From Owenia fusiformis (taxonomy: Eukaryota > Annelida > Polychaeta > Sabellida > Oweniidae): DNA of 64,000 nucleotides. The position numbers were made by a program, and so were the translations under genes. Each line of letters starts with the position of its first letter. Positions within the stretch are counted from its first letter, which is position 1. Positions 1-64,000 of this stretch are shown here, in pieces. Location of the stretch: the NCBI GenBank assembly GCA_903813345.2, contig CAIIXF020000005.1:28277375-28341374 (forward strand). The letters are read 5' to 3'. Under the pieces are notes generated by a model. That model did not search any database, was not told the DNA's origin, and saw nothing but the letters and a program-made list of their open reading frames with translations.

Positions 1-3000
1 AAGCAGGCAGCAGCTCCTAAACTGAACCTCTCTGGACCCCCCAGGATAGGACGTGGCCTCGCCCCAGGGCAGTCTGTAAATCTATTTGAAACTCCATCTC
101 CCAAGGCTGGAGACAACAGGAAGGTGGAACTAGCAAAGGTGAGTGTGGTGCAGAGGTATCAGTCTGAGCATTTGTTGGGTCTGTATGAAACACTTTAGAG
201 CTTTAGTATATGTCTAACAAATAGACTATAAAAGGTTATATAAGGCTAAAGTCTTGGTTTGAGTTTTATTAGAAGTAGTCAATTTTCTGTTCTTTTTATT
301 ACCAATGTTGCCTGTCGTTATAAGTGATTATGGAATTGTTACCCCGATATAATTTCAATAGATTTATTTATTTTATTATCAGCAATTGATTTCTTGACAT
401 TGAATATTTTAGAAACGTGCCATTGCTAAGCTCCAGCAGAAAGGTGGCATGAAGAAAGAAAACCCAAATGCAGTGGCCAGTCGGAACAAGACGCAAGAAA
501 AACAAGAAAGTATTAAAAAACGAGTAGCAGAAAGTATGGAAGGTATTCTATGCTACTATAATTCATTTTAAGCACAATGCTGAATAAACATATACATGTA
601 TTTGGAATTTCGATAACTCCAGTCATTATTAGGGGTCACACGGTTAACCGTGGCTTGCGGTTACCGCGGTTCATACCTCCACGACGGTTAGCTCGCACAC
701 AATCTTGAAAACCGCGGTTCTTGAAGAACCGTGACATTTTCAGTTTCACTTCAGAAAAATAAAAATGTAAACTCGGAATTAAACTCCATTTCAAGCTTTC
801 GTGTAATCACCCTATGCAGACAGAGCCTGTGGGAAATATTGGGTGGGGAGCAAATGAGCGGAGGGTGCGGAGCTAACGGTCATTTTTGAATTTAAATTTG
901 GGATATTTCTGGAACTAAGCCGTTTTGGGACTTCAAATATACCAAGATATGAATACAATTGTGAAAATAGTAGCGCAATTCATTCTATAGCGACGCAGTG
1001 TGCCTTAAACCTTTCCCAGACCTATATATTTTGAAATTATCCTTTTAATACTGAGTCCCCAGCATTTATAAAAAATGGTGTTCAAGGTACACTATCTATA
1101 CAAATTATTTTTGCATCTTGGAAGCCAGGCAGTATCAGTGTGATTTTATAAAAATTCGGAAATGTTTTTCAGATATGAGCCCCCTCTAAATATTGGGTGC
1201 GGAGCAGCTCCATAAACGTAGCTCCGCACCCAATATTTAGAGGGGGCTCATATCTGAAGAACATTTCCGAATTTTTATAAAATCACACAGATACTGCCTG
1301 GCTTCCAAGATGCAAAAATAATTTGCATGGGTAGTGTATCTTGAACACCATTTTTTATGAATGCTGGGGACGCAGTATTAAAAGGATAGTCTCAAAATAT
1401 ATAGGTCTGGGAAATGTTGAAGGCATACTGCGTCGCTATAAAATGAATTGCACTACTATTTTCACAATTTTATTGATATTTGGTGTCAAATACACATATC
1501 TTGGTATATTTGAAGTCCCAAAACGGCTTAGTTTCAGAAATACCCCAATTTTAAATTAAAAAATGACCGTTAGCTCCGCACCCTCCGCTCATTTGCGCCG
1601 CACCCAATATTTCCCACAGGCTCTGTCTGCATAGGGTGGTAATACCAATTAACTAAACATCGTCTGGAATCGTTAATCATCATGCAATAATGCGAACCAT
1701 ACCTGATATTTACGACGATCTTCTGATATAGACGGCAGATAACAAAAACAAAAGGAAAATGTTGATAATTTCACCGGCATATTGACCCGGAAGTGACCTA
1801 CGCTAAACATTTCGCGCAATCCTATTGGTTGATAGAACACTATACTGTAAAAAGCCGAACGCCGAATGCATTGAATTTGCGAACGAGTCACGTTCTGTGT
1901 ATTACGTTCGCCTTTGATCCATGTTGAGTCCTGACAAAGTGTTGAACTTAAGTTATATTTCTAAAGAAAACATTTATTCAGTTTAGTGAAGTACTGTGCT
2001 AATTTTGCCAACAGTTGACAAGTTATTTTATGTGTTGAAAAAACTTGAACATCAAACAAGAAGATCAACACAGTGAACACACAGATATTTTGGGAGGGAG
2101 GAAGGGAAAAAAGACTGAACAAACAAACAAACATTGTGTGAAACTGGATACTTACAATACTGAATACAATAAAACACTGTGACACACTTAGTATGTTTTC
2201 TGATTTTCGGATCAATTTCATATATTTTTGCTCATTTCACGAGGCCCGTGAGAACCGCAATCAGAACCGAACCGAACTGTGAAATACAATCACCGAACCG
2301 AACCGTGAAATCTCAAACCGTGTGACCCCTAGTCATTATACTATTTTGCTATTTTGGATTTTTTACAGGTACTGCAAGTGTTATGAATCCAGTCACTAAA
2401 ATAATAACTTTTTCTGATTTCTGATGCAATAATGTTTGATAAAAAATGTTTCAATTGAAATAGAAAGGTGGTTAGGACTATGAGTATACTTAATTAAATG
2501 CAACCTTTTTAAAAGATAATCTTAAAATATCTTACTATTGAAATAGTAAGATGAGAATATTCTCCCTTGGTTGTAGATTCCAGTAGTGAGAGGGAAAACA
2601 AAGAAGAGGCTCCTCCCAAGAAGAAGTCTCGCTTCATTGGTGGTCTAGATATGGATGACCCAAATGTTCAAAAAGTTGTCAAGGCCCGCTCTAAACACCA
2701 ATCAGAACTCTCAGATGTGAGAAACTTTCAACTTTCATTTTTGTGTATTAATGTTATTGAGTTCATGTATATTGTTATTTTATGAAAATTAATTCCTGTC
2801 TCGTGACATAATTCATCACGATTAATTGAATTTTGAAAGTGGTCACTATTGATTTATAAAAAGGGCTAAAAGTTACTCTGAATGCTAACCACAATTTGTC
2901 ATGCTTTCTCATTCCATGGTTCATGTTTTTACTTCATCGCCACTTTATGAGAATACTAAATAAACCCTTGTATGCATAATTGTAAGCTAAATATATTTTT

Positions 3001-5972
3001 TCTTTAGATGGAGGCTGAAAGATTGGAGAAATATTTCCGCCCTCTGGAGAAGAAGGAGATGTATGAAGAGAAGATGGCGAGTATAAAAGAGATGGTCTGT
3101 GATGTTGTCATATGTGATAAGGTACATATTATATATTTCAAGTATTTTGCCTACAGCCAAAGTCAGATCACAAGCCATAATTGTAATATTCTTTTCCGGA
3201 TTATGTGAAATTTAAAAGTATAGTACCAGGAAATATAAATGTGATAATAGTGTGTGTATCCTTAATTAAATCTACATTGAGTACAGACCATTAAGTAGTC
3301 AACTGCTATCCACACTACCCATATAAGATTTTGAAAAGAGGCTTATTGGTTGAAAATTTTGAAAATGTGTCCCATCTTGAGGAAAAAATCCTAAGGAGAA
3401 CACTGATTACTCTATTCTTCATTCTCAATATAAATGGGAACCCCACAATTTGTTGAATATCAATTTTAATTTCTAAGGAATTAAAATTGACAAAAAAGAA
3501 ATAAAAGTAATTCAACATGCAGATGATACCACCCTCACATTGTCAACTAAAGAATCTATTCGTGAAGCACTTAAAGAAATAAATAATTTTTCTGAAATAT
3601 CTGGACTTAATTTAAATATGGGCAAAATGGAGGGAATATGGTTAGGTAACTTAAAAGGTAATGGACATCAATATGAAAATATTCATTTTGGAGTAGAACC
3701 TGTAAAATGTCTGGGAATATTTATTGGAAATGACAAAACTTTGTGCAAAGAAAAAAACTGGGACAACAAGATCAACAATTTTGAAAAACTCTTTGAATCA
3801 TGGAAAAAAAGAAAACTGACCCTCTTTGGCAAAGCACATGTGATTAACACTCTTGGAATTTCAAAATTAGTATACAATTTAAGTATTCTAGATGTACCCG
3901 ATGATATTGTTAAAAGAATCAATAAAATTATTTACGGTTTTCTATGGAAAAAGGATTGGGTAAAACGAAATACTTTAATTGGAAATATACTTGATGGGGG
4001 GATTAATCTGGTAGACATTCAATGTAAAATTGATGCTTTAAAAGCTGCATGGGCACCTCGTATTAAAACAACAAACACATCGGTTAAAATAATTCCAGAA
4101 TTTATCATAAATAAGCTTGGTTTTACAATAAACGATTTTTACAAAACAAATTTTGACGAAAATGTTAAGATTTTAGATCACTATAAGTTCTACAAACATG
4201 TCTTTTGTGCATACAATAGATGTAAGGAAATAGAGAAAAATAAACTTCCTGGAACAGAAGTTTTATGGCTTAACAAACGGTTTTTATGTAGGAAAGAAAC
4301 TTTGTACATGAAAAATTGGATAAATGCAGGTTTTATTTATGTCAAGGACTTTTTTGACGAGAGAAATAATCTCATTGATGAGAAAACTGTTTTGTTAAGA
4401 TTAAAGAATAAGCAAAATTGGATGACCGAATTTTTAAGAATTAGACTTGTTTTGCACAATATAAAATATGAATGTAAACAAAGTATGAAATATGCTAACA
4501 AAAGGCATTCAAACTCTTTCCTATTTAGAAATGACAAATATGAAAACCTTGAGAAATTAAGTTCAAAGTTCTTTTATAAAATCCTATTGAAAGATAAATT
4601 TATTAGACCAAAGATGGAAGCAGATTGGACAAAATCCTTCAATATTCAGAACGATAGAATCACTTTTAGAAATATATACAAAAACAAGATAAAAGATATT
4701 GAATGCCAAAAGTTATCAGAATTTAATTTTAAACTATTACATAATTTCTTAGCCTGCGGAAAACTGGTAAATAAGTGGAATATGAATGTACCAAAAGAAT
4801 GTAGTGAGTGTAATGTTGTACAAGACATTAGACATTTATTATATGATTGTGTGTTAATTAAAAATCTATGGAATATTCTAAGTGAAACACTAAAGGTGGA
4901 TATTACTTGGAAAAATATACTTCTGGGGTACCAAAGCATGAACAGCAAATTAGAATTTAGAATGTTGCTTTACACAATATTGATGAAATGTATTCATGAA
5001 ATTTGGACAAAAAACTCAGACAATCCAACTCAATATAAACAAGCAAATTTTAAATCGAAAATAGCATCTAAATTAAATATTTATGAACACATTTTTAAAC
5101 TGCAAGGAAAAGTAAATATTGCTCATGATTTTAAGAAAATTATAAATGCCTTTGCTGCTTACTAAGATTGAATGGATTTTATGGACTTTTACTATTGTAT
5201 AAGGATCAAAATTTTGATAGAGTATATAATGCTGTGAAAATCCTATTTTACTATTGTATAAATTCTAATCCAGGATATATGTATATTTCCGTCTGTGCAT
5301 AGTTTTATTGATTTAAGTATTGTTTGTGTTTATGTATTTTGCGTTTATGTTTTTGAATAAATATTTTTATAAAAAAAAAAAAAAAAAAAAAATTTTAATT
5401 TCTAAAATAAACTCTTCTCCACTTCATTCCAGTGTGACTATACAAGCTTTAAAGTGAGTGCAATGTGCAAAGACCTGAACCATGTGGTGAGGCGTACCAA
5501 GGCTAAGAAACGTTTCTTCAAGTGCACCAACTGTAGCAACCACACCTCCTCATTCTTGAGATACCCCAAAGAGGCATGTAGGTGTGGCAGCTCCAAGTAC
5601 ACGAGAGCTTCAATGCTTAAGGTAAGAATTACTACGGGAAGAACATGCTGCTTATATTACTATTATAGGATATATTATAACTATAGTAAATATAGTATTC
5701 TGTGATCTCTCGAACATAACATCAAACTATGTAATGAATATAAGATGATCTCGATGATAAAAAAAATCAAATCACATTGTATAATGAAATGTTCAGTACA
5801 GCTTTATAGAGCTTGTAACCTATCCAGCATAAATCAGTTTCTTAATGTACATTTCTACATTTTCCAGGAGAAGAAAGGTCCTAAGTTGGCGAGTGAGAAG
5901 TTGGTTCTTAGAGGGGAAGAATCAAGCTATCTCAATTCTCTGAATTCTAATGCAGACACTATGAACTTATAG
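1..5972 (+). CDS. mcm10: MCM10 replication initiation factor, C-terminal part (5' partial)
   Basis: Six exons are seen: 1-138, 413-542, 2577-2716, 3008-3121, 5433-5621 and 5868-5972 (TAG stop). All have GT/AG borders and phase is kept throughout; the 5' exons lie outside the window. MCM10 is a DNA-binding scaffold that activates the CMG helicase and recruits DNA polymerase alpha to origins. The family signature is plain: the 'PKLNLSGPPRIGRGLAPG' stretch in exon 1, then basic KRAIAKLQ, PPKKKSRFIGG and LEKYFRPLEKKEMYE segments. These are followed by the C-terminal paired zinc ribbon, with cysteines in VCDVVICDKCDY, AMCKDLNH, FKCTNCSNH and ACRCGS, and ending ERKGPK-like 'EKKGPKLASEKLVLRGEE'. The zinc-ribbon core is split by the intron at 3122-5432, which has received a LINE. 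The last residues (NSNADTMNL) are encoded by a minisatellite unit that continues into the 3' UTR. An ATG track beginning inside exon 4 is not a real start. Confidence 0.95.
622..2339. mobile_element. hAT-like non-autonomous DNA transposon (about 1.7 kb) in an MCM10 intron
   Basis: The element spans 630-2331, flanked by a perfect 8-bp target duplication GTCATTAT (622-629 and 2332-2339). Its terminal inverted repeats start TAGGGGTCACACGGTT on the left and are matched by AACCGTGTGACCCCTA on the right. Subterminal zones are rich in CGGTT/AACCG motifs (640-730 and 2250-2320), as expected of transposase-binding sites. The 8-bp duplication and TAGGGG-type ends are typical of hAT elements. I see no credible transposase ORF. 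Another element is nested at 808-1638. Confidence 0.85.
803..1643. mobile_element. 831-bp foldback (palindromic) element nested in the hAT-like element
   Basis: Positions 808-1638 form two arms of about 400 bp that are near-perfect reverse complements, around a loop of about 15 bases near 1205-1219. Outer ends read CACCCTATGCAGACAGAGCC and its complement. Both flanks carry GTAAT (803-807 and 1639-1643), a 5-bp target duplication. Arms differ by scattered substitutions and a short indel, so the inversion is not brand new. Ends beginning CAC plus a 5-bp duplication recall Transib-type elements, but that is only a suggestion. An 'ORF' at 1341-1559 inside it is not a gene. Confidence 0.8.
3462..5405 (+). 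mobile_element. 5'-truncated L1/Tx1-like LINE with perfect 15-bp target duplication
   Basis: Positions 3477-5390 are inserted between two copies of AATTTTAATTTCTAA (3462-3476 and 5391-5405) and end in a run of 20 or more A after a GAATAAAT poly(A) signal. The open frame runs from the first base of the insert (GIKIDKKEIKVIQHADDTT) to the TAA ending at 5165, so about 560 codons of the ORF2 3' half are intact. It begins at the reverse transcriptase catalytic motif (here HADD, for the usual F/YADD), continues through SGLNLN and the thumb (LGIFIG, FGKAHVINT, FLWKKDW, GGINLVDI), and ends with a C-x2-C...H...C zinc-knuckle-like segment (CSECNVVQDIRHLLYDC). Truncation plus the intact frame and duplication indicate a young insertion, dead on arrival. 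Confidence 0.93.
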
Positions 5973-6290
5973 TCTCCTACCAGACACTATGAACTTTAAT
6001 GCAGACACTATGTAACTTTAATGCAGACACTATGCACTTATGATCTCTAATGCAGTCACTATGAACTTTAATGCAGACACTATGAATTTATGAACTCAAA
6101 TGCAGACACTATGAACTCTAATGCAGACACTATGAATTTATGAACTCTAATGCCAACACTATGAACACTAATACAGTCACTATGGATTTATGAACTCTAA
6201 TGCACACTATGAACTCTGATGCAGACACTATAAATCTATTAATGCAGACACAACAAACTTATGAACTGTAATGTAGATACTTTGAGAACT
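5950..6290 (+). repeat. Degenerate minisatellite at the MCM10 stop codon and 3' UTR
   Basis: At least ten imperfect units built on TCTAATGCAGACACTATGAA, often followed by CTTTATGA, occupy roughly 5950-6260. The first unit lies inside the coding exon and encodes SNADTMNL and the TAG; later units are 3' UTR. Divergence between units shows it is old. Confidence 0.85.
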
Positions 6291-8039
6291 AATTCTGACA
6301 ATTCTCTAATGTGAATTACTTAGAAATTATGGTTTCAATTTACTAAAGACCCTGTGGGGAAAATTATTCTGAGGAAATGTATACATTAATAGATTTATTC
6401 AATTATTAAGAGGATGACACGTAATAGAGGATAGAAAGATGATATGTTGCATCCTACCCTCAAGGCTCAAAACTTGTTTTTAATGTTATACCAAACCATA
6501 TCTGTTGATTGTGTAGCAAAACTGTTTTTATGGTGATAAATGCCAAGATGTTATCACCAAGTATGGTTACTAGTATGGCAAATGATTTGAGACATATATC
6601 TTTGACAATGATTATTCATATGGTTCAGACCATAAATACAGCATTTTTTCATTGAAATAATGTTTTTAGTAAAAAAAATAATAATTCAACTTTCTCAAAA
6701 ACCATTGTTTAGGACCCCTCGTGATAATTTCTTTTTTATGGGAAATGTTGTATTTATGGTTAGAAAACAATTGTGGTAAACGATACGACTGTCTAACATT
6801 ATTAATTGCCATACCATACCTGGTCCTTTTAAGATTCAAATTTTTTCAAAGATTTTATATGGTGGTAACATAAAATGTCAAACTGTTCTGACTTTATTTT
6901 AGAAGATCTCACTTTTTCAGAAAATAAATTGAGAGTTGTAAGGAAACCATTTCTTGAAACGATGTTACATTTTACACTCATATTATTGAGAGGGAAGGTG
7001 AATTGTATTACAATTATTGTAATGGATTTTGTGTAGATTCTACAGCAAAATCTTCACATCAAAACCAAATCAGTTTTGGAACCATTATAATACAAGAAAA
7101 TAACTTATGTAAATTACCAATCATAAAACAATGTACTACATTTGTAAATATATTTTATTTTTGTATAAAACAATAAATTTTATATAAATTATCATTTACA
7201 GTATTTTGTTGCAACAATATTTTTTGTGTGATAGTATGACATGATATTAGTAGAAGTCTCAGTAGATGGATAACACACTGGATCAGATAAATGACCATGT
7301 AAATATTACTTCAAAATTGTATAATTATTGTATTGGAAAATGTTGAGTACTACTTTATTTACATATTATCCAATACAACATGAAGTATCAATTAACGACT
7401 TGTCCCTACTGCCATCTATACACTTTACCAGGTCCATTTACAACAGTTGTTAAAATGAATAAGTCGAGCCATCCACTTGGAAATAGGGATTCACAACAAA
7501 GCATGCTAGACTTCTTTTTAATATTTCATTTGGTTTAATTGGAATATAGAATTGTATATGGAATGAGACACATGATTTCGAATTTGGATAATCCCATGAT
7601 AGGCTCTTGTACCTTCCTTTGGCAGCATTTAAGTAACCATCTTATGAATGCAAAACAGAAAGTTGTAGTTGGGAGAAGTAATGCATCATTGGTTCATCCC
7701 AATAGTTTCTTTATTTACATTATCTTGGACAACTTTCTATTTTACCTGAGTACTAGAGTTCAGATTTTAGTTTAGCTACAAGCCCTTGAACCCCCCCCCC
7801 CCGCAACTCATTCCTGTGTCAGAATGTATGTAGTCAAGTTGAGGGGAGATATCACAGGGGCTTGTTGCTAGACTATTCAGATTTTTAAACAATATTAAAC
7901 AAGTCACAGATAGTTTTCATATTCAAAATCAAATGTACACTTTAGTACTGCATACTAGTAGTTTTTTTTAGTAGAGGTTGTATATTTTAGCTTGTTATAA
8001 AGGTGCTTGTGACTTAGATGATTGCCTAATATGATCTTT
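5973..8039 (+). other. MCM10 3' UTR and convergent intergenic gap
   Basis: There is no coding signal here beyond the minisatellite. Candidate MCM10 poly(A) signals AATAAA lie at 6923-6928 and 7172-7177. A C-run (cccccccccc) sits near 7791-7802. The opposite-strand gene's poly(A) signal is at 8040-8045, so the two transcription units converge with under 1 kb between probable ends. Confidence 0.5.
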
Positions 8040-8045
8040 TTTATT
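8040..8045 (-). terminator. Candidate poly(A) signal of the acidic-tail membrane protein gene
   Basis: TTTATT on the + strand reads AATAAA on the minus strand, about 225 nt downstream of the TGA at 8271-8273. It is the first canonical hexamer I noticed after the stop. Confidence 0.45.
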
Positions 8046-8270
8046 ATTAATATACTTATCACATTAAATGGAATGAAGGTTGTACACCACTGTAAGAAAG
8101 TACATGTATTGAATCATTTATGAAAAAGTATAAATTTAAATCAGCATTTACGTGGTCATTGTGCAAAGTTGACATCGGAACTAATGTTAAAGTGTTCATA
8201 CATAATGATGAACAGTATATTAGTTGTGTTCCTTTAGAAAGGTGCTTGAACATTTTAAGGTTTTGTACTA

Positions 8271-11200
8271 TCACCAGTATACACTTTTAGGCCTCGATTC
8301 TTTTTTCTTTTTATACAGAGATGGTTTAATAACAACATCTCCATCATCATATTTCGCAACCATATCCTTTACACTTAGTCTACGTTCTTCTTTCCTAAAG
8401 AATTTTTCATCAACTTCATCATTTTCCTTCTCTTCATCCTCACTCTCCTCAATTCCTATTACAACTTCATCAGTGTCTATTGATTCATCAACTTCATCAT
8501 TGTCACTGTTCTCAGCACCTGTGTTCAGAGTCCTCTCACTTTGGCTATCATCAGTGGGTGAGGACTCGTAGGATTTCACAATTTCACCCAGAGGAACATG
8601 GACGATTGTCTCAGTTTCGAGAATATCAGAGTCATCACTGTCTGAGTGAATTACATCAGTGTCATATCCATGATTGTCTTTTCCAGCATTGTCTTCATTA
8701 CTAGCATTGTCCTCAATACTGACATTGTCTTCATTACCAGCACTGTCTTCATTTACTTCAACATTATCTTGTTTGACTTCATGATTATCTTCTTTTACTT
8801 CATATTTATGCCCTTTCTCTTTGTATTTATCATCTTTTACTTCACCTTTGTCTTTAATTTGAGGTATCTTATTTTTATTTTTCATTGAACTTTTCTTGTC
8901 ATGAACCTGAGCAATATTATTGTCCTTGTCGTCCTTGTCATTCTTTTCATTGTCATTCTTATCTGGTTCCTCTGTTTCCTGGTTTACATTTGCATCTTTA
9001 TCTTCACTTTTAGTCTTCTTTGTTTTGCTGACACGTTTAGTTGATTTGACAGTTTCGTCAACTTGAGATGAGGAAACTGAAGATGTTTCACTATTTGAGT
9101 TGTCATCTACTTTAGTCTGTCCTATTTGGACGATATTCTTGATATAATGCATTGAATACCTTGAATGTCGTTTATAATTTTCTTGAGTGTATTTGTCTGC
9201 GGTGTGTTTCTCATCATCTTCTTGGATCTCGGCCTCAACATCTTCTGATGTATCGATATTATGGACGATTAGCGTATCCTGGAATGAGACTCGTTTCTTC
9301 TTCTGTCGCATGCTTCTAACACTACCGCTGGTCTGAAAAAAAAATTCATTATGTTGCAAATAAATCCCAGGCTTTTTACACTTTAATTAAAGAAGTTGTA
9401 AAATATGACACAAAAACATTTGATCCAGCTCCTGAGGAGAGCCATCTATAGTTAAATGTCTAGTTACAAAGTTAAAACTAAAATTATAAATGTTTTTTTT
9501 TGTAGATGAGATCTGATACACAAAGTTTTCCATCAGACATTGAACAATCGACACATTCCCTATTAAAAGATAACACAATTTATTTTACATGGTTCTTTCT
9601 AGATTTTCTAAAATTTGTAATAGGAGAATTTGAAAGCAATTCAAAGGTGATACCATTTTATACATACAAGGGTTAACTCAACAATTTTGACAAAGAAATG
9701 GTAAGAAAACCAAAACCAATGTCATATATATTATCATCAATATTACCACTGCATTGTACATTGCCAGACAATAATACAGTACAAAAATTCATAAAATTAT
9801 TCAAAACGTAACCTTACATAAATATCCCAAGTGGACAGATTAGTAAAGAGCTACATAAGTACATGTGTGCATTTTTTCTATATAAGCTTAACATGATAGA
9901 GTGAAGAGTGAGTCTTTACCTGTTCAGACACTTTATAACTTGCAGACTGTGAGTATCCATTTAGTATAGACTGTGAAAAGAAAATTAGCTTTTTCTTAAC
10001 ATTTAGTGTCATGCAATGTTCCAGTGCAGAAAGGTATGATATCAAAATTCAAGATTTGCCAAAGTAGTTTGGGAAAGGGAATAAAGTCATATTTCATTTG
10101 GATGTAGATTGATTTTAACAGCCAAGAATGTCTTTGGTTCTTTGGCAAACATTGTGATTTTGATTCAGTTCTTTCAATTTGTGCATAGTTCCATTATCCA
10201 TGGGAAACTCCCTGGGCAAATTACCCAGTCCAGTGGTAATTATTAAACATGTACATGACAGTTAAATAATGTACATATTCTGAATTCATAATCCAAAGAA
10301 TATCTAGAGGAGTTTTGTGTTATTAACAGTATACTGTGCCATATGATTTTAGATATTTCTGATAAGAAAGGTAGGGTATGTACAGTCAATGTTATTGTGC
10401 ACTCTGAAATTAGAAAGATTTTTGGTGACAAAACAATTGTGATTATGACAAAACCATATGCTATAGTAAGTACCTTTAGAACTCCACTTTTTACACTTCT
10501 TAAACTATCCAAACTTTTTCTGCGATTGAAGATTTCATAACTTCTCTGAAAGCACAAAAATAACAATATTGACAAACATTTACACATTTTTCATTTATCA
10601 AAAGGGTCCAGTGAACGAAGCCAGCAAAATGCTTATTTCAAAATTTCACGACGTTAAATCAGTATACATATGATATATGTACAGGCATACACATAAAGTA
10701 AAACTAAAAGTGATATTCATGGACTGAGTGGAATCTCATACCTGTGAAGTATATTCCCAGTTTTCCTGAACCTCTTTGTATCTCATCATGCGCTTCTCAA
10801 TCTCCTTTTTATCAGCATATCGGCAGTAACACAGGCCACATATAGCCATAGAAAATATGATTACCATGATTACAGCAATCGCGATTAGCGTAATCATCAC
10901 TTGTTGCATCAGAGGATCGGTTTGGACTGGTGGAGGTACAGTTGTTGTTGTGGTTGGCTTTGGGGGTTCTGTTGGTTCAATTTCATCTTCTGGCTCAGTC
11001 ACAGCTTTACCCAAAGAAATTCAACATTGATTGAGTCATATGTGAAAAGGCTATTCTCGGTTTGGAGAACAAAGTTCATCACTCTAATTAAGAGTTACCC
11101 CTGCTTCGGACAAGTTTTTTTTTTTTACATAATATTACAAAATATAGATTTGAATGTCTTCTTTTGAATAGTCATAATTTAATTTGGGTGATATTTCTAG

Positions 11201-14200
11201 ATTTTTCATTAAAAAAATATTAGCGCAGTGCACTGATAAACTTCTTTCTCCAAATCGAGACTTGTATTTTATTGAATCGGTCTACTGCACGTTATCCCTG
11301 CTTCGGACAATTTTTACATCTTGCAGATTTAAATGTCCTTTGAGCTGACTATGATATTTACAAAACTGTCTTTGATCCATTCTTGACAGCAAATGTTTAT
11401 AACGCTTTATTCTGCATACACATACCACATACAGTAAAACCTGGGTAAGTGGAACACCTTTAGTACCTCTAAAAAGTGTTCCACTTAGGAAGTGCTCTAC
11501 TTACAGAGATTCATTTAACAATTAATCAATGAGTTGCGGAACTGTGGAAAGTGTTCCACTAATGGAGGTGTTCCATTTAGAGAGGTGTTCCATTTTTTAA
11601 TGCAAATTATGTTGATAAAAAAGCTTGAATAAACAGTGAATATACAGTATTTTAATTGTCTCCCATAAAGCCACTGTATATTGTTTGACCAAAGAATTGT
11701 TGGCTACCTGCACCCGTGGTGCCATCTATCTTCACAGTGATACACATCTCCTGGGTGACGTCCTCCAACATGCACGAGACTTCAACTTTCACCAGGTTTC
11801 CCCGTAGATTGTCCCTGCTAGGTATGTCACCCTTCCACTACAATATGTACAATACATAACAAATATGACATCACAAATATTGATATACTTTATATTTAAG
11901 TCATCATCAATATAAATGATTATGAATAACCTTACAAGGATAGGTCCAAATATTGAAAGTCAAGCCTCAGTCATATTTGTTCTACGGGTGGCGTACACCA
12001 GCCGTAGCTTCATCAAATCTATATGGAAAATCTATATTGTACTGCTTATTCCTATACTTTATCCTGTACATTTCTCTCAATTCTGGGAAGTACAACCACT
12101 GTATGGTTGCTGTAGATCAAATGTGACTAAGGCATTAGTTTTCTTTGGCAAAATATTAATTTTACTGTTATATAAATATATTTATGTGATTTCAATAAAA
12201 ATTAGAATTCATATAATCTCACCTCTAGGTAGAGCTTCCCCTCTATGGGCACAATTAGAAGGCCACGCCCATATGTGATACTGTCCCATGTATTGGACTC
12301 TCCCAGAACAGAGACTGTTCCAATAGTACACTCTGCCATACCACTTAAAGCAACTGTACCATTGGCTGGAAAACAAATAAAAAAATTAGACTTCTTGTAA
12401 CATGTTTTCTTGTTTTGCATTTTTGAATCATCTGAGATTTGTATTACAATGAATTACAGTATGTCCTTTGAAAGCAAAAGGAGAAGTTCTGAATATTCAT
12501 GCTGAGATTTCATATCTAGTGTCATGTTTCTTTTGGTGTATCATTAAATGGTATCCTAACATAACATGTCCTTGTAAATTCCCTATTTAGGTGTTCATAT
12601 CAACTGCTCAAGGTGATCCTCACAAGCATGAACCGCACATTCAAATATTCTCACCGATAAACGTGGTCATTCGGGTATTCATAAAGTATTCAAATACTGT
12701 TTTTTTCCGCTGACAAAACCTCTTCAAAGAAGCTCAGATTTTATCAAAAAAATAATGAGACATGTAGACGAAATAACCAAATACTGGGTGTGAGATCTTG
12801 TTCATCTCAAAAAGAAAGATGTTAGGGTTATCTACCATGTTGTGTTCAGGTGAAGATAACAGTTTGAAATGTGCATTGGACTGAAAACGCATTTACTACA
12901 TCATAAAAACATGCATAGAAAAACTGTCTTAGATCAGCTAAGCCATATCAATATTGAAGTAAAACACTCATCTGTCATGCTGAGTTCAAACCTATAAATA
13001 ATGAAAGTTATGGAGTTTAAGCTCTAATCTTTTAAGTTATAAGGTCTCTCCTTTAACTTCTTGGCATTATCATACCAATTATCCACATAATAAAATATTA
13101 AGATGGATTGTGCTAAACAACTCAATTGATTGTGTATCACATTGGTTTATGTTATCAGCATGAGCGATAATCTGCCCAGGTTGTGATGCTTAAATATGAG
13201 CAGAGGTTCAACAAGAGAAAACTACTGAGTATGACACTACTGGGTTATAAGGTTCAGCCAATCCTCAAACAATACACAGGGGAAAATAAGTCATAACATT
13301 TTACAAGGTTATATTTATTAAAGCTCAATTAAACCGTATCCTCTCAATCAGTACTTGAAATGTTAATCTCAAAAATCCAGCCTTGATCAAATAATCATGA
13401 TCTCTTCCATACAAAATCATAAAAAAAATCATACAAGTATAAACCTTTATCAACTGAATTATAGAGAGATTTCGCAACTCACTTGTAGCATATATGGGAA
13501 TAATAAACATGCTATAAGTGAGAAGCAAAATTCTCCCTATTATCAAAACATTTTGCTTTGAGTTGTTTAAGGTTGGTATTATAATGCTTCAGCTTTTGAT
13601 ATGATATCCAAAATACACACCTATTAACTTATAAATGAAGACATTTCCTGTTGTCGTAAAATGTGGTCACATTAATGACAAAACCCATTTATACGCGTCA
13701 TCAATATGCAAAACGAAGAAGATTTGTATTTTGATGGTAGATGATATATTGATCTTTTGATTTCATTAAAAATAACAAATACATAAAACAAACAAGTAAA
13801 AGGGACTTACAGTTTGAGTACAATGGTGAACTTGGGATAATTTTGTTGCCAGTCCTTGGCAAATATATGACAGGTGGTGAACTGGAACCACTCCCCATCT
13901 GGAGACTTTGGCACTCTGAAAGTTAAATGCATAACTTATCTTGATTGAAGTCATTGTTTAACATTCAACATTTGGCTGAGCTTTATTTCTACTGATATCA
14001 ATATAATTTATTACAGAAGTAGATCCTCAATCGCTTTTCAGCATTGTAGAAGAGCATTAATTTTTTATTTGACTAAATAAAAGGCCATTCTCCTTTTTCC
14101 AGAATGTTAAAGGCCCCATATAAAGTTTAAACCACTTTGGCTTATATTGAAGTCTTACCCAATGTTATCAAAGTGTGATATGTGAAACTTTTGTATTAAT

Positions 14201-14870
14201 TTTGAAAAGTGGTTTTTGAAGGATTTTTTAATCCAAAAATCATGAATGTATTTATAGCTAAATTTTAGAGGTCACACATATCTTTTAATGATCCATAATT
14301 CATCCAAATACATATATAGCATGTTTCTTTATTGAAAAAATGAAGAAAAATTAGTTGATAAATAAGCAAGGAATAAACTCATCCATGCATGAAAGAGATT
14401 CAGAGAAAAATGCACGATGATTATCACTTTTAAAGTCAGCGAATATAGTAAATGAATTATAAAAACATATTTTCAAATTTTGCATGGGGCCTTTAAAGGC
14501 ACATTTTATCTTATGGCTGAAATATCTCGTTTCAAAAAGTGAAATCCAGCAAGTTACAAAGGCAAAGTGAAATATCTATTTAAAGCTTTTACTCACCAGG
14601 AATAGCAATAACACAGGTATCCACTCCCTGGTGGTATGTGAGGTAGGGTGAGCGACATACACACTTGCACCTATCCCCTGATGTTGGCAATTCTGCCCTA
14701 CGAGCCTGGCAGTAACTGGACATAAAACAAGATGGGGTTTGGAAGGCATCCCCCAAGTACAATTCTCTCTTAATCTCTACAGCATGTGATTGTGAAATCA
14801 TCATTCCTAATAATGTACATATCAGTGTCACCGTGGGATTCCTTTTGGCCATTTTCATCTTCCTTATCAT
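8271..14870 (-). CDS. Type I membrane protein with Cys-rich ectodomain and long acidic tail, unrecognised family
   Basis: Seven exons in transcript order: 14870-14597, 13915-13811, 12365-12223, 11837-11708, 11004-10742, 9970-9920 and 9332-8271. All have GT/AG borders and consistent phases, giving 675 aa. A signal peptide (hydrophobic about residues 13-30) is followed by a Cys cluster (SCFMSSYC, RCKCVC, DTCV, ECQS). Next comes a region with AEC and SCML...EMC cysteines that looks beta-rich, then an acidic/PPKPTTTTTVPPP stalk and one TM helix at about 253-278. The juxtamembrane stretch is YCRYADKKEIEKRM. The tail of about 395 aa is rich in Asp, Glu, Lys and Asn, with EDN repeats, KKRVSF near 334-339 (an RVxF PP1-docking consensus) and a C-terminus ending KSVYW. 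A receptor or adhesion role is inference. The CxCxC ectodomain plus single TM made me think of Drosophila Shavenoid, but I cannot confirm this. Upstream Met codons MIRKM/MKM/MAK are all possible starts. Confidence 0.82.
11045..11400. repeat. Diverged copy of the 20381-20775 MITE family, in an intron
   Basis: It begins AAAAGGCTATTCTCGGTTTGG and shares with 20381-20775 the segments ATAGTCATAATTTAATTTGG, AAATATTAGCGCAGT and CTTGTATTTTATTGAATCGG. The right terminus is lost. Confidence 0.75.
11430..11603. repeat. CAGTAAAACCTG-family MITE copy
   Basis: It starts TACAGTAAAACCTGGG and contains the family's GTGGAACACCTTTAGTACCT and repeated GTGTTCCACTTA/GGTGTTCCA motifs. It is related to 22301-22460, 22477-22621 and 28668-28781. 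The right end is unclear. It lies in an intron of the minus-strand membrane-protein gene. Confidence 0.7.
14107..14496. mobile_element. TTAA-flanked MITE (AGGCCCCAT ends)
   Basis: Positions 14111-14492 have inverted ends AGGCCCCAT/ATGGGGCCT and are flanked by TTAA on both sides (14107-14110 and 14493-14496). TTAA duplication is the mark of piggyBac and Kolobok elements. It lies in the first coding intron of the minus-strand membrane-protein gene. No coding capacity is seen. Confidence 0.75.
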
Positions 14871-17800
14871 AGATGGAACCCAAGTTAATTCCTTTGAGCT
14901 GCCATGAATGGAATGCCAGATTTTCTTGTCTTATCCTTCTTAAAGTATTCTCCCTATTTATACAGTTTTTGATGTTTTTTATCCAATTGACACTTTTATT
15001 AGTTTGGCCTTATTAGTTTCGACAACATGAGTAAGCTTCATATTCAGGTGTTCTAGGCATCTGAAAAAGTGGCTGATGTGTGGCAGCAATCCCTGAAATA
15101 TATTTCAGAATAATTCTTAAACTAAATTATTGCTGCAAAGAATTGTTGTTTTTATTTTAGAAATATTTTTCATTCACGAAAGTAAAAATTGAAGATTATA
15201 ATTATTAGTCAAGTGTATTAGTGTATGATTGTAGAAGTGTTTAGGATGATATATTTAATTCAATAATCCAAGGAATAATTATAGGGTATAAAATAAATTC
15301 ACATTTTACAGTATAGCTGTAGTATACTAAAAACAAAACAATAATGGAAACTGAAGTTCTAATTTTAGTTTCAGGATAATTGAAGTCTGAAGGTATTTTC
15401 TTGTAAACAAACTTAAAAATATTCACTGTATTAGTAATTAACCTTTCTGAATACCATATTCCCTTAAAACATTTTAAGATGCCTTTAAAATGGTTAATAA
15501 ACATTTTATCCTCCGACTGTGTTTTTGAATACAAAGAAAAATCCCTTATAACTTTTTTTAAATTTGCAGAAAATGGAAAACATTACCATGTTTAATTCTC
15601 TACTTAAATGACCCCAAAAAACTGTTATATGACATGCACATATGTATGTATAACTGTATAACTACAAATTAGATGTTTAGTTCTATGACATTTATAGTTT
15701 ACCTATTTTTCATACAAGACACCATCTTTAAATTAATAATCAGGTTATCAATTTTCAAAACATTGAATTGAAACATTAAAATATGTATTCAAGTCAAATA
15801 GATTAATAGGGTGCAATATTTTGACATCAATACTAAACATTTAACAGATATAGTAATTCATTCACAAATCAACAACATCAAAGGTTAGAACTCGACCTGG
15901 CCTTGGGTCGTTCTTATAATCATCCACATTCACTATTTATAGTAAAAGTATTAAGGGTAACATATAATTATTGAGTGTAACACTAATATGTGTTAACCAT
16001 GACCTTTCCTTGTCTTCATATCAAGATTTTCTTAAATGAACTGTATCCAGTTGGTGTCGTACACTTTTACAGTAATAAATTAGACTCATACTTATTTTGA
16101 TAATAAACACAAAATAGGAGCTCTATTAGTGTATGTATACTGACTGTATTAGCAGGAGTTCAGCAAATAAAAAATTCTTATCCATTCAGAAAATGTTTCA
16201 TTTTATTGTTTTAGCACCATATATAGGATTTGACATATAATTGATATCTGTTCTTTACTTATTGAATATGCACAATTTTTTAAAAAACACAGCACAATCC
16301 AATGATCTACAAACCTTATAAAACCAACAAAAATAACAAAAATAACAAAAATAACCTATTGCGAGACATCAATTTCTTATTTGAAAAATATACTTTTAAT
16401 AACATACTTTTAATAAGGTGCTTAAACCCCATATTCACAAACAAAAACATCAAACTACAAAATAAAATAAACAAAACATACAAATCTAAAAAAACAAGCA
16501 AAACATCGCTTACCTGAACTAAGCCTTAATGCAACCATGTAAAACTGAATTAGGATGATTAGCAATGGATTCAGCCAACTGCAACCACGTGTACATGATG
16601 CGTTGATGGCTCACATCCTTCCCAATCACAATTGCTGGCAATTATACCTACAAAACACAACAGGACACTATACCACTGGCAAGCGAGCTCCCTTTTTAAG
16701 ATTCAATGTGAAATGCTATTGACTTGAATTTGAATGACAAGGTTCATGCTTTCGTATGATAGAAATAAGAAAATATAAATAATGATCATTTGTATATGAA
16801 TGACACTAAAATTCGTCAACGAAATGTGTGTGTATTGAAACCTACATGTGTATTTAATATAAATATTGATAAAGTATGCGCAACATATTGACAAGGTTCA
16901 GTTCTGTAAGGGAGAAATTGAAGAGGTTAGCCCAAGTTGCCTATATGTTTTTATATAGATTTATATCCATATCCACTCCTAATCTAAGCTAAAGTCCTTC
17001 AAAAATAATAGATTTCACACGACAATAAATGTTACAGTACATGTATATAGATTGTCACATAACAATGAACACTTGTGATTGATGAATTGTAGCTTTTCTC
17101 ATACCTTTTGCCAAATGTCTCACTTCTGTGTCAAAACTTTATACAAACAAATATGAAACCAATTTCAACATCCATCTTACTATGATTTTGTTTTCTTGGG
17201 TTGCCATACATTTATGTTTTAATGTTTTTTCAAATAATTTTTTAATTTTTTCAAATTTTGAGATTTACTAATGCAAATTAATGTGACATGTAATACTGGG
17301 ATCTTCAAAAAGTCCCCCATTCATAATTCTAAATTTTCTCATTGCCTGCATTTAAGTTTTACTAATATCAATATTTGAATGTGAACATAAGGTTTAAATT
17401 ACAATTACATTGGTTTGTAAATTATTGCTCCAAAACCTGCAATTTTGAATTCAAATATCTCTATTCTCATGAGAAAAAAAGGTTTATATATTCATCAAAA
17501 TATGGGGGTGGGTGTACATAATGGCACATTGTACCTTTTTATTCTTTTCATTGAAATACAGTGTTTTCATGAATAAAACATCTTAAAAATTAGTTTCATG
17601 CTTTCTTACCATTACAAGTTTTTGAATTGCCATATAGGATTTAACACCCCCACTATATTCAGTAAAACATCTTAAAATAGTTGTCCATTCAAACATTATT
17701 TCAGTGTAGTTTGTTTGAATTATTTTGTAGTATTCCTTTATTCCAAATCCTCCAACTGCTATGTTGTACTTATTTTTTGATGTTTTCGTTACACGTTTTG

Positions 17801-19671
17801 AAGAAATTTGTCAACATAGGTTAATAGTTCTTTATAATATTTGCAGTATTTTTCTAATATATTATCCAGAGTAACTGCCAGCTGCTTAAGCCAATGTTAT
17901 TCTATGAGTTAGCGCCAGCTTACAAATCTCATTTAAGACTATATAAACCCTTTATCAAGAACTTAACATTACCCAGATTTACTCATTAAGCCCAAAACTT
18001 ATGAATTCAGAAATATATATGTGGCTGTCAAAAGAACACCATGCTGCTTTATTCATTATTCTTGTGCATAAAATCCCAGAGTGTGGTCTTAACTGGCAAT
18101 AAAAAACATAAATTGGTAACCTTGGAGAAAAGAGCATCAAATGCATTCAAAGATTTATTTAGATCATTTTAGCAAACATAAAAGATTAGATTAGAACAAG
18201 AATCAGGGCTTTTTAACAATCAAAATATAATATAATATGATATAACACAATCATGTTGTCAGATCTTGGCACTATTTTGCTCTTGCATCTGCAAAAATTT
18301 CAAGTTGAACAGCTTAGCGATTTTTCTGGAATTTTGAAAAGAAGCACTCATGCACCCACTCACTTTTCAAATTGTCAAGACATGACGTATGACCCAAAAA
18401 CCTTGGGGCAATTATTGAGGTTAGTGTATTGTGACTGCATTATTTCAATAGATTACGCCCTCAATCATAATAGCAAGAAAAGTCAGTCAGATCCCAGAGA
18501 GAATTTTCTCTTGTGGTTTAGCCACAAAAACAACTTCTAAGTCAACGAATCTGATAAACAAACATAACATGTATTCAATGGGATATAGATGTGAATCTAA
18601 TAATTTCAAAATGATGAGAAAAGCGAGAGCATGAAAGTTGATAAATCTTACATGCAACTGTCAGAAAGTCTTTCACTTCTTTTCAGCTGACAACTCATCA
18701 CATCAGCATCACACATTAATAACTTTTTAACACTGTTCACTTTTTGATACCTACATTGTGAAGATAAAAGTGAAAGTGCAGCCTATGTGTGTTTAAATGT
18801 GACGTGATGATAAACTGGATGTACAGAAATGAACGAATAAAAAAGTAATGAAGTGTCTTTTAATCATATTAATGTTCTAATGAAACAGATTAAAATGTAA
18901 AAACAGTATCAAAAAATAATTTTAAATCAAACAATAACCCAAAAACATAGAAATGTTGAAACCAACAAGACCATCAGTCGATTGACAATACTCAAAAACT
19001 GTAATGCTGGAAACACAATACAATTATATGTCATATTCTACAAGTGAATATGTCATATACCACAGGTGTACATGACATATTCACTAACCAATGAGAATGC
19101 ATTTTGGAAGTATGCAAGTCAATTGCATCGATATGATTGAACCAAAGGGCACTGAAGTCAGGGACAGCATCTTTTCCATTCAATTGAGGTTGGGCCATTC
19201 AATCGAGGTTGGGTCATGCAGTCGAAGGTAAGCCATACAACCGAATTTTGCCGATTCAATCTGATGGAGAATGTCGAGCCTCTCTTTTTGACCAATGAGA
19301 GACGTCCTCTTCACATTTGTGGCCAAATTCGTTTGCAAATAAAATCTTCGGCAGTCTCCAGCTTTTCTTTCAGGTATCTTCAGTTGCAAGCCAAAAGTCG
19401 ACACCCATTGAAATCATGTTCTCACTTCTGGAATATGTCATACTCACCTAGTACATGATTTCATTCTGTGTTTTCATTAACTAATACTCACCTGCCATAT
19501 ATTGCAAATACCATGTGTGCAACAAAGAATATATGGCACATTTGGTGTAACAAAAACCAAGAAAGATCACATAAGAATATACATAGGCTATTTATTTACT
19601 GGGAGGGATTGAATATGGATTTTATTCTGAGGGCCCTCAGGAAATATATTGTTTACAAAGGATGAATAAAC
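14871..19671. other. Repeat-poor 5' flank of the membrane-protein gene, mostly featureless
   Basis: AT-rich sequence in which I see no coding exon. A simple AACAAAAAT repeat lies at about 16325-16355. A possible non-coding first exon (minus strand, about 16650-16514) ends in CAG before GTAAGC and could be the 5' UTR of the gene ending at 8271; this is weak. A short ORF at 18253-18540 has no recognisable domain. Short degenerate repeats (GAGGTTGGGCCATTCAATC type) lie at 19170-19240. Confidence 0.4.
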
Positions 19672-19871
19672 CATGGGCGTAGCGCTATTTTTCTAAGTAG
19701 TACGCAACAACCACGGGAACAATAGTTGAGTGAATCAAAAAACGAACATTCATGGGGGTCTGGGGGTCTCCCCCAGGAAAATTTTGAAATTTGGTTGTAT
19801 TTGGAGCGAATTTGCAACCATCTGGTACGCCTGTGCGTACCCAGCATACCAGGCGCTACGCCCATGTAAAC
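19667..19871. mobile_element. 195-bp MITE with CATGGGCGTAGCGC ends and 5-bp duplication
   Basis: Positions 19672-19866 have 14-bp inverted ends CATGGGCGTAGCGC/GCGCTACGCCCATG. TAAAC is duplicated perfectly (19667-19671 and 19867-19871). An internal GGGGGTCTGGGGGTCTCCCCC segment is GC-rich against its AT-rich surroundings. Confidence 0.85.
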
Positions 19872-20017
19872 CCATATTCAATTCTGGCCAGTAAATAAGC
19901 TTTTTATCCCATGATATCCATGACTCTCTACATGAAATCATATAAGCTGATTGCTCAGCTCAGATTTCTGTGCTAGAGCATGATGAAATTACAATTCATT
20001 TAGAAACTCTTGCCTAC

Positions 20018-20235
20018 CTGGAGTGATGAGATTTCTCATCACCTCAGAAATGACTTTGAAACCCAGAGTGACAAGATAATCTGTCACAAAATTGTTCACT
20101 AAAATTGCTCTTATCTGAACAATTTACATCCAATTTACACAAAACTATTTTAAAATGTGTAGAAATGATCTCTGCAGACTAATCACAGTAAATTGAGCAT
20201 CCAGTAAAATGTCATAAGAGCCCAGGACTCGAGAT
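20018..20235. repeat. Truncated copy of the 58647-58938 MITE family
   Basis: It shares, in opposite orientation, the palindromic TGATGAGATTTCTCATCA core, ACCTCAGAAATGACTTTGAA, CCCAGAGTGACAAG and the terminal AGAGCCCAGGACTCGAG with the full copy at 58647-58938. Confidence 0.65.
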
Positions 20236-20380
20236 GCGGCATGGCTTCACACAACTTACATTCCAAAATCTCTCTATTTTGTAACTTTGTTTGGAAATTG
20301 TTTTTAGTATCATGTGTTCAAGGCATATAAGGTCATTTGAAAACAATCAATTAAACCAAAAAGATAATTCATAAAAAAGA

Positions 20381-20775
20381 AAAGGACGATTCTCGGTTTG
20401 GAGAACGAAGTTCTTCAATCTAAATGAGCATTATCCCTGTTTCGGACAAATTTGATTTTTTTACATAATATAGATTTGAATGTTTTCTTTTGAATAGTCA
20501 TAATTTAATTTGGGTAATATTTTTAGATTTTTCGCAAAAAAATATTAGCGCAGTACACTGATGAACTTCTTTCCCCAAAATCAAGACTTGTATTTTATTG
20601 AATCGGTCTAATTGAGTGTTATCCCTGCTTCAGACCACTTTGTTATTTTTACATCTTGTAGATTTAAATGTCCTCTTTTGAATATTTATAGTTTAATTTG
20701 GGTAATATTTCTATATTTTTCATGAAAAAAATTATTAGCCCAGGAGACTGTTCTCCAAACCGAGAATCGTCCTTT
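20381..20775. mobile_element. 395-bp MITE with 26-bp terminal inverted repeats
   Basis: The left end AAAGGACGATTCTCGG plus TTTGGAGAAC is matched by GTTCTCCAAACCGAGAATCG plus TCCTTT on the right. The interior is two imperfect tandem halves, each with a TTATCCCTG(C/T)TTC motif, ATTTAATTTGGGTAATATTT and a poly-A/T segment. A diverged relative is at 11045. I could not define a target duplication with certainty. Confidence 0.8.
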
Positions 20776-22300
20776 GCATAAGTCTCAATACTCTTTTCAA
20801 ACACTTGGCAACATCAATTTGTGGCCCACCATGCAATTGGTTTCAAATACATGTATGGTACCTACTTTAACAACAACTTTTTTAACATGCAAAATGTCAC
20901 CAACTGCCATTTGTTACAGATGATGAACTTCAAAAGCCAAACACCATCCACAAAAAAGTTGGAGACAAGAACAATACCACTTGTAGGGATGACACAAAAA
21001 TGATTGCAAATCCAAATATTAATCTCATGATATAAACCCCACATAATGATGATCAAAACATTCTACTCGAAATAAATACCTGTACTTGGCAAAATTTCAC
21101 TCAACACAGTATCATTTCCCTTTCATATCACTTCAACTCCAAATGTGTCCAGTGTAAGCCTTAGGAAAACAAAATAGGTGACAGCCACAAATTGAAAGGT
21201 TTATGGTCTCATTCTAAGGTATTACAACTGGGATAGCAACACCCTTTCATAACCCACAAACAGCCAGGTACGCAACCCAAGACTCCAAAAACATGATTGC
21301 CCAAAACACTGTTCATGGGGAGCAAGGCACCCCTCCCCCTATATTTTATATACTTACTTGGTCGTGTGAATTCCCGATTAGTATATACAAAAAAATAAAG
21401 GGAGAGGACAACTTATTCCCAGTGATACTATGATCCTATATCTAGTGTCATCCTTCAATTATACATTGATGATTAAGATAAATAACCAAGATACGCGAAT
21501 AGGAGTGAGTTGTCTCAATTATTTTTTGAGATTGTGCAGTGTTGTGTATATAAAATATGTGCAATAAAATAATAAGGCAAAACACATGCAGATGCTTATT
21601 AAGTACTTTATACACCGCAGAGGCTTACCTTCTGGGGGGGTCAAAATTGCTGGCAGGGACAGGGAAGGTGGTAGGTACCCTGGGGTGAAGGGTTATTTCA
21701 TCATTATGTAAATCCCTATAAAATAATATAATAATTTTAGGGTAACATGAACTTTAAAAGTCTAGAATGTGAATTCATGTCAAGTCTTGATTCCCTTCTC
21801 TAATCGCCATCCAAACCAGATGCAGTTTAAGGAAGGTCATGCAACATAATATAAAATAATTAGAATACGTGCATAAGACTTTGAAACTTTCAGAACACTC
21901 TACACTAGTACTTCCGTAATAATTCAATTTGCTTTGACATGATTTGGGCTATCGTAAGGGGATGAAGCCACCATGTCTTATAAATATAAATATGGGAAGT
22001 ACATAATACATATATACTGCATTGGCGGGAAAAACTTGAAATAATAGAAAAGAATAGTTTATTTATACAAAATTTTATCTTACCAGTTGCTGGAAGAACA
22101 TGCTAGAAATCCAAATGTTAATTAATAACATTGTGTCACATCACATCTCTGGCTTAACAATCAGTCAATAATTCAATAGTTCAATAATGGCAATAATAAT
22201 CCTTAATATTAATAAATGAGCATGCAAAAAAAGATCAACAATGACCTGTTACATTACATGGTCTCATTTACACAATATCCTAGAGATCTGAATAATCATA

Positions 22301-22460
22301 CAGTAAAACCTGTAATGTGGAACATCTCTGTAATTGGAACACTTTTCCATGTCCTGATACCATTAACTTAATATAAACTGAACCTCTATAGGTTGGACAC
22401 CTCCAATGTGGAACAGTATTTTGAGGTACCAAAGGTGTTCCACTTGTACAAGTTTTACTG
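22301..22460. mobile_element. CAGTAAAACCTG-family MITE
   Basis: Ends CAGTAAAACCTG/CAAGTTTTACTG are inverted. The interior carries TGGAACA and GTGTTCCACTTG motifs. It is preceded by TA. The adjacent element at 22477 belongs to the same family. Confidence 0.75.
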
Positions 22461-22476
22461 AATTCAAATTCATATA

Positions 22477-22621
22477 CAGTAAAACCTATCTGAGTGGAAC
22501 ACCTTTGGTACCTTTAAAATGTGTTCAACTTGGGAGATGTTCCACTTATAGAGGTTTATCTAACATTGAATCAGTTGGTCTTGGGACTCACAGAAGTGTT
22601 CCACTTCTAGAGGTGTCACTG
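22477..22621. mobile_element. Second CAGTAAAACC-family MITE, adjacent copy
   Basis: It starts CAGTAAAACCTATCTGAGTG after TA and ends GTCACTG before TA. It shares GGAACACCTTTGGTACCT with the copy at 11430. TA flanks suggest a Tc1/mariner-type origin. Confidence 0.7.
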
Positions 22622-23524
22622 TATTTAGGTTATAATTCACATAGGCCACAAAATGGTTTGATTGCTTCCCTGTTCCCCTTTACTTGATTTTCACATACCG
22701 TGAACCCTTATTAACTAGACTCATTCTACAACTATAGCAGTAAATGTTAAAGTTCTGATATTGATCCTAACATCTCTAACCTCTTTTATGGCCATTTAAA
22801 AGCAATTTGAATCTGACATGAATGTTAGTGTGTCATGATTTTAGAAAACAGATTTGTTCATGTCTAATTTGTTTAAACTGTGTAAATGAAGTCCAGATTT
22901 TGCAAAGGGTATTGTGTTAAGTATTTCAACCCAGCATGACAGAATGGTATTTCTTTTCTATATTGGATATATTCTATACCACAATAATTAACAAGCCTTA
23001 CAGAAAAACTGTCAATGACCAGTGGTCTGGCCATTCATTTGGCGCCTGCTTTATACCATCTTGAACTACCTTTAGTATCCCCTACCTGTGTAGACACAAA
23101 GAAAGGTATAGAATGACCAGTGACAAACTTTTCTTTCCTTTTAAGATATGGACAGATGTTGGCCCAGACTGAAGTAAATGTAATTTGAAGAAACGGGAAA
23201 TTTACATTCACTCATTCAGTATACACAGTTACATGAATATCAACATAATAACAATTCCCAAAACCCGTAAGTTGTTTATCATGTAACTTAGTTTACAGTC
23301 AGGAAATATCAGAGGAATGGATAATATAGAGATTTATGATTTGTTATTTAATGTTTTCTGCAGGAGTATGGACAAAAGAACCAGATTTTAAGGTATGGGT
23401 CAACATAGAGAGTTGTTTGCCCATTATTTTCAGCTTTATCCCAAGGAGGATTGGCTCCCAGAATCGAAGTTGATATTTTCCAACAATGTTCATACTCTGA
23501 ACTTATAACCGATTATAAATTCAA

Positions 23525-24961
23525 AACAAGGCATTAACATGACAAAATGTCACCACCTAGTTGCTCACAATATTATGAGTTCAAACTTAAGTCAGATTTG
23601 AATTTCTGAGAACTTGTAAAGTCAAATTTGAACTTCTGAAAAGATGTAGATGTAGATGATTTTGAAAAAAAAATTTGGTCAATTTGAAGCAAGTTGAAAA
23701 AATACCTTTTTGACCTTTTTTGACCTTGAGAAGGTCATTAAAGGTCAAATGTCAAATCTAAAGTCAGATTTGAATTTCTGAGAACATGTAGATGATTTTG
23801 AAAAAAAAAATTAATCAATTTGAAGCAAGTTGAAAAAAGACCTTTTTGACCTTTTTTGACCTTGAGAAGGTCATTGAAGGTCAAATGTCAAATCTAAAGT
23901 CAAATCTAAAGTCAAATCTAAAGTCATATTTGAATTTCTGAGAACATGTAGATGATTTTGAAAAAAAATTTAGTCAATTTGAAGCAAGATGAAAAAATAC
24001 CTTTTTGACCTTTTTGACATTGAGAAGGTCATTGAAGGTCAAATGTCAAATCTAAAGTCAGATTTGAATTTCTGAGAACATGTAGATGATTTTGAAAAAA
24101 AAATTTAGTCAATTTGAAGCAAGTTGAAAAAAGACCTTTTTGACCTTTTTTGACTTTGAGAAGGTCATTGAAGGTCAAATGTCAAATCTTAAGTCAAATC
24201 TAAAGTCAGATTTGAATTTCTGAGAACACGTAGATGATTTTGAAATTTTTTTTTAGTCAATTTGAAGCAAGTTGAAAACAGACCTTTTTGACCTTTTTTG
24301 ACCTTGAGAAGGTCATTGAAGGTCAAATGTCAAATCTTAAGTCAGATTTGAATTTCTGAGAACACGTAGATGATTTTGAAAAAAAATTTAGTCAATTTGA
24401 AGCAAGTTGAAAACAGACCTTTTTGACCTTTTTTGACCTTGAGAAGGTCATTGAAGGTCAAATGTCAAATCTTAAGTCAGATTTGAATTTCTGAGAACAT
24501 GTAGATGATTTTGAAAAAAAAATTTAGTCAATTTGAAGCAAGTTGAAAAAAGACCTTTTTGACCTTTTTTGACCTTGAGAAGGTCATTGAAGGTCAAATG
24601 TCAAATCTAAAGTCAGATTTGAAGGTCAAATGTCAAATCTAAAGTCAGATTTGAATTTCTGAGAACATGTAGATGATTTTGAAAAAAAATTTAGTCAATG
24701 TGAAGCAAGTTGAAAAAAGACCTTTTTTACCTTGAGAAGGTCATTGAAGGTCAAATGTCAAATCTAAAGTCAGATTTGAACTTCTGAGAACATGTAGATG
24801 ATTTAGAAAAATATTGAAGTCAGTCTAAACAGTATTTGTTAAGTTATAGGAAGTTGTAAGAAATTGTTACAGACGCCGGACGCCAACCACCAACCGCCGG
24901 ACGCCGTCACAAAAAAATGGAGACCATAACAATATGTCACCACTTTTGGTGGTGACATAAT
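23525..24961. repeat. Tandem array (about nine units of 135-160 bp) of AGGTCA-type half-sites inside a GTCACCACC element
   Basis: Units contain CAGATTTGAATTTCTGAGAA, ATGTAGATGATTTTGAAAAA, TTTAGTCAATTTGAAGCAAG and a palindromic block TGACCTTTTTTGACCT-TGAGA-AGGTCATTGAAGGTCA. Unit starts are near 23588, 23763, 23925, 24058, 24207, 24341, 24478, 24640 and 24773. The array sits between inverted ends ATGTCACCACC (near 23555) and GGTGGTGACATA (24948-24960), preceded by a GC-rich GACGCCGGACGCC segment near 24875-24905. Related GTGGTGAYAT...GTTAATGCC ends occur at about 43865-43955 and 53755-53800. It is probably an expanded DNA transposon. Confidence 0.85.
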
Positions 24962-25680
24962 AAACAGTTCGAATGATTCAAATCATTATCTTGATCATTT
25001 CTTGTGAGTTTTGGGATTTTTAGTTTGGAAATAAGACCAAAATTCATGATTCAAATGTTGAGGTGAACAAAATGGCGGCTGTTGGAATTTTGTAGCATGA
25101 CATCCCCATATATGGGACAGAATATCGATGTTGCACTCTGGGAGCCAATCCTACTTGGCTTTATCCAGTTTTTACACTGTGTTTATTGCAGTGACATCTT
25201 TCAATATAGACGAACTTCAACACATTTTATCTTTAGCAGATTGAACTCACTTGGTGTTTCTATTTCCACTTGAACACAATGACTCTGTACAGTGTACATG
25301 TATTTCTACTATCTTATTTGTGCGTCAACATTTCTTAATCTAACATGTATTTCAGTTAACATAGATTGAGGCATAGTCTTGTATCAAGTCTCTGGACCCC
25401 CTTCCCCTTGTAGAGTTAGGTTAATTAAGGAAGGGAGGGGTTCCAAGGGCTTGGGTCAAGACTAGACGAGACATTGACAATTATACACAGAAAAACATAA
25501 AAGCAAAATACAACGTTAAATATATAATAAATAAAAACCAACATACATGTATCTTGATATCAACTAAGATTTAAATAATGCTAACATCCTTTCAAAATGT
25601 GATGGTAAAATAAAATGATCATATCAAAGTTCATTGATGCCGGTACAGATCAACCTGATTTTTTGGAACTGGAGGTAAAG

Positions 25681-27081
25681 TCTTTATCTAATAAAAAAAT
25701 ATTTTTAAAAATCATTCCAAAATGAGTACCATTTGTTTAAATAACATGCTTATCTTTCAACTGTTCATTGTACATTTAGTTCAACGGTCAAATACAATTT
25801 GGCAATAGTTTTTCCAGTTGTCGGGGGGAATTTACAGAAACTTTGTTAAAAGTTAAGAATTCATAAAGTCTATTTAATGAGCCCCTCGTTACTAATATTC
25901 CCATTTAACATTTTCTTTGAAGAAAATCTTAAACAATGATGCAGTTGCATAGCAACCCTTTATATATGTATATCAACACAAAACATGAAATGAATCCAAG
26001 ATTGAGGATTCCTGGTCCCTACTTAAGTAACATATTACTCCAAAAGTCATACAGTATGTAGTGACACCTTTACAAATGTTTTACAATAACTACCTCTCCC
26101 GTGTGGTGACATTTTGTTATTACAACTGTTACTCATTTGTATAGTACGAGGACACTCGTGTGGACAAATTAAATACAAATGTGACCATCCTTACACTTGT
26201 AGGTGGGTGTGTACATCTCTTTCTAGTCTTTATGTAGATTGATAAAAAGTTCCAAAGTGACACTGTCATTTTTTGACATTATGATTGCACTGAGTATTCT
26301 TATTCTTAATTTAACCTAACTAACATGTTAGTAAATGAAACTTCATCTCTACTTTTCAACTACATCCATCAAATGCAATATCTTTATCTAATAAAAAAAT
26401 ATTTTTAAAAATCATTCCAAAATGAGTACCATTTGTTTAAATAACATGCTTATCTTTCAACTGTTCATTGTACATTTAGTTCAACGGTCAAATACAATTT
26501 GGCAATAGTTTTTCCAGTTGTCTGGGGGGAATTTACAGAAACTTTGTTAAAAGTTAAGAATTCATAAAGTCTATTTAATGAGCCCCTCGTTACTAATATT
26601 CCCATTTAACATTTTCTTTGAAGAAAATCTTAAACAATGATGCAGTTGCATAGCAACCCTTTATATATGTATATCAACACAAAACATGAAATGAATCCAA
26701 GATTGAGGATTCCTGGTCCCTACTTAAGTAACATATTACTCCAAAAGTCATACAGTATGTAGTGACACCTTTACAAATGTTTTACAATAACTACCTCTCC
26801 CGTGTGGTGACATTTTGTTATTACAACTGTTACTCATTTGTATAGTACGAGGACACTCGTGTGGACAAATTAAATACAAATGTGACCATCCTTACACTTG
26901 TAGGTGGGTGTGTACATCTCTTTCTAGTCTTTATGTAGATTGATAAAAAGTTCCAAAGTGACACTGTCATTTTTTGACATTATGATTGCACTGAGTATTC
27001 TTATTCTTAATTTAACCTAACTAACATGTTAGTAAATGAAACTTCATCTCTACTTTTCAACTACATCCATCAAATGCAATA
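25681..27081. repeat. Recent 700-bp direct tandem duplication
   Basis: Positions 25681-26380 and 26381-27081 are essentially identical. The differences I found are the base after TTCCAGTTGTC and the length of the following G-run, near 25822/26522. Copies abut exactly. The unit is non-coding, AT-rich and has no TIRs. It lies just beyond the probable 3' end of PDCL (poly(A) signal at 27125-27130). Confidence 0.93.
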
Positions 27082-27124
27082 CCTTAGCACTGACCCTTCT
27101 ACATGTAGATGAATAATGTTTTGT

Positions 27125-27130
27125 TTTATT
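27125..27130 (-). terminator. Candidate PDCL poly(A) signal
   Basis: TTTATT on the + strand is AATAAA on the minus strand, about 300 nt past the PDCL stop. A second hexamer lies nearer the stop, around 27161-27166. Confidence 0.5.
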
Positions 27131-27427
27131 TTCTGTACCTTGGTCTATACTTGTGTCACAATAAATTTGAAATGGAACTTTAAAGTAGAAACTGATTTCC
27201 TCAAATATTCCAAAAAATTCCTAACAAAGGGAGATGAAGTTTCAAACTAGGGTAGTTCAGACTTGAAACAATTTCTTTCCTTTGCTTGCTTCGGTACATT
27301 CTGCATTATAAAAGTATCAAAATATGGACCACAATTCTTCCAATCTCATAGCAAATGTGTAACAAAGAATGAGATTGCAACAAGCTTCGGTTGTTAGTCT
27401 TAACTATCTTATACAAAGGAGGTACTT

Positions 27428-30400
27428 CTAGTCCACGTCAAAGTCACTCCCACTGTCCTCCTGTGCAGCTAGAGCACTAGCGCTTAATGCATGGGTTTTT
27501 GATCCAGGTTGTGGCAGAAATCCATGTCTGAAATATATAATAACAAAGTCAAATAAATTGTAATGCAATGATATTTAGCTGGAGGCACATCACCAGGCCC
27601 GTAACCAGGGGGGTTCAATGGGTTCGAGCAAACCCCTGCCTGGCCAAAAATTCTTTCAAAATTATGCAGTTTTTTATCATTCTGAGCACATTTTAAGTGG
27701 TTTTGGCCATTTTTGGACCAAAATTGTCAAAAGTGAACCATCTGGAAATTTTCAAAAAGTAAACCCCCCTCTGTTGGGTTTAAATGAAATACAATCGGAG
27801 CATGAACCACACTAATTGACACTTTGTGTTTTTTTCTCTTTACAGTGAGCAAGTACCCATTAAAAAATATTAAAATTCAACACAATTATCTTGATTGTTT
27901 TACAAGCTTTAATTATCTCACCCGACTTTGATCACTTTGAATGATGAGTATCATTCAACAACACCTAAATAAGAATGAATTAATTGTATACAGTTACAGT
28001 TACTTACTCTTGTAAAAATGCTTCAACATCTGTCGCAAAGAAATCATCTCCTAAGTCCTGTCCCATCCCTATAAAACTTCCAACAATGTCCTTATTCTTA
28101 TAGATCAGCAGGGCCGGCACACCTTTGACAGACTGTAAGCAAAGAGTTAAGTTTATTTAATTGTCGTATCAAGATGGGTACCCAGTCTTATGAGACACTG
28201 CATTGAATTCATTAATTCATCAGACCTCTTATAAATGGTGGCACACTAATACAGGGTGTTCTTACAAAATATATATAAAATACAATACATGTTCAAATTA
28301 TGGTATTGTTAAAATCAAGGTGACACAAATACATTAGAAAAAATTGTTTCATACTTTTATCTGCTAAAACTTCAATCTTGTGCCCACAAACACTGTATAA
28401 TTCTATTAATAAACAATATTTTGTCATTTTTTCAAAAATGATATTTTGAATATGCTATTACTGTGATGGAATACTTTTTTCACTTGATGGTTGCAAGAAA
28501 GTTACTCACAAAATTGCTGCTCAGTTTTGCATCTGATGCCCTGAGTTTACAAAACTTGACTTTGGGATACTCCTGGGCCAGACACAGTAGACACCCATTC
28601 ATTGCTTCACAGGCTGGAATCTAAATACATGTATGTGTACAATACTCCTGTATTACAATGCAAGATACAGTGAAATCTGTAAATTGGAACAACTGACTTA
28701 AATGTTAAATGAAGCTCTATAAGTGGAATACCTCCCAAATGGAACAATTTTTAGATGTACTTACTTAGACAGGTTTTACCGTATAAAGAAAAGAGAAAAA
28801 TCATGAGATTCATTGTGTCGCAAATTCTACCGTTCAGAAATGTAAATCAAAAAGTTGATTAACTTTATTATTTAAAAAGATTTTTTCAAAAATGAATCTC
28901 CTGAAAAAACTGTTCAAAAGAGAAAAAATATAATAACACATTCCAAAAATGGAATATGTTGTTTAATATTGAAGTATGAATACTTACATCTTCATATATA
29001 TGGACTATTATTGTGACTAGTGGATGCTCTTTGTCAATGGCTTCAACATAACTGTTGGCATCTAATGACAGGACTTTACCAAACAATGGACTGGAAATAT
29101 ACATCACATATATAATACACATCCAATATAAATACAACATACACTAGCTGAGTCTTTGTTACTCTTAGTCATATTTTTTCTGGAAAGATTTTGAAAGCCC
29201 AAAGCTTCATATGAAATAACAGACACTTGACAGGAAATCTATTGAATGCCCATGGTTAAACAAATGAAAGGAAATTAATCTTCTTTATTTAGCTCTAACG
29301 TGAAGCAATGATCTTCCATAGTTATAGTAACCAGGTACTATAGGCAGGGTTCACCTTTCGTTCAAAGATTTGTCGGCAGTGGGGTAGGCAACTTGATAAA
29401 GATCAAAATCAGTCTACCCCAATAAAAAAATATGATAATCTCTTTAACATTATATGTTTTATCATCTCTCTGCGACTGTCCCCAAATCAATTTAAAACAG
29501 GACTTTTGATTGTTCATTTTTCTTAAAATACACTGAACATGACAGCTACTAGCCAATCAAAATTGATGTATCAAATGAATCAGCCACGGGTTTAACAGTT
29601 TTACGACAGGCATAATGTTTCACAATACACATTCAGAATAACTTGTTTAAAAAAAATAATTGTCATGTGATGCGATTTTTATGCGTAATTATAGGCGAAA
29701 TTATGTTATGTTTTTCGAGAATAAATGTGGTCAAGTAAGTCTATACATATTTTGGCCAAAAAACTGCCAAACAGTCGGGTAAGCCATTCTAAAAACCTGT
29801 AAGACAAAGTTTAAATCAGCCTACTTAGGAAGATCACTTTGGTATAATAGGTAGGTTGTGCTACACGTTTTTAGGAGAACACATTGACATGCAATATTAT
29901 GACCCCAGGGATTACTGTCCTCCTCTCAATTGTGTTTTTCCAGGGACCTAATTACAGGTATTTTTCATAATATCTTAATACAATATCAGTAAAGTGTACA
30001 GGGTGTCCAATAAAGAAGGTGAAAGATATTGTAACTTTCTCAATATTGTACCAACCTTGATGAAATTTTCAGAGTTTGTAGCCCAAACCTTTTAACCTTT
30101 ATTCCGTGAGTTATTCCGTGAATTTAAAGCATCTATCATTTGATTGGCCAGAGTTGTGGTTGTATACTACAAAGGGGAGAACTAATCCCTGGATGAACAT
30201 AATTCTACAGGTTCACATACAAGTTCTCTCTGATAAGAAACATGTAGCTTAACCTCCCCATCGACTGATGTATGAAATCATCTGGGCAACAATGTTGATT
30301 ACATGAACATCATATGTTTTTCAACAATGCTGATTACATGAACATCATATGTTTTTCAACAATGTTGATTACATGAACATCATATGTTTTTCAACAATGC

Positions 30401-33224
30401 TGATTACATGAACATCATATGTTTTTCAACAATGTTGATTACATGAACATCATATGTTTTTCAACAATGCTGATTACATGAACATCATATGTTTTTCAAC
30501 AATGCTGATTACATGAACATCATATGTTTTTCAACAATGCTGATTACATGAACATCATATGTTTTTCAACAATGTTGATTACATGAACATCATATGTTAT
30601 TCGACAATATGTGAAGAAGCACTTACACATTTGTAAAAGTAGCTCTCATTTCCTCTATCCTTTTTCTCCTGTATTCTTTGAGGAATTCATCCTCAAATTC
30701 TTCTAAATCTTCCATCTGTTGCATAAAGTCAGCATCTTTTGCCTTTTCCTTTTCATCATCAAGCTGAAAATATTTTATATTGTTATTTATATTGTATAAA
30801 TGGATTTTTATTCCGAATGATGCATATATCTTACTTATCTAACTTATCAGTTACATGTACATACATTTGAACTGACCTGACATCTTTCTACAAAACTACA
30901 TGTGCTACATGTGAGTGGTTTCCGTCATGAGCAAAGCATAGTTAGAAAATTTAGCCCAAAATTATTGTTGTTCAGTTATACTGTTGCAAAATGAAGAGTA
31001 AAATTGTATTAAATGTTTCATGTTAGGCCATTCAATGTTAAATATTCATATATGTTAAATATCCCATCTCTCATTATAATGAGAAAGGTTTTCAGAAAAC
31101 AAATAATTTTTTTGATTGTCTCAATATCCAAAATAACAGGAAATAAAGTGGTCATGGCTTTACCCAGGTTTGGCTCTGAGATTGTACTTATGTACATGAA
31201 CAAAGGCTACACTGTCTTCAAATGTTTAATATGTAAAAAATCATGGATAATAACAAACACGTATTGCTCACAAAATGTGGTGGAAAGTTCGAAAACAAAT
31301 TACAACGACAGAACAAAAAATAACTGACATGAACATAGTTGTCTCTGAATCTGCATATTTATAAACTGGCCAGAACCGGGTGGTTCAAATTATTTCATAT
31401 CTTACATGAGATCTACAGGTAACTGATAGCCTCTTAAGTAGGTCAGCTTTCTCCAGTTCCTGATTTGTCCGTGCCTCATTCTCAAGCTGTTTGTATCTTC
31501 TCCAGTCATTGATCACACCCTTAGGCCCAGTCTGAAATATTGAATACATGTAATGGTATGTACAAATACTGTACAAGGACATGACAGAAGTAGACAACAG
31601 CAATACCAAAGCGTAGCAAATCCCATTGATGTGTGTTGTATTTTTTTTTTTTTTGTTTACCACAAATGAAGGTGAGCAATACCTCTTGGGTATGTCCCGT
31701 ATATATACGGTCGTAATTTACGTAATTAACACGGAAGATAGACCCAGAAACCCCTCCTTGAAGGAGCCCTGTGTTCTTTTATGTGCACTTATACATAGAC
31801 ATACAAGTACACACCACAGCCTTTTGAACGAGTTGCGGACCACTCAGTCAAACACCCTGAAGTACTTCACGCAAACAAGCAAATTTAGTCTTGCCTGAAC
31901 CGGGGATCGAATCCGGGACCTATTGCGTAAGAGGTACCTGCGCTACCTCTGAGCTACACGGTTTGACTTGATAAGCCATGGCTGGCATTTTTACGAACAA
32001 GTATATAGTAAAAATCGTAAAATAACATACATAAAAATTGGCCACCATTTTCAAAATGGTTCCTCACTAGCCAAATTGTCATCAGAAAGTGTAATATGCT
32101 TCTAAGTAGGGACATATAAAATTTCAACAAAATACATGTACCACACACGTACTTGTAAATGGCTGAATCTGCCATTGTCCAAAATAATTTTTTACAATTA
32201 AAACATATTACTGTAAAATCATTAAAATGGCGGCCATTTTTAAACAAAAATGGAATACACTATGCCAAGACAAACAGAAATTACTTTCAACAGACTCAGA
32301 AGTGGTCTTTTGCTCAATAGTCATTTACATGCCCACAATTTACCACAATCAATGATCCCAAATGTCCATAAGGTGCAGCTCAACAAACTACTTCTCATTT
32401 TCTAATCAAATGTCCACTGCTCATAAATGAAAGGGAATTGCTTCTTGCATGACTTGACAAACTGGAATGTTTGCCCGATTTCAGAAATTTAATAATCTCT
32501 AAGAAATCAGATACACTTTTGAATGGGGATACCAACCTTATAGCTTCATGATGTGATGAATGGCAAAATTATTGAAATCGTGGCTCACTATGTCTCAGCA
32601 GCAATCTCAGTATTGAACAGCCAGTGAAACATTCTAAAATGCTTTGGGAACCTTTTGGGTGGGAGGGGGAGCAAGCATAGATACAGACTGAAATACTACT
32701 TGGTTTTTGTATCGTGTAAATTCCATTCCTGTATTATATTTTTAATTTTTACTTTGCCACTAATGTTATTAGGTTAACAAAGGCATACATTTGTATTTAT
32801 ATCAATATCAAGGAAATATAAATAAATTGAAATTGAAAAAAATATAATATATGGAGGTATCAAAAAACAAATGCATTTGGGAAGCCATACTGAATTGGTC
32901 CACTGGTTTTCAAGTTATTGTCAGGATTCACTGGCTGAAAGTTGAGAGGACGGACTGGTGGATGTATAACTTAATATAAACCCTACTATCCTTTGGATAA
33001 CAAGGGCAGTTTAAGACATTGAATACCTGAACTGCTGTGCCTGAATAAGAAGCTGCCCGTGTTGGATTAATCTGAGATTCAGGTACAAAAGTTGGTCCAC
33101 CTCCTCCTCTGACAGCTTCCTTGCCTTCCTGGTTCTCATCATCATCATCCCCTTCATCTTCACTGCTGCTGCAATAATAGTGAGTCTTCTCACCAAGCAA
33201 CTTGTCATCAAGACTCAGTGCCAT
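27428..33224 (-). CDS. pdcl: Phosducin-like protein (PhLP1/PDCL), complete
   Basis: Seven coding exons in transcript order: 33224-33027, 31531-31406, 30763-30627, 29090-28988, 28620-28510, 28132-28008 and 27527-27428. All have GT/AG borders and matched phases, giving 299 aa, close to the usual PhLP1 length of about 300. PhLP1 is a co-chaperone that works with the CCT chaperonin to fold G-protein beta subunits and pass them to gamma. The N-terminus has the acidic CK2-type cluster SSSEDEGDDDDE. Exon 2 carries the hallmark helix GPKGVINDWRRYKQLE that contacts G-beta. Exon 3 is a charged helix (EDLEEFEDEFLKEYRRKRIEEM). Exons 4-6 form the thioredoxin-fold domain (FGKVLSLDANSYVEAID, VTIIVHIYE, PKVKFCKLRA, VKGVPALLIYKNKDIVGSFIGMGQDLG), and the end is acidic (EDSGSDFDVD). 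A splice acceptor just before the ATG (33238) implies a non-coding first exon upstream. Confidence 0.96.
27596..27790. mobile_element. CAGGCCCGTAGCCAG-family MITE, right end degraded
   Basis: It starts CAGGCCCGTAACCAGGGGGG and carries the family's TGGCCAAAAATTCTTTCAAA and TTTTGGACCAAAATTGTCAA segments. The right terminus no longer matches. It lies in the last PDCL intron. Confidence 0.75.
28666..28783. mobile_element. 114-bp CAGTAAAACC-family MITE with TA duplication
   Basis: Positions 28668-28781, ends CAGTGAAATCTG/CAGGTTTTACCG, flanked by TA on each side. It lies in a PDCL intron. Confidence 0.7.
29998..30110. repeat. Solo mariner-type terminal sequence
   Basis: TACAGGGTGTCCAATAAAG followed by CTTTCTCAATATTG and GATGAAATTTTCAGAGTTTG resembles the terminal repeat of the element at 59221. 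No matching opposite end is nearby. It lies in a PDCL intron. Confidence 0.4.
30287..30601. repeat. 35-bp minisatellite, 9 copies, in a PDCL intron
   Basis: The unit is CAACAATGYTGATTACATGA followed by ACATCATATGTTTTT. Copies begin at 30287, 30322, 30357, 30392, 30427, 30462, 30497, 30532 and 30567. The variable base (AATGTTG or AATGCTG) runs T C T C T C C C T. Otherwise the copies are identical until the last. The array ends 26 bp before coding exon 3 (30627-30763). Confidence 0.96.
31641..31982 (-). mobile_element. tRNA-derived SINE in a PDCL intron
   Basis: Read on the minus strand, a tRNA-like head (about 31970-31893) has an A box TAGCTCAGAGGTAG and a B box GGATTCGATCC. A body of about 210 bp follows, then a 14-bp poly(A) (T-run 31641-31654 on +). 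The head does not fold as a proper tRNA because the T-stem is mismatched, so it is a SINE promoter. Broadly similar 'meta'-type SINEs are known from molluscs; I cannot assign the family. Confidence 0.8.
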
Positions 33225-33239
33225 GCTGATAATTTATCT

Positions 33240-33900
33240 GAAAAATAATTAGAAATCAAGTGCAAAATAACTCGGACATCAGCAAACATGAGGTTTGGGC
33301 AAAATAAGTTCAATTGTTATGCCGGGCATATAGTCATGTAAGACTACTGTATACAGTAAGACAGTAATTCACCCCTAAACTAACTACAGATTCTCGTATC
33401 TGACTTTTGATAGATACGGACTGGGGAGGGTCTACCACTAGACTAGCAGTGACATTCTATAAATCATTATGAAAATAAATCGGGAATTGGAAGAAGACCT
33501 TGAATGTTGTTTAAAAATAGAATTTCACACAAAAGTGTTTTCCATATGAATTCTATGCATTTGTAAACTGGAAATAAAAAATGATTTTGTAATAAATGGA
33601 TGAACAGAGTGACAAAGGCTAAAGACAATTTGTGTATGTCTACAGAATAAACATTGACTCTGTAGAGAATTTCTGGGGGAGTACTAGTCTACCTTTTGTA
33701 CGGGGAGGGGGGTGCCTCTGAGATTCAAAATACATGTATCCAAAAAAATCTAGAGTTTTTATCCTTTAAAAAAGTGGACCCACATCTAGGTTTTTCTTTC
33801 AAACAAAACTTCTAGGGATTTTTTGAGATTTTCCCGGCAAAAAAAACGTCAACCTGAGCTGTCAAACACATCTACTGTAGTGAGATCATAAAATTGTCAC
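33240..33900. other. PDCL upstream flank, no feature seen
   Basis: AT-rich non-coding sequence. A GGGGAGGGGGG-type purine stretch occurs around 33701-33712. Confidence 0.4.
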
Positions 33901-33907
33901 CCGCATC

Positions 33908-34036
33908 TCATAGGAGACAGGTTACTGAAAAAAATTGTTAAGCATATAATGAATTATACATGAACAATGTCACTCCCTGTTCATGTATAATTCATTAGAT
34001 GTTTAACAATTTATTTTCAGTAACCTGTCTCCTATG
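33908..34036. repeat. Near-perfect hairpin, 57-bp arms and 13-base loop
   Basis: The left arm (33908-33965, starting ATAGGAGACAGGTTACTG) is the reverse complement of the right arm (33979-34036) with a few mismatches in the A-run and at ATAATG/TTAGATG. The loop is AATGTCACTCCCT-like at 33966-33978. It may be a tiny foldback element or a small-RNA precursor. Confidence 0.85.
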
Positions 34037-35231
34037 CCGCATCCAGGTTCAGTAAAAATTATTGACCATTCGACCCATATCTAAGGTTTTTATTCAAAAA
34101 GGAGACTCACAGCCCCCCCCCCCCAGCCCTCCCACACAGAAGTACTCGTTGCCATAAGTCGCGCCCTCAAAACACAGGTTTGCCATCATCCAAATCCGCC
34201 TTTGCAAATATGTGAACGGTTCATAATTAGACTCATTCGTGTTATTTTTGGGAGTTTTCAAACCTGGATTTAATTGTGTTTATTAGAAGGGTTCCTCGTT
34301 ATCAATTGTAATATGTAAGATTTTGACCCAGACTGACACAACAGAAATTGCAACACTGGAGGATGGTAATAGTGTGGCATTGTATTCAAATCAAATATTA
34401 TTCATATATATGAATAAAAATAAATTTGTTTCAAGTTCCTCTGTCAATTTTTCATTGTTTTAGTAGCCGTTGTACTGATATATTATATTAGTCAAAATAG
34501 AGAATGAACAAGTATAAGGGGTCTTCTAGCGTTGCACATTTTAGACCAGTCATAATACGTTACTATTTTCCAATGTGTTTAACGTCTTGGTAGATACAAA
34601 ATAACATGTATAAAATTTTAATAAAACGAACTTTTATATTTTGTAGCCTCATTAAACACTTATTTTGTTTGGAATGACCTTAAACCCTGGTCCGCGAAAC
34701 AAACATTTAAATAAGGGATTGGCGCGCCCGGCTCTGACTGTAAACCTCCTGTTCACTGTCGTATGGATTATGAATGTAGTTTCGCACACTTGTCAACGGA
34801 AACAAACAGTGAACCCTGCTTTCCCGAACACGGGTCTCCAGAATTTGCCTCGCATGCCTTCGACTCTTTCTCCTCCCACTGGGAGAGGCCTCTAAAGATC
34901 AAATGGTTGCCATACACATGAATGTAAAGTGAATTTCCTTGACTGGTTCTAGTGTAGAAGGCTACAGCCTGTATAATAACATTGAATATATACTTACAAT
35001 GTTTTTTCTGTGTAAAAGTGAGACAAAGAAAATTGAGATCTGACTCTGAAGTCTGAATGAGAAAGATGAAGAAAATTTGTAAAAAATTGTCTAGCAAAAA
35101 TTAATAGACTAGACTAAAGTATTTCTGGAACATATCATTTCTCTCTTGGAAGATAAATGTAGCATGATTTATGTAGTACATTTAGAACATATAATATCAA
35201 AGGAGTATCACCTATATGAACCAAAAAACAT

Positions 35232-35330
35232 AATAACTTACACTTTGTCTTCCTGAAAAAAATCTTCCAAATTTTGATTGGTTCCTGTACCGGATGTGCG
35301 TAATCGGGTAGAATAATTTCGGATTTTTAA
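35232..35330 (-). promoter_or_regulatory. Possible PDCL promoter and non-coding first exon
   Basis: On the minus strand, an ACATCCGG (ETS-like) site and AACCAATC (CCAAT box) near 35275-35300 are followed by GGAAGACAAAGT and then GTAAGT, a good donor at about 35238. This would supply the 5' UTR exon implied by the splice acceptor before the PDCL ATG. Inference only. Confidence 0.3.
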
Positions 35331-35531
35331 TTTTGATTTTCACATTAGACTAAAACGACATTCTGCATGCTGTTACCTCTCTGAGATAGATTTAAATAGG
35401 TAAATAACATTTAGTTTTATCCAGCCTATAGTTTAATTTGCTAAGAGACCTCATTATATTGCCTGTGCAACGTTTCTTGTTTATGGCACTCGGAGCACCT
35501 TATACCTACAGTGCTCTCCATAAATAAATGA

Positions 35532-35597
35532 CACAGGGGCTTGTCTCGAGGCGTCGGGCAAGCCCTCCGATGAGTGTGTACTGCTTATTAAGAGTAA
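35532..35597. repeat. Half copy of the 38995-39108 hAT-type MITE
   Basis: CACAGGGGCTTGTCTCGAGG through ACTGCTTATTAAGAGTA matches one arm of the complete element at 38995-39108. Confidence 0.7.
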
Positions 35598-35867
35598 AAG
35601 GGAGGTCGATTTTGATGCTTCCTGAAATTTGTAGAAAATGATTGTTAGATAATATGTTTGTTTGTTTGTATCCTTTATAGCGTTATAATGCCGCTTATTG
35701 GTCACGTGTTACTGGTTATTCCCTTGTGCTTGCTCTTGATACTTATTCACTTGTTCCTTATCAAAAGTCTAAAATTCCTTATACTATTATATACAGTAAA
35801 TAATATCCAGTAAAAATATATGGAATCCTTTCAACAACCGACATGCTGATTACCCAAAATGGAAGAA

Positions 35868-38290
35868 ATCCATCCACTACTGTCTGTTAAGCAAGATAAA
35901 AAGCAAGAGGTTTAGTTAGAAATAAAGGAGTTTTCTTATGAATGGGACCCTAAAATACTTCCTAGAAGGTAGAAGACACTAAATAGTGTAACACTATAAG
36001 CTGAATTTTGTCCACATAGAGCATGTGCACAATACCAAAGACATGTAAAATTGAACTGTCAAAATAATAGAAATTACTCACCAGCTCGCCTCTACCGGAA
36101 GTTATGATAGGTTATGGTGTCACTACGGTAATTCATTCTAAAATATTGGAAAAATCACCAATATTCAATTTCTAGGGTGTTCACTATTTTCGAGCGAATT
36201 GCCGATAAAATAACTTTATTTTTGAGTTCCCCTAAGCACATATAAACTTCATCAATACACAATATATTCGACATAGGTTTTGTTTCTCTATTTTTAAATA
36301 TCAGTATGCAAAGACAGGGACTCATTTTAGGTAAAATCCTTGCTTCACCAATGAAAATTAAATTAGCTCACAAAATAAATAAATCCATTACAATGTTAAG
36401 TATATGATTTGAAAGATTGTCTGGATTATATGTGTGATCGATTGATGCATAAACAATCATATTCATTTCAACTTGCAGACCTCCATTCTGGCTCAGAATT
36501 GTATAGGCCTAAGACGCCATATTGCCTTAATTATTGTAATGCGCATGCGTGCATACTTAAGGTGTGACGTCACATCGACAGAGATCAAGTTTGACTAAAA
36601 AATTTAAAGATCAACAGCACAAAAATGATATCAATGATCGCCTATTTCATATCAAATCAATGTAGGGTGTAGGGTTTATACAGAAGCAGAGCTTGTAAAG
36701 AAACCAAGTTTTAAATTCCGATTTTGACTGTTGACAAAAATAGGGAAAAGAGAGAAAGAGGCAACTTGATAGAAACAATGACATGAAATTGTGAATTGAA
36801 AAGGTATTTTTGTGTTTTTTTGAGAGTTCATCAAATACACTCATGTGTATTAATTTAAACATGTATTGTAATACCTCTCAGTTCCACTGAGGATTATAAA
36901 AACTGATCGAAATGGCTTCGTTTTTAAAGTATAAAAAACACTACCCTACCCGGAAGTAGCATAACATGTACATTGAAACCAGGTGTAAAGGTATGAGTAC
37001 CGTAATCCAACACCAAATTCGAAAATTCATAACAATACTTTACACATATGGCGTTCATGACCAACTATAAAACGCTTACCCCCCATAGTGTTATATATCA
37101 AAATGTACCTGTTCATATAGGGGTTCGATTGATCTACATCAAATTATAGGGAGTCAGGTTACTTTTTGAGATATCAGCGTCCATTTATTGTAACTCGCGT
37201 TTGCTACCACTTCTGCGTAGTAAACATGTTCACGTCGGAACTATTTTGACCTACATAGCTATTTGCGTACTTCAAATGAAAGTTGAACTCCTCTTTATTT
37301 TGATACTAAATAGTGGCATACTAGGTACCCTAGAAGCCAACTATGGCGTTATTTAGAACAATACTACAGGTTTTTAAATGGACATTTTTAAATGGACCTT
37401 TTGGCGGATGGATATGGAACCTCATACCTAAATCACGTGAATTGGCTGATACAATCAGGATATGACTTGTGCAAAATAATTGGCTTCACTTAGAATTCGC
37501 GATCTCTGCTCTTCAGCATAACATGAAGACATGTTTTCTAATTTAGTAGCTAGATTCAAATACAAACTAAATGAATATAACATGAACCAACCATCATTTG
37601 TTCGAATCATGGCAAATTTTCAAGGAAATATGTGTAACTGAATGTAGGTCAACAGCTGAGCTCTTCAAATATGAGATGAGAAAATGTAAAAATAAGAACA
37701 AAAATAAATCCCACAGAATAGAGCTATTTATACGATTCTAACTACATCTTAAGTGCTCCATACATTAAAGTAAGTATAGAAGCCATTAACCTCACCTGGG
37801 AAGCACTTTCCAACTGTTTTTGAGGTTTGAATTGTAAGAAAATGGCACTTATCTCAAAAACAGAAATTTGAAAGAAGCTCAATGCAATATATTGTGAGGA
37901 TTAAGTTTATATACATGGGGGTGCGGATATATAGTCATAATATGGGCTCATTCGCTTGAAAATGGCGATATATACCTCAAACCTTGTATTTTGTGATTGT
38001 TTCAATATTTTGAAATTAATTACCGGAGTTACTCCATAACGTATCATAACTTCCGGAAGAGGCGAGCTGGTAAGTTTATTTCAGTTCTTTTGACAGTTCA
38101 ATTTTATATGTCTTTGAAATTGTGCTCATGCTCTATGTGGACAAAATTCAGCTTACAGTGTTACACCATTTAGTGTCTTCTACCTTTTAGGAGCCATGTA
38201 AGGGTCCCATTCATGAGATAACTCTTATATTTCTAGCTAAACATCTTGCCTTTTATCATGCTTAACAGAGAGTAGTTGCTGTGAAATCTG
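35868..38290. mobile_element. About 2.4-kb element with long (240 bp or more) terminal inverted repeats
   Basis: The sequence from about 35868 to 36160 (TGTCTGTTAAGC, GGTAGAAGACACTAAAT, GAATTTTGTCCACATAGAGC, CAGCTCGCCTCTACCGGAAG) recurs as its reverse complement from about 38290 back to 38000. The arms decay inward but can be followed for about 400 bp. No transposase frame is evident. The left interior holds GCGCATGCG (36541-36549) and TGACGTCA (36565-36572). Exact ends and any target duplication are not clear. An inverted duplication is the alternative. Confidence 0.7.
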
Positions 38291-38439
38291 AAGAATATGT
38301 AAAGAAGTGATAACAATGCAAGAACCGAAAATTTTTGCACCCAAATTATTACCTCCAGAGTCAATTTCTTCCCCAAGACATGTCCACTGTTAAAAATTGG
38401 TAGTTCTTAGAGTTCTTTGTTTCCTTAGGTTCATTCCCG

Positions 38440-38960
38440 TATGTTATTTTTAACGAAGGACAGCTTATAACGACTGCGCAGGTGCGTTCAATCCAGCAAT
38501 TTGATTAGTTCATATTATATGAACGCATGCGCAATAGCTACATATATTTTTAGGTAGATATCACTTGCAGTCATTATTTCACAGCAGTCCCTTCCCATGA
38601 TGCACCTAATATTACGGAAATATTTTCCTTTAGTGATAAAACATAACTCTCATCTTCGAAATACGTTTCCATTCCTTGGCAATAATCTTTCATATGGTAT
38701 CTAAGTAAAACCGAAACAACCGCCGAAAAGTAATTTGAATCCTTCTGAATCGTGGGAATGAAGTACTCTCATTTTTGAGCATGCGCATAGAACACGGGAA
38801 AATCGCCATTTTTCAACTTTCAGTTTCGAAACTTCTAATTTATATAGGCTATTAGACTAGGGATATATAGGGGCTCGCCCTTAGTAGCCAAGTAATCATG
38901 GAGTACTCCGACATCTAAACGCGTTTTCTTCGCTGTGTGTTAATTTGCAGTGTTTTCTAA
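38440..38960 (+). promoter_or_regulatory. Cluster of GCATGCGC motifs, possible promoter
   Basis: ACTGCGCAGGTGCG (about 38470), CGCATGCGC (38525-38533) and GCATGCGCATAG (about 38780) resemble NRF-1 sites in otherwise AT-rich DNA. The stretch lies upstream of the + strand C3orf18-like gene, which has a splice acceptor just before its first coding exon and so needs a distal first exon. Speculative. Confidence 0.25.
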
Positions 38961-38986
38961 GAAACTAGGCTATCAACATCATTTGT

Positions 38987-39116
38987 TTCAAATCCACAGT
39001 GGCTTGTCTCGAGGGTCGGGCAAGCCCTCTGATGAGTGTGTGCTTATACTCTTAATAAGCAGTACACACTCATCGGACAAGCAGACAACAACCAGACAAG
39101 CCCCTGTGTTCAAATC
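38987..39116. mobile_element. 114-bp hairpin MITE with perfect 8-bp duplication (hAT-like)
   Basis: Positions 38995-39108, ends CACAGTGGCTTGTCT/AGACAAGCCCCTGTG, flanked by TTCAAATC at 38987-38994 and 39109-39116. The element is almost entirely two inverted arms. Confidence 0.88.
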
Positions 39117-40245
39117 TTACATTTTGTTCTGTTCGTTCGTCTGCCATCTTAGACGTTCATTTAGTTCAGTGCGCTGAAATATTTATGACGTAAATTCACG
39201 GGGCGGAACATACAGCCATCGAATGTCCCGGAGGACGGCTTGTGCAGGACATACGATTTATATGTCCCGGAGCTCCGATGGAGCGGGACATACGAAAAAT
39301 ATTTGCCCGGATATGGAATATATTTCCGGTTGATATGTCCCTGAAACCTCATCAGGTATGGAATACTGAGTCCATATAACCCAGCATATCAAAACTATAC
39401 CATATAAGGTGTTCCTAGTTCCTGTATATCATAGTTTCTGTGGTTGATGGAGAGAATGAAAGTATCCAGTGTCAGGACTATAGTCACAAGAACATCCCAA
39501 TAATTTAAATTATCCATTCTAAATTCCCAGGAATTCATTGAGGTAGCTACTATTGCCATGCTACAGAGATATGATTCCCAGGATAGGATTACATAAGGAT
39601 TATATCATGACAGATATGATACATGACTCAGCCTACAGTAAAAGGATAATCCAGAATGATAAAATCCATAAGCAAACCTAACCAAAGAATTATCTTTTGA
39701 TTATTCCATGATGTATTAGACAAAATAGAGAACTTTTTTCAGCTTGTTAGATAAAACTAATTTGTTCCTTTCATGAAATATTAACTACTGATATATCTTT
39801 TGAAATATGCGATATCTGATGGTTTGGGGTAATAATGATATAAATGGATAATTTGATATTTTTCAACAGTGGATCTACTCCTGAAGTCAACGGGTTGAGT
39901 CGTTCATGTAATTTCTTTGCTAGCAAGACTGCTATTAATTCACAATGGTCGAATTAGAATGGGACACAGTGATCTTTTTTCATATAATCTTATTGTCCAT
40001 TTGAATGAAGATTTGCATTGTTTTCTCCTTGACTTTCCCTTTTAGCTGCTTAGGAGAATGCTTTAGAATTGAAGACACTGCTTTACTTAGCAAACACTTC
40101 TTGTTGACCTCCTTATCCTGGTATATGATGAGTCTTATGACCCAGACAAATCATTACCATTAAATCATTAACTGTTCCTAAAAAGTATAGATTGTACCAA
40201 ATGTTTTTAGTAGCCTTTACTCCTACCTTGCTTATATTGTAGATG

Positions 40246-41338
40246 TACGAGGGGTGATCAATAAGTAATGGACACTTTTTTACACAGATACTTTTTATAG
40301 ACCAAACCCTTTGATTTTCCTACCAGTGATACATCATTCAATTATCTATCAATTCTGAAGATTTGAAGACAAGATATATAATACATATTGATATATCCTT
40401 AATTCCGTGAAGGAGGTACAGGTACCCCGGGACCGACATTTACGTCACATATTCAGATTTTAGCCAGTTTGGTAAATTTCAGTTAGATTTGAACGTTTTA
40501 TATGCAACAAGTGTTGTGTTGTTTAAATTTTTTTTGCTGAGTGGTAACACATAAACAGAAAGTATTGTAATGTCAGAGTGTTGTATGGAAGGGGTTTGCA
40601 GGTCAATTTGAGAAAGCATTGTTGAAGAAAGGGGTGGTGAGAGAAGGGAACACCCTACTCCATATGGACAATGCACCTGCCCACAGACCTCAAAATGAAT
40701 TCAGAAAACAATATCCCTGGACCTCAAAATGAGCCCTTGGCCAATGCACCATATTGTCCAGATCTGCTCATATGTGACTTGTTTATTTCTATAACTACTT
40801 ATTTCTATTGAGAAAGGACGCAGGTTTATTGACATTGATGAAATAAAACAACCCGTGCAACTGCATCTTGCTCCCATGTCAGAGAATTGATTCAGCCTTG
40901 TCTCACAATCTTGAGTTAAGAGGATGAGGAATTGTGTACATGTAGCACTTGATGGAACCTATTTAGAGGGCCCTGTGGAATGAATGTGGCATGAATACCA
41001 CATAGTGATGATAAAATATTCAAAATCAACTATGGCATAACAAAATGGGGTAATTCATGACCATAATGGTTTGTTTTGTTCAGCCTGCATTCAACTGCAT
41101 TGCACGTTAAACAATCTAAAATAGCTTCAGAATATGTGACGTAAATGTCGGTCCCGGGGTACCTGTACCTCCTTCACGGAAATAAGGATATATCAACATG
41201 TAATATATATATTGTCTTCAAATCTTCAGAGTTGATAGATAATTGAATGATGTATCACTGGTAAGAAAATCGAAGGGATTGGTCTATAAAAAGCATCTGT
41301 GTAAAAAAGCGTCCATTACTTATTGATCACCCCTCGTA
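40246..41338 (+). pseudogene. Dead mariner transposon with long TIRs and decayed transposase
   Basis: Positions 40248-41336 are flanked by TA (40246-40247 and 41337-41338). Ends CGAGGGGTGATCAATAAGT are inverted, with the repeat extending about 210 bp on each side. Between 40610 and 40990 fragments of a mariner-type D,D34D transposase can be read with stops and frame changes. These include LLHMDNAPAHR (second catalytic Asp) and, later, APYCPDL...CDLF (third Asp region). The 5' transposase half is missing, so it cannot be active. Confidence 0.88.
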
Positions 41339-41431
41339 TATACTGCTTGTACGGATATGAATTTTTATTGTACTCAGACACTCACCAAATGAAATCTTAA
41401 AATACCATAACAGGCATTATAACATCTTACT

Positions 41432-41612
41432 GGCCCGTAGCCAGGGAGTTTGGAGGTTTGAGCGAACACCCACCCCCTTAGCCTAAAATTCTTTCAAAAT
41501 CATGCAATATTCACCATTTTGTCACTTAAATTCCAAGTGAAAATTGCCAAATTTGAACCCCCCTTGGAACGTTTTAAAAACTGAACAAAAATTTAACAAA
41601 TGCTGGCTACAT
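41432..41612. mobile_element. CAGGCCCGTAGCCAG-family MITE, degraded
   Basis: The left end TGGCCCGTAGCCAGGG lacks the leading CA, and the interior CTAAAATTCTTTCAAAATCA matches the family. The right end stops at TGCTGGCTAC. Confidence 0.7.
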
Positions 41613-42408
41613 TATATTGGATACCATGATTAATAAAAATATGAGTTCAATGTCAAGAAGTGACGTTTTTCTGTGACATGCATTACCATTAGTGTTTGGC
41701 ATTTGGTATATGTAACAAACTGTTACACCTTTGTTATAACTTTCAAGTGGTAACATTCTCACATATTAATTAATGCCTTGTTATATTCCGCAATATTTCA
41801 TGAAAAACTACAATGATACCTGAGATGGGTAACAAGGAAACTCTAACGTCACAATTTAAACTTAAAACGTTTTTGCCCTTTTTTGCACCTTGGGGATTGG
41901 ATAAATCGTGTAATTAATTGTCTGGCTCAGTTTGATCAATACAGTGTTCAGAAGCCTGTAAACTGATTAGGTCTAAAAAAGTAACAAAAATTTTATTTGA
42001 TATAAATCATTCTATTGATAGAGAATTAATCGTCTATTTTAGCATTTCCTTGCATTATGTAATAATAACAATTGTCTTGTTTTGTTATCTTGTTCTCTTG
42101 TTTTAATATTCTAATGATATTCAAAGATGCAGATACGCAGTAATAGGATTGAAAATATTAAGTGCCACCCTGTGTCTAATCTAAAGCTGAAAATAAACAT
42201 GATATCTGCATATTTCTATTGACTGCTGATGCCTTTCCTAAACTATAGATAAAACAATTAGGGTTTCTACTTATCATTCACTGATGCATAACTAAATATG
42301 TCATGGCTTGCGCATATTTTTCACGATTAGGAGCAAAAAGGAAATTGGATTTATACTGTAGTTTCTTTTGTTGCGCTAGGATTTGTTTTGTTTTAATATA
42401 GTACTATG

Positions 42409-42466
42409 TATTTGTTTGTTTGTTTGTTTGTTTGTTTGTTTGATTGTTTGTTTGTTTGTTTATTAT
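42409..42466. repeat. (GTTT)n microsatellite
   Basis: About a dozen TTTG units with one interruption (TTTGATTG). Confidence 0.9.
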
Positions 42467-42974
42467 TAGGTGGAGTCATTTCATGACAGTTTGGAGCATT
42501 TAGATATCGGCTTGTTATATTCTCCTTATTAAAGGACACGATTATTTCAATCCAAGTGCTCTATTTGAAAACCAGGAAATCAATGACTTTCTGAGGAGTG
42601 TACTTATAGCATGTGTTTTGATACAGGAGAATGTCTGCTAAAATAACATATCAAAAATGTCTCATTGATGTATTGTAGTATCTTCAAAATTCACCATATT
42701 TTCTATGACCGCCTTCATCTTTCATCGGGGTGTAATTGCTCCATGTGCGAGGAATGAGGTTGTATTACTGTATGTAGACAATTAATCTCAGCTTGATAGC
42801 TTACAACGTCTCATATGTCTCTGAGCTTATTAGTATTTATTACACAAGATATACTTTTTCATTTCAGATACAACACAGATTTGGAGTCTAAGTATACACA
42901 CATACATGTGTGGAATCATTGCGCTATTCATGGACTTCATTTAATGAAATGATCGTCATTATGAATTTTGGGAA

Positions 42975-45900
42975 ATGAGCAGTCTTAACATGACCTCGGA
43001 TTTTGATCCCGGGTCGGTTCATTACGGAATTGTGCCTCTAGGAGCTGGAAATAGCACAGGCGGACTTCATGTTATACATATTGATGAAAAGATCCAAGGA
43101 AATGTGACTCTGCCTAGCTCATCAGGGGTGACCCCTATATATGGTGCAACCACCACCACCGAGACACCAGTGAAGAACATATTGCCTTATGTGTTTATAC
43201 CACTTGGGGCTCTTTTATTTATAGCTATCCTGTCTTTCTTGGTAAGTGACGTTTAAAAACTATCATCAATTTCCCTTACATCAAGGACATATTATCTGAT
43301 ATTATTTGTTCGTTTTTCTCAACATTGCTCATAATGCATTCATTGTGTCACTGCGTCATTTTTATTAGATATTTTCAAATTGGTTCTATATACTAGTACA
43401 TTATTTTATGTTCTATTATTATTAAATTATATATATCCATCATGTAATTGATCGACATTTATATGACTTGATCAGTGATGATAGTGTGTTACTAATTGTA
43501 CTAATTTAATGAATTTAATGTAGCAGCTGTTTTCCTAGTACAAAAGAAGTTTTATGGTTTGGAGTAGTTAAAATGTAACTTGCAATTTTAAGAATCAAAA
43601 AATGTATATTATTTGAAAAACTTTACTCAAAATCCAATTGTCCGAATATTTCCCTAAGATAATTTGATATATAGTAAAGTATTTTTTAGGTTTTATGTCT
43701 TTTAACCAGCAAACATAAGAATCTAACTCTGTTTTATTATTTTTCAGATCATCTTTATATTGAAGAAAACCAGGTAAGATGAATATAAACTTTTCATCAA
43801 ACATTAAAGATGTAGACCAACTTTGCGTTTGTTTAAAGCTGTCAGAGGTCAACCAATCAGTTTTATGTCACCACCATAAGTGGTGGTGGTTGTTGTTCGG
43901 CATTTGGTGTTGATAACAAATGGCAGGTGGTGATATTTTGCATGTTAATGCCTAAAATGTTAAAAATATGGCTGTTCAGTTGATGAAAATCAACATTTAA
44001 AGCGGCTCTAAGGTCTGTGGAGAGAAAAATGGAGAAATTTTACCTTTTCTGAGCTATCGGGGTGAAGTTTGGTCCAACATCTTCTTCCTTATTCCTATTT
44101 TATAAAAATGTATGCATATGGCAATATTCATCAACCAGTAGAACTGGCAAATCGTTTAGAATCTACAATTCCATACAAGGAGTCCCACTCATAGATTTTT
44201 CAAATTCTTTCCAAGTCGACGTCGAAACACCTAGCGGGTGAAATTGAAACTAATTTTTCTGGCTGCTCGAATCGATAAAATCTCTGATAGTGTGAGTCTT
44301 TTTATGAAATCTTTCTGATAGAAAACACTTAATTAATATTATAAAGCATTAAATCGTGAATCCGAAGCGTAATCTGAAATAAAAGTGAAAAAACATTGCG
44401 CGGACGTCAGAGAAAAACTTCCGGTTTAATAAAAAATGGCGGACGTCGAAGGAGAAATTATGACGAAGAATTAGAGGATTTTCCTTTGCCATTATCGATC
44501 GTTATAAGGTATGTGCACAAATTCTAGTAGCATACATGGAAAATAGATACATTTTTAAAGGCAACAACATATTCAAAGCTTTCATTTTACGATAGGCCCA
44601 GGATCATTGGATACGACTCGGCAATCGATACTCCCACTTTAAAGATGAATTCTTTCTCCAAACAAATGATTTCATTATTCCTTTGGACATAATCCCTTAG
44701 AATTGGTCTGCATCTTTAAGAATTTCTTGGAAACAAGTAATGTAATTTTAAGTATCATCTGTTACCTAGGCAACATCTATAACAGGAAGTAAAAGACTCA
44801 ATGAGAGTCATTATACCTTGAGTACCACGTTTCCTCATCTTCAATTAGCCGAGCGCTCAATATAACAATGGGGCTGTTATCCACTTCTGTTTTATTTTTA
44901 TGTATGTGCTTTTAAAATAGTAACCAGGCCTGTAGCCAGGGGGTGGGGGGTTCGCAGGGTTCGGACGAACCCTCCCCTGGCCAAAAATTCTTTCAAAACC
45001 ATGCAGTTTTTCACCATTTTGAAGCACTTCTCAAGTGATTTTTGGGCCAAAATTGTCAAATGTGATTCGCCCCTGGAATTTTTGAAAACTGAACCCCCCC
45101 TTGGCAAATCCTAGCTACGGGCCTGGTAACACCCTAAACTTAAATTAAGCTTCTACATGTTTAGGTGTGAGTTCTACAGCATAAAATAATGCACTAACAT
45201 GAGTTAGTGGAGGGTTAACTTCCAGTTGAGGTGCCTTCAGATACTTGCCACATCTTTCTGTTTGCATTTGTTTGACTTAGCTTCTTAAAAGATAGCTTCA
45301 TCTGCAATCTTTAAGTTAAAGATGAAACCTGAATTCTCTGAGCACACCAGAGCTTGACATCACCAGAGGATCGATTTTTTAAAAATGGTCATTTCCTATG
45401 ACATTGATTGATTTATGATCCGGACTTTGATGGCTATACTGGCAGTGGGGTTGGGCTGTTGAACTGTAAAATTGTCTAAACTATTCAGAGGTTGTAGTTT
45501 AGAATTAAACTCATTTGGGTCAGAAGACCCATTTAGATGAAACAAAGCATGAGATGAAAGAACTCAAAAATTATTGGATTTTTAGATCCTCCAGATAATC
45601 TCATACATTATATCTTAGTATCGTAGAAAAGTCAAGACATGGTTTTTATCTGATAGTCGAGTTGTATTATTGAGATATGAAGCCTTTCATCAATGTATAT
45701 TGTTTATGGAAATGTATGCAAAGAAAAAAATAAGGCCTACAGGACAGGACACTCACATCTGATAAATTACAAAATAGGTAGGGTACATTCTGATACTCAT
45801 AGCATCTCTCTCTGTTGCATCGCAGAAGGATAGAGATAGAGAGGGCTTGGCTATGGCTAGGGTAGAGAGTATGTAAAATTCTTTTGATCTTGTCCCAGAA

Positions 45901-48900
45901 GCAGTATTTTGTTATTTTTATCGCCTAGAATTCCTTTAAAAGTAGATCTGGCACTTGATAAAAGTTAATTGTGTGGATTCTTCACAAATGTTGACGGTTA
46001 ATTTGTTGTTCGCCAATCAACATCATCACGTAAAAGGAGTAATGTTAATAATTTGGATGATCAGTGATTTTTATTTTAAGATTAAATCAAATATTTTGAA
46101 ATATTTTCCAATTTAGAATATTATCAAAAAAATGTTTTGAAAAGAAACTGTCGAAAACATCCTTTGCTGTTAGTTCCACATGGTATGTTTGGCTGAATTA
46201 GGCTTCAAATTGCTATGCGTTTCTTTCTTGTTATTGATTTGCTCAAAAGTATTGCCCAATTTACAATGTCCTCACGACCTCTGTTAGTCTAGATAAAAGT
46301 AACAGTGTTATGGCTGGATTACAGTTCCCTTTTCCCAATGCAATTCAGATTGTAGATTCAAAGCTTAATAATTGTAGCCGATTGCGAACAATCCATACAA
46401 TATGTGAAATAACAAACCATAATGCACAAGGGACATATAAAAGCATATTGAATAATACAATAAAATGTCATTGTCATATATTATAACTTTCTGTCTGTAC
46501 TGAAATGGTTTTAATAGTTTCCTAATTTATATGAATCTAAATAAAGTAATAATGTTAGTTGTATTTCTGAAGGTCACTCCAATTAGTCAAAACAGTAAGG
46601 CTTGAGTGGTCAAATAAATCAAGTAAAGAAAAATGTATTTTATATAATTCAAATAAAAACTAGTGATTCAAAATTGTTTCTAAAGAAATCAAAGGGCTGA
46701 AATAAATGGAAACAAGGTAAAAAAAATTATAAAAAGTAACATAGCTACTATATCTAGGCCTTAGTCCATTGATTTTTGGTAAATGGAAAGCCATGTGAGT
46801 GCTCTGGCAAATGAGAAAAGAAACTGATTCTATAATCCATAAATCTGAACTCTTCAAAATTTTTCTAAGTGGTTACTTTTCTTTATTCTTTATTACAAAA
46901 GCAAAGCATTCTATAACAATCTAAATGAGACTACTGTAGCAGTAGCTTCGCTCATGCAAAGTAATATCCCTAATTTTGTATTCCTTGTTTCCTTTATCAT
47001 TAGTTTAATGTTCATTACCAAGTATAATTGACAGAATTTTAATTTTTGCACAGAATTTTGTGGAAAACTTGATTATTCTGAACATAAATAATTTTTGCAT
47101 TAAATTGTTGCCAATCAGTCAACATTACATAAAGGACCGTGTTTTTTTACAAAATGTTTTCAATAATTGGTTTAAGAGAAAAAAACATTGTTCAATTTAG
47201 TTTACATCGATACCTATCCTTTGGGATTTCCTGCAGAATTTGACTTTCTCATGCAGAATTTTTGCGCAAAATTTGCATCTTTTTAGTGCTATGCATAGAT
47301 TATTGTGGTTATCTTTAAAAATCAAGAGGACTCTTAAAAAAGTAAAGTAAGTTGGTACACTTGTAAATCTGTTCATTCATTAAGTACATTTTAAATAATT
47401 TAGATCAGAACAAAGCTGTTTTATAGAGTATATTATTAACAGACAGTATATGCATTCTGTGACAATCAATCATATCCATTTAATCACATTGGACTTTCGC
47501 ACCAAGATTCCCATTATAGTATTATTAATTCTGAGAAATCTTCAAAAGAGATGATCATTATTTGCGGATGTTTAAATTAACCAGTAGATCATCACTCCCA
47601 TGCTTATATCAGTGACAATCAATCTACCCACCCTGCTTTGAAGATTCCATGTGGAAATGACATTTCCCATTCTTCAGATAAGGTTCATATTCTCTCTGAA
47701 TTAAATAGAAATGCTATGATTTACAGAATAACATTAAGTAGTCCAAAGGCTTTCTCAGATCATTTGATGTACTTACTGATCAAGACATACGAGTAAGCCA
47801 ACTTTGTTTGCATGTACGACCAGCTTGACATGACAGATAAGTGATTTAAGCTGGACAGGATTTAATTGATTTGAACCAGATTTTTTGAGATGTTATTCTG
47901 GTAACAATTAAGGTATCAGACCCTAAAGCACAAAGTATATTGATTGGATTTTTTATGGTGACTCTCATTTGAAAATTTGACTCTAACATGAAAAGATATA
48001 AGACCTCCTAAAATGTTAAGTATAGGTATAAGATGACTAAAATAATTGACTGTCGATGTTATTCTAGTTAAATGGCAAATGTGTTCTTGAGTAACAGTAT
48101 AATTTATGACCACTTTTGATCAATATCGAAAAACGATTCAAGAAAATAACCTTCTTGCAGTTCATATCTGTCATCCTAATGCAGGCCTCCAGACTTCATC
48201 CACTCCATTCCTTACTTCTTGGGAAGAACGAGGTACGAGTTCTGGAGGTCTGTGTTCAGAGGATGGTTCATATCAGGCTGTAACTTCTCTCTGGTAGTGT
48301 ATATGAAGTTAAATACACCCAATACTGTCAGATATTCAAATATGTTCCCTGCTTATTGTAGCATTCATTCTTCTCCTTCAAATTTATAGATAAATTATGT
48401 CAACATCTGATACCAGTTCAGTGTTCACCCACAGGATTTTTATCCCATCGAACGAAGTTCAGAGGGATATAGGGAACGCCTCCGTCTGTCCGTCCGTACA
48501 TACGTCCGTCCGTCAGTCTGTCCCTCTGTCCGGGCAATAACTCAAATACCGTTGGCCCGATTTTGTTCATATTTTGTACACAGATACCCAATGGGGTTAG
48601 AAGTTCTGCTTGAAAATTGATTTTCAAAATGGCCGCTCATTTAAAATGGCGGCCATTTTAGTGGCAATTTTACAGTAATTAAGGTACTGCATATAAAACT
48701 GTAATAGCAATATGTTTTAAATGTAAAAAAGTTATATAGGACATTGATTAAGCTAGAAATGTAAATATAGAAGAAATCCATGGCAGCCATCTTGAAAAAT
48801 GGCCACCTTTGCACGTCATTTTACCATTTTTGCTGTAACTTGAAAAGTAGTGGAGCGATTTTGTTTTGTTCATATTTGGTATGTGAATACTTTAAGCATG

Positions 48901-49921
48901 GCACAATTTCTAATGACATTTTTGGTAGTAGGCGGCCATTTTGAAAAATGGCCATCATTTTTTACGTTTTTTACTATAACTTGAAAAGTAGTGGAGCGAT
49001 TTCGAATGGTGGCCTTTCTTATGGGTGTTATTTTATGATATTTGCTATATATTTTGTTTGTAAAAATGCCAGCCATTTCTGTTCGATGGGATTCGCTATG
49101 CTTTGGCGTTGCCGTTTTTCTGGTTTCACAAATGGGTGCAAAATTCTCATTTTCACAATTCAACTCGAAATGATTGAAAAACATGCCCATTTTTCATGAT
49201 TTTTCTCATTTTCAAGTGTGTGCAAATGAATTTTCAGGTGGGTGCAAGCCTATTTTTAAAATCTCAGGTGGGTGCTGTACCCACTTGCTTTAATGCTGGG
49301 AAGATTACTGCAGTTAGTAACCTTGATCAGATGTACCCCAATAAATACATTTAGCCAAATTATATTTTTGCTTTTCAAGATTGGATAAGCTGCGGCACCA
49401 TCTGATGCCTGTGTACAGTTTTGACCCAGAGCAACTTCATGATGAAGACTGGGAATCAGAGCTACTTGAGGAAGACAAGGAACAGCAAGCTGCACTAAAG
49501 ATGAGGGTAAGTGAAAAGACTGAATATAACCATTTTCGTGAGAATTTTCAAAAAGCAGCAAAGTTGAGTCAGATACCCCCATAGGGAACCACATGTGTTA
49601 ATGTAGAGAGGTTTTGCACACAGGTTGTAGCTAACATGTATCCTCAACCGCATCTTGTTTTAATTGAACTGCTATGCATAAATCTGATGTTACTGATTTC
49701 AGATACGCTGAGCTAAAAATGGTGTGCGAAATCTCTCTTTTGTGAACCATTTGTTATGTTATCCCATCTCTTTATGGTTTCTGGCTGTAGGAATAAAGTA
49801 AAGTTGAAAAGTTGGTTCAAAGTTATAATTTTTCTAATTTCAGAACAGTCCTAGTCCACAGCATTATAGACCTGCAGGCGGGAAGCTCATATTCAAAGAC
49901 ACTAATAGCCTTGATGTATAG
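42975..49921 (+). CDS. C3orf18: C3orf18-like small single-pass membrane protein
   Basis: Four coding exons: 42975-43241, 43748-43773 (only 26 bp), 49380-49506 and 49844-49921 (TAG). All have GT/AG borders and phase is kept, giving 165 aa against about 160 in the vertebrate protein. The N-terminus is extracellular-looking, with N-glycosylation sequons (NMT, NST, NVT) and a Thr-rich TTTTET stretch. One TM helix (about residues 71-94, NILPYVFIPLGALLFIAILSFLIIFIL) is followed by basic KKTR. The family hallmark then follows: RLDKLRHHLMPVYSFDPEQ, an acidic stretch (DEDWESELLEEDKEQ), and the terminal GKLIFKDTNSLDV. The function of this family is unknown. A splice acceptor at 42866-42867 shows the coding exon begins with 5' UTR, so the promoter is further upstream. 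Intron 2 is 5.6 kb and full of repeats. Confidence 0.88.
43804..44719. mobile_element. 908-bp TTAA-flanked element (AGATGYAGACCAA ends)
   Basis: Positions 43808-44715 have inverted ends AGATGTAGACCAA/TTGGTCTGCATCT and TTAA on both sides. Part of a GTCACCACC-type element is nested at about 43865-43955. Near 44400-44515 a CpG-rich stretch has ACTTCCGGT (ETS-like) and AAAATGGCGGACGTC, followed by a short ORF and a GTATGTG donor-like site. It lies in intron 2 of the C3orf18-like gene. Confidence 0.7.
44925..45129. mobile_element. CAGGCCCGTAGCCAG-family MITE with perfect 5-bp duplication
   Basis: It starts CAGGCCTGTAGCCAGG and ends CTAGCTACGGGCCTG, flanked by GTAAC on both sides. The interior carries GGCCAAAAATTCTTTCAAAA and GGCCAAAATTGTCAAATGTG. 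It lies in intron 2 of the C3orf18-like gene. Confidence 0.88.
45130..48436. other. Intron sequence without recognised features
   Basis: Low-complexity AT-rich intron of the C3orf18-like gene. I found no exon with consistent splice sites and no clear repeat boundary here. Confidence 0.4.
48425..49280. repeat. Interspersed repeat with GTCC microsatellite and ATGGCCGCC palindromes
   Basis: ATCGAACGAAGTTCAGAGGG, a CGTCCGTCCGTC-type microsatellite (about 48480-48530), GGCAATAACTCAAATACCG and repeated GGCCATTTTGAAAAATGGCC palindromes are found here. The block ends near GGTGGGTGCTGTACCCAC. The motif ACTTGAAAAGTAGTGGAGCG occurs twice. A similar AAAATGGCGGCC segment sits in the PDCL intron near 32040-32245. 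Confidence 0.6.
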
Positions 49922-50380
49922 TCTCACAGAGAGAGTCATGATATGGACAGTGCATGTATAGTCACTTTTGGATAGTCACATGTGAAGAGAAAAGTTCTAT
50001 AGAAAATGCTTTAGTCACTGAGACAGCCTCCTCAAGAAAGTCACATTTGTACAGAGAATGTTGAGTCACATGTGTACTCATGCTTATAGTCACATATGTA
50101 CATGCACATATGGTGTATAGACTCATGTATGCAGAGTATGTATAGTCACATGTATATTTATGATTATAGTCATGTGTGTACTTATGACTATAGTCACATA
50201 TGTACATGTACAGATAGTGTATAGTCACATGTAAACAGAGTATGTATAGCCACATGTGTACTTTTGATTATACTCACATATATACATGTACAGATGGGTA
50301 TAGTCACATGTATACAGAGTATGTATAGTTATTAGTCACATGTGTACTTATGATTAAAGTCACCCAACATGGTGCTTAGT
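49922..50380 (+). repeat. Degenerate minisatellite in the 3' UTR of the C3orf18-like gene
   Basis: It is built on GTATAGTCACATGTGTACTT and ATTATAGTCACATATGTACA units. The stop codon (GTATAG) is itself the start of a unit-like sequence. The minus-strand ORF 49962-50255 is only a translation of the repeat. Confidence 0.8.
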
Positions 50381-50635
50381 CAATTTGGGATGGTCAACCA
50401 ACATATGGTCATGTATATTAAACTTGATATTTTATAATGGATCTGACGTCACAAAAGGCATATGTTGATCATGTGACCTAAATTGCCCTTAGCTGTGGAC
50501 CACTTGAAATATTCATAAACAAATCTGCAGATATATATATACACAGTGTACTACTTTATTTAGAATTGTGTGCGTGAATGTCAATACAAACTACTTTGAG
50601 GATAAGGGAATGTCATTAGTGTACAACATAGTTTC

Positions 50636-50809
50636 AGGCCCGTAGCCAGCTTTTGCCAAGGGGGTTGACTTTTCAAAAAATTCAAGGGGGGTTCACATTT
50701 GACAACATTGACCCAAAATCACTTGAAGAGTGCTCGGAAATGTGAAGTAAAAACTGCATAATTTGAAAGAATTTGCTGACCCCCCCCCCCCCAGCTACGA
50801 GCCTGTGTT
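50636..50809. mobile_element. CAGGCCCGTAGCCAG-family MITE
   Basis: It starts CAGGCCCGTAGCCAGCTTTT and ends CAGCTACGAGCCTG, with near-matching 5-bp flanks AGTTT/TGTTT. Orientation is opposite to the 44930 copy. A C-run lies at about 50780-50792. Confidence 0.82.
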
Positions 50810-53529
50810 TTGTATGTACATTGCAAAGAAAAAATGGTGCAAACAGTTTACTGCAAGGAAGTTCAAATGGGTTCTATAGATGGATTTCATTAGTGAATAT
50901 TTTTGTGGCCTAAATTAATCTCTTGGTTGAGATAGAGAAAAGTCTTGGGATAATAAGTAATCTAGTGTTTAACATTCCTTTGTGTTAATAATGCTTATGA
51001 CTTTTTGGTCAATTTTAATGATTATAACAGATACAGCAATAACTGTATGAACTGTATCTGCATTCCATTTTTACTTGACTTAATTGATATGGAATATTTT
51101 GTGTATATCATATTTAATGTCCTCAAAGTTCCACTAAATGTTCCCTTGATTACCATCAAACTATGGTATGCCTATTGTAATACATCACTTTAATGGAATA
51201 ACAATTGATTCTTGAGCAGTATTTTGTAATAGGTTCTATTTTAAGACACTCTTGTGGCTCTTGAGGGTTTTCTGTGTTTTCAGATTGAGAATCGTGTGTT
51301 GCTGTTTGATAGCATATAAGACATGTAAGATATAAAGTGTCTTGATACCAAACATTTTAATCAACATTTTATTACATTAATATTAGTATCAATATGTTAC
51401 AGGATGTAAGTATCAATATTTTTTATCAGGTTGGATCTCAGAGGGCATCAAGGTGCATATATATGTTTGGGAGAAAATCCCATTGTTGCTGTATTTATTC
51501 GTTTGCCTCATTTTTCAAGGTCACATGAACTATATTAGGCTAGGCAAAATTAGAATTATTTCACCTGCTTCAGCGTGTAATAATCTAGTGACATCTATTT
51601 GTCAATATTGTATTTTCCAAACAAATTTTAAAATATCTTATTGATATATTTATATATTTAAGTTTCTTTATATGTACACTATTGTAGTGAGTGGGAGTGC
51701 ATCTCAAGTTTCTAAGATTCTTTTACCTTATTTTATCCCTTATACCTCATTTCTAGAGCCCTTATCTTATATTTTGTATTTGGAAACTTTATTGGAATTC
51801 TTTTACAGTATTTGAAAACATGGTCATTAACTTAAATCCTGTTTTTGTTGGACAGAGCACAGGTTTCTAACAAGAGATTAACATGACTTCACATGAAAAG
51901 TTAACTCATGTAGACCATGTTTTAACATATATAAATCCATCATATCATAAGTATGTGTTCATTCAGTTTTTAAAATTGCTATAATAATCTCTGGGCTTAA
52001 GACCCTGAATAAACTATATTCATGGGTATTCAAAATTCGAAATTCTTGGAATTTATCTATTTAATATAAGAGTGTAACAAATAATATATAATAGGTATAA
52101 TAAACTAAACCATGATATACCTGAATCATATTTAAGTTACTTGTACCAATGGTGCTGGAATATTAGCCTATCTATTTAATTACTGTATTTATTTGCTTGT
52201 ATATTTATTGTACCTGTGATACACATTTATGTGTATTTAATGTTTTGTGTAATAGAATATTTTGTTCTTCAATCTGTTTTCCATGTACAACCTTTAACTG
52301 TTCTCGTTTTTAGCAAATAACAAATATTATTTTGAAAATCTGAAGTTTATATGTCAAGAAAAAATATATAATCTGTCCAAGAACAGATTAATTAAGACTG
52401 TACCAGAATATTTAGTATAGCTGTGATATATTTAATGTTTCGTGTAATAAAATATTTTATTCTTTATTCTATTTTAAAGTACATGCAACCTTTAAGTTTC
52501 CTTGTTTGGATCAAACATCTAATATTATTTTGAAAATCTGAAGTTTATATGTTCAGTAACAAGATTCAATCTGTCCAAGTAATTACTTTCGTTTTACAGT
52601 TATTTACAACATTAGTTGTTTATTCACACAAAAAGAAACCAAAGCCTCGAAAAGTTTTGAATCGATTAAGTTTTGAATCAATACTATGGCAGTTTGGATA
52701 ACCCATTGCATGATAGCTTGTTATTGCTGTTGTTTTAGACATTTTACAGGATGTTTGATGTAATTGAAGTCATGTTCTATATAATATATCAAGGAGATGA
52801 CAACTCTGCATGCCCTCAACAATCGCAGTTATTTTTTGAAAACAAGGGTGTCTTTTTTATGTCATTGTGAAGTTTTAATGCCTAAAAAATTAAAATCAAG
52901 TGTATTGAATTGAAGAAAATTGAATATTTAAGGAGTGATGGGTGATATACTGTTGTGAAATATTGTGGAATTGAAGGAATTAAGGATGGTTAAGTTTTCA
53001 TGTCTTAGGCTATTTTTAAAGTTGATTTTTAACAGCATTATGCCTATTGAAATGCATTCCATTTAACTTAATTGCTCATGTCCTACATGCGGATATCAAT
53101 TAATGCTAGATTTAACTACATCTATTCATATTACAAGTTGTTTTTTATAACAATACTGAATTAACGGAACTAGTCATAAATAAAGTTTATAAGAATCATA
53201 AAAATAGCATATGTGATGTGACATACATGTACTATGCTAGTACCATGTGTTACATACTGTATATCTATCCTATCATATGGTTTGTGAATAAATATGTTGA
53301 TCTTGAAAATGACATTCACTTGATTTACGTTTATAATATAGATACTGTTAGGCGACCAATTTAATTTGGCAAATTGCAAAAATTCACCAATTCATGTCTT
53401 CGCCAATTTTTCAGAAATCCCCGTGAATTTTCATCCAATTGTAACTGAGTGTAAGATACATGTTGATTCAATTTTAATCACCACATTTTATTTTTGCTAA
53501 ATTCGCCAAATAGAATTCCCGCCAATTTT
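50810..53529. other. Intergenic AT-rich sequence
   Basis: No exon or RNA gene is seen. An imperfect direct repeat of about 100 bp is present: ATTTAATGTTTTGTGTAATA with GAAAATCTGAAGTTTATATG (about 52236-52355) recurs near 52430-52550. Confidence 0.4.
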
Positions 53530-53627
53530 CCAATTTTGCCCAATTCGCCAAATTAAGTTGACTAACACAGTATATACATGTATATACTGAGTTAGTCAAT
53601 TTAATTTGGCGAATTGAGCAAAATTGG
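53530..53627. repeat. 98-bp palindrome (49-bp arms)
   Basis: The arms read CCAATTTTGCCCAATTCGCC through ACACAGTATA around the centre TACATGTA (53575-53582) with few mismatches. Related CCAATTTAATTTGGC fragments lie at 53353-53420, and the same motifs are used in the element at 57074-57435. Confidence 0.8.
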
Positions 53628-54804
53628 AAAATAGCCTTCTATTAGCTGCTCTCTAGATTTTTTAGTTGAAGGCAGAAGGATGTAATGAGTATAAGAATGG
53701 TTTTGCAGTGGGCATTCAGGGTTCGGCGTATGTAACAATTTCTTAGAACTTCCAATAACTAGTGGTGATATTTCGTTATGTTAATGCCTTGTTAACATGG
53801 GTATAAGTACTTTAACATGTTTTATATAACTAGAAACATAAATAAAGAGTTTGCGGTTAATAAAACAAACAATTTCTAGTGGATGCAGATCAACTAAAAT
53901 GATATATTTCCAATGAGAGAAAGAAAATGAAAGAGAAAGAAAAGATTCCTCAGAAATTTGTTGTCAGTATGTAATTATAAAAATGAATCAGCAATCATTT
54001 CTTTTAAAAATAAAAGATGCATTTGTTGAATAAAATATATTTGATGAAAACATCAAAGAAAAACTTCTTGAAAAAGTCTCGATAACATAGGATGCAATGA
54101 TTCATTCACATATTCATATTTTGCTTATGTGTTAATCTTATATTATGAAATTAATTTTATAGAAAATAAATAAAGTAGAAGTCTATAAGGAGTTATATAT
54201 GTAAGTAAAATATTTAGGATAACAAATGTTTCCATAATAAGACATCTATTGCTTTTGAATGTATAAGGTTATCAGATTGCAAAAAATTATCTACTTGTTG
54301 AGTAACTTGCGACAACTGCTTTCGTTTTGAAAGATGACGACACCAATCACCAATAACTTTTGGCTCACCTGGTGACCCTACTCTTGATAATAGGGATCGT
54401 CTCGTATGAAAAGCTCAAGAAATGCAAACAGGACTTCTTCATCATGTTTTGTTTCAAATAAATTCACAATTTTTCAAACAAAAAGTCATAAAAAATCAAC
54501 TTTTCTTCTATTTGGAATTAAACTGAAAGGTTTCACATACCACATTTTGATAACATTGGATAATAATATGACATGATCCAAATTGATTTTAACTTTACAG
54601 AGGGCTAGACTTGTTCTTTCATTTTGCTTATCAGCAGATTTTATTTTGAGCTGTTCCCAAGAGCCTCACTTGTACAAATATTTTTTTAAATCGGCAGACA
54701 GTATGGCTCCAGCAGACATCCCCGACTGCTCCAATTAAAAATTTAAGGAAGAAACTGGACATTTAAGACCAACTCGTTGCAGTTTTGCAACATCGCAGCA
54801 AGCC

Positions 54805-57800
54805 ATGACAGAAATGCAATACATTGATACAGAGTTGCCATCTAAGGCTGTGGACAACACAACTTCTTTGATGATTGAAAATGAATACGCAGAGATCGGC
54901 AACTATATAACAGACAATGAAAACAACATAATCAAAGAGGTGTTGAGATACCCAAAAAAAAGATGTCCGATTATGTTGAAAGTGATTGCAGGAATCATGG
55001 GTTTTATTTTGGTGGTTGGTACTACTATTGGAGTAGTTCTCACTGTAAGCAGAGATTCAAGTGAGCAATAATACTGTATTTGTTTTATATGTCTCTGATA
55101 TACACAATTATTTTTCAGATCTTTGGATCACTAATTTTATTTAATTAAGAGGCAACAAAGAAGAGATTGGTTGATGGTAGCTGTTTCAATGTTTGTTCTC
55201 TGACATGCAAACCTTTTCAAATACAATGCAAAAAAGAGTTTTGACTTTTTTGTTGAAAATTCTTGTTTCACTTGCAGAAGCATGGCTTTCTAAAAAATTC
55301 GAAATATTTGATCTGATAGCTAAAATAATTTTACAAATATTACCTGAGAGTGTAAAGCGACACATTGACATGTTTATTCAAAATACTGGTTTCATTTTAC
55401 AATATCTATCCTTACTATCTCTACTTTCTATTCATTCATAAACAACATTATATAAATCACTTTATGATGTAATTCTAACCACAAGAATTTAATCTATCAC
55501 AATATAAGTCTTATCTAATATTTTATTATTTTAGACATATTGCAATTTAGATGTTCTGGTTTATATCTAATTACCTCTTTATCTAATGCATGAGGTGGAT
55601 AGTACATGCTGTGGTTCCCGCAATGCAAGTGGGATAAAAATAGCAGAAATGTTACATGAAAAATACACCGTTGTGTAAAAATATGGGATATGGAAAACTT
55701 TGCAAATAATCAAAATTTTTAACCATTACAAGAATAAATAGATATATTTCTCTAAAAGGAAGCTAAAATGATTTCTTTTCCAGGAAACTTAAATCTAAAG
55801 AGTAAAAAAATACAAAAATAATTAAGGTATTTCAATTTATCTTAACAGATTAATTCCTGGGAGTTCAAAAATATTGTTAACGGCAATAATGTTTTGCTCA
55901 TCTGTGAAAAAATGTTCAATTCATCTGAATTTTAGAACTGTTTTAGAGATGTTGTAGCATCAGGAATAAAAGGAATATTTTTTCAAATTAGTTTCATGCT
56001 AACTTTATACAATTCATATTTTTAATTTGAAAATACTATTGTATTTTGTTCTAAAGAACATTTAATTGTGCCCAATAATATTATTATTATATTATGTAAA
56101 ACATAAATGAAATAACAAACGAAAAAGTGTTTATAATAATGTTTCTCCAGGTGATGTCACACTTAGGGTTCCACCTGAAAATGAAACATTGACACCTAAA
56201 ACTGGGACACCTAAAACATTGGCACTACTAGCTGAAAACACAACAAAATCAACTGTCATTAAATCTACCACCTCATTCTCTCCAGCTTGGAACAAACCTC
56301 TTGAAAGTAAACATCTTGGTATCCCACAAAAGACACCGACTTTCCAAGAGGCCATCATTGTATCATCACGACCATCAGGTTCTGTTGCGCCAGCTGCAAA
56401 TTCCATTCTACCAGCAATGTCCTCAACTTCTCCTGCAACCTGCAACTGTGACAGTAAGTCATCATACATTTCTTATGAATTAAACACTGTAACTTACATT
56501 GGCTCCTATTCTATTTAGATATATATTTTATTTATTTATCATTTATTTCATAACATAATTATAAAATATGCTATATGCTATAAAACAGTAAATAAACAGT
56601 AAAGGTGGTATTATAAGTTCATACAATGGTTCATTCTGATAACCTTTAGCTTATACTCTTGTATTTGATGTCTTTATAAGAGAAGTCACTTGAAAATAAA
56701 CACATGAAACACAAAACAAACACTTTTATATAACTCACTCAGACATCAATACAGAGTGAATTTCTCTATTTCATGTCTGACAACTCAAAAAATTGTTGGT
56801 TTTCTCCAGTTGATCATTTTGATTTGCATATCACCCATAAGTCTTCATTGCAACTATTACTTTTTAATTTTATCAATACTTATAATTACTAGTAACATGG
56901 CCAATAATACATTGCCTTGGCCCTATGTTCAAAATGAAGTGATGTTAAAGAAAATATAGAAACCTACATGTATTATATGACCTTATATAATATAACTTTG
57001 TCATTAATTATATACTTGACTTGTTATCTATACATGTAACTCATTGTAATTTGATAGTTGACTTATACCAATATACTGTAAGTTGCTTTAATTGGCCCTA
57101 TTTAATTGGCGGATTGGGCAAATTTGGAAATTTTGGCTGCTATTTAATTTGGCGGATTAACCGATTAACCGATTGGTAAAATGTGAATATTAGAGGGCTC
57201 TTACAAAGATGGAAACAATGCTCTCGTTTTTCAAAAGAATAACCAGCAGTGGATCTAGATCTTCGAAAATAGTTCAATATTGACATTTTAATGGGGTAAT
57301 TTCAAATGTTTTTATCCCACAAGGGATTCCAGGGGATTTATTCAAAAAATTGGTGGACACTTTATTTGCTGGTTGTCATCAATCAGCCAAATCCGCCAAA
57401 TTAAAACAGCCGTCAAATTAAAGCAACTTACAGTATTGGTTTATAATTTGTGTAAATAACTCAAGGGCCATTCAATAATTCAGACTACCCCTGCCTTATC
57501 AAGAATAAAAAGCTGAAAAACAGGTGCAATCTCTTCAAATGATTATGTTCAATGTTCAGGTTCATACCTCAAAATGAAACAGAGCATTGGAGTAGTATAA
57601 TGCAATGCAATTATATAAAATACTATGTTCTGATTGGCTGAAATTGGACAGACCTACCTAGTTATGTATATGTTATCTTTTAATGCCCTGTTAATAGTTT
57701 TCAACACAATAGTTTTATAAAACAATCATAATTGAACAGCAAGTGGGCGATAACAATAAATCACTCCTACAGAAGCTCATAACAAGAAAACACCAATCAT

Positions 57801-60800
57801 ACTACTTGTTAAAATGCACGTTTCATATTGCTTGCCTTTGGTTATTATTTTTAGTGAAACTGAAAAATCATATTCGCAAAATGATTCAAATCCTGCTTAA
57901 TTAACATGATTGATGAAAACACAGAATGAAATCCTGTGCTAAGGGCTGATGTGAAAAAGTCAGTCCACCCCACAGGGAATCAAACCCACGATAAGTGAAA
58001 CTGAAAAATTATATTCAGAAAATGATCTTAATCATGCTTAAATATACAAGTGATGAACTTTTTATTGGACTATATACATTTATTAACAATTTGGGAATTT
58101 TTTGAATGATTTGACCCACAAGTGTTTGGAACTTTTCCAAATTATGTATGTACAATGTCTGAGGTTAAGTGTCTTGTATATCAACATGATAAGAATAAAT
58201 GCTCAATTCAGACTGTGTAAAACAAATTAAAAATTCATAAATAACAAAACCAAAGCAAAAAAAGTTATATTTCCATTTGTGATGAAACACTTTGGGCTAT
58301 CTAAACATTGCCACCAAAGCAAGTCACAAGAGTTCAAGCTGAAGTAATCTAACCGTGGAGAGTTTTACTTCACACAAAGTGACCAAATCAAATAATAATT
58401 GCATCAATCTTAGAAGGGTTTGTGAAAAGTAAATTGGTATTGTGTAAAACGTGAGGAATACATTAGTTTTGTTTTGTTTTTATTCATTTGGCACAAGGTC
58501 ACAATCGCAAGTTTACGAAGTATATAAATATAATGGAGCAGTTCGAAAAGGTTGAATTATTCAAATTCCTGTGAATAAAAACATGCTTTTAAATTATGGT
58601 CATGTTTGTTTGTTTCGTTAAAAATTCAAGTCCATTGCATACTTAACGTCTTGAGTCCCAGGCTCTAAATTGGCATGAAACCAGAGAATTTTTCATTTTT
58701 TGCCACCTTTTGACATTTTACTACATACCTATACAATTTTAGATGCTCAATTTAGTAAAATTAAATTGCAGAGATTATTTTTACACCTTTTAAAACAATT
58801 TTTGTGTAAATTGGATGAAAATTGTTCAAATGAGAGCAATTTTTGTGAAAAAATTTGTGACAGATTTTCTCGTCCCTCTGGGTTTCAAGGTCATTTCTGA
58901 GGTGACGAGAAATCTCGTCATTCTGGGTAGTCAAGAGGTTAAGTAAAAATTGAAGTCCATTGCATACTTAAGGACAAGGAAAAATTGAAGTCCATTGCAT
59001 ACTTTAGGACAAGGAACATACATGCTTTGCATATTCGGAAATACTTTTTCTACACATGCTTTTTATATTTTCTGCATTTCTGCCTTATTTGCCATAACTT
59101 CTATCCATTTTTGTTTTTCTTATACTGCCCTTTGTGATTTTTTAAAATCGATTGTACATATCTGAGACTACCATAAAACAAAAAGACTGAGAGTAACATT
59201 TATGATGGTCCTAGTATATATCAGGTGTCCCAAAAAAATTGAGCCACTTTTTGACAAGCATTATCTCAGCAACTGATGAACCAAACTCACTGAAAATTTG
59301 TAAAAAGTAGCCCAGGAGTATTGGTAGCAAGGTATAAAAATATGAAAAAGATCAAGTAAATATTATGTGAGAACTAAGAAATTCAAGATAGCATGTCATA
59401 ATAGCCCATACCGGAGCAATGCAATGTGAACCTTACAGCATTTCTACCCAAAAAATGAGAAGCAATTTGACAAGTAATTTCTCAGCAATAGATGAGCCAA
59501 ATTCTTCGAGAACTTTACCTTAGGCACTTTAGGTTATCCTCTGCTAGTGCCATGAATATGTAAGAGATTGGTCTCATAGCATGTGTGTATTTTAGAATTA
59601 AAGACAGTATGTCAAAATAACCAATATCAATGTAAAACTCACTTATTAATCCATTTCCAAGTAAAAATACTTTTCCGCATTTTTTCTTACAATATCACCT
59701 CCAATGAATTTGAGAATGAATTGGATTTTGGATATTTGGGATGAATGAAAAGAATTAATCAGATATCACTCGGCTCCCATCAAACACAATGAAGACTGAG
59801 CGTGCGAAGACGATAGCTGGTAGAAACATTTTTGAAGTCTCATATCAGAGCTCCGGTATGGGAATTTTTGACATGCTGTTTTGAATTTCTTAGAACTCAC
59901 AGAATATTTACTTGATCTTTTTTATATTTTAACAACTTGCTAAAGATACTCTTAGACTACTTTGTACAAATTTGGATCATCAGTTGCTGAGATAATACTT
60001 GTCAAAAAGTGGCTCATTTTTTTGGGACACCTGATATATACAATAAAAAATTGAAATTGATATGAAATCCATTTTAGGTTATGAGAGTTTGAGACGCGAT
60101 GTCATAAAAATAATTGCTTCCAATGCTGAATCCTGTGAATACATCCGGATAAGGTTAAACCAAAAGTACAAGGAACCATGGCAATGCTTTAGTGGTACAT
60201 CTGAAGAATTTGGTTACTCTATCACTTATGACAATAACCATTTTGTCAGGTACCAGATGGGTGCCTTGGAGTATATTGTTTTCCGGACAAGATACATAAG
60301 AAGTAAGTATAGGCTAGTAGCACATACACATACTGTCTTGAAATTAAGCAAGCTCATTCCATGGCTATTTCATTGAATGTGGTCATGTTCTGTTTATACA
60401 CATTGAGTTTGTTTTCCCTTGACATACTCATATAACTCAATAGACATCTATAACAAAATAAATAAATAAAAACGCTTGTATAAAATGTTCTTTGATTTAC
60501 AAAACGAAACATTCCTCTAGTTAGACACATTGAAACCCACTGCAAATAATTATCTTTTAACACATTTCATAGGGTCACAGACGGATAGAAATGCCACGTC
60601 TGCCTCAACACCATGTTGTATTGGTACAGGTAGGTAACTTAATGCAGTACCACACTTGTTCCACTGTGTGAATTAAAATTATCCATCAAATGATATATAT
60701 ATTTGTTTTGTTAGTATGAGTACATATATATATGCAGGCCTGTCAACTGTCCCGCAATTTGCGTATTTGTCACGCATTTGCTGAAGAATTTGAAGTCACG

Positions 60801-61663
60801 CCAGTTATTTTTGCGTGACAGAAAATGTCACGCAAATACGCATTTTACCTGGTAAATGTCAAGCAAAAATATTTCAGTAGAAAAATTTCTAAAAAAGATC
60901 GTCTACACAGCAAAAATACGAACGTCGGAAAAAAATGTACGCATTTCGTTCGGACTTTTCACGCGAATTGCGTATATGTCACGCATTCTGTTCGAAATTT
61001 TTCGTACCTACCCCCCGAAAAATTTGAGGTGTTCAAAATTTGGCAAGATGTAATAAAATTTAAACCAAGGTGTTCAAAATTTAGATCAAGGTGTCCAGAT
61101 TTGGACCAAGGTGTCCACATTTTGAGGGGAGGTGTTCAACATTTCCAAGTCACTCATGTTAGGTGTTCCCAAGTTGACAGGCCTGTATATGTGAATCTAT
61201 TCACAACTGAACATCTGAAAATAAAGTTTTCCAATGAATGGTTAAGGGCAATATTAAATTATTTGTAAAATATTTCACATACACCATAATTATATAATTG
61301 ATAACAACCTTAAAAGATATTTCAGATAATGCAATTCACACACCCAATACCACTGGCAGTTATGAAGCTCTTCAAAATGCACCAGACACTACAAATATCC
61401 ACAAGGTTTACCCGCCCGATCATCATATGGAACAGTATGTCCGCCAGTTGGCCAAAGAAGCACTGGCTAAATACAGAGACCTTTTTGAAGTCGCCAAATA
61501 CATCAGAGAACATTTTGATGAAATACATAAACCACCTTGGCAGTGTTTTGTACATGAAGGTGCCTATACACCAACTATGGATGGAACTCCATACATTCAT
61601 CTAAGTGTGGGACATATGCACATTGCACTTTTTAAAACTTATTGGATTGGTGATGATGATTGA
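54805..61663 (+). CDS. Predicted type II membrane protein with two LC8 (dynein light chain)-like domains
   Basis: Five exons: 54805-55060, 56151-56453, 60078-60302, 60573-60629 and 61326-61663 (TGA). All GT/AG, every intron phase 1, giving 392 aa. Residues 1-56 are polar, ending in basic YPKKRCP; a TM helix lies at about 57-81. Residues 87-186 are a Thr/Ser/Pro-rich stalk with N-glycosylation sequons (NET, NTT) and a CNC pair. The first LC8-like domain (about 188-261) is in exon 3: DVIKII...YIRIRLNQKYKEPWQCF...HFVRYQMGALEYIVFRT. Exon 4 and the start of exon 5 are a linker (RSQTDRNATSASTPCC...). The second domain (about 315-387) has LAKEALAKY, VAKYIREHFDEIHKPPWQCF and IHLSVGHMHIALFKT. Both match the family pattern of helix, (K)xxPxWxC(V/F), then strand GxxxIxLFK. 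Canonical LC8 is about 90 aa, soluble and dimeric. Basic residues before the TM predict N-inside, C-outside. A role is unknown. Confidence 0.9.
57074..57435. mobile_element. MITE with TACTGTAAGTTGC ends, in an intron
   Basis: The left end TACTGTAAGTTGCTTTAATT is matched by AATTAAAGCAACTTACAGTA on the right. Internal motifs TTTAATTTGGCGGATT and AATCCGCCAAATTAAA are also inverted. It is related in sequence to the palindrome at 53530. Confidence 0.75.
58643..58942. mobile_element. TTAA-flanked MITE (CGTCTTGAGTCCCAG ends)
   Basis: Positions 58647-58938, ends CGTCTTGAGTCCCAGG/CTGGGTAGTCAAGAGG, flanked by TTAA. The internal hairpin is TGACGAGAAATCTCGTCA. The flanking host segment AAGTCCATTGCATACTTA is itself repeated at about 58628, 58951 and 58988. 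A truncated relative is at 20018. It lies in an intron of the LC8-like gene. Confidence 0.78.
59219..60036. mobile_element. 814-bp Tc1/mariner-like MITE with about 200-bp TIRs
   Basis: Positions 59221-60034 are flanked by TA. Ends TCAGGTGTCCCAAAAAAA... are inverted for about 200 bp (TTGAGCCACTTTTTGACAAG, ATCTCAGCAACTGATGA, GATCAAGTAAATATT). No transposase frame. It ends 43 bp before exon 3 of the LC8-like gene, close to the splice acceptor. Confidence 0.85.
60735..61185. mobile_element. 451-bp MITE with CAGGCCTGTCAACT ends
   Basis: The left end CAGGCCTGTCAACT is matched by AGTTGACAGGCCTG. Flanks TATATG are shared (8 bp with mismatches: TATATATG/TATATGTG). The interior has GCGTATTTGTCACGCATT motifs and a short tandem AGGTGTTCAAAATTTGG/AGGTGTCCA repeat (61028-61160). 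The 147-aa ORF at 60825-61268 is within the element and not a gene. Confidence 0.8.
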
Positions 61664-61676
61664 TTTATAGCAACTT

Positions 61677-61865
61677 TGTGCTGGTGTGTAGCTAGGGGGC
61701 TCCCTTGAACCTCCCCCTTGGCCAAAAATTTTTTCAAAATCAAGCATTTTTTCTGAGCACTTTTCACGTGATTTTGGGCCAAAGTTATCAAATGTTAATA
61801 CCCCCTGGAATTTTTTGAAAAGTTAACCCCCCTTGGCAAGAACTGGCTACAGGCCTGTTGTACAG
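61677..61865. mobile_element. CAGGCCCGTAGCCAG-family MITE in the 3' UTR of the LC8-like gene
   Basis: It starts CTGGTGTGTAGCTAGGGGG (diverged) and ends TGGCTACAGGCCTG. Flanks TTGTG/TTGTA fit a 5-bp duplication. It begins about 15 bp after the stop codon, so it probably lies in the mature 3' UTR. Confidence 0.8.
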
Positions 61866-62631
61866 GTCTATATATCCTGGTAATTTTTGCAACTTACTAT
61901 TCATTTAAAAAACCTATGTGTCCTATATTCTGTTTTTAAACAAACAAACAAGAATACTGTAAATAGCTGCGCTCAAATTCAGTTATTGCTGATAATCAGG
62001 GGTACATTTCTCAAAACATCAATATACTGCTTTCTCATGCTGCTTCTTGGGAGAATATAGATAGCAGATGGCTGTTCACCCACCCAATGTGACCACTTTC
62101 AATTAGTCAAAATAGTGTCAACTAATTAGTAATACTGCTGAAGAGCCATAAAACTGATGGTAACCAATGCTTTCAGACCCATTTTGATGTCATATCACCA
62201 TGATTACAACAATATATTAAATAATTGTTTTGGGAAATGGACCCCTGGAAAGGATAGTATGTACTTCATGTTCTACATAAGTTACAAATATTTACAAACT
62301 CTGTTTTACTAGAGTATTTGAACTGTACATAAAATGCAATTATTTCCACAAAAATGCTGTTAGAAAGTGTATTTGTTCTTAATTCGATGGCAGTTTTAAT
62401 CTGGCAGATTTGAAACATTCAACAAAGTAGATCCTCACCAAAATCCCTTGAGATTAAACTGTATGTTAGATAGTGCTATTTACTTTTAATACAGATAGTC
62501 TAGGAGTTATACCATAGAGCCTATACTAATTATATTTTGCTTTTGTGTCATTACACTTATGATACAGATCATTTGGCAGAGAGACAGTCTATTTGTCTTA
62601 CCAAGATTTAACAGGTGCCACGACAATGGGA

Positions 62632-62811
62632 ACTCTCAGGTCCGTTGCCAGCCCCCACCCCCTGGCCAAAATTTCCTTTATAAATCCTGCAGTTTTGCAC
62701 TATTTTGAGCACTTTTCAAGTGATTTTGGGTCAAGATTGTCCTAAATGAGCCCCCCTCATTTTTTGGAAACCGAACCTCCTTGGCAAAAGCTGGCTATAG
62801 GCCTGACCCTA
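62632..62811. mobile_element. CAGGCCCGTAGCCAG-family MITE
   Basis: It starts CAGGTCCGTTGCCAGCCCCC and ends TGGCTATAGGCCTG, with flanks ACTCT/ACCCT. The interior contains TGGCCAAAATTTCCTTTATA and TGATTTTGGGTCAAGATTGT. Confidence 0.78.
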
Positions 62812-62876
62812 GTCTCACTGCTTAGTGATCACCCTGTATTGTAAAAATATAATAGCATGAATGTACGGACATGAAT

Positions 62877-62882
62877 AATAAA
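62877..62882 (+). terminator. Candidate poly(A) signal of the LC8-like gene
   Basis: AATAAA about 1.2 kb after the stop; nearer hexamers are not obvious. The remaining sequence to 64000 shows no supportable gene. Confidence 0.3.
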
Positions 62883-64000
62883 TTGTTTTCACAGTTTTAT
62901 TCTAAAACACTTTATTTGATATACAGTATACAAACTAGGACTACAAAAACAATGGTAAAACATACATATGATTTTCGAGACCGTTTTAATGACTTTATAA
63001 ATATGCACCGCAGATAATGCTTACAAATGTAATAATAAAAAATACTGTTTGGCAATAAGCAAATGACACTATTCAGTATTAGTGCACCGGTATGAACACA
63101 AGTGTGGTTGAAAATGCACCATTGAGTCAATATACAAATGTTATGAAATGTTAAAAAATTTATAGAATAATATAAAATAAAATGAGTGGCTTGACTAAAT
63201 CAACTTATAACATGCATTTGTGAATTTATGTATTTTCTAATGAATTGCACCTTTAATTAGCTTTCATAAATCATTTTTGCACCATTTCAGAAAAAGTCAC
63301 ATAAACATAAAATATAATTATAAACGCATTATTCATCAATAAAACTAGAATATCATTGACTGCAGAATTAAAACAATGTCCTCTTACATATTGAACCCCA
63401 GCCATAGTTTCACTGCCTTCTAATTTCTGTCACAAACTCTTCATTTCACATGATTAAAAATGGAAGGCAGCTTCAAAAGAATAGTACTTTTAAGTCAGTT
63501 GTTGTTACATTTTACAAAAAGAGTTGTTACATCTAACACAAGTCAAACGGAGAACAATATTGCATTGGGAAGTTTATCAACAAATGCCTACAGTTACCTA
63601 TTTTCAAACTTATATAAATATTAACTTTGGAAAATCGTAATAATTCATGTAGAAGATTCCAAAAATATTAAGTAATGCTCTTAAAATTTACCCAGCATGC
63701 ACAAGAACTGCCCCATTCTGGATTTTCATACCAAGGAGCATCCCTCCAAATTTCAAAATCAATCAATCAAATGTGTTACCTGGAAACAAGCAAACAAGAA
63801 TTCACTGACACTGACCAGATGGATTATGATTGGTTAAAATGTGAAACAAGGATGAACATGATTGGATGAAACATGATAAGAAGTATAATACATGAATATG
63901 ATTGGTTAAAAGTTAAAACCTGATATTATAGGATGGAACACTGATTGATTGTACATGGGGTGAATGATTTGTCATTCATGATATCATACACATACTCCTT

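Follow-up and report, generated by a model that had tools for sequence, protein, structure and literature searches.

A gene on the forward strand of the window (the whole stretch of Owenia fusiformis DNA analysed here, 64,000 nucleotides long) probably encodes a type II protein that crosses the membrane once. Its ectodomain would be made of LC8 folds in a non-dynein pair, lie on the outer or luminal face of the membrane and engage a non-classical partner. We refer to this protein-coding gene (54805-61663, plus strand) as gene A and to a second gene, found on the minus strand of contig C6 of the same genome, as gene B. The order originally predicted for gene A, with a transmembrane (TM) helix followed by a stalk and two LC8 domains, is supported by its sequence, and is strengthened by the presence of the same plan in gene B.

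Inside the cell LC8 serves as a highly conserved hub. If the reading given above is true, a hub that works by strand pairing can leave the cytosol as a paired ectodomain and be re-targeted, and gene A would offer a naturally occurring heterotypic LC8 pair on one chain, whose pairing and binding could be separated by mutation. The fold family itself is known. The membrane-anchored tandem architecture was not encountered among the literature matches listed, whose titles and opening abstract lines mention no tandem extracellular LC8 protein and in which the nearest relatives are the trematode tegumental allergen-like (TAL) proteins. In passages of PMC5372573, trematode tegumental proteins are described as combining one or two EF-hands with a single light chain domain, and one of them, CsTegu20.6, as predicted to be cytoplasmic, without a signal peptide or TM domain. 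Like the gene A product, the TAL/CaBP proteins are larger, non-dynein proteins that end in a dynein light chain domain, and the light-chain-like domain of FhCaBP2 is among the structural matches of the gene A models. Gene A differs from them, however, in having one helix, two light chain domains and no EF-hand match (none is found among the Pfam matches of A, B or their N-terminal parts).

Exon structure and shared plan of genes A and B

The five exons of gene A (Table 1) splice cleanly into the predicted frame of 392 amino acids, across introns that calculate from the coordinates as 1090, 3624, 270 and 696 bases long, all four of them GT-AG and in phase 1. A basic KKR cluster lies directly before the TM helix, as had been noted at the outset, and the helix itself is the single standout hydrophobic segment, with a mean hydropathy of 2.44 compared with 0.82 for the next best segment anywhere in the protein. 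The Thr/Ser/Pro stalk is likewise borne out by composition, with Ser and Thr making up 29% and Pro 12% of residues 84-186. Exon 2, which encodes it, has a best other match in the genome of E 0.81.

Table 1 Coordinates of genes A and B (gene A in window positions, gene B in positions of contig C6)
Feature	Position	Strand	Content
Gene A exon 1	54805-55060	+	Polar acidic N-terminal tail, basic KKR, TM helix; residues 1-85 and part of 86
Gene A best 19-residue TM segment	54982-55038	+	Residues 60-78, hydropathy 2.44; bases counted from exon start
Gene A exon 2	56151-56453	+	Thr/Ser/Pro-rich stalk, CNCD at end
Gene A exon 3	60078-60302	+	LC8-like domain 1; PF01221 match 60125-60289
Gene A exon 4	60573-60629	+	Short linker exon with CC
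Gene A exon 5	61326-61663	+	Linker, LC8-like domain 2 and stop codon; PF01221 match 61421-61639
Gene B exons 1 to 5	28272025-28271497, 28270955-28270896, 28270704-28270456, 28270089-28270021, 28269643-28269333	-	All introns phase 1

Gene B came to light as two matches to PF01221 about 1 kb apart on contig C6, a different chromosome from that of gene A. Its five exons splice into 405 amino acids that comprise a long acidic tail, the basic sequence VKKKK, one helix (hydropathy 2.86), a short exon encoding NCECC, and LC8 domains 1 and 2 separated by another short exon, which contains three cysteines. Splicing of intron 1 requires a GC donor, without which a stop codon follows the helix, and the stalk is about 22 residues long compared with 103 in gene A. 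The order, exon count and phases are nevertheless the same in both genes.

How far does this resemblance reflect common ancestry? The domain 1s of A and B are 44% identical and the domain 2s 33%, compared with 26% (A) and 21% (B) for domain 1 against domain 2 within one gene. In the tree the two domain 1s form a clade with support of 98/95, and they score 165 in alignment with each other against 89 and 63 with LC8. The domain 2s form no resolved grouping and score 114 with each other, slightly above their 105 and 101 with LC8; they may share descent as second domains. The simplest reading, suggested by domain 1 similarity together with exon order and phases, is that the tandem predates the split between the two genes; the domain 2s alone would not show this, and the GC donor required by intron 1 of gene B is a further weakness. 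Third codon positions differ between A and B in 53% and 58% of codons, compared with 38 to 51% at the other positions, which at this divergence is a weak sign of constraint.

The cytoplasmic tails align no better than shuffled sequences, 194 of 1000 of which reach their score, and the alignment of the helix regions is weak, with 7 of 1000 shuffles reaching it. Searching the genome with the first exon of either gene, at E up to 10, did not bring up that of the other among the matches listed. Homology of the first exons was rejected on these shuffles and searches, and what supports the shared plan is therefore position, phase and the LC8 exons. Exon 4 also shows no alignment above chance (877 of 1000 shuffles score as high); its counterpart in gene B, too, is bounded by phase 1 on both sides and carries cysteines near its end.

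The position of the anchor exons was examined by scanning 93,601 bases (the window together with loci L001, L002, L003 and L005) for open reading frames (ORFs) with a strong hydrophobic segment and for type II features among these, according to criteria set after gene A was known. Five such ORFs were found, two of which meet the type II criteria; these two are the first exons of genes A and B, directly upstream of the tandem LC8 exons. Ten control stretches of 10 kb elsewhere in the genome yielded two ORFs with a hydrophobic segment, neither of which meets those criteria. Judged on these counts, the presence of an anchor exon upstream of tandem LC8 exons is more than chance.

Fold and client groove of the LC8-like domains

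Membership of the dynein light chain type 1 family (PF01221), for which the curated Pfam cut-off is 29.1 bits, was assessed domain by domain. The whole gene A protein matches PF01221 twice (4.7e-23 overall), and the exons that encode the two domains do so individually, exon 3 with 42.9 bits (6.5e-11) and exon 5 with 45.6 bits (9.4e-12), in agreement with the claim that both are LC8-like. The domains of gene B score 42.9 and 40.3 bits, again above the cut-off, and sequence searches of solved structures returned dynein light chains among the matches for both gene A domains. Of the signature noted at the outset for both domains, PWQCF...G-x3-I-x-(L/V)F(K/R), the part from G-x3 onwards is exact in domain 2 only; domain 1 reads G-x3-Y-I-V-F-R. 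In domain 1 of gene A, moreover, the alignment with PF01221 starts only at profile position 34, and the region of the first helix is seven residues shorter than in gene B. A partial match to PF03007 (19.1 and 21.6 bits) falls below the cut-off of 23.6 for that family and was taken as chance.

Structures were predicted for each gene A domain separately, with the other domain as sole companion sequence. The domain 2 model (mean pLDDT 62.2, pTM 0.59) has human DYNLL2 as its top Foldseek match (E 3.0e-6) and superposes on fly LC8 over 86 residues with a VIA Z score of 12.2 and an rmsd of 2.4. The domain 1 model (mean pLDDT 59.4, pTM 0.52) has as its top Foldseek match a Leishmania doublet microtubule chain that is listed without a name (E 1.1e-4); yeast Dyn2 (4.0e-4) and DYNLL2 (4.5e-4) follow closely. 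The VIA match of this model to 6zyw_H (LC8_1b), over 67 residues with an rmsd of 2.5, has a Z score of 8.0, near the background of the tool, and most structures in the next ranks are dynein light chains. Both domains are predicted to have the LC8 fold, with modest confidence in the models. The β3 strand is absent from both models, as in the LC8 monomer; passages of PMC12017986 describe LC8 as a dimer of ~10 kDa monomers that pair between chains and work inside the cell, with β3 of the monomer unstructured until it meets β2 of the partner.

Set against LC8/DYNLL itself, the gene A domains pass the PF01221 cut-off, show the predicted helix-helix-strand order, have LC8 structures leading their fold matches, and keep the W and C of PTWHC as well as the final G...F(K/R). 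LC8, however, is a soluble protein of one domain and about 89 residues, whereas gene A encodes 392 residues with one strong hydrophobic helix and two diverged domains, and the client groove is different. Of 18 client-site residues, taken from passages of PMC11750543, domains 1 and 2 keep five and two in gene A and five and one in gene B; in the same genome, the count is 18 for a near-canonical LC8 (LC8b), eight for a diverged one (LC8c) and seven for a PF01221 protein encoded on contig C9. His55 is replaced by Gln, Ser88 by Thr and Lys43 by Arg in all four domains of A and B. With the client-groove residues mostly lost, classical TQT-type binding is unlikely, as are TQT-type clients as ligands, and the loss agrees with co-option for another ligand. 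We infer an adhesion or ligand-binding role, and would hypothesise that the proteins act as receptors or adhesins. Short motifs resembling LC8 anchors occur in the linker of A (SQT at residue 263) and in B (IQS at 189 and VQT at 215), in places that differ between the two proteins, and were taken as chance.

Losses elsewhere in the fold are distributed unevenly. Over 58 other LC8 positions, the domain 2s keep 21 and 20 residues and the domain 1s 11 and 7, but the FG that opens β3 is kept in the domain 1s and lost in the domain 2s of both genes. Since the domain 2s keep the rest of LC8 better but lose FG, and the domain 1s show the reverse, domains 1 and 2 may be specialised halves of one asymmetric pair.

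Membrane orientation, mechanism and rival readings

Both proteins show the hallmarks of type II topology in hydropathy and charge: one internal helix, positive charge on its N-terminal side and no second helix. The 14 residues before the helix include five Lys or Arg and no Asp or Glu in A and in B alike, and the 15 residues after it have a net charge of 0 in A and +3 in B. In both proteins this distribution of charge favours an N-terminus in the cytosol, with the LC8 domains in a lumen or outside the cell. Symmetric phase-1 exons, such as those found here, are usual for extracellular modules. Six of the seven cysteines that follow the helix in gene A (183, 185, 206, 223, 276 and 354) fall in columns with gene B cysteines, compared with an overall identity of 100 in 292 aligned residues; of these, each LC8 domain supplies one that belongs to the PWxC motif of the family, and column 276 lies in exon 4, where the alignment is insecure. 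The outside or luminal placement originally proposed from the KKR cluster is thus favoured by charge, exon phases and shared cysteines, though not proven by them.

N-glycosylation sequons number five in gene A, one of them in the N-terminal tail, and seven in gene B, three of them in the tail; since each gene has them on either side of its helix, they were rejected as a test of topology. The motif EYxxI occurs in both tails, as YAEI at residue 28 in A, 32 residues ahead of the best helix segment, and as YQQI at 126 in B, 24 residues ahead of it. It could be a sorting or phosphotyrosine motif, and is only suggestive since the whole tails do not align.

From these features a mechanism can be sketched. 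A short acidic tail would lie in the cytosol, the single helix would span the membrane, and on the outer or luminal side the stalk would bear both LC8-fold domains. Domains 1 and 2 may complete each other, within one chain or between neighbouring chains, because β3 of an LC8 monomer stays unpaired until a partner supplies the sheet. The paired surface would bind an extracellular or luminal partner rather than a classical TQT client, and the cysteines flanking the domains are probably disulfide-bonded. Genes A and B might on this basis form a small cell-surface family in which the LC8 fold works outside the cytosol: type II receptors or adhesins would have a covalent, asymmetric, disulfide-braced pair as ectodomain and capture extended strands of extracellular partners by β-augmentation, with new specificity. 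We put this fuller picture forward tentatively, as possible but short of probable.

Two variants keep the domains on the same face of the membrane. Type II topology is common among residents of the Golgi, ER or endosome lumen, and the gene A product could be such a resident rather than a surface receptor, which we consider unlikely. A somewhat unlikely alternative to the intramolecular pseudo-dimer is a strand swap between neighbouring molecules that would produce homophilic clusters or adhesion. The interdomain linker of about 55 residues leaves either mode open and LC8 normally dimerises between chains (in passages of PMC12017986), but the two domains of one gene are very different and FG is found in domain 1 only, in both genes, which suits a fixed heterotypic pair.

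Other readings dispense with the ectodomain altogether. The LC8-like pair might face the cytosol, tethering dynein or LC8 clients to the membrane, as could be argued from the fact that LC8 works inside the cell (passages of PMC12017986), from the sequons in the N-terminal tails and from the presence of the PWQC cysteine in soluble LC8 as well. The basic cluster N-terminal of the helix in both genes, the Ser/Thr/Pro stalk that follows the gene A helix, the retention between A and B of cysteines outside the LC8 core and the loss of most client-groove residues all speak against such an inverted arrangement, which we regard as very doubtful. We find it just as improbable that the TM exon is part of a different product, with exons 3 to 5 expressed from an internal promoter as a soluble tandem LC8-like protein. 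The exon 3 frame of gene A does run upstream to an in-frame Met within the intron, and the two TM exons show hardly any likeness; against this, no such Met is found upstream in the exon 3 frame of gene B, the TM-first order with phase-1 joins recurs at two loci, and by the type II criteria used above there is no further anchor-type ORF in the 193.6 kb examined.

Other PF01221 genes and features of the window

Across the genome (498 Mb, with 12 large contigs) PF01221 has nine matches, eight of them above the cut-off, and two of the nine belong to gene A. Domain 1 of A, domain 1 of B and domain 2 of A were each searched against the genome; among the best candidates, which alone are scored, the matches listed at E < 0.5 come solely from gene A, gene B and the LC8-type ORFs of contig C12. 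The latter are two ORFs about 5 kb apart (locus L005, C12:27795800-27801400), one near-canonical and the other keeping 8 of the 18 client-site residues. A third PF01221 group, on contig C9, consists of two exons, the first of which scores below the cut-off, and belongs to a gene that we take to be DNAL4. Its product shares the PF01221 family with genes A and B but is 34-38% identical to two canonical-type LC8s and 14-26% identical to the A and B domains, and no ORF with a strong hydrophobic segment is listed in the 8 kb around its first exon (locus L003). A collection of viral contigs, in which animal genes are not expected, gave 131 pattern matches, none of them confirmed. Beside gene B, on the opposite strand, two open frames (L001, 1474-3049, plus strand) match queuine tRNA-ribosyltransferase.

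Inverted sequences occur in the introns of gene A. In intron 2, an element at 59219-60036 resembles a non-autonomous DNA transposon in its long inverted arms and its inverted termini, which match perfectly over 21 bases (TATCAGGTGTCCCAAAAAAAT); it ends about 40 bases before exon 3. At 57073-57439 in the same intron, ACTGTAAGTTGCTTTAATT and a nearly complementary copy were seen by eye to form another inverted pair. A second element, in intron 4 (60735-61185), has inverted CAGGCCTGTCAACT termini, although at least two matches were also obtained in 3 of 100 shuffles. Elsewhere in the window, a 562-residue open frame at 3477-5162 (plus strand), whose partial matches to reverse transcriptase and zf-RVT fall short of the cut-offs, is probably a retrotransposon remnant. 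The minus strand carries a match, above the cut-off, to the Shavenoid isoform B N-terminal domain at 14592-14930 and a Phosducin exon (8.5e-15) at 31388-31717. An open frame on the plus strand at 42948-43253, which has no Pfam match, encodes a Thr-rich stretch with one hydrophobic helix at its end and is perhaps an exon of another membrane protein.
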